Positions 1 to 64,000 of a stretch of DNA of 64,000 bases are shown here, one piece after another. The stretch spans positions 9,264,849-9,328,848 of the forward strand of contig OY811975.1 in NCBI GenBank assembly GCA_963681505.1, given 5' to 3'. The notes under the pieces were generated by a model. The model ran no database searches, was not told the origin of the DNA, and saw only the letters and a list, made by a program, of their open reading frames with translations. The DNA is from Eunapius fragilis (lineage: Eukaryota; Porifera; Demospongiae; Spongillida; Spongillidae). A program made the translations under genes and the position numbers. Numbering within the stretch: the first letter of the stretch is position 1; every line of letters starts with the position of its first letter.

Positions 1-537
1 CACCACAAATCTACATGCATGCATCACATGAAGTCTGCAGAGCCTTGTAGCTACTTGATGACCACACAAAGCCTGCAATGTCCCTTCTATTTGAGTTGTT
101 GCTGAAGCTTTTTGTCATGCTGGCTGTATCACATTGACCATACAGCCATCTAGGGAGCATTTCATGTGGAGTAGGAAAAATAAATAAAAAGAACTGTTAG
201 TGTTCTTAGCCTATCCTGTTGATCACTACCCCTTTATGTTGGGCAGATGACCTCTGATAGAGGTAGGCTAAGAACACATGTAAGGCAGAATTATGGGTAC
301 ATGTATGAAGGGAACTGCATATGTTATCTTGTTGTTACATGTAGTACATATGAGTTGGTGTATGGGGTGCATGCCATATTGTTGCCCCTTGGCAATAAGT
401 GATACAACCTCAGAGTTGCCTTAGCAACGAATTTATAAAATTCTCCCTCTAAGGTTTTTATCAAAGAAACCCCATGTGTGGGACTGTGTGCTGGTGGTAG
501 TGTTCACAGTTATGCAGTTATAGTGTGTGATGTATAG

Positions 538-560
538 TGTGTGTGTGTGTATGTGTGTGT

Positions 561-625
<65 letters not shown>
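538..625. repeat. (TG)n microsatellite
   Basis: Almost pure TG dinucleotide repeat with a few TA steps near its start. Open frames across it (Cys-Val repeats) are an artefact of the dinucleotide. Upstream (1-537) I see no coding signal. Confidence 0.97.
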
Positions 626-628
<3 letters not shown>

Positions 629-753
629 TTAAACTCATGTTGGTCTAATGATCTGTTGGCTAGGTGGTTGGCCGGCTATACGCTAACCTGGTGTGTACAT
701 GCTGTTATTAAGGGATAACAAGTGACACAATCCATTGTCGAGAAAAAACATTA

Positions 754-1372
754 GTGGGGGGGGGGGGGGGGGGGGGGACAAATGTTAAGTTGAAACATTT
801 AGGAGGACTATATACCAAGCGAGCCAATTCTGTGCATGCGTTGTGTAACTTGTTATTCCTTCATTGCCAAAGAGGGGGCAAAAATATGGGAGGTGTGGGG
901 CACTCCCACCCCATCATTGAAACTATGCTGGTGTGTAGGGTCATTGGGAATGTGCACACTGTTGCTAGTGTGTACTGGTATATGGTTGGTGGAGAGTATG
1001 AGTTGGGTGTGTATGCTGATGGGGTCATATAGTTGTGTATGCTGGGAGTGTACACTCATGTTGGGGGGGGGGGGGGGGGTGAAAAATGTTATTTGATGTG
1101 TTGGGTGAGTAATATAGAATTCTGAGTGTGACTGTGTTTTGAGTAATGGGCACCCCCCCCCCCTCCCTTTTGAGAGTCAATGGCGCCCCACCCCCAACCC
1201 CTTGTAATAAATGCTTGTTAAATAATTTAACCCCTGTCCCAGTATTTATTTCTACTTACATGCGCCTCCCCCCTGCCCACCTCCCTATAATTGGTGCCCC
1301 TCCCCTCACCTCTGCCCTCTCCCCCCCCCCCCCCCCCCCCTTCTAGAAAAGATGGGGGCACCCATGGGAGTG
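754..1372. repeat. Poly-G/poly-C rich dispersed repeat
   Basis: Contains G runs near 754-777 and 1062-1078 and C runs near 1148-1160 and 1320-1340. The block after the last C run (AGAAAAG, then GGGGGCACCCATG) recurs after C runs near 13955 and 21655. The block CCTTGTAATAAA with a nearby ACATGCGC recurs near 9418-9446. This marks a C-rich repeat family scattered over the window. I see no protein-coding signal. Confidence 0.7.
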
Positions 1373-1990
1373 CACACTTGTTAGTATCTGTGGGTTATGT
1401 GTGTGATGGTGAGTATAACACTGTGCAGGACAACATTAACTCACCTGTATGCTTGATCACATGGTGGCCATGTTGCCTGAAGTCATACTAGCTGATGTTT
1501 TCCAGGAGATGAAGCCAGTATGCTAAAACCCAAGCACCATACAATGGTAGATGTAAAGAGCATAGCATACACGTATATACAAATTTATGCACCCCAAGAA
1601 GCCACAAGACACATAAGCAAAAAGGATACTTTTTGAGACTCACCGTTCCTTTCCTATAGCACGGACCACCCCTCTTAGGCCCATACGAATATGCGCTCCT
1701 AACTTTTAATACGGCTATTTTCAGACAGTACAATACAAACAGGTTGATATCAAAGGATGAGGTCATGATTGTGGCAATTCCCCTGAATTATGGGGGGAGC
1801 AAATTGATTGGCTGGAAGGAGTACAGTATGCGATCGCCGTCCCCAGCCCCCATAGGTGTCAGCGCGTTAAGTTACAACTAGCGAACCGTGGCGTGTACTA
1901 TATGTAAGCATAGTACTGATGCATATCCGCCACTTCTGTAACAGTAACAATGTGCCATTCTGCACTTAGTAACAATCCGCAATTGTACAT

Positions 1991-2144
1991 CATGGGCGTA
2001 GGAACAGCCTTAATAGGGGGGGCCCAAAGTCATATTATTCATTGAATTTCACCGTACATGGTATCACCTATCACCATGTACGGTGAAAATCGATGAATAA
2101 TATGACTTTGGGCCCCCCCTATTAAGGCTGTTCCTACGCCCATG
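1991..2144. repeat. Near-perfect 154-bp palindrome (fold-back element)
   Basis: Left arm 1991-2061 and right arm 2074-2144 are reverse complements with very few mismatches around a 12-nt loop. The arms start and end at CATGGGCGTAGG / CCTACGCCCATG. There is no ORF. It looks like a short non-autonomous fold-back or MITE; I could not define a target duplication. Confidence 0.9.
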
Positions 2145-2159
2145 TACATAACCCACCTT

Positions 2160-3744
2160 TACAAAAATGTGGTTGGTCGTCTATGTGCTAATTGATGCGC
2201 ATCCACCCCTCGTCGGATGGGGTGGGGCTGGCTTGAGGTGGATAGATGTATGAGTTTATTAACGAAATGCTGCTTATTGTAGTTATTGAAACTAACGGCA
2301 GAGTTGAATATTATAATTACCTGCGAGAGTAATTAAATTTTTGTCTTGATTTTTGTATAACGTTGCATACTTACAGCGCAATGAAAAATAAAAGTCGAAT
2401 TCAGCCCAATTTTTAGTATTTTTTGAGTTTATTTAGAATTCAATTTGAAATAAAAATGTGTTATGACTGAAATTGACCACGCATACGTACGATAGTCCAT
2501 GTTGCGTCATATATGTTGGGTATATAATTGGTATGCTGAAATGATGATCAGATTTTGTCTGTAACGAGAGGATATTAATTGCGAGTCGTTACACTTGCAA
2601 GATGACCGCCGATGTATGGGCCATTTCTCCATATGATGTTTCTCCACGTGAAGTTTATATACCATCTTTAACTTCCTCTTGCGTAACTAGACATGACCTT
2701 GCTTGCACACATGTGAGCCCCAGCTGGAGGTATAGTGGGTACGTTTCCTGGCGTGTATATACTTTAACGTATGGGTGTATGGAGATCATGCTGTAAAACA
2801 CTAAACTTGCATTGTTTTAATGCATTATTGTTGACATTATAAATAATTCAAGTACAGATAAGTACAGCTGAAAAATGGTTTCTACTGAATACCGCATGCA
2901 TGTAGCGGTAAATTGGAAAACGCATGCCGGGTACGTGGGGACGCAAGTTAAAAAAATAGGGGGTCAAAGTCAAAGGTTCCGGTGAGGAAGTATCTGTAAA
3001 GCTTGAACGCCATACATGTGCACACTCTTCACCGAGGAATAGCATTTTCCTAACCATCGGTTTAAAATGTGGCTGATTTAATGAGCAAACCAATATTTAT
3101 GGTTCAGGCATTATCCAAACATTTTGGTAAAAAGCGGTTTGTGGTTCAAACCAATGTGTGGTAACTATGCTCCTCTCTAGTTATTATTTCTGAAATGCTT
3201 TAAAAAAAACATGAGGTATCGGGCCACGTCGATCGGTACCCATGGCACCATAGTGGGTTTTCCACATACAGCAACCGTACACGGCTGTTACAATGGCATT
3301 GAAACGTGGACATTAGGCCCACACTCATGTCACTATGAATGTTAATTACCTAGCAGCATGACTAATTAACTCCCTAGCAACACATGTAATCCGGAAAGCA
3401 GGGTTTTCAAAGCACATCTTTCACAATTTATAGGATTTGGTGGCACAAGTATGTGCAGCGAAGAGCTTGAAACACAATGATACCAATTTCATTGCCCGTC
3501 TATGTATTCTAAAAGAGCCATCCGGTTCAAAGATAAATGGTACAGCGTGGGTACCTATGAATGATAATAAATTGCACGAGTTTGTTACAAATTCCGCCTT
3601 ATTTGTTCTTACTAAAATGTTGTTATATTAGGTGAAGAGGTTTTTTCAGTTGTTTTTGTTGTCGTTACGCTCCCACGCGCGCTCGTGAGTAAGTATTTTA
3701 ACCGCTGAATATGTCAAAACAGTGCCGCCATTTGGGTTTAATAT
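2160..3744. other. No recognisable gene
   Basis: AT-rich sequence with only short open frames (for example 2602-2796 + and 2848-3093 -). None shows a motif, a splice-supported extension or a repeat match elsewhere in the window. I see nothing I can name here. Confidence 0.5.
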
Positions 3745-4050
3745 TTATGTTTTCCTTGGTCTTCTCACTGGCGGCGGCACTGCAGTCGATAAATGGGGTG
3801 AGATATTGAGATAGTGCTCCTTCATTATGCTTTTCAGCTTTAGTGTAGTATCCCTTATTCCGGAGTAAGTTCGTGCTAAGGAGTTGAATTTAGCATGAAT
3901 CGACTCTGCACCTTGCTCTCCCATTAAGCCACAGCCTGCTTGGTGTGTTGACAACCAGTCCACCATGCATGTGGTCCTCTAAGAGATGCATTTTAACAGT
4001 TCTCTTCATGCCCCCAAATGTGCTGTCCAGAGTTGCAAACAACATTTTGA
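3745..4050 (-). pseudogene. RAG1-like last exon: putative catalytic Glu block
   Basis: After an acceptor (tttaaatgaatag) the exon encodes DEAIKMLFATLDSTF and KRTVKMHLLEDHM. A 4-bp CATG duplication shifts the frame, which resumes as VDWLSTHQAGCGLMGEQGAE and SIHAKFNSLARTYSG, followed by MKEHYLNISPHL and a basic C-terminus before a stop. This parallels the RAG1 tail: ASEGNESGNK with the catalytic Glu, FRRFRKMN, and a later HHW motif. Confidence 0.7.
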
Positions 4051-4999
4051 TGGCCTCATCTATTCATTTAAAAAAAAAAAAGAAGTTTAAACCCTGTGCA
4101 TTAAACAACTCATGTATTAAGCACTTACCCAGGCACTTTATCATATCTGGTGTAATGGTGGTGCAATCATATAGAGAATGGCATTTCGAGACCTGTAGAA
4201 ATATGGATCAGAACTTGATGAATAGTTCTTGTGCATCAGCCATAACAGGTGTGTCTTGAGCAGTTGTTAAAGCACAAGAACACAGAGCATCCACATTGGA
4301 GGGCTGAAATGCATGACTTGCATAACATCACATTGTAATCACTTGTTGTGCATGTATATTGGTATACCTTCAGATATGTGTGGACATGGTTTCCAACAAA
4401 ACTACCTCCATGGTAGTGTTGGCGACACACTCCCAATCTGTTCAGGAACAATTGGATGCTCTTCATGCATGGTCCATCATCAACATTGAAGCCCTTTGCT
4501 GATGTTCTGTTGTAGTGCAATGATCTTATTCTCCTTTATTTTTACAAGGGATTTGAATGATTATGAATGCGTAATAAATGCACATTTCACTCACCAGGAC
4601 TTCAACTTGTGTGTGACAGGTACTGGATAGTTCAAGAAGACTAGTTGCAAGCAATTCATTGCTGCCATCAACAATTGAGTAGTATGTTGCCACCTGCTGC
4701 ATGAATAATCTCCTCTTCCTGCATCAAGGTATCTAGTTCACATTTAGCTGCACTGAGATTGATTAGCATGCTGGAATAGGCCTCATATTCTGAACTGTCA
4801 ATGGAGTTTTCCCTCCAATGCATTGCCAGTTTTACATCCAATTGGTGACAGGCTTCCTCAAAGAGGGTGAAAATTTTCTGGAAAATCCCCTGTGTTACAT
4901 GCAAGCCTGGTAAGCAGACCTAAATGTAGTACATGCAAAGTAACTGTATACGCATATTGATGTACAAGTCAGTATACAGTGTTACAAGTCTCAACAAAT

Positions 5000-5340
5000 C
5001 TGTGATAGTGGTATGTTGAAAAAGGGGTACTCTATACAGTTGTTAAACAACTTGGCCTTCTTAAGACCCCCTCTACCTTCTTCCATAAAACGTTGGTGGT
5101 CAAGGAGAATGGAATCCAACGTGCGAGAAATACAAGGCCCTCTAGCTGCTGGTGACATATGCAACTGCTCTAGGGTGATCAGGCATAAAATGCAAGGCTG
5201 CTTCCCTATAAGTTACATGTAGGTAGAAGTTGCATTAGCCATGTTTTTAATTTATGTTCTTACCACTTGTACCAGATTGTCCATACATCCAAGAAAGGAA
5301 CTCATAGTCACCACTGAGGAACACTTTGAACTTGTAGTCC
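5000..5340 (-). pseudogene. RAG1-like exons: central core
   Basis: Two exons (5340-5264 and 5205-5000) join in phase 1. They encode DYKFKVFLSGDYEFLSW and GKQPCILCLITLEQ. In RAG1 the matching place reads FKFIFRGTGYDE, then CTLCDATR, whose Asp is the second catalytic residue. Here the Cys pair is kept but the following residues are Leu-Ile. The 3' splice donor reads CAG|ATTTGT, one base from a normal GT donor. The next exon starts VCLPGLHVTQGIF. Confidence 0.65.
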
Positions 5341-5414
5341 CTGTATGTATAAATCAATGTTAATAATTGTTCTTTCTTATTTCCACTTCATTGTACTGAT
5401 GTTAGCCACTTCAC

Positions 5415-5884
5415 CTCTGAATCTGTCCAGTGCCACATGGAGGTTGGAAAGTGTGTCACTTGCTTCAAAGCAGGAGAAAACACATGTATTGTGGACAGAA
5501 TTCGGTGCTGGGGTGTTGAAAATCTGGAAGTTTATCTTGAAATAGCCACGACCTTTGTCACCACCCAGCTTAAGCCATATCTCATCATCTGGAATCGTTC
5601 CACCATGCCAGGTAAGTGTGCCCTTCCTGCACATAAAATCTCTTAAACAGTTACATGAACAGATGCAATATGTCTTACATTTCATTCTGTCTAAAAGATG
5701 AACAACTTTCCTAGTGAGGCTGGGTGTGTAGGCAAAAGCTGCCCCACGGAGCTCTTCCCCACCATTGCTGAGTTGAAAGGAAAATGGAGCTAGTTCCGCC
5801 TCAAGGTTATCACTAACAAGCTTGTTGTTAAGGGCACGCTGCTTTCTCTCACTGCCTAAGTACACCCCAGCTTGCTTCAACTAC
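5415..5884 (-). pseudogene. RAG1-like exon: core with putative first catalytic Asp
   Basis: Encodes KQAGVYLGSERKQR, then DDEIWLKLGGDKGRGYF and a beta-strand-rich segment (FKINFQIFNTPAPN). The Asp in GGDKG sits where RAG1 carries its first catalytic Asp (CDGMGD). The exon starts with an in-frame TAG (5883-5881) where a Trp codon TGG would fit. The 52-nt stretch from GTAAGAC to GTGCAG inside looks like an intron, but removing it breaks the frame, so I keep it as coding. Confidence 0.65.
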
Positions 5885-5908
5885 CTGTAAGGAAATTAAG
5901 TGAAAGTT

Positions 5909-6168
5909 ATATGGGGCAGTGCAAGAGAAATTCGGGCTTATGTAGGATTTTGAGAAAATTCCAAGACAACTAAATAAAAGTAATGCTTGCCATTGAAATG
6001 TATGGCTAATTAAAAATTCAGCGCTTTGTAGCTCTATGATACACTGTCCAATTTTGGATGCGTAAGAACTATTTTGTAGAGAGCGCTATCCTGTATCCAA
6101 AAACTGTTAAATTTGAAAACTTGAAAAAAAATTGCAAAAGCCCAATTTTCTCTTGCACTGCCCCATAT
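5909..6168. mobile_element. MITE filling an intron of the RAG1-like gene
   Basis: About 260 bp bounded by inverted repeats of about 24 bp (ATATGGGGCAGTGCAAGAGA at the left, its complement at the right). It has no coding capacity and flanking TA-rich bases. It makes up most of the 320-bp intron between 6204 and 5884. A diverged relative lies near 52425-52665, sharing AATTAAAAATTCA and a spaced GTGCGTAA or ATGCGTAA. Confidence 0.85.
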
Positions 6169-6546
6169 ATTCCAATATTCCTTTGCTGCTGCATGTGGCT
6201 AACCTGTTAAGAATCCTTAGTCTATACCAGGGGATACCAAGCATGGACTTAATGGCAAGCCCTTGCTTTGGTGGAATGCTAATAGTGATCCCTGCATCAT
6301 GGAGTACCTTTTCTTTCCTTTCCTCACCCAGACACCTCAGTTCATCCTCAAACAAGATGTCAGCATCCTCAACACCAGCACTCAGGATGGACCGCATCAT
6401 CGGAAGCTCATGAACACGACGCTTGCGTGTAAGAACACTGAGCTCAGAGAGTGGTGCTCGTGGTGTGGATATGCGAACCAATTTCAAAGGCTGTATGACA
6501 AGATCATTGTTCAATTTTCAATGCTGATTTACTCCTATAAACTTAC

Positions 6547-6918
6547 AGTCCCTCCTGTTGGAATCTGTATGCTGCTTTCCTTACCAGCATTTAGCATCTG
6601 GTGCAGGACTTTACTAACAAGTTGCATTTCCTGTCGTTGGACGGTAGTGCAACAATATGAGTCGTAGCTGATTGCCTTCACACTGCTCTTGCATGTACCA
6701 CACACCACCATAACATCATGCAGGAGTTGCTGAATCAGGCTAGAAGCGGGATTGACATCCTTGCACTCCAAGGGCACAGTGGAGTGACAGCAGGGACAGC
6801 GCGCAGCACATAGGTGGATCCACTCTACCAGACAAGTAGCACATACTAGTTTGCCACGTGGAAGCTGCATTGGTTGTGCGAGCACACCCAGACAGATGGA
6901 GCATTCCAGCTCACTCAT
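6547..6918 (-). pseudogene. RAG1-like exon: RING finger plus C-x2-C finger
   Basis: The reading frame opens with MSELECSICLGVLAQP. RING cysteines follow in order: C-x2-C, CATC and CPCC. The usual RING His position looks replaced (KLVCATC). A second zinc motif VVCGTC comes after a leucine-rich stretch, as in RAG1 (RING, then LMVKCPAKEC). The exon ends ACT|GTAAGT in phase 0 and joins 6490 (CCT...) in phase. RAG1's RING is an E3 ubiquitin ligase; activity here is unknown. Confidence 0.8.
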
Positions 6919-7135
6919 TACAGAGAGTGTTTGTGTTGCTGCAAATTGTGGTTGTATGGGGTTTGATTTATTATTGGTGGTGGTGATACAGCCATAATGT
7001 GCTCCACAATTTCAGCAGGACTGTTACCAGAATATGGCCTGTGTTTGGGCCATCTATCCTTGTAGACAGGCATTCAACCCTGGAGTGGTGTAATAAGACA
7101 TCTATATTAGAATGCTAGATTTATCATACTAGTAC

Positions 7136-7473
7136 CTTGCACTCCTCAACACCCCATCTGAACCAATCATATGGCTTTAGTAAGCACTTGTAAGGGCGCT
7201 TCACCTTTTGTGCTGCAACCTTCCTCCTTAACACCAATTCACACTTGCTGCAGAACATTGGTGGGTTGATCTCAGGCAGTATTTGGATACATCAAAGTGG
7301 AAAGCGGTCAGCAACTCCTGGGTGAAGCTTGTGCACTTGTATGCACATGTGTGGCGTTCTATCTTAGCAGACACTACCGCCTGCTTCCTCACCGCTTTTG
7401 ACCCTTTGTTTAGCTTGCACCTACAGACCCGGCATAGGTCTTCCAATTTACAGCTACTACACGCGGTATTCAT
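7136..7473 (-). pseudogene. RAG1-like exon: N-terminal zinc-binding region
   Basis: Starts at ATG 7473. It encodes C-x2-C pairs, then the motifs FHFDV and, after a 1-nt frameshift, PEINPPMFCSKC and a Trp/Cys-containing tail (DWFRWGVEEC). These parallel the RAG1 N-terminal region, where a short IDV motif is followed by IHPTEFCHNCW. The exon ends at a GTACTAG donor. Confidence 0.7.
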
Positions 7474-7479
7474 TACAGT

Positions 7480-8032
7480 TTGTGGTTTGTTACATCGTAC
7501 AACCTATATAGGCCGCGTGGTAGCCTGTGGTATTCATAGCATGACTAACCACTCTTTGAAGTTTACTTCTTACCTTTTAACAGGGAGTTTATAAGGCGGG
7601 ATTTGGAGAAAAGTGGCAACCAAATCGTTGAATTTTAAACCACCAAGATGCGCAACTGTCAGTGTATTGCAAACCGATATGCTTTTATTTGCGCATACAC
7701 AGTATTGGATTAATAAATGATTGCTTTATAGCGAGCATCAAAAAGATTTTGCATTACTGTAACAGGTTTTGCATAAACTACCTCCTTTAGATGTTATTTT
7801 ATAATGAGCTTATTGTACGCCATGCATGTTTTGTCCATACCGTAATTCGGTTTATTTACTCTAATTACAAAACCTATTGTCACGGACGAAACAGCCGTGC
7901 GTGTGGTATGTTGTGTTTGAAATAGGAACCCGGGATAAGGTTGATGTATCGGAAGCTATATCGATTTGATTTGGATGCTAAATCCACATAAGACCCATTT
8001 ACTAAGTACCAGAACATTGCCAAACCAGAAGA
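7480..8032. other. No recognisable gene
   Basis: Upstream flank of the RAG1-like gene. I looked for recombination-signal-like or terminal inverted sequences (CAC-A/T-GTG) matching the 3' flank near 3700 and found none. Any promoter is not distinguishable by eye. Confidence 0.4.
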
Positions 8033-8263
8033 TGTGGCGGTGCAGAAGACATACATACAGGGGCCTCATCCTGTGTGGCGGTGCAGAAGACATACAGGGG
8101 CCTCATCCTGTGTGGCGGTGCAGAAGACATACAGGGGCCTCGTCCTGTGTGGCGGTGCAGAAGACATACTGCAGGGGCCTCATCCTGTGTGGCGGTGCAG
8201 AAGACATACAGGGGCCTCATCCTGTGTAGCGGTGCAGACGACATATATACAGGGGCCTCATTC
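8033..8263. repeat. 37-bp minisatellite, about 6 copies
   Basis: Tandem unit beginning GTGTGGCGGTGCAGAAGACA and ending CAGGGGCCTCATCCT; some copies carry 3-5 extra bases. Open frames on both strands are by-products of the repeat. Units abut without unique spacers and lack dyad symmetry, so this is not a CRISPR array. Confidence 0.95.
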
Positions 8264-8551
8264 TGTGGCAAGCTGACACTGTGCTAAACTGCCCGACGGG
8301 ATCGGAAAACATGGAGGGGAGTGCGTCAAGGTAAGTGAACCCTTGGATGGCATTGCAAATCATTGGAGTTGTATCTATGTAACGATGCCTTTTAACAGGG
8401 CCGTAGCGTCCAGTCCGGCCAGTCCGGCCATGGCCGGACCGGTTTAGCCTAGCTAACTTCCAATCTAATACTATAATTTCCAACGGACGTACGGTCCGTA
8501 CGTACGTCCTTACGTACGTCCGCGTAACTCATTTATATACTCGGCCTAGCG

Positions 8552-8594
8552 CCTATTGGTTGCTAGGTATGTATGCGTACCTAGCAACCAATGG
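8552..8594. repeat. Short inverted repeat
   Basis: Arms CCTATTGGTTGCTAGGTA (8552-8569) and TACCTAGCAACCAATGG (8578-8594). This can form a hairpin with an 8-nt loop. No gene lies next to it, so it is probably a repeat remnant. Confidence 0.7.
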
Positions 8595-8689
8595 AACGAC
8601 CACCTCCCACAAAGGTACATAGCAACGCGTACTTAGCCTGCCACAAAACCTATATGCCTGTACAGGTCACTGGTGTTTGCGGCCCAATG

Positions 8690-9236
8690 TTTTGTGGACA
8701 CCAGATCCGTTTTCCGAAAAATTGAAATGATGATGTCATGCCCTTAACAACGACCTTGACAACCGAAGACCTTTGGAACGTGAGATCACACAAAAACACC
8801 GATGGACTAATCGGCATTTTAACACGGTACAAGGAAAGGAACACCTTTTTTCTATTTGTGTCGCAAACCACGAGGCGTAGTCAGCTTGCTACAGCAAGCT
8901 ACGGACCCTGAAAGCGGGTTAGTCTTTGCGCACCTCTTCGATACAGAAGCGATTCTCCACGCCTGCGACAATAGGAAATCAAAAATAAAGGTTGTTTCGT
9001 AAAGGGAACTAAAGGTACTAATAGATATTTGCAATGGTTTGTAGCCACAGTTTTTTTCTGACAGCGAACAAATGTACTAAAAGTTTGCAAGAAATACCGG
9101 GAGTATCGTTACTATGCTTGGTTACTAGTAGGTCCTAATGTGGGATTGGCGGCGCGTTATGTAGGGCAATAAACAGCTGTTGTTCTTTCATAGTTCAGAG
9201 CAACTGTTGGATCTTACTTATGTCTTACTACCATCT
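8690..9236. repeat. Composite dispersed repeat, copy 1, left part
   Basis: About 540 bp matching 61351-61880 at high identity (shared TTTTCCGAAAAATTGAAATG, CACGAGGCGTAGTCA, CAGTTTTTTTCTGACAGCG and TTCTTTCATAGTTCAGAGCA). Both copies run into the same CTCATCTCAGCCACC minisatellite. The open frames (8650-8871 and 8852-9090, minus) are conserved between copies but show no domain. Confidence 0.85.
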
Positions 9237-9370
9237 CATCTTGGTCACCGATACCAGCCTCATCTCAGCCACCAGTACCAGTCTTATCTCAGCCACCCGT
9301 ACCAGCCTCATCTCAGCGACCTGTACCAGTCTCATCTTGGCCACCAGTACCAGCCTCATCTCAGGCACCC
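9236..9370. repeat. Minisatellite of about 24 bp (CTCATCTCAGCCACC), block 1
   Basis: Tandem units of the form ACCAGTCTCATCTCAGCC with length variation. The same unit occurs at 13978-14310, 61930-62260 and 63428-63735. It belongs to the composite repeat. Confidence 0.9.
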
Positions 9371-9463
9371 TGTACCATGGGCCCCCTCCCCACTTCGGGA
9401 CTGAATGACGCCCCCCCCTTGTAATAAAAGTTTACATACATGCGCACCCCCCACTGGCTGAAT

Positions 9464-9539
9464 GGACCCTTCTCGTATAGAGATGAGGAATTTGATAACA
9501 TTGCAACGTATTATTGCGTCACGTCCGGAGTCACATTCC
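9464..9539. repeat. ISL2EU left terminal inverted repeat
   Basis: Outer 12 bp GGACCCTTCTCG, then an A/T-rich middle, then the core CACGTCCGGAGTCACATT. It pairs with 13469-13546. Confidence 0.9.
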
Positions 9540-9552
9540 TTGCGAATACGGT

Positions 9553-11588
9553 ATGGCTGCTTCGGTCCCTGAACAAGATATGGTAGTCATGGCTATGGTT
9601 TTAGATGAATCAGACATTCCTGGGGCCTGTCTGAGTGATCCAATGGATCAGCACACAAAGCCACAGTTACGATGGTGGCTCCTTTGCCGCGGTATTAAGG
9701 CTCCTACATCGTATAGTAAGCAGCAGTTAGTGACAAAGTGAGTCGATTGCGCTAAAAGATATGGTTATGTACATACTACTCCCATAGAATCAACGAAGCG
9801 AAAAGTAACCACTTGCCGATTTTTGATGTTGATGGCACTTTTTTGTATAAGAAACAGCAGCGCTTTATGACGTCTGGCGTACCTGTACCGCTTTGTCCAC
9901 CGCATTTCCCATCTCCACCACTCACTGGCTGGGAAGTTGTCACCAGTGATAGTGTCAAAGACATAGCTCCTAGGTGCCCTGTTGTTACATCAGGTAGGCA
10001 AGGAGCCTTTGCCTTATTGCACTTTACTCTAACTGCAATCATTTATGACAGGCACATTGTATTCTTACCTTGCTCATGGAGTTGGCTGTTCTGAAACCCA
10101 AGGAGCCTTCAGAGCCCTAACGCGTGGATATAATCACTGGGCATCTGGTCGTTTGTGTCAACTTCAAGTACATATTTTGCATCCTCAGTATTGTCACATC
10201 AGAGCTACGCTGACACCTTCAATGAAGTCAGGAAGTTATGAAGTTTATATACTACTAGTTCGAGAAGGATTGGTAACCACAATTCAAGGAGCAACATGTG
10301 AATGTGCAGCTGGGTATGGCAATATATAGCCACTATGTATAATAGTGTTGTTATATATATTTGTCATGCTTATAGGAAATCAGCTAGCTGCACTCATGTT
10401 TCTGCTGTGCTGCATGCTCTTGTTGCAATGACTAGCACAGGCCACATTCAGCTCCCTGACAACGCTGGTGCAACACTTGATGATGAAGAAGAAACGACCT
10501 CGGTTACATCACAGTTGTGTCAATGGAAGATCCCTAAGCAAAGAAAGGAATCAGATCTTCCAATGTCTGCAGCGGTGTTTGAAAAACATGACTATCGCAA
10601 GAATGAAAAGCGAAAAGTTAGTCTCACTGAAGATTTCGATCCCAGGCCACTCGAATTTCGAGGCAATGCTAAGTTTCTACTTCCAAATTTTCTAAAGAGT
10701 GTTCAAAGTGAATCACTGGGCATATCTATCCTCTTAGACCCTCAAAACTGTCATGTACCTACTCCAGCTAGTGCACCCAATCTCCCATCCATATCAGAAC
10801 TAAAAGAAACAGTCACCGCATTTAAAGAGACTCTTATGATGCCTACTACAAAATTGAATGAATTAGAATACACCAATAGAAATCAGCGATATTCTGAACT
10901 ATGGCATTCAGTTCGCCGTTACAGAATAACGGCTTCCAGATTTGGAGACATTCTGCATCGAAAATCAACTACTCCTCCAGATGTGCTAGTTCTAAGTATT
11001 CTAAAACCACGCACTTTCACTTGTGATGCTACCAGCTGGGGAATACAAAATGAGTCAAAAGCTATTGAAGCATATATAGCATTCCAACATCACCAAGGTA
11101 CGCATGTTACAGTTGGACCTGTTGGATTCTTTGTGAGTGCTTCGCATCCATTTCTTGGTGCAACGCCTGATGGAATGGTCCATGATCACACAAATAAGGT
11201 AGATGAGTTTGGTTTTATTGAAGTCAAGTGCCCTTATGTGCAAAGAGATCTCACACCACTAGAAGCTAGCTTAACTTCTGGGTTTTGCTCTAGACAAGTT
11301 TCAAATACATGTAAAACAGCATGTAACTATCCTGAGTTGAAGCTTCGACAGAATCACAAGTACTATGCACAAGTACAGGGTCAGATGGCTGTAGGTGGTA
11401 TGAAGTGGTGTGATTTTGTCATTTTCACCAATAAAGGTATCAATGTGGAAAGGATTGTCTACAATGATGATTATTGGAAACCTCTACTTGCTAAACTTGA
11501 ATCATTTTTTGATAACTGTTTAGGTCCAGAAATTGTTAGTCCCATCCATGTACTAGGATATTCAATACGTGACCTTTCAAAAGTATAA
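9553..11588 (+). CDS. ISL2EU accessory protein: SAP-like, SWIM zinc finger, YqaJ-type nuclease
   Basis: Four exons in consistent phase: 9553-9737, 9788-9993, 10052-10313 and 10376-11588, giving 621 aa. Residues about 35-60 look like a SAP DNA-binding motif (KPQLRWWLLCRGI). A SWIM zinc finger is created across the last intron: CEC in exon 3, then SCTH in exon 4. The C-terminal half is a YqaJ/lambda-exonuclease-like PD-(D/E)XK fold: RRYRITASRFGDIL, then GATPDGM (Asp) and GFIEVKCPYV (Glu-x-Lys). Such nucleases process DNA ends and accompany the transposase in ISL2EU elements; their exact role in transposition is not settled. Small introns (50-62 nt) have normal GT-AG ends. The ATG at 9553 is the first in frame and lies just inside the left inverted repeat. 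Confidence 0.88.
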
Positions 11589-11658
11589 TACATCACACAA
11601 TTCAACATGTGTACAACATTTATTATGAGTATAAACGTGGTAATCAGTTCATTGAATG

Positions 11659-13416
11659 CTATTCATCAAAATCACTTTCACTATATTCCTCATTTGATTC
11701 TTCACTATCAATATTTTCAAAGTACTTTTCCACTTCATTCATGCTCCCATTTGATTCAGAAGGCACAAGAACTGGTTTGAAATTTGTTAAGAATGCACAA
11801 ACATAAACTATTTGATTTGAAATCCTACTTAATGATATAGGTAGAGTGTGTTTCAAAATGGTAAAAGATTTTATCCTACCAATTGCTCTTTCAACAATGA
11901 TTCTGGAAGAAGCTATACGCCTTCCTTCTTGGACCTCATCAGCTGAGAATTGTTGCTTGCCATTTAGGAAAGGAGGAATATTAAAGCCTACATCTATTTT
12001 CTGCAACAAATCTTCGATGTTAAAGCCTCTATCTGCCATGATTGAGATGCCAGGCTTATCCTTCAGTTTTGTTAGAAAGCCATATGCATTGGTGAGTTCA
12101 AGATCTGAAATAGACCCGACATACAACGTAGAGATGTACGAAATGCATCCATTAGGTGTGCATGCTATTAAAAACTTTGCAGTGTTATGATGTTTGTAAC
12201 TGCTCCATGTGGATGATTGCATGTGGAGGTCTGAAGGGGTCTCCAAAAATATTTCAGAACCATCTATGATGGCATAAGTAGATGGATATTTGTCTCTAAA
12301 TGCAGGAGGTAGAGTCGCAGAGACCTGCTGAACTGATGGCATCCAATCCACTTCTTTCAGATGATTATATAAAAAGCATATCCAAGTCGTAATGTATCTT
12401 GACACAGCACTCTTAGACACACCAAACCGAAAAGACAAATCTAGTGTCTTTAAATTAAGTCGTAGCTTCATAAGGGTCATAAGAAGCTCAATTGGCTTTA
12501 GTTTAGTCGTTTTTTTTCTCTGATGTGTAGTTTTTTTGCTACCCCAATAATTAAGCATATTAACCGCTGGACCAAGAAATTCATAGAAGGCCAAAAAAAT
12601 TTGGTAGGATTTAAATCCAGTGTAAAAAGAAAACAATCTGTCATCATCCTTTAATTCCTCAACAGTCAACTTTGCTCCTTTGATAATGGTGTTCTTTAGC
12701 TTAGCATTTTCTGTTTCTAGAACTTCTAGCTGAGCAATAAGTGCTGTGTTCAACTTATGCTGTTCATTATCTGCTATAGGACTCACGTGGCTTATTCGGG
12801 ACTGTTCTTCAAGTTCTTCATCTGCCAATATAGGAGCAGAGGGGCACTCATGATCAGCAGAAGACAATGGCAGTTGTAAAGAATTGTGTGGCAGTTTGTG
12901 AACAACAGTTGTTATAGAAAGGGCATCAGGATTAGGCTCCTTATCTTCAATAGAAGAATAACCAGAGGTAGATTCTGTTGCAGAGACATCATTGTTTACA
13001 TCGAGGCTAGGCTGTAATGGATGCGCTAATAAGTCATCAACGATAGGCACTATAGTTGAAGGTTGAGGTAATGTCAACAGCTGATTTGATTCCATTTTTG
13101 ATGATGATGGCGCTGCCAGTAATGCTTGCAAATCATTTCTCTTTTGACGCATCATTCTCCTCGTTGTTCTAGCATCTTTTCGTTTTACAACAGTGGCGAA
13201 CTTCATTCCTAAGAATAACTCGGGCCCATTATTAGGATCACCATCTCGAAAATGCTTCGAGCACACTCTGTAATGTGGCTTCAAAAGATGATCAGAGATG
13301 TTCAAAACATGAAGCCATAGCGCCCGTTTCTCCGAGTCACTTGGTACGCGGTAGAAGCTCAGCTGCTGTTCGTTACGGCTAGTACTTTTGCATACAAAAC
13401 AAATATTACCAGACAT
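11659..13416 (-). CDS. ISL2EU transposase: THAP domain plus IS5-like DDE domain
   Basis: Single-exon 585-aa protein. I start at ATG 13416 because the THAP zinc motif begins there (ICFVC); the frame stays open further upstream but only into the poly-C repeat. THAP features: C-x2-C near residue 6, a conserved Trp (ALWLHVL), and C-x2-H (VCSKHF). A polar linker rich in Ser/Asp and a short leucine-rich coil (LEVLETENAKLKN) follow. Next come a helix-turn-helix segment (FGVSKSAVSRYI) and a DDE_Tnp_4-like core: IIDGSE, IMADRGF and IIVERAIGRIK supply the presumed Asp, Asp and Glu. All are intact. The tail is acidic. It would bind the inverted repeats and catalyse cut-and-paste. It converges on the YqaJ gene with a gap of only 70 bp between their stop codons. 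Confidence 0.92.
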   Translation of the reverse strand: MSGNICFVCKSTSRNEQQLSFYRVPSDSEKRALWLHVLNISDHLLKPHYRVCSKHFRDGDPNNGPELFLGMKFATVVKRKDARTTRRMMRQKRNDLQALLAAPSSSKMESNQLLTLPQPSTIVPIVDDLLAHPLQPSLDVNNDVSATESTSGYSSIEDKEPNPDALSITTVVHKLPHNSLQLPLSSADHECPSAPILADEELEEQSRISHVSPIADNEQHKLNTALIAQLEVLETENAKLKNTIIKGAKLTVEELKDDDRLFSFYTGFKSYQIFLAFYEFLGPAVNMLNYWGSKKTTHQRKKTTKLKPIELLMTLMKLRLNLKTLDLSFRFGVSKSAVSRYITTWICFLYNHLKEVDWMPSVQQVSATLPPAFRDKYPSTYAIIDGSEIFLETPSDLHMQSSTWSSYKHHNTAKFLIACTPNGCISYISTLYVGSISDLELTNAYGFLTKLKDKPGISIMADRGFNIEDLLQKIDVGFNIPPFLNGKQQFSADEVQEGRRIASSRIIVERAIGRIKSFTILKHTLPISLSRISNQIVYVCAFLTNFKPVLVPSESNGSMNEVEKYFENIDSEESNEEYSESDFDE

Positions 13417-13468
13417 GAAACAAAGCCAAACAGCGTGGAGAAAAAGAAGAAACAGTAGCAAAACAGGC

Positions 13469-13546
13469 GGCAATGTGACTCCGGACGTGACGTCAAATAA
13501 TAACTCGGCAATAATCAAAAATTCCGATCTTACGCGAGAAGGGTCT
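13469..13546. repeat. ISL2EU right terminal inverted repeat
   Basis: Reverse complement of the left end: AATGTGACTCCGGACGTG near 13472, ending CGAGAAGGGTCT at 13546. It also lies just upstream of the transposase ATG, so it may hold that gene's promoter (inference). Confidence 0.9.
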
Positions 13547-13549
13547 ATT

Positions 13550-13976
13550 GGCTGAAAGCGGACAGCTCCCCCCCCCCCCCCCCCCCCCCCCCCAAGCTGG
13601 TTGAATCGGCCAAAAGCGGACCTCGCTGGTTGAATCAGCCAAAAGCAGACAGACAGCACCCCCACCCCGCTGGTTGAATCAGCCGAAAGCGGACAGCGGC
13701 CCCCCCCGTGCTGGTTGAATCAGCCAAAGCGGACGGCACCCCCCTCCCCCCCCTGCTGGTTGAATTGGCCGAAAGCAGACAGACAGCACCCACCCTGCTG
13801 GTTGAATCAGCCGAAAGCAGACAGCAACACCCCCCCCCCCCCCCCAACCTGGTTGAAATCCACTGAAAGCAGACAACATATTCGTGGCTGTCAAATGGTG
13901 CCCCCTTGCCCTATTCTGCCCCCCCCCCCCCCCCACCCCCACCCACCTACCTCCAGAAAAGCTGGGTGCACCCATG
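13550..13976. repeat. C-rich minisatellite, unit about 36 bp
   Basis: Repeats of GTTGAATCAGCCGAAAGCGG followed by ACAG and a variable poly-C run, about 7 units. Long Pro- or Gly-rich frames here are artefacts. The same unit is seen at 20760-20925 and 21540-21620. Confidence 0.9.
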
Positions 13977-13977
13977 G

Positions 13978-14440
13978 TACCAGTCTCATCTCAGCCACCT
14001 GTACCAACCTCATCTCAGCCACCTGTACCAGTCTCATCTCAGTCACCTTTACCATCTTATCTCAGCCAGTACCAACCTTATCTCAGCCACCGGGACTAGT
14101 CTCATCTCAGCCAGTACCAACTTCATCTCAGCCACCTGTACCCGTGAATCTCAGCCAGTACCAGCCTCATTTCAGCCACCTGTCATCTCAGCCACCAATA
14201 CCAGCCTCATCTCAGCCACTTGTCATCTCAGCCACCAGTACCAGCCTCATCTCAGCCACCAGTACCAGCCTCATCTCAGCCACCTGTACCCTCATCTCAG
14301 CTATTAATACCACCCTCATAACTTGTTTGCATTGATAACAGAATTTGAGTGCATGGGTGGATGTTGTTAATTGAATACCAAGTGTAAATCTGCTGCAAAC
14401 TCTGTGCATTGATTTGAACGCTTTGGTTTATTATCAGGTG
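13978..14440. repeat. Composite repeat copy 1, right part
   Basis: CTCATCTCAGCCACC minisatellite to about 14310, then a unique tail (GATAACAGAATTTGAGTGCA, AATACCAAGTGTAAATCTGC, GATTTGAACGCTTTGGTTT). The tail is repeated at 63765-63862. With 8690-9236 it brackets the ISL2EU insertion. Confidence 0.85.
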
Positions 14441-16400
14441 CCACAAGCAAGCGACCACACACCCTGCATCGCTCCTGACCTTCGAGATGCTCCATTCAAA
14501 CCGCACCGATTATTCCAAAAATTCACATGCCGCGTAGGTTGGTAAAACAAAACTGTGGCTTGTTCTAATTGTTATAAATATGCTTCTTGATCTGTCTTGT
14601 TAATGTCATAACTTGCTGACCTAAATCCTATTGTCCCTGTCTTTGCTACACACGATCAAAGTACCCCCATCAGTTACCGCCTCCATCACATGGGCGTATA
14701 AAAACGATGCGCAACGATTCGTGTAATATTGTAGGTTGTGCGCGTTGAAGATTTTCCTTAGTGCGATGATAGGAAGTACGAAAGATCAAATCATCTCAAA
14801 GCTATGACTTGAAAAAAGCACGAAATGTGGGTCACAAAAAGTACGATTTATAATGAGCTCTACAATTTAAAAATTTTACACCATCCAAAAGGCATACCGT
14901 ATTAGCCAATTATCTGAATTGTGTCCAGCCGCAAACAGCAGTGAGGTATTAATGTCATCACATGCAGAAAGAATAAAAGCAACGCTATTGCGGTTCACTC
15001 TCAAGTCTCATCGTACAGGCCGAGAACATGTAGTTACTATCTGACATAATATAATGTAAAATTTGTATTGCGAGGGCATGTAATAGAGGTTGCGTAGTAA
15101 CCGTATGTTAGAAAAGGTGGTAAATTATATATGCAACATTGGGTAAAACAGTAAAAAATGAGGAGCTAGGAGGTAGACCAACTGTTCATCTGGCAAATGA
15201 ATAGCGAGACGAATAATCAGCCCGTGATTTTTAACGGGGACACCCTAGTAATACTATAATTTATTAAATCCCTCATGATCTCCCACCCTCGCTCCCACCA
15301 ATGGCCGGACCGATTTATTTATCGTGGCTATGGCCCTGACTTTACGTGTAATATTAGCTCTTCCAAGCTTAATGTAATTAGTATGGAGGTAATCAGGACC
15401 CAGATGGCGCATTTTTCCAATAATGAAATGTCCGCGCAACAGGGCGTAGTTTCACACCTACTAACAACAGCGACAAAACACACCACAGCTAATCACTTGG
15501 TATCTTTCCCATTCAGCCATTTTTCAGGGTGACATACACGGACAACTTGTATTAGTATCCTTGGATCAACATCCTTTCGGTGGTTTCGTTGGCTGCCAGA
15601 TAAATTATCACTGATTGTGTTAACACCATAGAAGTACAGTTTAGCTTACTCCACGTACTTTTACAGCTATAGAAAAAATCCTACTAGGTGGCCGTTTCTG
15701 GTTAATCGAAATTTGTAACATGATACTAAGGTTCTCTCCAGCGCCGCGCACTTCATTATGGTTTTACACATTGCTACAAATGTATTGATAGTGGATGTCT
15801 TATCACAACTGCGGCGTGTTTAGAAGGAGTGTCTTACTTGAATAAATTAAGATATCAAGGAAGCATAGTTGTATGCAGCTGGAAACTAGGTCTACAAAAA
15901 CACTGCACTCCCTTTTCTGGCATGTCCAGTCGTTGCGCAAAATTGATATCCCGCAGAGATAGCATGCGCATACCGTTTTATTTGGCCATTAGAATGGGGG
16001 AGTTCTAAATTCAACGAAGTGGCTTTCGTGACTAAAACTGGAAGGTAAACATACTACAGCGATGATCAGGCGACATGTGTCCATAAGTATCAGCAAATCT
16101 ATAAAGTTGTAACGAATTCTGTATCACCACTAACGAGTTAAGCTGAGCGAATAACATGAATAATCGACATGCCTTGTGGTTTTTCCTAAATGTGTACATG
16201 AATTTTACATGTAGGTAAGAAATTACTACCACGACCAACATTAAATTTATGGGCAGGCTACGAAGCACAGGGCAAAGAAGAGTATTAGCTATGAGTGCAA
16301 AGCATTCTCAGCTGGGCTGAAAATAGCTTTTGACATTTGACATGTCTGGGGATGATGTAAACTTTTACCCCGAGATGCGCTTCATGTACCGTAAACTCTT
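14441..16400. other. No recognisable gene
   Basis: Mixed sequence with short frames only. The 85-aa frame at 15275-15532 (+) and the 78-aa frame at 16032-16268 (-) show no motif or splice support. I see no repeat match to other parts of the window. Confidence 0.5.
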
Positions 16401-16515
16401 TTAGTGGAGAGACCATCACAAAGGGAGTGCACTACAAATGTGCGGTTATCCAAATTTCAGTGACAATGACATATAGATCAAGAATCAATACACATTTTGT
16501 ATTAAGTAAACGGAT

Positions 16516-17010
16516 TACGTCATGGTGTCCAGGTATGAGACACATGAGAAGGTCAACAGTTTTTAGAGGTCGTCAGTCAGGCATCGCGCCAAATTCACTA
16601 ATAGCTATCTTGCATGAGAATATTTCACCTTCTCCAGTTCTCTTACTTGAGCCTAGTCCACCTTTAGCAGGCTTGAACAAGCAGTTGACGCTAAGGTGCT
16701 GAATTGAAGTGTGCACTGTGTTTCAACATCCTCTCACAGCCACTGCAACTGCAGTGTGGCGTACTGGTGTGCGCCAAGTGCCTCAAGGAGTGTATAGCAG
16801 CATATATGGCGCTGTGAACTCTCCCTGCTGCTCAGAGGATGGTCCCTAGCTTGGATTACTTATATGTGAGGCCAGCTCCATGGCACATGTACATTGTACA
16901 GACTGCAGCAGGGATATTAAGGCTGGTGGCTATGAAGGGCATGACTGTGTGCCCTCACTTACACCTGAGGAGGTGTGCTGAAGAGGGCCATGTCTACCAG
17001 TGACAACGGC
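16516..17010 (+). pseudogene. Second RAG1-type RING finger fragment, decayed
   Basis: On the plus strand, 16705 onward reads LKCALCFNILSQPLQLQCG and then VLVCAKCLKECIA. This is a RING start closely resembling the RING exon at 6918 (CSICLGVLAQPMQLPRG). After a frameshift, SPCCSED continues the RING, and near 16890 VHCTDCSRDIKAGGYEGHDC gives the following C-x2-C finger. Stops and shifts interrupt it. The preceding 16516-16700 (NSLIAILHENISPSP) may be its N-terminal lead-in. No catalytic core is seen downstream before a gypsy fragment starts at about 17440. Confidence 0.65.
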
Positions 17011-17439
17011 GTCACACAACTAGCTACAGGAGTAGCAATTGAGTGAATGCCATTGAGTTGTACTGAGGTTATACATAATATCTACACTGACTGTAGCCAA
17101 CGACTTCATGCATGTCACCAGTGCTCACCAAGAAACCATGCAGAGCTTAGAATGTGAAAATGAGGTGGCAGAAAATCCAAGTGGAGAAGCGTCTGTGCTT
17201 ATCCAAAAAGAGGTCCTCACCCTAAGAAGTTGTTGGATAAGGCAGGCCGCATTACATCGGCATTGATTATGAATTGGCATGCAGGTATTGGCTATTATTG
17301 CTGGGCTTCGAATAAACTGAGGTATCTAAGGCAGTATGTCACAACATACAGCAAAGGCACCAATTCTACCTTACAGGTGTTTCAGGTGGCTCAATCGTCA
17401 GGCATCAGTCCGTCAGGCGACCATCCCTATTGACCTTAT

Positions 17440-17770
17440 GTTTCCTTAAACAGAGAGCAATAAAGGGAAGTCCCTGCCTATAGTGCCTACGCCCTCGTGA
17501 GAGAACGATGCGAGACGGAGCACCAGAGGCAGAAAGCAATGTACGACAAGAAGGCTCATCCTTTGGATAAGGTGATGTTCACTCAAGCCGTTTCTCGTGT
17601 GCGCAGCAGGAAACTCCACCACCCATGGAAAGGACCATTAATTTGTAGCGGATTGGGATCGCCACATGCAAGATCAAGCCAAGCAAGAATAGCGGGAATG
17701 TCAAATTGTACATTTTCGACAGATTGAAACCTTGTGCACCATGGAGCTACCACCGCTTACGTCAAACAGA
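17440..17770 (+). pseudogene. Ty3/gypsy integrase C-terminal remnant
   Basis: The frame at 17497-17727 begins ERCETEHQRQKAMYDKKAHP and later reads RSRKLHHPWKGP, typical of the end of a gypsy pol. The usual HFDRLKPC ending appears out of frame near 17712-17735. A sequence beginning TGTTATGGACC at about 18010 could be the start of a 3' LTR, but no partner LTR is in the window. Confidence 0.65.
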
Positions 17771-17989
17771 AGGCAGTTGACGTCAAGTAACTCGTTGCCA
17801 GACGGCCTACCTGCAAGTCAATCAGCATACATGTACCATCGTGCAGCCGACATTCTCCTTACGGATGATGAAGATGACGGAAGGCTAGATGCCATGCATG
17901 AAAGTCAAGAAGATACACAAGTGCCTAGACCATGCACAAACCACTGTCCCTGCAGGGCCAACAGTGGATGAGTGAAGTGACCTTGCAAG

Positions 17990-18985
17990 ACAACGCTGAC
18001 CCTCAGACTGTTATGGACCGTACGTACCTTCAACATTAGTGAAGAGGGAGGGGGAAAAGTATAAAGAGCTGCGCTTGCGCAGAACAGTATACTAGTGTCG
18101 CGTTACATTCTTCCTAATTAGTTGAGTTGTTACACGTGATTGCAAGTGCTATTAAAGTGCTGTCACTATCAAACCTGTTGGCCACTTACATCAGGTAAGC
18201 TTGTTAGCCCTGCAACCACGGAGCAACAACTTTGGTATTTCCGCTGTCTTACCTTTCATCACCATCTAAGAGTTGCACAACTTTATCCACCCGATGTGGA
18301 ATGTATACCAAAGGAGCTCCTTTGATTATCTCTCCACTAGATGGAATTGTAAAAGAAAACACTGCTATCTCTCTTTTGAGGTTATACCACCAGCAATTTT
18401 GCTGGAATTGTGGCACATCATTTCCTCACCAGCCAACCCATCATTAAAAAGAAAGGACTGTAACGTCCTCTTCGTACCGGCGGCGATCTTGCATATATAA
18501 GCGCCTTGAGAATTTTTTCCATACCCTCCGCCATAGTCGGACTCTTGTATTCCTTTCCGGAACGCGTGGTCATCAAGCCGTTTTTAATAATGCATGATAT
18601 TGGGATCAGCGTGGTATCGTCAACCAACTGTTCGACTGATCAGATCCCACCGCTGCCATGCACCAAATGGGATAGAGTCCGTTTTCGCGCCAACTACGCT
18701 CTCCCTACTCAATGGTATTACATGCACCAATGATTAGTCTTCTTAACGTGCACAGCGTGTACTTATTTATACGCGATTATAAGGTCCAGGACCTTATACA
18801 CCTCTCTATGGTGAGTGCGCAATAAGAAGATAAACTATTGCGCACTAACAATTATGTTCTGAATCACTCAATAGGGATTGCTCGCGCCCCGACATTCAAC
18901 GTGTGAATCGCCTCATTCACACCCATGGAAGATTGGGCTTCCACAGTGAAATTATGCATGCTGATTGGGGCGATGATTCCGTTGA
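17990..18985. other. No recognisable gene (possible LTR at its start)
   Basis: Contains the LTR-like start near 18010 and several short frames (18418-18627 minus, 18506-18733 plus) that I cannot assign. No domain motif is visible. Confidence 0.35.
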
Positions 18986-18988
18986 CGG

Positions 18989-19135
18989 TTTCCACCGAGG
19001 TTTTTGAATAACATATGATCTTGATGATAGTTCAACTAGAATTGCTATTTGGCATTCACGGTTTCCACCTGGGGTTTTGAATAACATATGACCTTGTTGA
19101 TAGTTCAACTAGAATTGCTATTCGGAATTCACACT
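18989..19135. repeat. Tandem duplication, about 74 bp x 2
   Basis: Two adjacent copies share GTTTTTGAATAACATATGA or GGTTTTGAATAACATATGA, then TAGTTCAACTAGAATTGC and an ATTCAC end, with a few substitutions. Confidence 0.85.
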
Positions 19136-19439
19136 TTCAGTTAGCTGGCACGAGAATGTGTATATCAAAATTTGGTCATGCTATTTTATTGAGTTCAGCT
19201 AGACGATTAGACTTTTTCCTTTTTAGAAATCACAACGTTTTGGAGGACTATCACCATTTTGGAGAACCTGCTTTGTTGTTCTTATCACTAGCTGAGGCCA
19301 ATTTCAAAAGGAGTAAAATGATTCACAAGCATTTCAAGTTAAATATACTAGTTTTTGGACCAACAACGAGTTCAGTAACATTTTCATACCTTTCTCCATG
19401 GGTGTCCCAGGGAGGAGGAAGGGGGAGGGGGGGGGGGCA

Positions 19440-19570
19440 TACCCTGTCACTGGAATTTTGGTCCCGGTAATTTTGGTCCTGGGGACCAATTTTTTCACAG
19501 AAAATTATGGTCCCCCGGACCACTTTTTTTTAAAAAAAAGGTCCCCACTGGAATTTTTGGTCTCCCATCC
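19440..19570. repeat. GGTCC/AATTTT low-complexity repeat, copy 1
   Basis: Alternating GGTCCC and AATTTT blocks (TGGAATTTTGGTCCCGGTAA). A similar block lies at 20590-20715 (AAAATTTTCAGACCCGGG). Both look like decayed copies of one short repeat, the second running into a poly-C tract. Confidence 0.6.
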
Positions 19571-19775
19571 CATATCATTTTTTATGATCTGCACTGAAGA
19601 TTAATCCTCACACAAATAAGTTTAATTTGTGTACTACAACACGGCAAAGCTGCCTCTGTATTGGGCACAAGTAGCATGTAATTTATTTTTTGTAACCCTG
19701 TGTATCCATTATTTGTTATGTGTGCATGCATTGAATATATTTGAAATGGTCATGACATATGTTACATATGCTTCA

Positions 19776-20130
19776 CAGTTTCAAAGTGTTCACAAACATT
19801 GCATATATTTGTTGCTAGTGCCTGAAGGACAATACACAAATATCGTTGTGCCAAGCAAATTGGCAGTGGCATATATTTCCACTTCGGTTGCCCACTCTTT
19901 CTGTCGATCCATCTTTGTTCTTTGCAAGTAGTTTTCCATTGTTTCAGATGATTTCAAGTAACAAGACAGCTGAGTAGGATTGTGAGTCATGTATGATGTG
20001 ACAAGTTCCCTAAGTGCTGCATGATCCTCTGACTTCCAGTTATTTTGTGTGCCACAGCTCTAAAAAGGCAATTCCCATGCATCACCTTGAATGCAACCGG
20101 GTATACTAGAAGCTTGTTCCAGACCAATAT
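19776..20130 (-). pseudogene. OTU-type cysteine protease remnant
   Basis: The minus strand reads VMHGNCLFRAVAHKITGSQ, which fits the OTU catalytic block (usually DGNCLFRA; here the Asp position is His). After a frameshift it reads DHAALRELVTSYMTHNP, YLQRTKM and EWATEVEIYATANLLGTTIF, the usual OTU middle and late motifs. The frame then stops at TGA. Frameshift plus the altered Asp suggest a dead copy. OTU folds occur in host deubiquitinases and in transposon proteins; I cannot tell which this was. Confidence 0.6.
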
Positions 20131-20719
20131 CCAAAGGTTTTTCATTGTGATCATGATTCCCTTTCACAAATTGAAGTCCTACAACACTGCACATATTTTC
20201 TGCAAACTGGCAAGCACCATACTGTGTCAACAGTATGATTGGACATCTCTATACATGTATAACAGATCCATCTATACTGTTATCTGCTTTGTCTGTTGCT
20301 GAACAGGGTGGTTGTTCAGCATCATCCTCCTTCTGTACATGTAAATAATACTTGCCTTGCCCTTCGATAGAATAGCTCTCCTTCATTCGACACTGAAAAC
20401 TTCAGGGCGTTTTTCCGCATCGTTCGCTTTCTTTCCCTAGACAATATATGCCACTGACAAGATACACATGCAATTCCACAACAAGATCTCCCTCAACATC
20501 CTAACATCCTTCCATCCTAGCAGCTTGCTGAATGCATACAACACCTTGATTGGACACGTGTCGAGCACACGCAGGCGCAAGCAAAGGCTAGGACTAAAAT
20601 TTTCAGACCCGGGTCAAAATTTTCAGGAAAATTTGGTCCGGGCGGACCGAATTTACCTGAAAATTTTGTTCCTGGGTCCAAAATTTTCGGCGGACCAAAA
20701 TTTCTGTAACAGCCCGCCC

Positions 20720-20929
20720 CCCCCCCCCCCCCCCCCCCCCTTTGTTTACATAGACGCGCAGCCCCCACTGGCTGAATGGGCTGAAAACGGACAGTATCAA
20801 CCGTCCACTCGTTGAATCTGCCGAGAGCGCGGACACCTCATTGACTGAATTGGCCAAAAGCGGACAGCATCCCCCCCCGCCCCCCCCAGTGGTTGAATCG
20901 GCCGAAAGCGGACAGCACCCCCTCAGGTG
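20720..20929. repeat. C-rich minisatellite, left of a MITE
   Basis: A poly-C run, then GTTGAATCGGCCGAAAGCGG-type units as at 13550-13976. It is interrupted by the element at 20930-21494 and continues at 21505. Confidence 0.85.
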
Positions 20930-21494
20930 TGTTAAGACTGACTACATATTTAAATGACTGCCAAAGGAAGCGTTTATTCATAAATATTCATACGCAGACG
21001 TTACCACAGATTATTAAATGTCCAATAAACTTTGGATTAATAACGCATAATTAATTTGTAATGTTGTTTCTATGACAACGGTTACGCACGGTGAAATAAT
21101 TGACTTAAATGAAAACCCGGGCGATAAAAGAATAGTTTTTCGCATGTTTCTGCAGTTCTACTTCTGGGATTCTCATATTTAATCATTATACTAGACTTTT
21201 AGATGAGTATTTCGAAACGCTTCGAGCGCTTGCAGACAAAACATTACAACTGCGAAAAATTAAGCACAAAATTCGTTGTGCAACTTACGCAAACGATGTT
21301 ACACTTCGTTGTGCCCACCCACAATAGTTAGATCAGTATCAAATAAACAGGATATAACTGTTTTTGTCCACAAACAACGACATTAAATCACACGGGCTTT
21401 GCGAAAACGCAAAGAAACGCCCCATATTTTGGAGCAACAGAAAAGCGCCATGTTGTAATGTTTAAATTCCTAATATAGTGTAGCCAGTCTTAAC
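20930..21494. mobile_element. Non-autonomous transposon (MITE), 565 bp
   Basis: Terminal inverted repeats TGTTAAGACTGACTACA (left) and, read inward from the right, TGTTAAGACTGGCTACA. It has no coding capacity and sits inside the C-rich minisatellite. A target duplication is unclear: TCAGGTGT on the left and ACAGGTCT on the right are similar but not identical. Confidence 0.8.
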
Positions 21495-21504
21495 ATACAG
21501 GTCT

Positions 21505-21670
21505 GAGCCCCCCCCCCCCCACCCCCCCGCCTACACCGCACTGGTTGAATCAGCCGAAAGTGGACAGCACCCCCTCCCCCCACCCCACTGGTTGAATCGG
21601 TCAAAAGCGGACAACGTATTCGCAGCTGTCACATGGCCCCCCCCCCCCCCCCTTCCAGAAAAGTTGGGGA
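21505..21670. repeat. C-rich minisatellite, right of the MITE
   Basis: Poly-C runs with GTTGAATCAGCCGAAAGTGG units, ending in the AGAAAAG and GGGGACACCCATG block that also ends the repeats near 1342 and 13955. Confidence 0.85.
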
Positions 21671-21902
21671 CACCCATGTTCTCATTTTCCTGTGGGTATA
21701 CCCTAGAACTGCTAATTATGTTAGTGAAATTCTACCTGTATTAAGTTATTGCAGAGATCCAATATATACAAATGTTGGTTCTGTGCAGAATAATGTAATG
21801 GATGTACAACATTGCCTCTTTCTGTATAGACAACCTAATCTGGATCTACAGCGAATCTATCCTCCAACTACTTTTGATGAGGTTGGCAGTGCATTTAGAT
21901 AG

Positions 21903-23273
21903 TCTGACTTATGTTTAAATCCATGTCATTTTGGTGGAGGTGGAAGGGTATACTTTAAGGTTTATTCCCTCAAGTAAGTCAAAACAAATTTCCCTTTATT
22001 GCCCATGTACATGTACATCAATTCATAGCATTTCAGTGAATAAATGTAAACCCAGTTAGCGGTTGAGCCAGTCAGTCTGCAATACTAAATGTGCTTATCT
22101 CCATAACCTTGAATGGCTTTATGACAAAATAGAATGGCACCACAGGCGAGAAGATATGCAGAAGCCTTCACTAATATAATTTGGAGATGTGCACATTTAA
22201 GAATGACTGATTATTTGTTCTAATGGGGCATGGGGAAGCGGGTCTTTTATCTCTGCTTTATGGTACAAGTATGTTTATTGATGAGAAATCTGCTGGGGTC
22301 CCTCGAATCACATTTTGCATGCATTCACATATTAAATGAATGTATGGTTTTATCCGTTTTAACACATACACAACACACTTGTACACACACACTACATTAT
22401 TTTCATTTTCACAGCTGCTTAGATGGAGTGAGATTATTGACGATATCGGTATATGAAATAATTACAATAGTACTTTGTGAAGAACGTAAAAGTATGGTTT
22501 CAATTTTTTTTCCAGAGAAAGATATAACGATATTTGCAAATGGAAATCCACTCATGGTCGATGCACGAAAAGGTTTTCACACATTGACCGAGTCTGCTGA
22601 TCCGTTTGATGTAGAGAACTATAAGTTGAACACAACAGGTACATTGGTTGGCATGAGACTTGTTCTATGATAACCAAATTGAATTTCTTATGGTGGTTTG
22701 TTTAATGCATGCATGGGCGCAATAAGAATCTAGTATTAAATCAAAAGTGTTCATGGAACTTAAGATATGTCTTAGCATAATCACGAATGCTCCTGCAAAT
22801 GTATATTTACCCAAGAATGTGGATGACTGTATTTTCCACCACTCCAGCTTATTTTGTTGCCAAACAAACATCTAACAGCACAACTTTTCGAATCTACACT
22901 AATGCATTTATGAAGTCTGCCTCTCAGCGGTACCTGCTGGCAGTTTTACAACATGGAGGTGGATATGCTGTGAAGTTTGTGAATGTATGTCATAATTTGG
23001 TGTCATTAAATTTATATTTACATGCATGAAATCAATTTTTACCTCATGAGCGAATTTATCTGATTACAGGAAAACCAAATTTCCTCAACGGTTCATGCTG
23101 ACATTATTCTGGGATATTATTCTGTCCCTCAGGGTCCGGGAATTCCTGTGACCATGTCTATTGTTAACAGTGAGGGAAATGTTGTCTACATTGTCCCAGG
23201 CAGTGGGTCGACCAAGATTGTGACTGCAAAAGCAGGATCCAACAGTGGAGGCTTTAATGTAAAGTTTATGTAG
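21903..23273 (+). CDS. 3' end of an unidentified multi-exon gene
   Basis: Four exons join in consistent phase: about 21903-21973 (donor CTCAA|GTAAGT), 22415-22638, 22848-22984 and 23070-23273, ending in TAG. The encoded tail starts SDLCLNPCHFGGGGRVYF and continues LDGVRLLTISVYEIITI, then DITIFANGNPLMVD and AYFVAKQTSNSTTF. It ends VTMSIVNSEGNVVYIVPG and SNSGGFNVKFM. Strand-like spacing and Gly/Asn turns suggest an all-beta extracellular or capsid-like fold, but I recognise no family. Upstream sequence 21690-21900 is open in the same frame (CRDPIYTNVGSVQ) up to a TAG at 21900, so the 5' part may be degenerate or separately spliced. The second exon's start is included in an inverted duplication (25299-25735). 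Confidence 0.55.
22035..22468. repeat. Inverted duplication, arm A (original copy)
   Basis: About 430 bp repeated in reverse at 25299-25735 with very few differences. It spans an intron and the first 54 nt of exon 22415-22638, so this copy is the original and 25299-25735 the derived one. Confidence 0.9.
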
Positions 23274-23432
23274 AGTAAAATGTTGGCAGATACTATAATA
23301 TAGCTGGAACAAGGTATGACTGATTTATTTGTGTTACAATTACTGTGTAAATGTAAGCTGGGATCATCGTTATTTCTTGGATTCATGCATAATGTACAGT
23401 GTACTTTGATATGATCAATTTCGGGGAATCGG

Positions 23433-23587
23433 TGTTTCAGGGCTTGTGCCCTCAACGATGTCACAATACAAGATGCGAACTGATCTCTTGTGACACAAAT
23501 CCAACACACAGAGCACGCACTGAATAACTGCACAATCACGTGACCCCCAATCATTACATCACACACCAAATACATCATTCATAAACA
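23433..23587 (-). repeat. Gypsy-1 3' LTR
   Basis: Read on minus it starts TGTTTATGAATGATG and ends CCTGAAACA. It is highly similar to 27680-27838 on plus. TG...CA ends and the adjacent 5-bp ATCGG support an LTR boundary. Confidence 0.88.
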
Positions 23588-25281
23588 TCCACCTTTCTTT
23601 ATTTTTCCAAAGTTCACTGGTTTCTTCAAATCTTAACAAAATCCTTGTACCGCTCTGGCTTGCAAACCACCCGACCACTCCTAGTTGTAGTAGGTACTGC
23701 AGTTGATGGTACCAGGTCTCTTCTTCTGGGGACCTGCACCAGTCGGTCACCACCAGGCTGGTCACTTGGTACTATTGAGGCCCTCTGGATCTAAGCTCAA
23801 ACTGACCACTTCCCTGACTGCTAGCAGATTTGTGCTATTAGTGGTAGTATAGCTCCATCATTAGAAGTCACTGAAGCCTGTGTTTCTGTTACCTGACCAG
23901 ACCCAGGAGCCACTGCCATTGAGACTTTAGGTTCAGGGTATTCCTCTGGCTCAGTGTGAACTGCAGGCTGATTCTTGGATGGTTTCAAAAACTCTCTGTT
24001 CCTGTGTAGCAGTTTATCTTCTACTTCCACCACATAGGACTGACTGGATAACTTATCTAAGCAGTAGCCATGGTTCCACTTGGCCTTTTTCCCTTTGAAC
24101 TGTTTAACTAGAACTGGCTCTCCAACTTACAAAGGGGGTAGGTTCTTCCCCTGCTTGTGATCTGGTGTTCTCTGTCGTTCTAATTTCTTCTCCCAAACCT
24201 TTGACACAGTACAGGTCTGGACTCCAACTTCGTCCTATGAACTGGGACAACACTTCTTGTTCTCCTCCCCAACAACCGTTGGCATGGACTGGTGTCTAAA
24301 CCTATGTTGGGAGTATTACGCCATTCCAGTAAGGCTAGATAAGGATCCCGACTTCTTTTCAACAGCCTCTTGGCGATCTTCACAGCAGCCTCTGCTTTGC
24401 CGTTAGACCGACTGTGATATGGTGCAGACACAGAGTGAGCAAACTCCCATGCCTTGGCAAATTTTCCGAATTCGTATTATAGGAATTGTGAACCACCATC
24501 AGTGTGTACAACTTCAGGAATCCCATGTCTAGCAAACTGTTCCTTACAAGCATTAATAACAGCAACTGTCGTAGTATGCGGTATCCCGGAGACTTCAAAT
24601 AAATCAGTTAGGTAATCCACCATGATCAAGTAATCTTCTTCTTTAGTGTGAAACAGACCCATTCTGATTTTTCCTCAAACGTGTTTCCATACCTCATGTA
24701 CCTCCTTGGGCTGTACAGGAGCATCTTCCTCACAGGTCCTGCATGATCTGGTACACTGCTCAAAGTCATGAGCCATGTTGGACCAGTACATGGCATCTTT
24801 AGCTCTGCGCAGTGTTGACTCTCGTCCCATGTGCCCATTGTGAAGTCGTTGGAGATAATCCACTCTCAGGGATTGTGGCACCACTATTTATTCACCATTG
24901 TACAATACCATCTTGCAACCCCAGCGATTCCCTGCAGTTCCAGTACTTCCGGCCCAGTGTAGGCACCTCTTTCCACCTGTCAGGCCATCCTTGTACCACA
25001 AGCTTCTGAAGGACTTTTTGCTCCTCGTCGTCTGTGGCTGCCTTTTGTACCTCCGTCAATCTCTGGTCCCTCACATGTACAGCATCACTGCACTGTATCG
25101 CCTAAATCTCTACCAGTTTGGCTTCCAACTCAGCCTGAAAAACTTCCTCATTCTCCAACATTTCCTCACTGGTCATCATTGGTAGCCTTGATAGTGCATC
25201 TGCTACTAACTACTCCTCTCCAGGGATGTATGACACAACCAAGTCGTATCTTTGTAGGGACAACAGCATTCGCTGTAGTCG
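23433..25281 (-). mobile_element. Gypsy-1, 3' half: RNase H end, integrase, 3' LTR
   Basis: Minus strand. It starts in the RNase H C-terminus (PKRLQRMLLSLQRYDLVV), then the integrase zinc region and core (VDYLTD, HTDGGSQF, SRSNGKAE carry the D, D, E pattern). A chromo/C-terminal part and a 155-bp LTR at 23433-23587 follow. Several frameshifts and stops break the frame. ATCGG at 23428-23432 abuts the LTR. Its gag half lies on the other strand at 27680-29130. Confidence 0.85.
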
Positions 25282-25298
25282 TTTTGGTGCTGCTAGTA

Positions 25299-25735
25299 AT
25301 TGTAATTATTTCATATACCGATATCGTCGATAAAATCCTCACTCCATCTAAGCAGCTGTGAAAATGAAAATAATGTAGTGTGTGTGTACAAGTGTGTTGT
25401 GTATGTGTTAAAACGGATAAAACCATACATTCATTTAATATGTGAATGCATGCAAAATGTGATTCGAGGGACCCCAGCAGATTTCTCATCAATAAACATA
25501 CTTGTACCATAAAGCAGAGATAAAAGACCCGCTTCCCCATGCCCCATTAGAACAAATAATCAGTCATTCTTAAATGTGCACATCTCCAAATTATATTAGT
25601 GAAGGCTTCTGCATATCTTTTCGCCTGCGGTGCCATTCTATTTTGTCAGAAAGCCATTCAAGGTTATGGAGATAAGCACATTTAGTATTGCAGACTGACT
25701 GGCTCAACCGCTAACTGGGTTTACATTTATTCACT
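25299..25735. repeat. Inverted duplication, arm A' (derived copy)
   Basis: Reverse complement of 22035-22468. It abuts the 17-mer TTTTGGTGCTGCTAGTA (25282-25298) on one side and repeat D (25736) on the other, with no spacer. Confidence 0.9.
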
Positions 25736-26137
25736 ATGTCTCCCCCCCCCCCATCGGATTATGGGTCCTCCGGACAATTAATCCTAAGATAATAAATATA
25801 CCATAGGATTCTAGGTCCCCCTGATTTATAAAGCTTAGTTGCACAGTATCCAGTTTCATTCATTGCCAAGCTACAAGTCACTATCTAAGTGATTAAATGC
25901 CATAAGCAGGTTGGGTAAAATGACTGTGGTCTGGCCACAGTTACAACACTTTGCAATGATGAATTACGCTCAATGATGAATTACGCTCATTGATGATTGC
26001 CAACAGTGCAGCTCGGAAGCAGGACCCATGATGGGAAGGAAATTAGGTAGTGACAGTATTCAAGGCACTGGTGAACGTTGAAATTTAAATTGGACTACAG
26101 AGAAGGCCTGTTTGTACATGTAAATAGTATTAGACAT
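25736..26137. repeat. Repeat D, copy 1
   Basis: About 400 bp with ends ATGTCTCCCC and AGACAT, and a poly-C run just inside. It is repeated in reverse at 29147-29543. Short inverted ends (ATGTCT/AGACAT) could mark a non-autonomous element. The copies differ by small changes, including an internal ATGATGAATTACGCTC repeat. Confidence 0.75.
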
Positions 26138-27674
26138 AACCTCCAGCCAGCCATATAGCTTGCTGCAGAAGTTTCTCTTTCAGAAATAACCAGGGTAGTC
26201 CTCTACATTGGCCGGCAGTACAAGAAGACCATCACTTCTATCATGTCATGCCTATGCCAGAAGACCCACCTATTCTGGCTCCAGCAGTAGAAGACCCTGT
26301 TGACAAATGCATGTTGCAAATATGTCAACCCCTCGACATGCAAATAAAAAATGTGCATTGAGCTGCTATTAATAGGGACTTGATCCGTTGCACAAACCGT
26401 AAGCACAAAACATGCTTATGGAAGGAGCTCTGAACACCAGTCTTGAAATGACAGTTTTTACGACAAAGCCTTCACCACCCCGGTGCCCCTCAATGCACGT
26501 TCTATGCGTGTGCAGCTCCTTTCGTGCAGCTTTTTTGTGAACAGCTTAGCTTAAACCAAGCAGAAGGGGTTAAAAAACTGGCAACTAATATTACGACTTT
26601 ACTTGTTGCAAAGTCCTTAGGAATGTGCCAATTGGAAATTGTAGAAGAATTTGAGCAGCATGTATCAATGCAATGATGGATCCTGAGACCTGAGAGACAA
26701 GCAGCAGTACCCTTCTGGAAAGAGAAAAGGCATGGCCTCGTGAGTGTTGAGTGCAATGAACATCTTAAACAGGCACTGGTAGTCACAAAGAGTAATAGTC
26801 CCTCTCTGTCCAAAGATTACAAGAGACAGTTATCTGGGTGTCCTTCCAATGACAATGGCCTTTACGTTTTTAGGCAGGGAAGCAATATCAAGAGCTTAAG
26901 ACTACCCCCATCTGAGTATTGTGTATGTAGTATGTATCAAATATCCCATATGACCTCCCTATTGACACTTCCTAATTACTGTGTTTCCATTCAGTTGGGT
27001 TCTTCCTCTCAGACCCATGAGGTTATAAAGGTTAACATACCCATTGGATGCATTGTATGTGAATGGGATTGTGTTGTATATAAGGTGGTTGCGAATTGCA
27101 ATTAAACAGTTTTTGGAGTGCATGCTATTACATGTATTACAAACTTCAACGCAGATGAGAGTGCTCTATCAAAAAAGGTCTTGCCTTCTTAGGGACAAAC
27201 AACGGTGTTGGGCATATGAGCTAATTTTAGGCTGTGCTATAAAATACAGTTGATGTAGAACCTTCAAGAGCCAGAGGGCCACTGAAGGATATTTCCTCCA
27301 TCAGTGGCAGGTATGGCCTTCCCTTTGATGCTGAGCACAGCTCTCATCTTGGCATGCAGCATATTAACTTAGCTACTTCTTTGAGAATTATCCTTATTAT
27401 GAATTCATTTCCTGATGATACATGTACACTCAATGCATGAAATCATGAAGTATAGATTTGAATCTGGAAGCACGACAGATCCTAATATGCATGAATCCCA
27501 GAAATGCCACCTCTGGTATACCACAATGGAATATAATAATGATCAAAAAGCCAGAGATTACAGAAAAAGGAAATATTTTGCATTCCTATTTATGCCTATT
27601 TCTACTACTGGCCTGCAATATATTGTCCACTATACATAATGATGCTTGAGTATATATGAATGGATCAACACTTC
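26138..27674. other. Unassigned sequence, possibly a decayed gene
   Basis: Part of the inverted segment. A discontinuous plus-strand frame (LCEQLSLNQAEGVKK near 26530, ECNEHLKQALVVTKSNSP near 26750, GPLKDISSISGRYGLPFDAE near 27280) looks protein-like but is broken by stops. I do not recognise it. The 121-aa frame at 26740-27105 is its longest open part. Confidence 0.35.
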
Positions 27675-27679
27675 CCGAT

Positions 27680-27838
27680 TGTTTATGAATGATGTATTTG
27701 GTGTGTGATGTAATGGTTGGGGGGTCACGTGATTGTGTAGTTATTCAGTGCGTGCTCTGTGTGTTGGATTTGTGTCGCAAGAAATCAGTTCGCATCCTGT
27801 GTTGTGACATCGTTAAGGAGGGCCCAAGCCCCGAAACA
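27680..27838 (+). repeat. Gypsy-1 5' LTR
   Basis: Starts TGTTTATGAATGATG and ends CCCGAAACA at 27838. It matches the minus-strand LTR at 23433-23587. Confidence 0.88.
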
Positions 27839-29130
27839 TGGTGTCAGGAGTGGGATTCTGGTCTAACGAGTTACGGGTATGGAGAAACTGCTGGCGCCGG
27901 CCCCCATCGGTGAAGGTGAGTTGACGGATCAGTGGGAGCGGTTCAAAAGGGAGTTTAGTCAGTATTTAGTGGCTGTAGGCAAAGACGATGCCTCGGAGCA
28001 AGTGAAATTGGCCATATGCTTACGGATGGTGGGACCACGAGTCAATGACATGTTCGAAACCATGCGTTTTGATAACGAGCAGCAGCGGAAGTGGGACGTC
28101 GTGCGTCAGAAATTAGACCAGTTGTGTGCTAGGAGAACTAGTAGGCATGTCATCAGGGACCAGTTTTTCCAAACGAAACAAGATGGTCGAAGTATAGATC
28201 AGTACGAAAACAGGGGAAAGATTGTGGTTTCGGCAATTTAAAAGGTGATTTAATGATGCATGTACTGATTAGAGGGGTAGAGAGTGACCGAATGCGAAGA
28301 AGGTTGTTAGAGGCGGAGAATTTGGACTTAGATAAAGCCATACGTTTGTGCCAGGTAATGGAGTCTACCGCAATCGATTTGTTGAAGTGAGCTGACCCTT
28401 CTGAGGAGAGTAAGGAGGAGGTGGCTGCTGTAGGGTCTAGATATAGAGTAGTTAGCGACGCTCCTAGAGCGAATCGTTCAGATACTAGTGTAGCAACCGG
28501 AGTGAGTCAGTCGTCAGACAGTAGAAACAGCCGCGCAGAAGGAGTTCAGAGGTTGCCTTGCTCAAGGTGTGGTTGGACCCACAAGCCTAGACAGTGTCCT
28601 GCATTTGGACAACAGTGTAAAAAGTGTCACGGAAGCAATCATTTTGCAAGGGTGTGTCGGACACCATCTACACAAACCCTTTTGGTAGAGTAATCAGGGG
28701 AGGGTGAAGAGGATGTGGCAGAACCCCATTCGGTGTTTCAAATTTCTGTCAGAAAAGTTGCTATCCCAGGTTCCAGTGATAGAGAATGGACAAACAAAAA
28801 GTTATGGAGTGCCAACTAGACACTGTGGCTTCCTGTAATGTGATGTCATGTCAAGATTAAAAAACACTGGGAGGCCTGTGTCTTAAAAAAAGTCGCACAA
28901 TGTTGACCATGTATGACGGTACGGTTAAGGTCTCACTGGGAAAATGTAATTTGCAAGTGAACAATTGGCAGGAAGAGTGCCAACTGGTTTTTGAGGTGCT
29001 GGAAACCAAGCATTGTTCGTTGCTGTCCTTAGATTCCTGCCTAGACTTGCAGGTATGCTCATATAAGGAGGAGTCGGTGTGTTTAGCTGAAGCTAGACAA
29101 AAGGAAGTGTTTAGCTGAAGCTAGACAAAA
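27680..29130 (+). mobile_element. Gypsy-1, 5' half: LTR, gag, zinc knuckles, protease
   Basis: Plus strand. LTR 27680-27838 is followed at once by a primer-binding-site-like TGGTGTCAGGAGTGGGAT. Gag starts near 27879 (MEKLLAPAPIGEGELTDQW) and runs with a frameshift near 28205. Two zinc-knuckle-like motifs (PCSRCGWTHKPRQCP, CKKCHGSNHFARVC) lie at 28555-28660. A protease-like region (TMLTMYDGTVKVSLG, SLLSLDSCLDLQV) follows at about 28890-29060. The frame ends in a 24-bp microduplication (GTGTTTAGCTGAAGC) at 29080-29130. Reverse transcriptase is missing. CCGAT at 27675-27679 is the complement of ATCGG at 23428-23432. Confidence 0.85.
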
Positions 29131-29146
29131 TTTTGGTGCTGCTAGT

Positions 29147-29543
29147 ATGTCTAATACTATTTACATGTACAAACAGGCCTTCTCTGTAGTCCAATTAAAA
29201 TTTCAACGTTCACCAGTGCCTTGAATACTGTCACTACCTAATTTCCTTCCCATCATGGGTCCTGCTTCCGAGCTGCACTGTTGGCAATCATCAATGAGCG
29301 TAATTCATCATTGCAAAGTGTTGTAACTGTGGCCAGACCACAGTCATTTTACCCAACCTGCTTATGGCATTTAATCACTTAGATAGTGACTTGTAGCTTG
29401 GCAATGAATGAAACTGGATACTGTGCAACTAAGCTTTATGTATCAGGGGGACATAGAATCCTAAGCTATATTTATTATCTTAGGATTTATTGTCCGGAGG
29501 ACCCATAATCCGATGGGGGGGGGGGGGGGGGGGGGGAGACATG
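29147..29543. repeat. Repeat D', inverted copy of 25736-26137
   Basis: Reverse complement of repeat D with a longer poly-G run (29513-29537). It directly follows the 17-mer TTTTGGTGCTGCTAGTA (29131-29147), which also precedes A' at 25282-25298. Confidence 0.85.
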
Positions 29544-29896
29544 TATACATAACATCCTAGAGTGCATTATCGGAGGGGTGTGTGACTGCTGGTCCGAGAA
29601 CGCAGTGATTGGCTGACGCCGATCCTAGGATACAATGTCCAACCGAGCAATTTTTAGGGAGGTGAGGCGTAATCTTGTGACCGCAGGCATTAAAGGTTTC
29701 CCCGCAAGAAACGCACATGTGCTGGTGTAAATTAATCATCAAGACCTACCCCCCCCCCCCCAACACCACCACACCCTCCTCCTTGAACCCTATCCAACAA
29801 CTGCTTCGTACGAAGATATCATTAAGCTGCGCATCATACAAGCATTGGTATCATGAGATAATTAACGAACTTCAAATTATCGAAGCCAAAAGGGCT

Positions 29897-32800
29897 CTAT
29901 GGTTCAATGACTGGGCACTGGAGGTTGTTGGGATCACAGCTACTCCATAAGGTTGTTTTATCTTGGCCTGGTAGCATCCATTCCTTCGAGGCTGCATCCC
30001 ACTTGTGTTTATCACTCCACTCAAATCCACATGGCTATATGTAGGTTGTATAAACGCCCATGTATAAATAATCCACCAATGATCATAATGATAATTATAC
30101 ACAATATGTGATCTTTTAGCAAAAATATTTATGCACTTCACTTACGTATGGAACATTTTTTGAGCACATTTTCACTTCACATGGCTGGAAGGAGATTAAA
30201 GCGTGAAAGCACATACACATGCCCTAATACGCTTACGTAAGGTACATCTTTGTCACACATTTTGACTCCACATGGCTGGAAAAGAATAATACAGTTAGGT
30301 TTTATAATTGTATGTACATGCTTACATATGGAATACCAAAAGTCCCATGGCAAATGTCCGCTCCACAAGGCTATTGAATTAATATCATACAGTTAGCAAT
30401 TTTTGCTTAATAAATACAATTACTTACATATGGAACATTCTTGTGACATATTTCAGCGTCACATGGCTGGAGTGCATCAATTTATGATTATATATGCAGT
30501 GTTATATTATCACTTACATATGGAACATCTTTATCGCACATTGTCGGTGTCTGTGTTTGATAGAAAACAAAAATGCTTATCTTGTTGTCTGGCCATGCAT
30601 GAAGCAGATTGATGCAAAACTGAAATGGTCCATTGAGAAGGACATAACTGCCAGTAAGTTGCAAAGTAACCTGATACTCAAAGCTTCCAGTTAAGGAGAT
30701 TCCTCCCCTAACTAACTCCTGCAATGCATAAAGAAAAGGTTAAAATTAATACATCAATGTTATGCACATAAACTAACAGCAATGGATCCAGTTGTATCAG
30801 CAGCAGCAGATACAATAACTGACGGAACTAATGCTCCTTGAGCTGAGGTGCATTTATTGATGCAAGCTGCTAAGTTAGCATCCACAGCAAGTTGGGCTGT
30901 CAAGCCTATCGAAAAAGTAAGGAATCCGATATACACTGGAATCTTATATTCCATCTTCAGCAGGTCATACACTTGGCTTTTGTAAAGAGGATATGTCCAG
31001 GATTTGCAAGTTGGGATCTCCTTACTGAAGTCTACCAGAACTTTACCAACGATGCTGACGTACAGCCTGTTTTCAACACTGGAACCTCCAGGCTTGTTCT
31101 CACTTAACAGCAGTGCTTCAAACACAGTTACTGTATATCCATATGCAGATGCCTGTGCTATGCCTTTGGCAAACAACTTGAAATTGGTAGGATTAGCGGT
31201 GCCACCCAGTCCTGCAAATGCACCAAAGGCTGTGTCCAGACTAACTTCTGACACTCCAAATGACTTGCCCCATATGTATGCCTTATTGACGGGGTACAGC
31301 TGGAGATCAGCATTCCGGGTATCCCCATCTTCAATTAGATTGTAAAGGTTGCTGTTTTCATTCCAGGTGGTGTCTCTTTTGATCACATGAGTCCAAGACC
31401 TTGGTGCCTTTGGACCCAGCAGGTGTATGTAGTATCCCAACAGCATCCTTAGTTCAGTAGTGTTTTGTGAAGCGTTCAGTATGACTTTGAATAGCTGGTC
31501 GTTTATTGGCTGTGCTTCCAATTCCAATCCAGATATGAGGGAACGTAACACCACCTCAATGAGTTTATCTGATGGATATGACTCAAGAACATGTTGAAGG
31601 GCACTCTGTACCTCTGCAACGCTGGTGCTATACCGTAGAGCATACACAGAAGCCAATCGAATGCTGAGATTGCTCTCGGACATCAATCTAAGAAGAGCAG
31701 TGTTAGCCAGTTTGGATTGAGTGTTTCCCAGGGAGTGGGCATAGTGGACTATGATGGCAGGGTCACTTGTATTGTTGATCCGATTGACCAAGAATTGTAC
31801 AATCTGATATTGCAGCAGAGGCGAAAGGGTGGAGGCCAGTGCGCCATAGGATAGGATTAGAGTGTCAGTTGAGTCATTGCTTGAAGCTATGAGAGCCTCA
31901 ATTTGGTAAAGGATGTCAGGGTGAGCATTTGTAACAAATACCAACAACACAGTCAGGGTGTTCCTCTCCTTTTGATTGTTTGTATTTTGGATGGCATTCA
32001 AGAGTGCCTGCATGATTGAAGCAAAGCATTATCACTGAGCACACCACTAACACATGAGCATGAGACAGAGATGAGTATACCTTTTGTGAATCAATGGAAC
32101 CTTCCAAGCTAAGGAAAGAGTAAAGAAGGACTCTCATTTCTGTGTCCTTCTCGCTGGTGGATGTTGATAGCTGGGTAAAGGGATAAATCGTATTAATAAA
32201 TACTGATGTTTGAATGCAATGCAGCAGCTAAATGTAGCTGGCCATGCCATCGCGGATGAATACATCCTTCTCTATCACCATTTCTTCAAAAAGATTGAGT
32301 TCATTTACCAATGACAGATAATCCATAACTTCTCTGACAGCAGGTAAATATTCTGGCAGGAACCCATTTTCAGACTCCAGCCTTATTATTTTTCTGATCA
32401 ATGCATCTAAAAATAGTAATGTGAAGAAATATGTTAACAAATTAGACCACCACTTAAACACCCCATTATGTACACCGCTTTGCAGTTGAATATTCAGGTG
32501 TATGGTGCGGTCTTTCGGTGATGGAAAACTACTTTATAATATATATATATATATAATATCACATGCATGGCTAATGTCTCAAGTGCACATCGCAAAAACA
32601 ACTCCATAACCCGTTACGTCAGATAAAGACTAATCGCTTTAGTATCTGCGATATTTATAAAAGGTTGTACCATTGAGAAGATATGTTGTTCAGTGAAATG
32701 CACCAATATTACAGTCATAAAAAATCTTAAATCCCGGCTGGCTGATATTGCTGAACACCATCCCATATAAAGTGGTGTGGTAAGGTAAAGACGAGGATTT

Positions 32801-34990
32801 AAAGACATTTCAGCTTACTAGTTGTGGTGTCAGTCAGGTTGTTGTGAAGACGAATCAAGTATGGCTGGATTGAAGGGATACCTTTGCGAAGTTGGATTAG
32901 TTCACCATTGCCATCTGCACATATAATGGAGGTGGTTACGAATTAAAAATACAAATTCGGTACATGTAAATGCATCATACTCTGAATAATCTTCACACGA
33001 TCTAGAAAGTGAGACATGCAATGTTTATGGAAGAAACCTATTAGCATTACTCTAGTATGTCGGGAGGATATAATTGCCATGGTTGGTGTTACAATTATAT
33101 CAGAACTGAAGGAAACAGAACACCACTGTAACTGTGGATCATCGGTCGTTGCAATATAGATTAATCATAATCAAGTGCTGTGGTAAAAATTGGTCTATTT
33201 TTGTCGTATGGATTTTTTTGCTAGATCAATTTTAATAGTGCTGTATAAACCCAGAATGTAAGGGGTATATATGAATTAATATAATAGGCGCAAGTCGTCT
33301 GCATGCGGTATATACCTTTCTCTATTTTTGCATGAATATGGCTCTCAGTTAAAGATAGAGAGTCCACGCTTCTTATAACGATGGAAGCCTTCCGGTAGCA
33401 CTTTTTTAACCTCATTGAGTATATTCCCGCACCATGCAGTGAGTTGATTGCTTCCAAAGGATTCATCGTAGGTGAACGTTTCATCATTCGTAGATTGATG
33501 GATGCGACGTTGGTGTGACTGGTTTGGTCCATTCACCGTTATCTTCACTGTACCACTTGAACCTTGCATTATTCTCTTCTTGTATTCAACAACCTCCGAC
33601 TTCTCGATGCCAACTGAGTCTTTATTTAACTTGTCCGCAGCAAAATGTATGACGTTATGAGAATAACTGTGCGATACATGATCAAGTGATCCTCGCCTTT
33701 AATTTCGTATCTATAATAAGAATAAAATAGTGGTATAAGAATAAAAAGCAATAATAGTATTATGTGTAACCATGCATTGATTAGGAGTTTGCGTGATAAT
33801 ATTTTAACCAACCTGTAGTGTGAGATATGCTTAGATTGAGTGTCTTCCTCGACCTCTTCTACTGTTTTCTTAAAGTTAGCCTGAAAGGCGGCGGCTATTC
33901 CTTTCTTGAAGTTGACAATGGATGTCTTCTCTTCGGGTCTGTGTTGGACTGACATAACCTTGCCATCGGATGTCTGAATGAAGCAAAATGGCTTCTTCAG
34001 GAGATCGTTGGCCGCTTGGTTTGTCTCCTTCCACCTGAAAACATTTAAGCTTTATGTAGTTGCATATATGCGCATCGGCCCGCATCTGCTGATAGTTGCA
34101 TAAACTAGATCGTATTGTACCAAGAACTTGTATACTGTATTTAACAATTCTTGTCATGTGCACGGGGGGAAGGATCACATCATGCGCCCCTATGTAGTAA
34201 CCGTATTATACATGCAGTGTTAGGTGTCTTATTTTGAAATACTTACTCTTCACTATCAAGACCCTGCTGAGGGGTGATGGCGGTGTTTTCCAGGTCAATG
34301 CATACTCGGGATGCCTCCGCTCCATTGAACGTTCCCACTATTATGGAATAAATAAATTAATAAAATTTAAATCATGTCATAGTAATGACACACCCACGCA
34401 CAGCTACGTAGCATCCACTTAATTGCTTGACACCATTATACTACAATACCTAATGAAAGCACGATTTTACGTTATAAAAAACATGACTGTACATTTCCAT
34501 GCAGTAAGCAGCTGGCTGCCTCTAGAAAAACCATTAAAAAAAAAACAGACGCAAAACTGAACACCACTGACCACAAGCACAGACAAGATGGCAAATTAAC
34601 CTGACTCGCAGCTAGCTTTCACTTTAGTTCTAACGTGAAGATGTGATTGTGTTCCGCCCATCACCTTCACCAACGTGGCAGAGTAAGTGTACTGACAGTA
34701 TTCCTCCTGCTGTAGTATACACATTGGGATTACATGTTACGACGCATATACGTTTGTCACAACATTAATTGAACGGGCGTGTATAGCACATATCGGTATC
34801 ATACGACGTAAATGCATTTACTAAATGCCATACGTATTTCATTTATACGAACGCAAGTACAATACGCTGCATGCGCTCATTGTATTACCGAACACGTTCC
34901 ACTAGCCACGTATTTTCCTTCCGTTAATCCTTGGCCTATCACAAATACTAGGATAGTGACGAGCTCGAGGACAAAAACTCGAGAGGCCAT
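29897..34990 (-). CDS. Large lipid transfer protein (vitellogenin-N/MTP-like), secreted
   Basis: Fifteen exons in consistent phase, about 955 aa: 34990-34889, 34709-34601, 34337-34247, 34034-33813, 33696-33368, 32914-32819, 32406-32309 (or to 32279), 32170-32081, 32007-30778, 30718-30518, 30466-30428, 30370-30326, 30275-30237, 30184-30146, 30034-29897. The ATG at 34990 opens a signal peptide (VLELVTILVFVIGQGL). The N-terminal half has the beta-barrel style of the lipid-transfer superfamily (YCQYTYSATLVKVMGG, SIVNFKKGIAAAFQ, VIHFAADKLNKD). Exons 6-9 form the helical repeat part (ELIQLRKGIPSIQPYLIRL, EMRVLLYSFLSLEGS, SIRLASVYALRYS). The beta-sheet lipid cavity follows. No vWD domain is seen. 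The length is near microsomal triglyceride transfer protein, but the tail is unique: Cys-containing microexon repeats and a WD/C-rich last exon. The likely role is lipid loading or transport in the secretory pathway. The exon 5-6 junction is the least certain. Confidence 0.85.
30146..30518 (-). other. Array of in-frame microexons encoding Cys repeats
   Basis: Four exons of 39, 45, 39 and 39 nt, all phase 0-0, each preceded by CCAG or ATAG and followed by GTAAG. They encode PCDAEICHKNVPY, PCGADICHGTFGIPY, PCGVKMCDKDVPY and PCEVKMCSKNVPY. The exon before ends TPTMCDKDVPY and the exon after begins PCGFEW. The pattern is P-C-x4-C-x(3-5)-[IV]-P-Y. This is a tandem exon duplication: exon and splice-site sequences are alike in each unit. 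Confidence 0.88.
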
Positions 34991-35400
34991 TCTTTTTTTG
35001 CGAAAATCTTTCCAAAGTTACGTTACCCTGTCCGCTTTGGTGTATGATGCCGTAGGATGAATAAGCTCTTTATATACACGTACTCATAAGCAAAATTAAT
35101 ATCGATGTTTCCGCGTAATCGCATGAAGCACTGAGAACGTGACGCGAATTTGCAATCAGATGTTTTGTTATTGCCAAAACAACACACTCACTAAGGAGGA
35201 AAGCCGTAATGATAAAATTAAGCTGTCGTGCAGCTGTGGTGGAAAGCATTGGCCCCCACCATTGCATATGGCCTTGAGAATGAAGAGTTCTTAATAGTAA
35301 TTTTGACAGTTACGTTAAAAATGTTGCATCTTTATTCGTTTATTTTTATTTATAATAGGATTGGATGTTAAACATACTATCACATGAAAAGAAATAATGT
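34991..35400. promoter_or_regulatory. 5' flank of the lipid-transfer gene
   Basis: Upstream of the ATG at 34990. The sequence TTTATATACACG at 35071-35082 on plus gives a TATA-like TATATAAA on minus, about 85 bp upstream of the ATG. It is the only plausible core promoter element I can see. No ORF of interest lies here. Confidence 0.3.
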
Positions 35401-35439
35401 GCGCACTTGAATTTTAATAAAATGGCTCCCTTTCCTACC

Positions 35440-36045
35440 CATAAGGTTTTGTTACCCCACTCTTTTGACCTGGAGATCTGCAGGTTTGTCTCAGACTGTT
35501 CCATCCGACAATGAGGATTTCAGCTGGTCTGGTTTGATCAAAGTCTGTAGTGAGTCCATTTCCTTTCTTTGACTTAACGCTAAGACGGGCGTCATGATAG
35601 ACCTCGTACCGCAAGTGATTATGGTGTACAACTACATCTCACACCCCACTCCCCCGCCCAGGTCACATCACAATGGACTGGAGTTCAAGGGCAGCAGAGG
35701 AGCAGAATGGGCACAGGGACCGACCCGAAGTACCCAGTCCACAGCCATCACTTTAAGGCCATGTTTTACTCATTGCAATCCAGGTGTAAGACCAATCGAG
35801 TAACGAGTAGAAGGGACCACTTGTAGCCTTGCGAAAGTATGAGAGGCGACAGGAGGCGAGCAGTATCGGTGGGAGCTCGAGAGGAAGGCTCCATCAAGAT
35901 AGCCAGCCATCCTTGACAAAACTTTCTGAGTAGGAGTGGGAGAGGCCAGAGCTGAATTAACAGAGATGGCATCAGGAATTTGGGCCTGGGAATTAAATGA
36001 CACTACTGCCTGCTGAAGATGGATACTGTCAGCACTAGCAGCCAA
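35440..36045 (-). pseudogene. Retroelement-associated protein remnant
   Basis: Minus-strand fragments include GPCAHSAPLLPL and, further on, HHNHLRYEVYHDARLS and DFDQTRPAEILIVGWNS. They resemble the C-terminal region of retroelement-derived proteins common in marine invertebrates, where an RHNxLRD...DxTRPADIL motif precedes a nuclease-like segment. Frameshifts and stops separate the pieces. The open frame 35770-36045 (SADSIHLQQAVVSFNSQ) is probably its upstream part. Confidence 0.5.
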
Positions 36046-36059
36046 AATGGGTGGATGAT

Positions 36060-36139
36060 AGGAATGAATGAAGGCAGCAGGAGAGAGAGAGAGAGTTGGA
36101 GAGAGAGAGAGTTAGAGAGACAGAGTTAGAGGGAGAGAG

Positions 36140-36191
<52 letters not shown>

Positions 36192-36257
36192 AGAGAGGGG
36201 GGAGAGATAGTGGAGGGAGGGAGAGAAAGTGAGATAGAGAGAGAAGGGGGAGAGAGC
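36060..36257. repeat. (GA)n microsatellite region
   Basis: GAGA-rich with a pure run at 36135-36180. The Ser-Leu repeats read from the minus strand are artefacts. Confidence 0.97.
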
Positions 36258-36323
36258 ATTTAGTCCTATTATTTATTATTATGTTTTGTCAATTAAGTGT
36301 ACCTATACATAACTACGTCACAC

Positions 36324-36605
36324 TCATTTAACATCTTTCAAATGATAAGGGATAGGGACAAAGTCCTCAAAATTGATCCAGCATTCCCCCTCTGAACCTG
36401 TGGCAACAGAAAACGTTAGTGGATGGTATGCAAGAGAGCTTTTGTCACCAGTGCTGTTCACAATGTGGTGAACCAAGTCCATCAAAATATATATGGAGCT
36501 AGCGAGGGCCACAGACTTTGGAAGTTTCAAAGACAACAGGTGTGAAAGAGTGTATGGGAGGTGAGGTAACTCTTGTTCTGCTCCGTCTGGTTTGCTGCTG
36601 CACAT
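36324..36605 (-). other. Unassigned 93-aa open frame
   Basis: Reads LPHLPYTLSHLLSLKLPKSV, then ALASSIYILMDLVHHI and WINFEDFVPIPYHLKDVK before a stop. The composition looks protein-like and could be a last exon, but no acceptor-supported upstream exon or family is evident. The plus-strand frame at 36901-37173 is similarly unassigned. Confidence 0.3.
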
Positions 36606-37304
36606 ACTTCCGAGGATAAGCTAGAGGGATGAGAAGAGGCCAAAATCTCCAAACCAATAGTCTGTCATTTGACCAAGGAACCGTAGCCAGCCACCTCAAG
36701 GTGCATGGGGGGTAACTCTGATACGAGATCTGGTACGAAAGGCTTATACCGTAATTTTTTTTTACAGAATTAACGATAGCGCTGTAGACATGTATTTCTA
36801 TACGTGTAGAAGCTAAAAAGCACCCCAACACAATTGAAGTTGATACAAGAGGTCAAAAGTCGTCTTTAATTACCCTCTGCGGCATATATATAGTGAGTGC
36901 GTGGCTACAGTTGGACTAAGTATAATGAGCCAGTGTATATGTTCCAAAATGACAAGCACAGTGGACAAGTTCTATGAGGCGGAGAGAATTGTGGCATCGC
37001 GGGAAAATGTTTTGCTTTATTCACCTTTGTGGACACTGCTTCACATATTTTTCATGCAGGGTAAAAGATTGGAGCATTTGGTTTTATGGTCTGACTATCC
37101 AAAGGAACACTGTCAGGCATCTTGGGTACGTGATCATAAAGATGTAACATTTGCCCTCCTAAGGTACACTTAATCTGCATGTATCCTTATATGTATATAC
37201 TATTCAAATTTACAGGTCGTTCGTAAACCCAACCCTGTCCATTCGAACTGTGCTACACAGTATATTCATCATTATGCAATTCATTATTGCGGCAGGCATG
37301 ATAT

Positions 37305-37401
37305 TAGCCTCGTCCCCAGGCCTATTTTATATTAAAGTTACGGGGGCGAAAAATAGGCCCCGTAACTTTAATATAAAAATAGGGCCTGAGGACGAGGCTA
37401 G
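37305..37401. repeat. 97-bp palindromic element
   Basis: Arms AGCCTCGTCCCCAGGCC...AAAGTTACGGGG and its complement, with a short loop near 37348-37356. One arm has one or two extra bases. It is a fold-back MITE-like repeat with no gene nearby. Confidence 0.85.
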
Positions 37402-37788
37402 CATGAGATCTGGTATCATTCCTTTGGACTGTGAGCTGTGAGCTGGTGGATCAATGGCTAATCGTACTGATGACATCATAAGAAGACAACCACTTGTCTT
37501 GTACATGGATACATATGTATTTCATGCATGTACCTCACCTCCTTCACCCCCCCCCCCCCCCCAGTCGCATATCACATTACATTTATGCCTTTACTAGAAT
37601 GAATGATTAATGAACCGCGACTTGCTCTATCGATCATACCGCTGAACCTAACTAGGCCGAGCTCGAACTAGGCATACAGCCTCGAGCAAGTCATACTAGT
37701 GCTTTTGTAGTACTAGTACGCCTGGTTCGCGGCTGAGTGCTTGGTTCGAGTTGGGGCCAGGGCCTAGTTAGATTCAGCCTTCGTAGTT

Positions 37789-38094
37789 CAGGGGCGGATC
37801 CAGGATTTTTGAAAGGGGGGGGGGGGGGGGGCTTATTATAAAAAAGTTGTATTCTAAATCTGTGCATGGGGCACTAATTAAATACCATTTCGGTTCAAGT
37901 AGGAACGATGCTTCACTTTGTGCGCATAAGTTAATACAGGTATAGCATTATAAAAATACATGCAGTGAGCGCGTATATACATGTAGTTAATTAGTCGTAA
38001 TTATTTTCGTTACTTATCCGAAAGGGGGGGGGGGGGGGGGGGGGCTACAGCCCCCATAGCCCCCCCCCCCCCCCCCCCCTCGGATCCGCCTCTG
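37789..38094. mobile_element. hAT-type MITE with internal poly-G/poly-C runs
   Basis: Ends CAGGGGCGGATCC (left) and GGATCCGCCTCTG (right) are hAT-like inverted repeats. GTAGTT flanks both sides (37783-37788 and 38095-38100). Internal G runs at 37817-37830 and 38025-38044 and a C run at 38061-38079 explain the Gly/Pro-rich frames here. The end of a related element is at 61332-61347. Confidence 0.85.
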
Positions 38095-38500
38095 GTAGTT
38101 ATATAGGGACCGCGAACTAGGCCTACAAAATTGCATACACACATCCCCAGGACAGCTTTTGGCGCCGCAGATCAAGGGGGACCAAATTCCAGGAATGCCC
38201 CCATAAGCTTTGAGAAAACAGATTAAAATTGCCTTGGCAAGAACGAAAGCGTATCCGGCAGGCAGGTATAGTACTAAACACGGGTTCGTCTTACCATCCT
38301 TCGCAGTTTTCTTTGCTAACAACAAATAAGGTACAATGTTGACATAAGCCATTCCACCGAGGAAATGTGGATCAAAATCCAAGGATAGGAACACGAAACT
38401 TTTTCCTGTGAAAGAGCGAAAGCGTATCTGCCAATTGCAATAACGATATATTATTTTACGCAGTTACTATTATGTTGGCAACCGTAATTGTAGCACGTGA

Positions 38501-39084
38501 CTATATGAAGAGTTTTGTAATTGCAGAAATATCTTTAATATTGGAAGCTGAAGGTAAATTGTACGGTATACCTTTACATAGGTCCGGTTTTATATGCACT
38601 CCATCAACTATTGTAGTGGTTGAGTGAGGTATTCTTACCTTATCTTGACGAATGGGAAAATTGTGTGGAGGGTTTTGATAAGCCACAGAAGAACAAGATG
38701 TTTCTAAGCAAAGAAACAAGGCAGGACCTCAAACTGACTGGTAGACATGATTATGTTACATGTTGCATGTAGTGAATACTTACTCTTTCAGCGATGTCTT
38801 TTGTGGAATTGGTGCGGTACCTTTTCACAATTCCAGGAGTCACTGTCTTTCTGGGAAACAGAATTTGTCAAGACCCGTTGGAAAACTTTTTTGGACAACA
38901 GTGACAAAGAGGAAGAGCCAACGGGAATCCATCATCATCTGAGTTCATCCGCAACACTCAAGCACTGCACGTTGTCTCTATTACATGTGACGCTATACGT
39001 GACGTGGCAATTGTCGAGGTGGTGTCACCATTGATAGTGACTTGGCAGAGCCAGGTCCTCTTCCTAAACGGCTCAGACGAAGTA
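38501..39084. other. Unassigned sequence
   Basis: Short frames on both strands (for example GKLFWTTVTKRKSQRES on plus near 38870), without a recognisable motif. It may be the flank of the duplicated segment that starts at 39085. Confidence 0.3.
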
Positions 39085-39545
39085 GATGACTTAAAACTCA
39101 ACATTATGTTCAACATTGCCACACATTTACACAGAAAAAAAATTCATGTACATGTATATTGTAATCACTGCTTGGGGCAGAGTTCACTTCGTAGGGCTCT
39201 CGTCTTTGACGTTGCTTTTTTTGTTGTGCCTATTTGTATAATTCCAGGCAGGAGCTTGCTAATCCGAATCCTCTAACTGTCACGTATAGCTGTATCATTT
39301 CCTGCAGTACGACTGTTGACACTTCCTCTTCTACCTCTGCACCAATGATATACCACTCAAAGAGTCAGTCATTGTTGCAGAGTATGGCCTCAACACATGT
39401 TGAGGCCCCTTCTATTTTGTTGGATGAAAGAGTAAAATGTTTACGAACAAGATCTTCTATAATCACAAAAACTTTGTAAGCCTGATCACTTATAGTGTAC
39501 AGACCTCCTCGATTAATCCCGTCAACCCATTTCTCCCTTTCACTG
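39085..39545. repeat. Inverted duplication, left arm
   Basis: About 430 bp repeated in reverse at 40697-41112 (shared GAATCCTCTAACTGTCACGT and ATGATATACCACTCAAAGAG). The copies differ by small indels. A protein-like frame crosses it on minus: KWVDGINRGGLYTISDQAYK, KVFVIIEDLVRKHFTLSSNK. Confidence 0.85.
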
Positions 39546-39754
39546 TTGTTGTGAGCATCACCTGCAAACTCCATCACTAAAAACATCACCTCCTCTTTTT
39601 GAGGGTGTGAACCTGATTCCGTTCTGTTATATATCGTACGGATTACGTACCCAACAACATAAAGCCACACCAAATTAATCTTTAGTTTCTGGTCCCGCCC
39701 GCATCCTATTGTGACTATAATTATATTCATGTACATAATCATATTCAATAGCAT
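39365..39754 (-). pseudogene. Unassigned ORF, duplicated in inverted orientation
   Basis: A 129-aa frame containing EEVMFLVMEFAGDAHNN and SEREKWVDGINRGGLYTI. The plus strand at 40690-40840 encodes the same block with a stop (GGLYTI then stop). The block resembles C-terminal tails of transposon-derived proteins, but I cannot name the family. Confidence 0.35.
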
Positions 39755-40696
39755 CTCACATGACCAGAGCGAACTATAGTCTTATTTTTTGAACGAGCCT
39801 GAAGGTGACCTTTTCATACTAAACATCAGCCAGGCCACAAATGGTAACCAGCACAAGGATCGGAGCATTCTAGGTCAATCACATACATCGAACCCTGTTT
39901 GAACAGAAATTAGAACTGCATGAAAGGCGCTCTAATGATAGTATACTATGATAAGTAGTAGTATGAAGACAGCTGGACTTATATATAATTCAATGCTGCA
40001 TGTCAGTTTATAACAAGTAATGCTATGCACTGCATGCTGTCCCATCAAATTGATGTTTGAAACCCTGCAGCGCCCAACGCCATAGTATCAGTTTCAAGAA
40101 TTTACAAATGTTAAAGCTGCAAAGCTTCTGGGTAGGCTTACAGCCCTCCCTCATTCCCTCGCTAGGGAGGAATGGGTACCCATCCCGACCAGGCCCCCGC
40201 AAGAACCGTTCGCGCCTTCCTAGAAGAATAGAAATGATATAAAACAAGCTGTATGTAGTATGTTTTAGAATGTCTTATAAGCAGGTGACATTGAATCAAT
40301 TTGATGTACATGTAGCCGGAATAATGCAGTCCTGAAGTCCTAATCACCCGCCCGCCCGCATACTATAAATATAATGTGGAGAGATTAGTTTGGTGTGGCC
40401 TAACGTAGAGCACATTGTTCTCAGTTAAAGGACGCATGCATGACCCCAATTATCTGCTCTATAAATGGAAATTCCAGTTTTATATAGTAGAAAATGTGGT
40501 CGGTATCGAATTGCTAGAAGGCTGGGTATGCCTTTAAGTTAACAGATTTCTGTACAAAAGCCTTCCAATCCCTTACAAATGTATCTGATGTTCTGAGAGT
40601 TAGGAATGACCTCCACATTCCTTCTCTTTTTAATGCCATGGTACTATACTTGCAGCAGAAACACGTTTGCAGCCTTACAACGAGTATACGTGGCGA

Positions 40697-41112
40697 CAGT
40701 GAAAGTGAGAAATGGGTTGACGGGATTAATCGAGGAGGTCTGTACACTATATAACTATATACTTACAAAGTTTTTGTGATTATAGAAGACCTTGTTCGTA
40801 AACATTTAACTATTTCATCCAACAAGATAGAAGGTGCCTCAACATGTGTTGAGCCATACTCTGCAACAATGACTGACTCTTTGAGTGGTATATCATTGGT
40901 GCAGAGGTAGAAGAGGAAGTGTCAAAATCGTACTGCAGGAAATGATGCAGCTATACGTGACAGTTAGAGGATTCGGATTAGCAAGCACCTGCCTGGAATT
41001 ATACAAACAGGCACAACAAAAAAACAATGTCAAAGACGAGAGCCCTACGAAGTGAACTTTGCCCCAAGCAGTGATTACAGTATACATGAATTTTTTTCTG
41101 TGTAAATGTGTG
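40697..41112. repeat. Inverted duplication, right arm
   Basis: Reverse complement of 39085-39545. The 1.15-kb spacer between the arms (39546-40696) has no recognisable gene. Confidence 0.85.
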
Positions 41113-41367
41113 ACAATGTTGAACACCGCTGCACTTGTGCACTCGGACTCGACTTTAAACGCTTCTTCTGTAACCACAGCTTTAACTGCTGCCTTGATAT
41201 ACCTTGCATGTCGATCATTGTGTGAATACATACACTTTATGAGTCACACATTACAACCATAGGTCAGTGGTCTTACGTTCTTCCGATGAATCCATACGTA
41301 CAGCATCAGTAACTTAGAAAGCGTGTATGATGTCATATTTACGCGAAACAGTGTCGATGCGTTGCAA

Positions 41368-41945
41368 TTTTTTTTTTTTTTCTCTTTAAATTATTATATT
41401 AGTAAGCAACTATACACATAAATGAAAAGGAAACAAAAAATCAAAATTTATGGTTCAAGTAGAAGGGCTTCCCTTGACACCAGGTCAAGAGGAGGTTGTG
41501 TAGCAGACATATAATGGCCAAGGTGAGAGCGTGCCCCTCGAATGCACATAACTGGACTTCGCAGCAATGAATAGGCAAGGCGGCATCTCAACCACATGAT
41601 GGTTAGGCTATAGGCCTGATTCCATTTGGCAGATAGCAGAGAGGCCAGACGCTTATAGCTTGTTGTGGCTTGAGGCCCAAGGCCACCAGTGCAAGAGAGA
41701 ATAAGTGGAGTGAAAGAGGCATGTTCAATTTCACGAATGCGTTGGTCATATTTCCTCTTTTTCTCGTTTTCATGGCTACGGTAGCATGCGGATAAAGGAG
41801 TCTTTTGATTTGAGGGGGCGTAAGGATTAAAAACCTTTACATCAAAAAATACCCTTTCAAACCGCGCCGACTCCCCCAAAATCCATCTGCTGCAATATCC
41901 AATCGCGCACCATCCTGTATATTCGCTGAGATATAGCGTTTCCAA
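41368..41945 (-). pseudogene. 3' end of a non-LTR-like retroelement with poly(A)
   Basis: The minus-strand frame 41945-41448 reads ERVFFDVKVFNPYAPSNQ, HENEKKRKYDQRIREIEHAS, FTPLILSCTGGLG and TTYKRLASLL-like blocks (TSYKRLASLLSAKWN), then RCRLAYSLLRSPVMCIRGAR. This is the C-terminal module found after reverse transcriptase in many invertebrate retroelements, probably nuclease-related (inference). A 3' UTR of about 65 bp and a run of 14 A residues (41381-41368 on minus) follow, as expected for target-primed insertion. The 5' part, including reverse transcriptase, is absent. Confidence 0.65.
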
Positions 41946-41997
41946 TCCCGTTCCGTAAGGTCTTTAATCTATGCTCAAAGCGGGGCGGATGGGGGGA

Positions 41998-42258
41998 TTA
42001 GCACACGTACTCTACGGAATTTTCCTGTTCCAAAGCCCTCTTTCCTTTCCCATATAGCATGAAGAGCTGATGACACATGTGAAATAGAAGGAAGGACGTG
42101 GTTCGGTGTTGCCTATGCAGTCGGATTCCAACCACCTCCTCAACATGGCGAGTAGTAAACCTCGTCCCTAGTCTTTCGTATATTGTAGTTAGTCCATGAT
42201 CATAGTCTGTAAAGCCAAGTTTCCTTCCTGGCAATCCGTTTTCGACATTCATCTCCAA
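41998..42258 (-). pseudogene. Decayed Death-domain exon
   Basis: The minus strand reads LPGRKLGFTDYDHGLTTI, and after a frameshift AMLRRWLESD. These match the Death-domain exon at 48751-48168 (IGRELGYTEDELSSI, EMLRRWLDWAPPNHA). It is probably a partial pseudogene copy of that gene or of a paralogue. Flanking 42725-42830 also resembles 49350-49440, next to the intact gene. Confidence 0.6.
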
Positions 42259-42734
42259 TATTGCAGAATGCTATTATCACGTAATAAGAACATCGCACCC
42301 ATTTCAATCAGCTTCCAGTCATGGGGAAATGATGCTATGAAGTGCTGAAGCATTGAACGATATTGTCGAAGGTAGCACTAAATGTTGAGAACTAAGTCAG
42401 GCGTTTCGAATAAGAGTAAGGATGACATAATTTTATAATTCTAGATCTGTTGCATAATTAGTGGAATGTGTGACAAATCAGTCTCAGCATTTTCGTTACA
42501 ATTGGCCTTGTGATCTGTTTGTCAAAAATTGTCTAATTTGTATCGGTACAATATCTCACATGTCGACTGTTCTGATTCTACCACATTTTATGCTTTTGTG
42601 TTATTACTTGTTGTCCTTTTATTGATGCACATCTCCTCTCTTTGTATGTTATACTTCCCTCAGAGTAGCTAAATATCACCATATTGTATGCATATTGAGT
42701 CTCTATTGTACAAGTAAATAAAAAACATTCTCTA

Positions 42735-42830
42735 TGAGAAAGTTGGTGGCATATAGGATTTGAAGGTAATGGTGGTGTAAAAAGAAAGGAATCAAGGGTC
42801 TAATAATGAGGGAAAATGGAATAGTCCTGT
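42735..42830. repeat. Dispersed repeat (AACATTCT...GGTGGCATAT)
   Basis: Shared with 49355-49435 (same strand) and, in reverse, 53835-53895: GGTGGCATATAG, then TAGTGGTGTAAAAAG. Function unknown; it is probably an old MITE. Confidence 0.65.
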
Positions 42831-42889
42831 ATTTAGCACACGAACAACATACTATATCCTACATATAGAAATGTGCTAAATGTAGGAGG

Positions 42890-44358
42890 TTGTTAGGATC
42901 ACAGCTACTCCATAAGGTTGTTTTATCTTGGCCTGGTAGCATCCATTCCTTCGAGGCTGCATCCCACTTGTGTATATCACTCCACTCAAATCCACATGGC
43001 TATATGTAGGTTGTATAAACATCCATATATAAATAATCCACGAATGATCACAATGATAACTATAAACAATATGTGACCTTTTAGCAAAAATATTTATGCA
43101 CTTCACTTACGTATGGAACATTTTTCGAGCACATTTTCACTTCACATGGCTGGAAGGAGATTAAAGCATGAAAGCACACACACATGCCCTCATACGCTTA
43201 CGTAAGGTACATCTTTGTCACACATTGTGACTCCACATGGCTGGAAAAGAATAATACAGTTAGGTTTTATAATTATATGTATATGCTTACATATGGAATT
43301 CCAAAAGTCCCATGGCAAATGTCCGCTCCACAAGGCTATAGAATTTATATCATACAATTAGCAATTTTTGTCTAATAAATACAATTGCATCAATTTATGA
43401 ATATATATGCAGACTTATATTACCACTTACATACGGAACATCTTTATCGCACATTGTCGGTGTCTGGTTTGATAGAAAACAAAAATGCTTATCGTGTTGT
43501 CTGGCCATGCATGAAGCAGATTGATGCAAAACTGAAATGGTCCATTGAGAAGGACATAACTGCCAGTAAGTTGCAAAGTAACCTGATACTCAAAGCTTCC
43601 AGTTAAGGAGATTCCTCCCTAACTAACTCCTGCAATGCATAAAGAAAAGGTTAACATTAATACATCAATGTTATGCATATAAACTAACAGCAATGGATCC
43701 AGTTGTATCAGCAGCAGCAGATACAATAACTGACGGAACTAATGCTCCTTGAGCTGAGGTGCATTTATTGATGCAAGCTGCTAAGTTAGCATCCACAGCA
43801 AGTTGGGCTGTCAAGCCTATCGAAAAAGTAAGGAATCCGATATACACTGGAATCTTATATTCCATCTTCAGCAGGTCATACACTTGGCTTTTGTAAAGAG
43901 GATATGTCCAGGATTTGCAAGTTGGGATCTCCTTACTGAAGTCTACCAGAACTTTACCAACGATGCTGACGTACAGCCTGTTTTCAACACTGGAACCTCC
44001 AGGCTTGTTCTCACTTAACAGCAGTGCTTCAAACACGGTTACTGTATATCCATATGCAGATGCCTGTGCTATGCCTTTGGCAAAAAACTTGAAATTGGTA
44101 GGATTAGCGGTGCCACCCAGTCCTGCAAATGCACCAAAGGCTGTGTCCAGACTAACTTCTGACACTCCAAATGACTTGCCCCATATGTATGCCTTGTTGA
44201 TGGGGTACAGCTGGAGATCAGCATTCCGGGTATCTCCATCTTCAATTAGATTGTAAAGGTTGCTGTTTTCATTCCAGGTGGTGTCTCTTTTGATCACATG
44301 AGTCCAAGACCTCAGTGCCTTTGGACCCAGCAGGTATATGTAGTATCCCAACAGCATC
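42890..44358 (-). pseudogene. Partial copy of the lipid-transfer gene 3' end
   Basis: About 1.47 kb, nearly identical to 29924-31448. It carries the 3' 680 nt of the big exon (44358-43679), the exon starting ELVRGGISLTGS, and three microexons. It lacks the PCDAEICHKNVPY microexon. The last exon is truncated after CDPNNL. A 2-bp loss near 43467 would shift the frame of the exon ending DVPY. No start region is present and the 5' side is fused to gypsy-2, so it is unlikely to be expressed as a full protein. Confidence 0.88.
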
Positions 44359-44382
44359 AAACTCTTTTCGCCGAGCGGGATG

Positions 44383-45060
44383 TGTGGAGTTAACTGTTGG
44401 ACTATATTTATTGCTAGATGGTATTACATGGGTGTCACGTGATGTATGGTGATGCATTCGTTTACTAATGTCACATGGTGGCAGCGGTTAATGGCTCAAA
44501 TTCGACTAGAACCCCTCCTCCGTTGGATTTTACAGAGGTGGACTCGTGGCCTCGATGGAGAAGCGGTTTCGTGTTGCGTAGGGACTATGCAACAAAGATG
44601 AAAGTCGACAGGTCAGTACATTACTGTATTGTCTGGGGGAAGGAGCGGAAGAGGTGTTGCAGGCAACAGCTACCTCTCTTGAAAAGGCGAAGAAACAGTA
44701 TTGTGAGGCCATTGAGACCTTTGAAACCTATTTTCGCGTAAAAAGAAACGTTATTTACGAGCGCGCTCGGTTCAAGAGCAGGAACCGGTTGGAGGGAACC
44801 GGTTGAACAATATGTTCTGAGTTTACATAGCCTCGCTCGCAACTGTGATTATGGTACCCTCCAGGAAGAGCTTATCAGGGATCGTATAGTTATAGGCATT
44901 CGAGACAAAGCACTGTCTAGGCGTTTCCAGCTTGATGCTGATCTTACGCTGGAGAAAGTAATGAGGTTAGTGCGTCAGAGTGAAGCTGTAGGAGATCAAC
45001 AGAAAGTCCTTCAGGGAAATTTGGAATATACGAAAGAAAGTTTAGTGCGTCAGAATGAAT
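44383..45060 (+). mobile_element. Gypsy-2, 5' half: LTR and gag
   Basis: The LTR at about 44383-44475 starts TGTGGAGTTAACTGTTGG and ends GTCACA. A primer-site-like TGGTGGCAGCGG follows. Gag (LDFTEVDSWPRW, LQATATSLEKAKKQYCEA, VIYERARFKSRNRLEGE, QYVLSLHSLARNCDYG) is broken by frameshifts, one near 44620. It stops at LVRQNES, where it is joined to an inverted LTR. Confidence 0.8.
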
Positions 45061-47165
45061 CACCATACATCACGTGACACTTATGTAATACCATCTAATA
45101 ATAAATATAGTCCAACAGTTAACTCCACAACTCTGTAATTGAGGTGGAAGGATGCTTACTCCTGTCTTCAATCTGGTACGCGAGGCAATAGGACTGGATG
45201 GTGTTGAATAATTTGACCTCTTGTCTACTGCAGGTTCCTCTTGGCTCACTACTGTTGATTTTTGTCCTACATGCGTTTCCTCCGGTACAGGGACCAGGTG
45301 TTCCCAAGTTCTCCTAACTTCACCTGATGGTGCCTCCACGATGTACGATCTGGGAGTGTTGGCTGATGATGTGACCTTGCCTCTGATATGGTTATTGCCA
45401 CCAGATGAGACGCACACATCTGTACCAATTGGTATCTCTGATCTTGTTTGAACACGTTGACTCTCACCATAGGTGCATTTCATTTTAACCTTATACAGTT
45501 GGTGTCTTTCTCTGAATGTACCCAGGAAGTCCCATTTGGGTACTAGATGTTTACTGATCGGAGGTATGTTGGTCCGAATCAGTCGCTTCATCAAAAGCTG
45601 TGCTGGGCTTAGTCCACACCATGATAATGGAGTTGCCCTGTAGCACAACATAGTGAGGAGTAGTCTCTTTTCTTTACTGTCTGCACTGCCCACTCAGCTT
45701 GGCCATTACTCTGGGGGTAATGAGGGCTACTAGTAGTGTGTTGAAATCTGTAGAGCTCACTGAATTCCTTCATTTCCATGGACACAAACTGTGGCCCGTT
45801 GTCGGAAACCACAATCTCAGGGATCCCAAACCTCGCAAAAATTGAATTCAAAGCAGTTATTATAGCACTGGATGTTGTACTAGCCGGTTTGGTGGTTTCC
45901 ACATACCTGGAAAAATAATCAACTACAAGTTAGAATGTTGCACCCTTCATTTCAAAGAGATCTGTTCCGACCTTTTGCCAGGGGTACTTAGGTAACTCTG
46001 ATGGAATCATAAGCTCCTTACGAGACACAGATCTCTTTGCACAGACTAGGCATTGTTTTACGAAGCGCTCAAGGTCCTTGGAGATTCCTGGCCACCAGAC
46101 ACATGAACTTGCTCTAAGCTGGCACCTCTGAATTCCTTAGTGACCCTGATGTAAACTCTGCATTGTCTCCTCTTGCAAAGCCTGGGGGATGACTAAGCGT
46201 TTTCCAAAGAAAAGGAGCCCATCATATACTGTTAACTCTCCTCTCAAACTCCAGTATACACGTAGTTCAGATTGTAGTCTATGTTTTTCTGGCCATCCAA
46301 AACGACAGTACTTGATGACAGCAGACGTAACTGGATCACTAGTTTTGAGATGAACGATAAACATCCATGCGTGCTTTGCTTGCTGGCAAGTGTGCTATTA
46401 CTTAAGCTGCAAAAGGTTCGGAATCATCCTGGAGTACTTCACAATCTGTTCCTGGAACAGAGGTAGGGGCTCTAGATAGAGTATCAGCTGTGTACATGAG
46501 CTTCCCTGGCACGTGCTTGATATTAAAATGGTATCTCATCGAGCGCAGTCTAAATCTCAAGATCCTCAGTGGGAGGCTATCTAACTGCTGGGAACTCAGT
46601 AGTGGCACTAACGGTTTCTGGTCAGTTTCAACTGTGAACTGTCTCCCCAGGATATATGGAAAACTTATCGCACGCCCATGTAATTGCCAATGCCTCCTTC
46701 TCAATTTGTGCATACCTAGTCTCTGTTTCAGACAACGATCTGGATGCAAACACAACTGGTCTCCAATCAGCTTCAAATTTCTGAAGAAGGACTGCCCCTA
46801 AACCATTTGACGAGGCATCTGCAGATACCAGGGTCTCTGCCATGGGGTTGTACAGAGCAAGTACGGAAGGCCTAGTCAACTCTGTCTTGACTGACGAAAA
46901 TGCGTGGTCTTGACTGGTACCCTAAACCCATGCAGACTTTGTGCTCAATAGTTCACGTAACGGTTGTGAAATTTGGGGAGAATATCCCTAGTTGGTTCAC
47001 CATTCCCATAAAACGTCTGAACTCTGTGATGTTTGTAGGTGGTTTCATCTGTAAAATAGCTTTAGTGTTATCAGGATCGGCACTAACTCCATCTCTGCTT
47101 ATGACATGGCCAAGGTATTTTAGCTTGTCCACACTGAACGAACATTTCTCACTGTTCAAAGTGAC
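45055..47165 (-). mobile_element. Gypsy-2, 3' half: RT end, RNase H, integrase, LTR
   Basis: On minus, 47159-46953 is the end of reverse transcriptase (KCSFSVDKLKYLGHVISRDG). 46879-46402 is RNase H (VSADASSNGLGAVLLQ, ALAITWACDKFSIY), and 46364-46100 the integrase zinc region. 45945-45690 is the integrase core (VDYFSRY, VSDNGPQF, PQSNGQAEWA), and 45693-45130 the C-terminal part. A truncated LTR occupies 45128-45055. A stop (MKGATF then TAA) and frameshifts show it is dead. The 5' part of pol is missing, with the break at 47165. Confidence 0.85.
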
Positions 47166-47169
47166 TCGT

Positions 47170-47445
47170 GCTGCCTTAATTGCTTTGAGCGAGCAGCCCG
47201 TTCCTTTTCAGGATCTGCTCGATACTTTGCAAGTCGAGAGGTCCGTTCCTTTTCAGGATCTGCTCGATACCATGCAAGTCGAGAGGTCCGTTTCTTTTCA
47301 GGCTCTGCTCGATAGTTATCACGTTGAGAGGCCCGTTTCTTTTCAGGCTCTGCTTTGTAGTTTCGCTTGGGCTGAATCTAATACGTCGTCTCGAGTTTTG
47401 AGGTACTTTGCTCGTCGTTTGGCTTTCTTCTTTTCCTGACGTGAA
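47170..47445 (-). pseudogene. PEKKR-type repeat ORF, 5' fragment
   Basis: On minus it starts MPSRQEKKKAKRRAKYLKT. After a 1-nt frameshift come four 15-residue repeats of the form YRA[ED]PEK[KE]R[TA]SR (45-bp DNA unit at 47205-47385). Arrays of this type precede other domains in predicted proteins of sponges and cnidarians. Here the array runs into the gypsy-2 break, so the downstream domain is not present. Confidence 0.6.
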
Positions 47446-47759
47446 GGCATTTTGACTTCACTAAGTTTCAAAGAGCGTCAAACCTACAACGATCGAAACA
47501 CAAGAATGATTATAGTACGCACGTGCACGTTATTAAATACATGTAGTGCCCATGCCCAATTTGCAAAACCGGATACATGCCACAGTTAATTACCACTACG
47601 TGTAGTGCCCAGACCGTGCACATTTGATTTCATATGTATGTAGTTGCTACTAGTACTTTGTATAAAGAGCGAAGTATGCCCAATCCGAGTCGTGTCAGTG
47701 CAGTAAGCTTAACTATACGTGATTTGCTAACACAACCACCGATATATGTCATGTAGCCT

Positions 47760-48015
47760 CGAGACGTTTTGACCACAGAAGCGAGAATGCCAACGAATTC
47801 TGAAGCCATTGGTGCGATTTTCATTTCTTCTATCCCAAGTTATGCGTGGTCAAGAACAAGAGCAAGAACAAGAACAACAAGAAGAACGAGAAATACGTGG
47901 AACTGGGTACGAGTTTGGAAAACAGTTTTGTTCTCTACAACCACGCGGTTTTGTGACATCAAACAAACACGAAACTGCTTGTTGTTGCCTCCTTGTACGA
48001 TGACGACCACAAGGT
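47760..48015 (+). other. Possible first exon, unassigned
   Basis: A plus-strand frame containing Gln/Glu repeats (EQEQEQEQQEEREI) or, in the next frame, MPTNSEAIGAIFISSIPS. It ends at a strong donor ACAAG|GTAAGCC (48012). No second exon is evident before the 3' end of the neighbouring minus-strand gene at 48168. Confidence 0.25.
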
Positions 48016-48167
48016 AAGCCATCCGCTCGTCAGGAGTCTTGTTAGAAGCGGGTCGCGTTTTTTTTTTTTATGACTTCATAATCGGGGTCATATCCTATAA
48101 CGTAACTCTCGATAAGCACCGCTCTCACATTTGTGCTCTGTGCCTTGATCAAATGATAAAAGAGATG

Positions 48168-51100
48168 TCAATACAGTACAAACATTATTACAATGGAAGA
48201 GAGTGACATGAATAATAGTAATAATCGCACAAATACTGCTCTACCACAGTAACGACGACGTCTACTACTGTTACAGGACTTCCATTCCCGATCATATTCC
48301 CCCCTTCTTTTACCCACTGCAGGAAGATCAGATGATGGCTGTGGATTATAAGAAAAGGCAGTACGGCCCACTTCCAGATCTAATGCCCCTCTTCCTATGC
48401 CCACTGCATGAAGATCTGATGATGGCTGTTGATTAGAAGAAAGTGTGATATAGCCCGCTTCCAGATCTAATGCCATCCTTTCTTTGCCCACTGCACGAAG
48501 TGCTGATGACAGCTGCGGAATAGAAGGATATGCGTGGTTAGGTGGTGCCCAGTCCAACCACCTCCTCAACATTTCTGCATAGTAGTCCTCCTCCCCAGTT
48601 TGTCCTGGTTCACGAACAATTGAGGACAGTTCATCTTCAGTATAGCCAAGTTCCCTGCCAATGGGTTTCCATTCTCCACATGCCTTCTTGGTCATCTTCC
48701 ATATTTTAGAATGGTCACCATTACATAACACATTGCTACCAATATTTGCACCTATTCATAGGGAACAGAATTTATGTTAAGTACTTGTGGTTGAGCATTT
48801 TACAATATAGTAGGTAGCACAAAATTTGATACATAGGCTCACTATGCATAAACTAAATCACCATGCACAATCACGCATAATTTGATTATGTGCGCTAAAC
48901 AAAAGTTATTAAAAGTTATGTAGACTTCTTGCAATATCCAGAAAAGCATGGAACACCACAGCAATGTTGAAGGTAGCAAATTAGTTCATACAAAATCTGA
49001 TATCCGTTTACCATAAGCTGTAAGTACATGTACATACTCTCAACTTTACCATTGCTAGTAAAGGCTTATGTTTATTGCACTCACCATTAACCATGATCTT
49101 ACTGTGAGTTGATAGTATTTCATTAGACACCTTTGTACGGCTGTAAAATGTGAGAAAACCATATTCCAAACATTGTATTGCATTTAGATACAGTATGCCC
49201 CCCACAACAGGTTTAAAAGTTTTTAAAAGGTAAATTGAATGTTCATTGCACGATAAATTATGCTGAAAAATATTAATTATTTCTTCAGCATGCTAGTATT
49301 TAATATCTTGGCATCATGGTACTGTACAAAAGCAGTGTCATACAAAGTATTAAAAACATTCTTTAAGAGAAAGTTTGTGGCATATTAGATTGGACAATGA
49401 TAGTGGTGTAAAAAGGAAGGAAAAAAAGGAGCAATAAAGTTGACAAGTTCAATTAAAATGAACACAATTCGAACATCATTCAACAAAGGATGTGTTGAAA
49501 ACTAATTTTGATAATCGCAGTATTATAAAATTTACATATGCATGATAAAGGCCATGTAACTACACTACTGCCAGAATCGTTTCCTGGCAGTGCATGACAA
49601 AGAAGTTGTAGTGGACCTAGGTATTTCTTATAGTATTAAATATGACAATTTACAGCATCCATTAAATTCCATGTTGCTACAACAATCCAAAGTACAATAA
49701 CTTTCCCTCTCTCAGGGTGTTTATTTTTTGTCTCCCACAAAATGCAAACACTCTACAAAAGTGCAATATTATTTATATTGCTTTGAATTGCTCACTACTC
49801 ATCTGATTTCTGAAGTGATCCTTGCAATGAAATGCTCACCTTTGCAGATTTTCATCTTCAGATACTATTTGAATATTGAATTCTTTCATCGTTGTGTTTG
49901 GTACTGTAACTGTAAAAAATAATTCTTTCTCCAATCCACAGATTCTTATTTTATTAACTTCGCGGGCTTTCTCTGACACATAGAATTCAATCGATGGTGG
50001 ATAATGGCAATCCTCTACAAGTTCTTTTATATCTGTGGCCTTGAAACCATCTGTATCTGCTGATTTCCAATGCAGCTGTATATTTTGTTCTTTTATCTAG
50101 TTCAATGTTAGCAAAAGATGGAAATATAACACCACTGTGCTGCCCATAAACTTGTGTTACTAAAAAATTGAACAACACTACATCCTGATTGACTTACCAC
50201 TGCATCTTGCTTTGGATCAATGTGTTCACATATTGTTATAAATTCTATTTCTTGCTTCTCAAATCCCCAATCACTGTGTAAAGTGGTTCTCACTTTTGTT
50301 TTCAACTTCTTTTCGGCCTGCTTAGTACACTCCTAAAACAATAAATGATTGACTAATGCAACCATATAATTTCAATAAAGATAATCAGAGTCAAACGCAC
50401 CCTTATTGCACCTTTGCAGGAGGGACAGACATAAATTAGTATATTAAATGGAGCTTGCGCTTCATAAGGCTCGTAGAGAATCACTGCATAAAGAGCCCTG
50501 CTTCGTTTTATGGGTTTTGGCACTTCCACAATGCCACAGCTTGCAGTTTTTGAATCCAAAAGTTGCAAAGCACTGTCAGTAGGCTCCCTTTCAAGTGCTG
50601 CACAGAGTATGCAGAAATTCTGGAGTTCAAATGACAATATTGGATATGTGTCTGAAATGTCTGGATTTAGAATGGGCTCAAAGCAATGTAGGTCGGAGCC
50701 TGACACAATATTATGGTCTGCTCGCAGAATAACTACTTCTCTTGACTTCTGATATACTGGCATTTTAAGACAGTGTCCCATAAAGATTTGAACGGGCTTC
50801 TTAAGTGGGAGGCTCAGGATTATCCAGTAGTAAAGTGTAATGATTATAAATTTGTCAGATATCGAAAATGGTCCTATCAACTGTGGAAAAATCTTCATCT
50901 CAAGCACTTCATCTTCACCAACAGCATCAGAAGGCACCACTATTTTGAGGTCATAATCACTGTTCTCATATATGCCTCCTTGCCTAGTGAACGTGACAAT
51001 GTCACCTAAGATATACAGAATTAGGTAAATGCTTATGAAGCAATGAAATTAAAATGAAATCTTATTATGATATGACTTAGTATTTGCAGCCAGTTAAAAT

Positions 51101-53478
51101 GTACGTAGAAAACAAACTGCGTGATAAATTTGCATGTAGTTAACTAGTAGGAAGCCAACATGAAGTGAGAAGTACCCTGTAATGGACCCTTCTCACATAG
51201 AGACAATATGTTTCATAACGCATCTAAAGAAACACAATCAAGAATGATTGGCAGCTATGATGGTGTGATCAATTTAAGCTTGACCATTACTATTACAGTA
51301 CTAATTTGAGGTTCTTTTCAAAATAAGTAATGATTAAAGATGTGATATCATGATATAACAAGCTAGGCAAATACAAGGCTTTATTATTTATGCATAAGTC
51401 AAGCTATCTAAGAGTATAACTATAACATATGCATTCTTTGAATTAAAGCTGTAGAGACATAATTGGATCTGCATTTTAAGTTTGCTATCAAAAATTTCTT
51501 GCTGTGGTTTTCCAACTGTAACATTAATTGCAGACATGCTTTTTCCAACTAACCAAGGATTGTTTTATAACAATCCTTTCTGTACATCAGATGTGCAAAC
51601 TGCCATCCTTGTGCAAGCGAACGCATATGGAGAATCACCATACAATTATTTTGTGTTTTAATTTCAAGTTTAATTCTAAATGACCACAGAAAATACAAAA
51701 GATTAGCCTGGAGTCAAATCTGCTCTACAGGTAAATAATCAAAACAAAATTTTAATTACCTTATTATTACAATAGCTATTGTTAGTTTTAGAAACTTGAA
51801 CTTTTTAAATTTCTTTGTTGCCAACTGCACCTCATCCCCACCTCATATGAGAGGTATGCATCAATTAACTATATATAAATGCCTAGTTTGTACAATTTGG
51901 CGAGCTTGGTATTGATCAGCCGCATATGCCTTTGGATTTAGGGATATATGTTATGATTCCACAAACCGACTTGATTAATCTTTTCGTTTCACAGCTATCA
52001 AATAGTATAATTAATTTATAGCTTGTTCGCCTCTGCTTCACTCTTTAAAATGTACCAAATTCAGGATCAACATCTTAGGGGATTGTGGTAGGCTAAACTA
52101 GTCCACTGAATGAGTGATGCAAAAATAGATTTAGAGTGGTCTAGGGCCGAGATGGATGTATAATTATAGAACTCATTGCTAATACCGTTCCTCAAAAGCT
52201 TTTGGCCACAATGAGACGTAGTCAACTGGTGTGTGCAGTAATATATTCGTGCAAACATAGCCATGTTCTCATGCATTTATGGTGATACCTGCATGACGTG
52301 CGTACGCTGTAGATGAACGGACATACAGATGTAGATGAGAATGAACAGTCAGGTTTGGAGTAGGATGAATACCCAGGTGTGAGGGTGAGCAGAATAACGA
52401 TTAAGAAGATATGGGGTCGAGTCAGCGAAAAGGGACCGATTGCATACTATAAAAGTTTCCAGGATGGTGCGCATCAAAGGTGATGCGTGCAATTAAAATG
52501 TACGCGTAATTAAAAATTCACACCACTGTAACTCCATGATGGACAGACTAATTTCCAGTGCGTAAAAATAAATTGTGGACGACATGCCTGTTAGAATAGG
52601 AAAAAAAATTGAAAACTTGAAAAGGTATGCGCTAGGTCCCATTGCGCTGCCTCGATCTCACACCACGACATGGGGTCGGGGGGAGGGGTTTCTATAAACA
52701 AACTTTGGCCACATGAATCCTAATATGTTCATTGTGTGTATGCATGCTATGTAAACGGGTGCAGACACCTTACAATGTTAGCAACGCCCAAATTGCTTAA
52801 CAATTCTACCAGTCAAAACCATGCAATATAATCTAGAACCTATCTCGGCCACACCATGCATGACTAGTTCAATAGAACCAGGAGTTCAGATAATATACAA
52901 GATTACCAAATGCTTTCCGACCTCGTGCTGAAAACGATCCGTAATAGACAAAGAAACAGTAAATGGAAACCCATCTCAATTAAAAAACGCATATTAAAGT
53001 TCAAGCCACATAAGCACAAATTATCCAATGGCTGGATTGTGGGAAATTCATGGGGTACGAAAGGTAGAAAGTATAATTTAAACGAACCCGTAGGCTCACC
53101 AGATATGTCCGCAGGCAAAGTCGCCTGCTTTTGAAACCGCTTAATAATCTTTTCCACTTGAACATGGTGCTCTGTGGAGTTTCTGACATCAAAATCTTTG
53201 ACTGCACTTAGTATTGAGCCTAGAATCTGCTTGTCGACTTTTGGATTTTTATCCCGTGCAATACAAAGGCACTCTACAAATTTTAAAAACTTATCAAAGC
53301 CTTCATTTCGTAGATAGCCAACAACAATTTTTATCCCGTTCGTTGTATCACACCTCTCGTCTATAGACGAAGGGATAACTCCTTGTTTTAACAAAATGGG
53401 CCGCAGCACTTCAAAAGGAGCGGAGCGATATATCTTCCCTTGAAGAGCGTTGAACACATGGTGGTGTGGCTCAGACAT
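48168..53478 (-). CDS. CARD-ZU5-Death domain adaptor with C-terminal membrane tail
   Basis: Six exons join without any phase conflict: 53478-53100, 51005-50401, 50332-50198, 50096-49840, 49140-49085, 48751-48168, giving 671 aa. Residues about 5-100 look like a CARD (ALQGKIYRSAPFEVLRPILL, GIKIVVGYLRNEGFDKFLK). Residues about 127-250 are ZU5-like (GGIYENSDYDLKIVVPSDAV, EMKIFPQLIGPFSI, LKKPVQIFMGHCLKM). Residues 251-475 are a linker that could hold a UPA-like region. A Death domain follows at about 490-545 (GEWKPIGRELGYTEDEL, AEMLRRWLDWAPPN). Then come three imperfect 30-residue repeats, a basic patch (SSRRRRYCGR) and a final hydrophobic stretch (LLLLFMSLSSIVIMFVLY). The set recalls UNC5/PIDD-type apoptosis and innate-immunity scaffolds. 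The terminal segment suggests a tail anchor in ER or mitochondrial outer membrane. The first in-frame ATG is 53478. Confidence 0.82.
51182..51205. repeat. Isolated ISL2EU-like terminus
   Basis: ATGGACCCTTCTC then ACATAGAGA matches the left end of the element at 9462 (20 of 22 bp, including the AT flank). I found no matching right end or coding part nearby, so it is a solo end or a decayed MITE in intron 1 of the CARD-ZU5-Death gene. Confidence 0.65.
51210..52420. other. Intron 1 sequence, AT-rich, no recognisable feature
   Basis: Part of the 2.1-kb first intron of the CARD-ZU5-Death gene (53099-51006). Apart from the ISL2EU-like end and a diverged MITE at 52425-52665 I see nothing in it. Confidence 0.5.
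52425..52665. repeat. Diverged relative of the 5909-6168 MITE
   Basis: Shares AATTAAAAATTCA, a spaced CTCCATGAT-type block, GTGCGTAAAAATA and TTGAAAACTTGAAAA with the intron MITE of the RAG1-like gene. It has weak GGGACC inverted ends. Confidence 0.6.
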
Positions 53479-53578
53479 ATCCTGGGTAGAAATATATACC
53501 TTTTGACTAGTTTCTCTTATAAATAGTTCTACGCCTGGCGACAATAGGTCGAATTTCGGAATGCGATTAATTAACGAA

Positions 53579-54250
53579 GCAAGTCACGCGCCAAAAATGC
53601 AATTAATACCAAATATAGCCAATTATAATGCGCGGTAGCTAGACCATGTACGTGGCTTGCCTTCTGTGTGGTGAAACAGTGACTTCGATAAACGCCCTAT
53701 TACCAGGGCAATTTGGGCCACATGTATCCAACCAACTTCTTCCTCTGAATTCTTTAGTCCTATAATTGGCACATTTGTATGACATTATCTTGTTCAGTCG
53801 TATGCGAAAACATAGGACTATTACTTATTATTAGAACCTTCTTTTTACACCACTGCCTTCCAATTCTATATGCCACCAATTATCTCGTTTTTATTAAATT
53901 TTATTAGATAGCTATTTTATTATGATCAAATCACTAACATAAATAATTACATGTTCTCTATTAATTAAATAGTCTACACTAGCCAGCATTGGGGATCTCA
54001 TCATTATGGTTCTGGCATTGGACCGGACGAGGATGATACCAAGTTTACCATACTATGGATCACAAAATTTTGGGGTAGGGGGCTAATTAGTATTCATGAG
54101 TAATGATATCACGATGCATAAGTAAGTATGAAAGTATACATTCTGTGCAGTATGCATGAAAAAAATGTTCCAAATACAGTGTGGCGGCTTGAATAATGGC
54201 TTACGAAGTCATTTGCCACTGCTTTAAGGTCTAACATATCTGTATCATCT
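53579..54250. other. 5' flank of the CARD-ZU5-Death gene, no other gene
   Basis: AT-rich, with an inverted copy of the GGTGGCATATAG repeat at 53835-53895. No TATA box can be assigned with confidence. 54213-54255 is repeated at 57305-57350. Confidence 0.4.
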
Positions 54251-54387
54251 TTATGCGTTGCCGCGAAATACTTTTTCTATTTAATCGTCTCTTTCGCGAT
54301 ATATCGCGAAATGAGGATTTAATCGTGATATTTATATCGCGATATATTATTAATATTTATTATCAATTATAACTAGTTATCATTGTT

Positions 54388-56985
54388 GTGGTGGCTACCA
54401 AATTGAACGCAAAACCCGCACTTGTTGCTACAAAAGATGAATTCGTTTGTGTCGATCGCAAAGTGTATAAAAGCAGTGTCTGGCAATACTTTGGATGGCA
54501 CAAGAAAGCAATCGGTTCTTGCTGGGTTGTTTGTAACATTTGCTATGGATGGGTGTCAAGACATGGGAACAATGCCTCGAACATGAGGTACCACATCACA
54601 TCCGTGCATGGAATAAAGGCACTCCAGCAAGGGTGAGTGTATATGGTAAAATAGACTTGCAGTTGTACTGTGGATACGTTTTCATGTGTACAGCTGCAGG
54701 AAGGAGGAAATGGGCAGCAGCTGCAGCACAAACACTGCCAGACTTGCCAGTGCAACCACTAGTATCAAAGGTGCTGGAAGCATGGACAAGCCTGTAACTG
54801 TGATGAAAGGGGAGAAGCTTGACAGAGCTAATAAGCTGCTGGTTAACGCTTTAACGGCTAATATGCTGCCATCAGCTCTACTGGACAGCCCAGAGTTTAG
54901 AGATCTTCTCGGGTTCATATCTAGTGGAACATACATCCCTCCTCATAGAGCCAAGGTTACTGAGCTGATTGATCATCAGTACCAGAACATGCTGACAAAG
55001 GTTTGTTATTAACCCGGCTTAATAGTAGACTTTGTAGTGAGTGTCACTGAGTGACAACACCAACTGACTATGAACTGATCAATGCTGATTATTCTCATCA
55101 CGCAGATCAAGATGCTGATGGCCAATGCTCCGTCGGTATCAATTACTACAGATGCTGCCTCCATGCACACTGGAGATTCCTATGTAGCTGTAACAGCACA
55201 CTGGCTGGACCCACAATGGAATATGATGTCTTGTGTCCTTGGTGTATCAATGAGCAATGGTAAGAGATTTAAAATTGCCATTTACAATATTGTACTATAT
55301 ACACAATAGTGTCACATACAGCTCAAGAAATTGCATCCATTGTAAAGGAGATGGCCAATACAGAGTTTATGTTGGAGAATCGTTTGGATGCAATAGCCAG
55401 TGACCAGAGGGCAAATTTTGTTGCAGCAGTGAGGTTGCTCATTGAAGAGGGTGTTGGTGAGGAGCAGGTTAGATTATCCTGTCATAAACTGCAGCTATCC
55501 ATCAAGAATGCATTAGAGGTATACATGGATATATGCATGACCATTCAAAGATATACTCTATCTATAGGAAAAGAATTGCCCTGCTACATCGCTGATTGAC
55601 CTCTTCAGGACCATATCCTGCAATATCAACAACAGTCCTATGCTTCTGGATGCGCTGAGAAAAAGACAGCATGATGGCAATGATCTGCCATGTTTGCTCG
55701 ACCTACAGAATCAACTGGATGAAGATAAAGAGGACGAAGGTGAAATAATATCTGAAGAGGAAGATGATGATGATGATGTAATTGCTGAAGGTCCAATTCC
55801 CACATCTGGGAGAAGCCTTAAACTAATAAAGGACATATGCACACGATGGAATTCCACCCTGTATATGTTGCAGAGGTGCCTCCTGCTGAAGAATGCCATC
55901 AACCACGTCTTGGCTGAGAGCAAGTATGCTAATCTTGTTCCTACTGGTGAACAGTGGCTTGCTGTGGAGAAGTTATGTGCCCTTTTAAAGCCATTCCAGA
56001 TAGCTACTGATTTCTTGCAGGGTGAAATTTATCCCACTTTGGGAAGTGTTTCTCGGATTGTTACCACACTTGTACAGGGACTTCAGGGAGCCATGCCACC
56101 AGTTCACTGGCAGTTACGAGAACGATGGAGTGATCTCCCTATAATTGTTCAGCAATCCATCCGACTCCTTCTGTGTATGGGGGCAATCACTCATCCAGGG
56201 CATAAAAGCCTGTCTTGGTTGAATTCTGCTGATAAAAACAGAATTGTTCAGCAGTTGAAAACAGAAATGATCAATGTTTTAGGTGTCAATCCTGCTACGG
56301 CTGAGGAAGATGAATCAGAAGAGGCAGAGCCACCAGCAAAGAAGCCAGCGTGTTCAGAAGAGGAAGATTTCAATTTACTCTTTGGATGAAGGTTTTGTTG
56401 AAATACCCACTGAGCCAAAAGGTCAACTAGTCACCTGTCAGTGCTTCGCTTGCACTTTTCAACACACCCCCTCAAGCGATACACTGATCACTCTCTTGGT
56501 TGCTAGACCGACCACAAACCCTCCTTTGATTTCGATTTGGTCTGGGTGTTTTGCTCAGAAAAAAACCCCACATCACCGGGATTCGAACTCAGCGTTCTGG
56601 GCCCATAACCTGTTTAAATACCCACTGAGCCAAAAGGTAAACTAGTCACCTGTCAGTGCTTCGCTTGCACTTTTCAACAGGTTTAGAGCCAGTAGAAGCT
56701 GATGATCTCCTGAAAGTAATTCAAGACGAATTGGAAAGATATCTGAAGACAGCAGAAACGAATTTTAGAAGTGATGACCCATTGCTATGGTGGAGGAATC
56801 ACGAGTCATGCTTCCCCACCATAGCCAAACTGGCGAGGAAATACTTGTCCATTCCTGCTTCTACTGCACCAGCAGAAAGAGTATTTTCTACCGCGAAAAA
56901 TATTGTTCAAAAGAAGCGGTGGCGCATCCTACCGGAAAGGCTATGTAGATGCATCTTTTTAAGGCAAAATAAAAACCTATTTTAA
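54388..56985 (+). pseudogene. hAT transposase (BED finger), interrupted in last exon
   Basis: Exons in consistent phase: 54388-54632, 54694-55000, 55106-55259, 55310-55518, 55574-56395, then 56680-56985 after an inserted element. The N-terminal BED finger (VWQYFGWHKKAIGS, CNICYGW, HITSVH) has the C2H2 pattern. Core motifs: VSITTDAAS (first Asp), IASDQRANFVAAV (second Asp region), LSCHKLQLSIKNAL (C-x-H), CTRWNSTLYML. The C-terminal dimerisation block is LARKYLSIPASTAPAERVFS. The frame at the insertion is off by one (NLLFG then TGA versus DEGLEPV), so a small indel accompanies the insertion. No ATG is visible before the BED finger; the start may be lost or lie in an unseen exon. Confidence 0.82.
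56396..56679. mobile_element. 284-bp element with LTR-like ends and a tRNA-like promoter
   Basis: Direct repeats of 69 bp at 56396-56464 and 56611-56679 begin TGTT and end CAACA. A 5-bp target duplication GGTTT lies on each side (56391-56395, 56680-56684), as for a TRIM. On minus, TGGCTCAGTGG in the repeat fits a Pol III A box. GAGTTCGAATCCC 31 nt downstream, inside the element, fits a B box, as in tRNA-derived SINEs. It has no coding capacity. It inserted into the last coding exon of the hAT transposase. Confidence 0.8.
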
Positions 56986-57225
56986 GGGATTATACTCTTC
57001 ATTACCGTTCATGGCGTTCATTTTACCATATCACCGGCATCCTTGATTTAACCCTTGATTTCTTTCAATTCACCCGTATTTGAAGTCGGTTTAACTCTCG
57101 TAAACATGTATGGTAAAAATCGCCGCGAAATGAATACATATTAATCGCGATATATCGCGTTTCGCAATATAAAGATTTAATCGCGATATATCGCATTTCG
57201 CGATATATCGCGGCAACACTGGGAC

Positions 57226-57410
57226 TCAACTTATGCATCAGTTTGTGGTACCGCTACCGCGTAATTAATTAGAACACCAACGTGTATCCTTTTATAAATA
57301 AGCCATTTGCCACTGCTTTTAAGGTCTAACATATCTGTATCGTCATTATGCATACCGCTACCGCGTAATTTATTTGAACACCAACGTGTATCCTCTTATA
57401 AATAATATGA
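57226..57410. repeat. Tandem duplication, about 100-bp unit
   Basis: Two copies share ACCGCTACCGCGTAATT, then GAACACCAACGTGTATCC and TATAAATAA. The sequence between them also matches the left flank of the hAT element (54213-54255). Confidence 0.8.
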
Positions 57411-57577
57411 TGGGCCCAAAATTTTGGGTCTCTTTTAATGGTTTCCTCCATTAAGGAGGAAAATAGCTCTTGAACGGCACCCTGGCAATGGGAATAGGGG
57501 GAGCGGCTAGCTCAACCGAGTAAAATTACTCGGGGCAATGGAGGGCCCGTGGTCTCCTACCGATTGTAGTTCCTTCA

Positions 57578-57829
57578 TTATTTGCATGTTTGGCCTGGAG
57601 TAGGGGAAAGTCTTCTTGCCAGTTTCCTTTCCACTTCTTTTGCTTGAACCATGTCATCTATTGATAAAGAGATGGGATAATCCCTTATCTGATTGGATTT
57701 AGTAGTTGTCTTACCGATTTTTCTCTTTTTCGTGGGCTTATTGCTCTCATCATCTTCAGGGCTTGATAGCCCTTTGCCTTCTTCATTATCTGATATGGCG
57801 TCAGCCCAGCATTTTTGAGACTCCATCAA
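57578..57829 (-). other. Unassigned 83-aa open frame
   Basis: Starts MMESQKCWADAISDNEEGKG, with a basic stretch NKPTKKRKIGK and a helical tail DDMVQAKEVERKLARRLSP. The composition resembles a nuclear protein fragment or transposon ORF end. No family is recognised. Confidence 0.3.
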
Positions 57830-57989
57830 CTTTAATGGATGTGGACAAACGCAAATTTGTAAATGCTCTACTTAATAGCCATTACATTGAACCCAACGCG
57901 TTTCGTGGGGCTATGCGCCTCGCTACTCATCAGGGGTTTTGCATTCGTTTGCATATTATTATGCATGTGGACAGCACCCGCCTATACAG

Positions 57990-59287
57990 TAGTCTCGTAC
58001 CCAGACCCTGGTTCCCACAGCTGCGGGTGGATTACATCACCGCTACGTGGAAAGAGGGTCTGGAAGAATGCTCGCATCCAGTCGTTCCGTGTGCGCCTGA
58101 TTTTAGACGCACAATCAGAATGCAGAGCACTCGTGACGTCACGCATGGTGTACTTTTTAACACTAATTTGGAAATCATTTGTTAATTTTTGGTTATTGCA
58201 ATATCGAAGCAGTTATCGTATGCGCTAGCGAGAGCTTGGGCTACACCTTTATACGTCATAACCAGCCCAATGCTGATGGAAGGACATGTTTATAAGCGTT
58301 TTGCTCCGAAGTGATACTCTTGGCATTTGACAATCTATACCAACGCGTTGGTTGCTAGCATCGTGATCACACCACTAATTGCTTTGATGAAAGATCAGGT
58401 ACTAGATGATTGCGCACTGTAAAGCTGTGTTTATAGGTAGCAAATCTTAATGCGAAAGGGTTGAAGGCGGCCTACTGTGGGTCAGATGGACTTGTGAACT
58501 GCAGTGGCTGATTACTGAGTCACCTTTCCTGGACCTACCTTATACATACTGGAACCAGCCTGTTTGGTGTTTGTGGTTTTAGGGCTGTATGCTGGGGAGG
58601 GATTGTATGCTTAGTAGGCCTTTGATCTTTATCTAAGGGTAAGGTTTAGCTGACCACAGGGAAAAAAATCGTGTTCTGGACCTTGGGTTTTAACCTATCG
58701 ACCTTGGGATCTGTTCCATCAAACGTATTCAAAGTCTTTGAATACGTTTGATGGAACAGATCCCATGGTCGATAGGTTAAAACCCAAGGTCCGGAACACG
58801 ATTTTTTTCCCTGTGGACCTGCAGTGGGTTGCATTCCCACCCACCATTAAACAATGTTTACTTACACCTAATACCTCGCAGTGAGGCTCAAGCATCTCTT
58901 ACAAATAAACCCAGATGAGCACTCTTTCGACGCATCGCTCTTCGCTCCTCCGGCATCGCAGGTTAGATCAAATAGTACAGCTCGACACTGCCACAGTGAT
59001 GGACTATCAAGCCGCCTTCTGTCCTTGCAGCTAGGCACAGGAGCAACGCATAGTTTGCAGCAATCCATATTTCTGAAGCGCGCGTGAATTGATTAATATG
59101 AGCGTAACAAATGAGTGTCGATATGACCCCAATGACATCACTCGTACACCGTCATAACGTCTATCATTGCATCATCGAACGCCCACGCGGAACGACTGGA
59201 TGCGAGCATTCTTCCAGACCCTCTTTCCACGTAGCGGTGATGTAATCCACCCGCAGCTGTGGGAACCAGGGTCTGGGTACGAGACTA
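57990..59287. mobile_element. Mutator-like non-autonomous element with 100-bp perfect TIRs
   Basis: The first and last 100 bp (57990-58089, 59188-59287) are exact reverse complements, starting TAGTCTCGTACCCAGACC. A 9-bp duplication CCTATACAG flanks both ends (57981-57989, 59288-59296). Long inverted repeats plus a 9-bp duplication fit the Mutator group. There is no transposase. An 81-bp-arm palindrome sits near its middle. Confidence 0.88.
58654..58816. repeat. 163-bp near-perfect palindrome inside the Mutator-like element
   Basis: Arms 58654-58734 and 58736-58816 with a single-base centre and only about two mismatches (start CCACAGGGAAAAAAATCG, centre CAAAG-T-CTTTG). It would form a very stable hairpin. 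Confidence 0.92.
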
Positions 59288-59299
59288 CCTATACAGCCA

Positions 59300-59715
59300 A
59301 GCGCTCGTTATCGAGTATAAGTAGGTAAGCTTTATAGCTTAGTTTCAACCTCCATTTATTACCACAATGCATGGGTAGTTATTAGAGGGTATATACCACT
59401 ATGGATATATACTACGGTCCTTATGGATCATTTTCCGCTAGGGTAGCGTCAGTACTTGCACTTCTCTTCGGAACCCAGAATGACAATTGTACTATTGTAG
59501 CTAGGTCTATATTTACCGGTATATGACCTGCTTTTCAATGTTGTTTCGCATGCGCACAACTTATTATCGCATGCGTATCAGATTGGCGCTCCTTTTACTC
59601 CCCTTCGCATTGGTCTAATTTATTAAAAGAAGCTAATGCTCCTCATGTGTTCTAGTAATTCATATCCGAGCGCGCGATGGTAATCAAGTAGATATGGGAC
59701 CAATCCTCGTATATA
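59300..59715. other. No recognisable gene
   Basis: Short frames only. I see no repeat or motif that I can name. Confidence 0.45.
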
Positions 59716-59718
59716 GAT

Positions 59719-59785
59719 GGGGCGGTCCTTCCCATGGATAATCGCGTGTTGATGGGGCGGTCCTTCCCATCGGTCACTTTACCCA
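59719..59785. repeat. Tandem duplication, about 37-bp unit
   Basis: GATGGGGCGGTCCTTCCCAT occurs twice, 37 bp apart. Confidence 0.85.
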
Positions 59786-60339
59786 CAATAGATTTATGTC
59801 TTCAAAAGCAAGAAATGTCTACCTTTGCTGAGCTCTAAATCGAGCTACCCTTGTAGTAACAGATGAATAATTGCATGATGAGTTAAGCGGTGAGGCAGGG
59901 CCGTCGCCGCCGGTCCGGTTGCACGGTTTTAACCGGACCACTTTTTCTCCCTGCTGTCTCGGTCTCGGACCCATTTTATTTACATCATTGTATGTTCTTG
60001 CACGTCCGTTACATGTTCATCGTTACGATCTACTGTTATATGCATGCGTCAGCCTGATTTCACATGCTACTACATGTAGCGACCAATGTCTGATCTGTTA
60101 TACAGGACCCATCAGCATGTTGTTAGCTACAAAGGTACTAAACTAGCAGTTCCATTAAAAATAAATGGCTACTATTGCCGATGTGCGAGAGTCGATGAGC
60201 CCCACCATCCTAAACGCTTTGCTTTTCCGAAGCGAAGCTTTGGAAAGACAAAACCTGCTTTTTGTTCAGCAAAGAGCAAGTGGTTCGAAGACATGCAGGA
60301 TGTGATGTTCTGCCATGCAGGATGTGATGTTCTGCCATT

Positions 60340-60570
60340 TGTGTGACATGACGTGATCACCTTCATTTGACTCCCTTTATCTACGATCCTCTGCTTTGCT
60401 GTTGAGTCTGTCCCATCTCCCGTAAAATAGAGCAAGCCATCTCTTAACACAAATCTGCATGCTCTCCTGCGAATCGCTCGCTTGTCATTTTTGGTAGCAT
60501 TTGGACGATACTCGCTGTCCTTGAGATATCTGTAGATATCGTTGCATGTACAATTCAGTGAATCTCTTTC
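60340..60570 (-). pseudogene. Integrase zinc-binding (H2C2) region remnant
   Basis: The minus strand reads YRYLKDSEYRPNATKNDK, RRRACRFVLRDGLLYFTGDG and KQRIVDKGSQMKVITSCHTN. This is the lead-in and first part of the integrase zinc region found in gypsy elements and in domesticated KRBA2/SCAND3-like proteins. The second Cys pair and catalytic core are not seen; 60290-60345 is a 23-bp tandem repeat. Confidence 0.55.
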
Positions 60571-61331
60571 TGCTCTGTCATTCGCACTTAAAATTTGTCA
60601 CACGCTGTTCATCTGTTCCAAACACGTGAGAGAAATGAGGTGTTGTACGGTATACTAATACAAAGAAATCTTAGAAACTAAGTGTTTGCGTCTTGCAGTC
60701 GAGTCGGTTGGTGAGATATCTAGCATCCTAAAGCAGTTGCAACTTTAAGCGCGTGTCTAACCCACTAATGATGAAACATCTGTACGAGGGGGACACGCTA
60801 TCCTAAAGGTGGACAACGTATACTAGGATAGGGTGTCAGCCTATCCGGCGGGACAAGCTGTCCTATTACATGGCGATCGATAAAACATTTAACCCCTCGC
60901 GTGACTATAAAGGTAGTTCTTAATTTTGTTAGTGAAGGATTATTTGCGATACTTTAGAACTAATCAAATTGATAATTTAAGACGACACTATGATTCCGAT
61001 TCGTGCAAAAGAAAGACTGCTGCAGCAATGAACCTGCAGGCTCTGCAGCCTCCTGAAGAGAGGCACCGGCTGAGTCCTGTGCAAGAGCACTACGACTACT
61101 GCTTCTCCCGAGGAGCGCTCTACTTGCGATGAATCCTTTGCTAGCAATGATTTTCATTGAATCATGCATATACCATATTGAAATATAACCGATCACGTGA
61201 CATTCATGGTCGCTTAGCAAGCCTTTGAATTCACTTTGTGGCTATCTTGTCGGTCACCGTGTACTAAGCACTTCATAGTCCCTGTATTTGTCCCACTCCC
61301 ACCCCTCGTTCCCGATCCAATTAAGAATAAA
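60571..61331. other. No recognisable gene
   Basis: Includes a repeated GGACA.GCTATCCTA-type motif (60785-60870) and short frames such as 60926-61132 (+). No domain is recognised. Confidence 0.4.
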
Positions 61332-61347
61332 TATGCCTGGATCCGCC
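61332..61347. repeat. End of a hAT-type MITE
   Basis: GCCTGGATCCGCCACTG matches the terminal inverted repeat of the element at 37789-38094. The other end was not found nearby. Confidence 0.5.
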
Positions 61348-61350
61348 ACT

Positions 61351-61880
61351 GCTAGATTCGTTTTCCGAAAAATTGAAATGATTATTTCATGCCCTTAACA
61401 ACGACCTTGACAACCGAAAACCTTTGGAACGTGAGCTTACTCAAAAAACACCGATGGACTAATCGCCATTTTAACACGGTACAAGGAAAGGAACATCTTT
61501 TTTCTATTGTATCGCAAACCACGAGGCGTAGTCAACTTGCTACGGCATGCTACGGGCCTTGAAAGCGGGTTAGTCTTTGCGTACCTCTTCGATACAGAAG
61601 CGATTCTCCACGCCTGCGACAATAGGAAATCAGAAATAAAGATTGGTTCGTAAAGGGAACTAAAGATACTCATGCAGTAATATATATTTGCAATGGTTTG
61701 CAGCCACAGTTTTTTTCTGACAGCGAACAAATGTACTAAAAGTTAGCAAGAAATACCGGGAGTATCGTTAATATGTTTGGTTACTAGTAGGTCCTAATGT
61801 TGGATTGGCGGTGCGTTATGCAGGGCAATGAACAGCAGTTGTTCTTTCATAGTTCAGAGCAACTACTTATGTCTTACTCA
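61351..61880. repeat. Composite dispersed repeat, copy 2, left part
   Basis: High-identity match to 8690-9236, with small indels. It is followed by the CTCATCTCAGCCACC minisatellite at 61930-62260, as in copy 1. Confidence 0.88.
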
Positions 61881-61929
61881 ATGTATATTTTAATTGGTGC
61901 TGGATTAAATAGCACTTTTGTCATGTCTA

Positions 61930-62261
61930 TCCCATTCCCAACCAGCCTTACCTCAGCCACCTGTACCAGTCTCATCTTGGCCACCAGTACCAGCCTCATC
62001 TCAGCCACCTATACCAGTCTCATCTCAGCCACCTGAACCAGTCTCACCTCAGCCTCATCTCAGCCACCTGTACCAGTCTCATCTCAGCCAGTACCAGCCT
62101 CATCTCAGCCACCTGTACCAGTCTCATCTCAACCAGTACCAGCCTCATCTCATGCAGTCACCTGTACCAGTCTTATCAGCCAGTACCAGCCTCATCTCAG
62201 CCATACATCAGCCACCAGTACCAGTGCCAGTCTGAGATCAGCCACCTGTACCAGTTTCATC
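61930..62261. repeat. CTCATCTCAGCCACC minisatellite, block 3
   Basis: Tandem units as at 9236 and 13978. It is interrupted by the element at 62262-63427 and continues to 63735. Confidence 0.9.
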
Positions 62262-63427
62262 TAGGGTGTGTAACCGATTTTCAGGTTTTGTAGGTTAATC
62301 GGTTATTCGCGATTACCTATTCGGTCGACTATGCACTTAGTAGAATAGCAGGTTACCAATTGCAGAATTTACTTTAGTCGAAATAACCGATTCTGTTTTT
62401 CATAGTCGCAATTAGTCGACTGATATTCGTTTCCTTTATATGCAAAAATCGGTAGCAAATCGATTACCCCTTTTAATATGCCCTTTGCTTTTCCCGCCTG
62501 CACAAAGGCATATAAACGGGTTAAAAAAAGAAACATTATGATGTATAGTCGCACGTCTAGGGGCCCGGCTGAAGGTAACCATCAGTGCCCACCCTCAATA
62601 TACGTGGTGGGGCCCTGGGCACGGCTATTTAAATATATACGTTCGCACGTATTGTACATGTGCATTAATCAAACGAGCTACGTACTCTTTTGCACGGTAC
62701 ACTGGCTTGTTTCCAGACGTTCGGCCATGACGTTCTAAATATCGTACATGTCTCGATTGGCGGCTTTGTCATATGCCTGGAGCGGTGTTCCACCATGAAT
62801 TGTCTAGCTGGCACTGCTCAGTACTTATTGAATTGTATAATGAGGGCGAATAATGGATTATAACTGCGAATTGTGGCGGATGGGTATGATACATGTACGC
62901 GGTGTTTAAGGCATTTTGTACAAGAAATTAGCGCAAGCTGCGGGATGGACAAACTATTCATTTTCATTTTTATCTCGAATATAACTTCTCCCACTCTTAG
63001 TACTGAGTATTATGGTAGCGGGGAAACATATAACCACGTGTTTTTCGGTGAAAAAAAATGCTTGCGGGTCTCAATCCGCCGCCATTGAATCATGGGTTTG
63101 GCGTAATATTGGCATGCACATCGTTCCTAGTCCTGTGGATACTATCTTTGTTGTTTTAATGATTTAAAGTTGGCATAACTAACTGATGAGCAATAAAACT
63201 GGCTATATACTAGTATTAGACATGAGAAACTGTGATTTATCGTGCCATTATTTAAAAAGGACAAACCTGGAAAAACGTTGGCAAATTAATAGTGCATTAA
63301 TCGTCAAAATCGATGTATAGTTTCTACTAACCGATTTGCAAGTTGCTATAAACCTGAAAAATCGTTGGACTTTTTTTCATAGACGAAATAATCGATTTTG
63401 ATTTATAAAAAAAGGTTACACGCCCTA
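62262..63427. mobile_element. hAT-like non-autonomous element nested in the minisatellite
   Basis: Inverted ends TAGGGTGTGTAACC and GGTTACACGCCCTA. Flanking GTTTCATC (62254-62261) and GTCTCATC (63430-63437, two bases beyond the end) fit a decayed 8-bp target duplication or the tandem unit itself. Subterminal regions share AACCGATT/AATCGATT motifs. Internal frames (62478-62738, 62873-63088) show no domain. Confidence 0.75.
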
Positions 63428-63865
63428 TAGTCTCATCTCAGCCAGTACCAGCCTCATCTCAGCCAAATGTACCAATTCTCATCTTGACCACCAGTACCAG
63501 CCTCATCTCAGCCACCTGTACCAGTCTTATCTCAGCCAGTACCAGCCTCATCTCAGCCTCCTGCATTTCATCTCAGCCACAGCCTCATTTCAGCCAAAAG
63601 TACCAGTCTCATCTCAGTCACCTGTACCAGTCTCATCTCAGCCACCTGTACCAGTCTCATCTTGGCCACCAGTACCAGTCTTATTTCAGCCACCAGTACC
63701 AGTCTCATGTCAGTCACCTGTACCCTCATCTGAGTTATCAATACCACCCTCATTACTTGTTTGGATTGATAACAGAATTTGAGTGCATGGGTGGATGTTG
63801 TTAATTGAATACCAAGTGTAAATCTGCTGCAAACTCTGTGCATTGATTTGAACGCTTTGGTTTCT
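63428..63865. repeat. Composite repeat copy 2, right part
   Basis: Minisatellite to about 63735, then the tail shared with 14316-14440 (GATAACAGAATTTGAGTGCA, GATTTGAACGCTTTGGTTT). The sequence diverges after the last motif. Confidence 0.88.
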
Positions 63866-64000
63866 TGCATGGGGCCAATCCAGTCCGTACTGTTGTGAGG
63901 GAAAGAGTTGTTAGAGATAGAGTAGACTGAGTGTTGGTGTACCAAAGATTGTCTGAAACATACACCATCACATGTACACACCAAACAATAAACCACCCAC

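Follow-up and report, generated by a model that had tools for sequence, protein, structure and literature searches.

The Chapaev transposons, found in lancelet and sea anemone, are recognised by their CAC...GTG ends and by target duplications of 3 to 4 bp, and two of their subgroups carry both a Chapa domain and a RING finger. The domain DUF1280 has been equated with Chapaev transposases and placed in one clade with RAG1, which separates early in the same clustering (PMC3985635, in part). Chapaevs with a RING fused to the catalytic core were published in 2015 by Kapitonov and Koonin, who already argued from them for an ancient RING-core fusion (PMC4411706, in part), so the fusion itself is known. 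Transib elements have neither RING nor Chapa domain in the excerpt of the same paper drawn on here, and the target duplications of both Transib and the RAG1-like (RAGL) elements are 5 bp long (PMC7204232 and PMC4411706, in part). As to the ends, ProtoRAG has spacers of 27 and 31 bp (PMC8289069, in part). According to the excerpt used of PMC8355894, some Transib elements are the only known case of a 12/23-like asymmetry apart from V(D)J recombination, and flanked pairs of RAGL genes do not obey it.

The window (the whole stretch of 64,000 nucleotides of sponge DNA analysed here) contains, between 3745 and 7473 of the minus strand, a coding span of 11 exons with the domain order of RAG1: an N-terminal zinc region, a RING with a following zinc finger and a DDE core (Table 1). 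The original prediction had read there, in minus-strand frames, an N-terminal Cys-rich exon, a RING and C-x2-C finger and a basic linker, followed downstream by GGDKG, DYKFKVFLSGDYEF, CILC and GEQGAESIHAKFN, and all these blocks are found in place. It had also counted at least 11 exons, a figure borne out by five relatives from this genome (L020, L018, L011, L010 and L022), each with 11 exons and with introns at identical or nearly identical residues. The exons of L020 were read by hand and those of the other four by spliced alignment, while the exon limits of the window copy were read by eye. In Pfam searches of the window copy exon 1 gave no match, the RING matched with an E value of 0.045 and exon 5 matched DUF1280 at 1.7e-11. 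Across the basic region of exon 3, family profiles reach weakly into zebrafish RAG1.

Table 1. Features of the Chapaev-type element in the window (exons numbered in coding order).
Feature	Position	Strand	Remarks
Whole element	3280..7899	-	4620 bp; single decayed Chapaev-type copy
Element tips	3280 and 7899		CACGGCTGTT...AACAGCCGTG, inverted ends bounding this one copy of a repeat
Target duplication, 5' flank CACG	7900..7903		3 of 4 bases identical to the 3' flank
Target duplication, 3' flank TACG	3276..3279		partner of the 5' flank CACG
5' (short) end	7873..7899	-	CACGG tip; distance to inner block 16 bp
3' (long) end	3280..3317	-	CACGG tip; distance to inner block (TGGACATTAGG) 27 bp
Exon 1	7136..7473	-	N-terminal zinc region, Chapa / RAG1 importin-binding-like
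Exon 2	6547..7079	-	RING (about 6787-6903), then C-x2-C finger
Exon 3	6204..6490	-	basic region, positioned as RAG1 NBD/DDBD
Exon 4	5679..5884	-	premature stop at start; lower limit approximate
Exon 5	5381..5626	-	GGDKG, putative first catalytic Asp 5557-5559; splice donor lost
Exon 6	5264..5340	-	GDYEF, putative second catalytic Asp 5307-5309
Exon 7	5000..5205	-	C(2)C motif CILC; splice donor lost
Exon 8	4595..4919	-	LH motif region; frame-changing insertion
Exon 9	4368..4533	-	GNHVH block
Exon 10	4129..4303	-	premature stop
Exon 11	3745..4059	-	H(4)H motif HLLEDH, GEQGAESIH, presumed catalytic Glu 3904-3906, stop; frame-changing insertion

The copy in the window is broken. Compared with up to five relatives, it has lost at least two splice donors and acquired at least three premature stops and three indels that change the reading frame. 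That the gene is far from a chance arrangement follows from the search with one of its exons: of 439 candidates in this genome, 150 scored as matches, a number that counts the exon itself. The element belongs to a multi-family group, some copies of which are 98% alike along the whole element, and the spliced product of one relative (L020, an element of 4391 bp) is an intact protein of 951 aa. The 5' limit of alignment is common to L029, L031 and L015 and the 3' limit to L032, L002/L003 and L015. Position 7903 was dropped as the 5' limit in favour of 7899 because the alignment had overrun four bases into the flank. The close copy L031/L032 has an exact target duplication, ACGT.

Taken together, the element is very probably a defunct copy of an autonomous Chapaev DNA transposon (CMC group). 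It resembles Chapaev in its DUF1280 core, its CAC/GTG ends, its 4-bp duplications and the succession of a Chapa zinc region and a RING, the last also present in L020. Of the 13 elements read at both ends, nine have an exact 4-bp target duplication (L010, L011, L018, L019, L020, L021, L022, L026 and L031/L032); among the other four, the flanks of L025 fall within a G-run, those of L012 and of the window element match in three of four bases and L015 has no duplication. CAC...GTG tips are present at both ends in 12 of the 13, the window element included, the exception being L019, whose 3' tip is CATGG instead of CACGG. DUF1280 was matched in L020 (E 3.3e-13) and in 28/28 relatives, a sample picked from 78 and all already labelled DUF1280; PF12560 appeared in 12 of the 28. 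L020 also carries the motifs of the CMC group, PCLYC, GLHI, HLLEDH, GGDKG, GDYEF and GEQGAES (names C(2)C, LH and H(4)H as in PMC4079192, in part), the last three holding the presumed catalytic DDE residues; all have counterparts in the window copy. The differences from known Chapaev elements are the host, a freshwater-sponge genome close to Ephydatia, the 11 exons and a fixed spacing of the ends.

This end structure is bipartite and unequal. Behind the CACGG tip comes an inner block (TGGAAACTAGG or TGGACATTAGG), at a distance of 16 bp in the 5' end and of 27 bp in the 3' end, across the six families that were compared. The difference, 11 bp, is the offset between the 12- and the 23-RSS. Three of the six families show the spacing clearly one by one and all of them by summed or genome-wide counts; the offset scan of single sequences was tied or not significant in the other three (A, E and that of the window), and the case rests on the family sum and the genome-wide counts. 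In the window element the 5' inner block matches the 3' end in 8/11 bases, tied with one other offset. Genome-wide, a first pattern gave 101 matches (four with the reversed control), and among the matches listed the distance was exactly 16 or 27 bp in 94/100 and the convergent pairs within 10 kb combined 16 with 27 in 19/19. A second pattern gave 122 matches (control, one), the 3' end of the window element among them (C5:9268128-9268165). Among its matches listed, 85/100 were at 16 or 27 and seven further ones at 26 or 28; the 15 ends away from 16 or 27 deviated by one base in nine cases and by more in six, and the 23 pairs included two of 27+27 and one of 16+22. In family E, 47/49 of the 5' ends were at 16 and 46/47 of the 3' ends at 27, with controls at 0. 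Any end that has lost CACGG or the exact block escapes the patterns, which require both, and the end counts are not independent events because copies are near-identical within a family. We found no report of asymmetric 16/27 Chapaev ends in the literature, Repbase Reports lying outside the search.

The 16/27 spacing may have a function. Intact relatives encode a single 11-exon transposase with the Chapa zinc region, the RING and zinc finger, the basic linker and a DDE core with C(2)C...H(4)H. This enzyme would cut at the CAC tips and insert with a 4-bp stagger, the duplications being observed and the cleavage chemistry presumed. The basic linker, placed like the nonamer-binding domain (NBD) of RAG1, could grip the inner block, and the synaptic complex could pair one short with one long end in a 12/23-like rule; we offer this part tentatively, as possible but doubtful. 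An alternative with a slightly better chance, if still short of even, is that the spacing is without function, a relic of a single insertion that happened in an ancestor within the sponge lineage. A single inherited 11-bp insertion would look the same, and the extra bases of the 3' end (CATTGAA...) are recognisably common to the families, as inheritance predicts; however, the length has stayed constant between families whose transposases are as little as 44% identical, while the introns of the same elements vary in length (45 to 105 nt), and nine of the 15 deviant ends of the second pattern listed are off by a single base, six by more. Broader still, and unlikely as it stands, is the proposal that Chapaev elements at large pair a short with a long end by the same mechanics as the 12/23 rule. 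The offset would correspond to about one helical turn, an NBD-like domain would recognise the inner block, and the transposase would be one already equipped with the Chapa and RING of RAG1. If so, both the pairing rule and the domain order would be older than the divergence of Chapaev from Transib/RAG, and RAG2 would not be needed. The 11-bp offset kept across six families of one Chapaev element, together with an intact transposase, makes a natural test system without RAG2.

In terms of sequence, the N terminus of the transposase matches RAG1 specifically. For the zinc/RING region of L020 the PDB search ranked RAG1 first (E 3.5e-8), and the family profile A2 retrieved 13 RAG1 sequences from PDB at 6.9e-9 to 3.7e-8, the next RING protein following at 3.5e-5. 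In the same part of L020, RAG1_imp_bd (PF12560, E 6.4e-07) is above the Pfam cut-off and the RING (E 1.6e-4) under that of its model; read by eye, this RING has no histidine at a position where RAG1 has one. The likeness of the catalytic core to RAG1 is weak by sequence alone. Mouse RAG1 was the best match of the core-only profile A3 (E 0.03), and RAG1 was absent among the 12 PDB matches of the core-only profile A4. The A3 alignment puts GEQGAESIH opposite EGNES of RAG1 and GDYEF opposite GTGYDE, the latter in a stretch of negative score.

The original prediction had offered two readings, a gene of the RAG1 family or a transposase with the complete architecture of RAG1, and it is the transposase that agrees with the matches of the N terminus. 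A domesticated or transposon-borne RAGL (ProtoRAG) gene in a sponge would share the identical domain order, the N-terminal zinc and RING similarity that puts RAG1 at the top of the PDB matches, a DDE core with C2...H2 motifs (colinear with RAG1 in a weak alignment), the CAC tip and the unequal ends. We consider it very improbable. The duplications of 4 instead of 5 bp already contradict it, the core is of the DUF1280/Chapaev type with non-significant similarity to RAG1, and the offset of the ends is 11 bp, versus 4 in ProtoRAG. Moreover, the coding span of L020 is flanked within the element by just 480 and 514 bp, which leaves no room for a RAG2L gene. The RAG1 core family PF12940 was neither among the six Pfam families of L020 nor among the best 25 of 44 for the 28 relatives; the genome search for it gave no match either, its positive controls being silent too. 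Transib shares the CAC tip, and some of its members the 12/23-like ends (PMC8355894, in part), but membership was rejected on the 5-bp duplications and core-only transposase of that group. A working host gene with E3 ligase or recombinase function, to which a long conserved gene with a RING and the source annotation of relative P0099 as E3 ligase might point, is scarcely credible given the many copies, the terminal repeats, the target duplications and the broken reading frame of the window copy, for which it is already contradicted.

A pattern scan for relatives in viral and genome contigs gave 14 and 9 matches, none of them confirmed. Two further loci, L009 and the highly similar L016, were discarded as intact genes, their long open frames being minisatellite arrays. 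In the family tree, the subfamilies from this genome group with Ephydatia proteins.

All the blocks that the original prediction had read as an intron-rich RAG1-like gene are present on the minus strand of 3745-7473, in the order stated, and this gene is part of a repeat. In the 219-Mb Eunapius assembly (24 contigs, the window lying on contig C5) the exon at 5377-5880, used alone as query, gave 150 scored matches, itself included, among 439 candidates. We have mapped 28 loci (20 newly fetched regions and eight earlier loci, one of them the window element itself) with 12 query pieces; at least five were found in 25 loci, mostly in conserved order, and just one or two each in the other three (L009, L016 and L027). 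The long open frames on either strand of L009 come from a minisatellite repeat that extends for kilobases after its GGDKG exon, and L016 is highly similar to L009 across most of its length.

The gene structure is best seen in L020, a related copy with 11 exons and GT-AG introns of 45-62 nt that, once spliced, encodes an uninterrupted protein of 951 residues. Four more subfamily copies (L018, L011, L010 and L022), examined by spliced alignment, have ten introns each, of 48-105 nt, at the identical residue or at most two residues off, save for the eighth of L022 (residue 739 instead of 730). One small frame change was needed in each of L018, L011 and L022, and none in L010; protein identity among the five copies is 43.8-75.1%. 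The window copy is dead. Aligned to up to five related copies, it carries no fewer than three premature stops and three frame-changing indels, together with loss of two splice donors; each defect is absent from at least two relatives, which have others of their own. Intact relatives do occur in the assembly.

In Pfam, the L020 protein matched DUF1280 (3.3e-13), RAG1_imp_bd above its cut-off (6.4e-07) and RING under its cut-off (1.6e-4). The window copy, searched exon by exon, matched DUF1280 (1.7e-11) and RING (0.045), with no match for the N-terminal exon. Among 28 relatives, picked from 78 related proteins and all labelled DUF1280 beforehand, DUF1280 was found in 28, RAG1_imp_bd in 12 and the commonest RING model in eight (E up to 1). 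The predicted likeness to RAG1 stood for the N-terminal and RING region, which resembles RAG1 beyond a generic RING since RAG1 outranks other RING proteins in the PDB searches: with L020 (residues 2-247, 3.5e-8, against 7.3e-5 for TRAF2), with family profile A2 (13 RAG1 sequences at 6.9e-9 to 3.7e-8, then LNX2 at 3.5e-5), with the related protein P0093 (1.9e-6 against 2.0e-4) and, by a narrower lead, with profile A1 (8.5e-9 against 4.3e-7 for TRAF6, one RAG1 form being down at 2.6e-6). By eye, however, the RING of the element lacks one histidine present in RAG1. In the core the likeness was weak. Mouse RAG1 was the best match of core-only profile A3 (14 sequences), yet at an E of 0.03 only, and was not among the 12 matches of core-only profile A4 (21 sequences). 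Three colinear stretches make up the A3 alignment, pairing GDYEF with GTGYDE and GEQGAES with EGNES; the last stretch alone scores, at 13.5 bits, compared with 1.1 and -1.6 bits for the other two.

Most of the 78 related proteins are from Ephydatia, those of Ephydatia muelleri being the closest. In the tree, three of the five Eunapius subfamilies each have an Ephydatia protein as partner, separated by a very short distance; L018 clusters with one such pair, and L022 is paired with an Ephydatia protein at long distance. One relative, P0099, has RAG1-like domains as in the transposase of the element, yet is named 'E3 ubiquitin-protein ligase NRDP1' at its source and is probably a mislabelled transposase; its label scpid presumably denotes Sycon ciliatum.

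Thirteen elements were read at both ends, leaving out one more copy, L029/L030, whose insertion site is in common with L031/L032. These two copies (C1:18.46 Mb and C1:18.53 Mb) have identical site and flanks, the probable cause being duplication of a larger segment once the element had inserted. CAC was found at both tips in 12 of the 13, the 3' tip of L019 being CAT. Nine are flanked by exact 4-bp duplications (TATG, ATGT, CTCT, GAAT, CTAC, ACTA, ATCT, GTGG and ACGT); L025 sits within a run of G, the match is three of four bases in L012 and the window copy, and L015 has no flanking duplication. Passages of a published classification assign DUF1280 to Chapaev transposases, in the same clade as RAG1, which splits off early in the clustering (PMC3985635). 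The tips and duplications agree with the CAC/GTG ends and 3- to 4-bp duplications described as Chapaev hallmarks in part of another report (PMC4079192), and differ from the 5-bp duplications that excerpts on RAGL and Transib give (PMC7204232, PMC4411706). The gene, as originally framed, is explained and of a kind already known.

Other coding features lie elsewhere in the window, where two nearly identical frames are a recent local gene duplication.

Other long open frames in the window
Feature	Position	Strand	Remarks
Second transposase, unrelated to the element and adjoining it	11659-13719	-	uninterrupted 686-residue frame; THAP, HTH_Tnp_4, DDE_Tnp_4
YqaJ / viral alkaline exonuclease domains	10302-11588	+	428-residue frame between the two transposases
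Pair of long frames separated by about 12 kb	30760-32028 and 43671-44423	-	nearly identical over a long stretch
Like C-terminal part of hAT-type transposase	55568-56389	+	273-residue frame; likeness by eye

What may be new is the spacing of the ends. An inner block, TGGAAACTAGG or TGGACATTAGG, lies 16 bp from the 5' tip and 27 bp from the 3' tip. We have searched the assembly for CACGG, 2-32 free bases and either block, with the reversed pattern as control; ends without CACGG or the block are invisible to these counts. The TGGAAACTAGG pattern occurred at 101 places (control, 4) and, among the 100 matches listed, 63 were spaced at 16, 31 at 27 and six otherwise; among them, convergent ends within 10 kb of each other formed 19 pairs, every one joining 16 with 27. 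For TGGACATTAGG (122 places; control, 1) the 100 matches listed comprised 43 at 16, 42 at 27, five at 26, two at 28 and eight others, one being an end listed twice. Their 23 convergent pairs within 12 kb were 13 of 16+27, five of 16+26, two of 16+28, one of 16+22 and two of 27+27, the last two involving one common partner for which a 16+27 mate lies nearer. Family E, which diverges most, had the block at 16 in 47 of 49 5' ends and at 27 in 46 of 47 3' ends (controls, 0).

Copies inside one family are not independent in these counts, and the main rival reading takes the spacing as the fossil of a single ancestral insertion. With one representative per family, an offset scan put the best 3' position at 27 in families B, C and D (shuffle P at most 0.0005) and, not significantly, in E (P 0.40); in family A (P 0.37) and in the window family (P 0.07) it shared first place with another position. 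The totals for the six families were 54 of 66 at 27 and 33 at the next position. Our own hypothesis is that one short end must pair with one long end. The DDE core would cleave at the CAC tip, insertion would follow a 4-bp stagger, and the basic region linking the RING to the core, placed as is the nonamer-binding domain of RAG1, would recognise the inner block. The 11-bp offset is about one DNA turn, as between the 12- and 23-RSS.

No report of asymmetric terminal repeats in Chapaev was found in the literature searched, which excluded Repbase Reports, and a paper there that matched both Chapaev and sponge did not deal with a Chapaev from a sponge. The assembly also holds elements of about 2.0 kb with 16/27 ends (for example C1:3534573-3536558, C4:3180732-3182731 and C5:7535078-7537078), a family that is probably non-autonomous because it is too short for the transposase. 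By eye, many family E ends lie about 2.9 kb apart.
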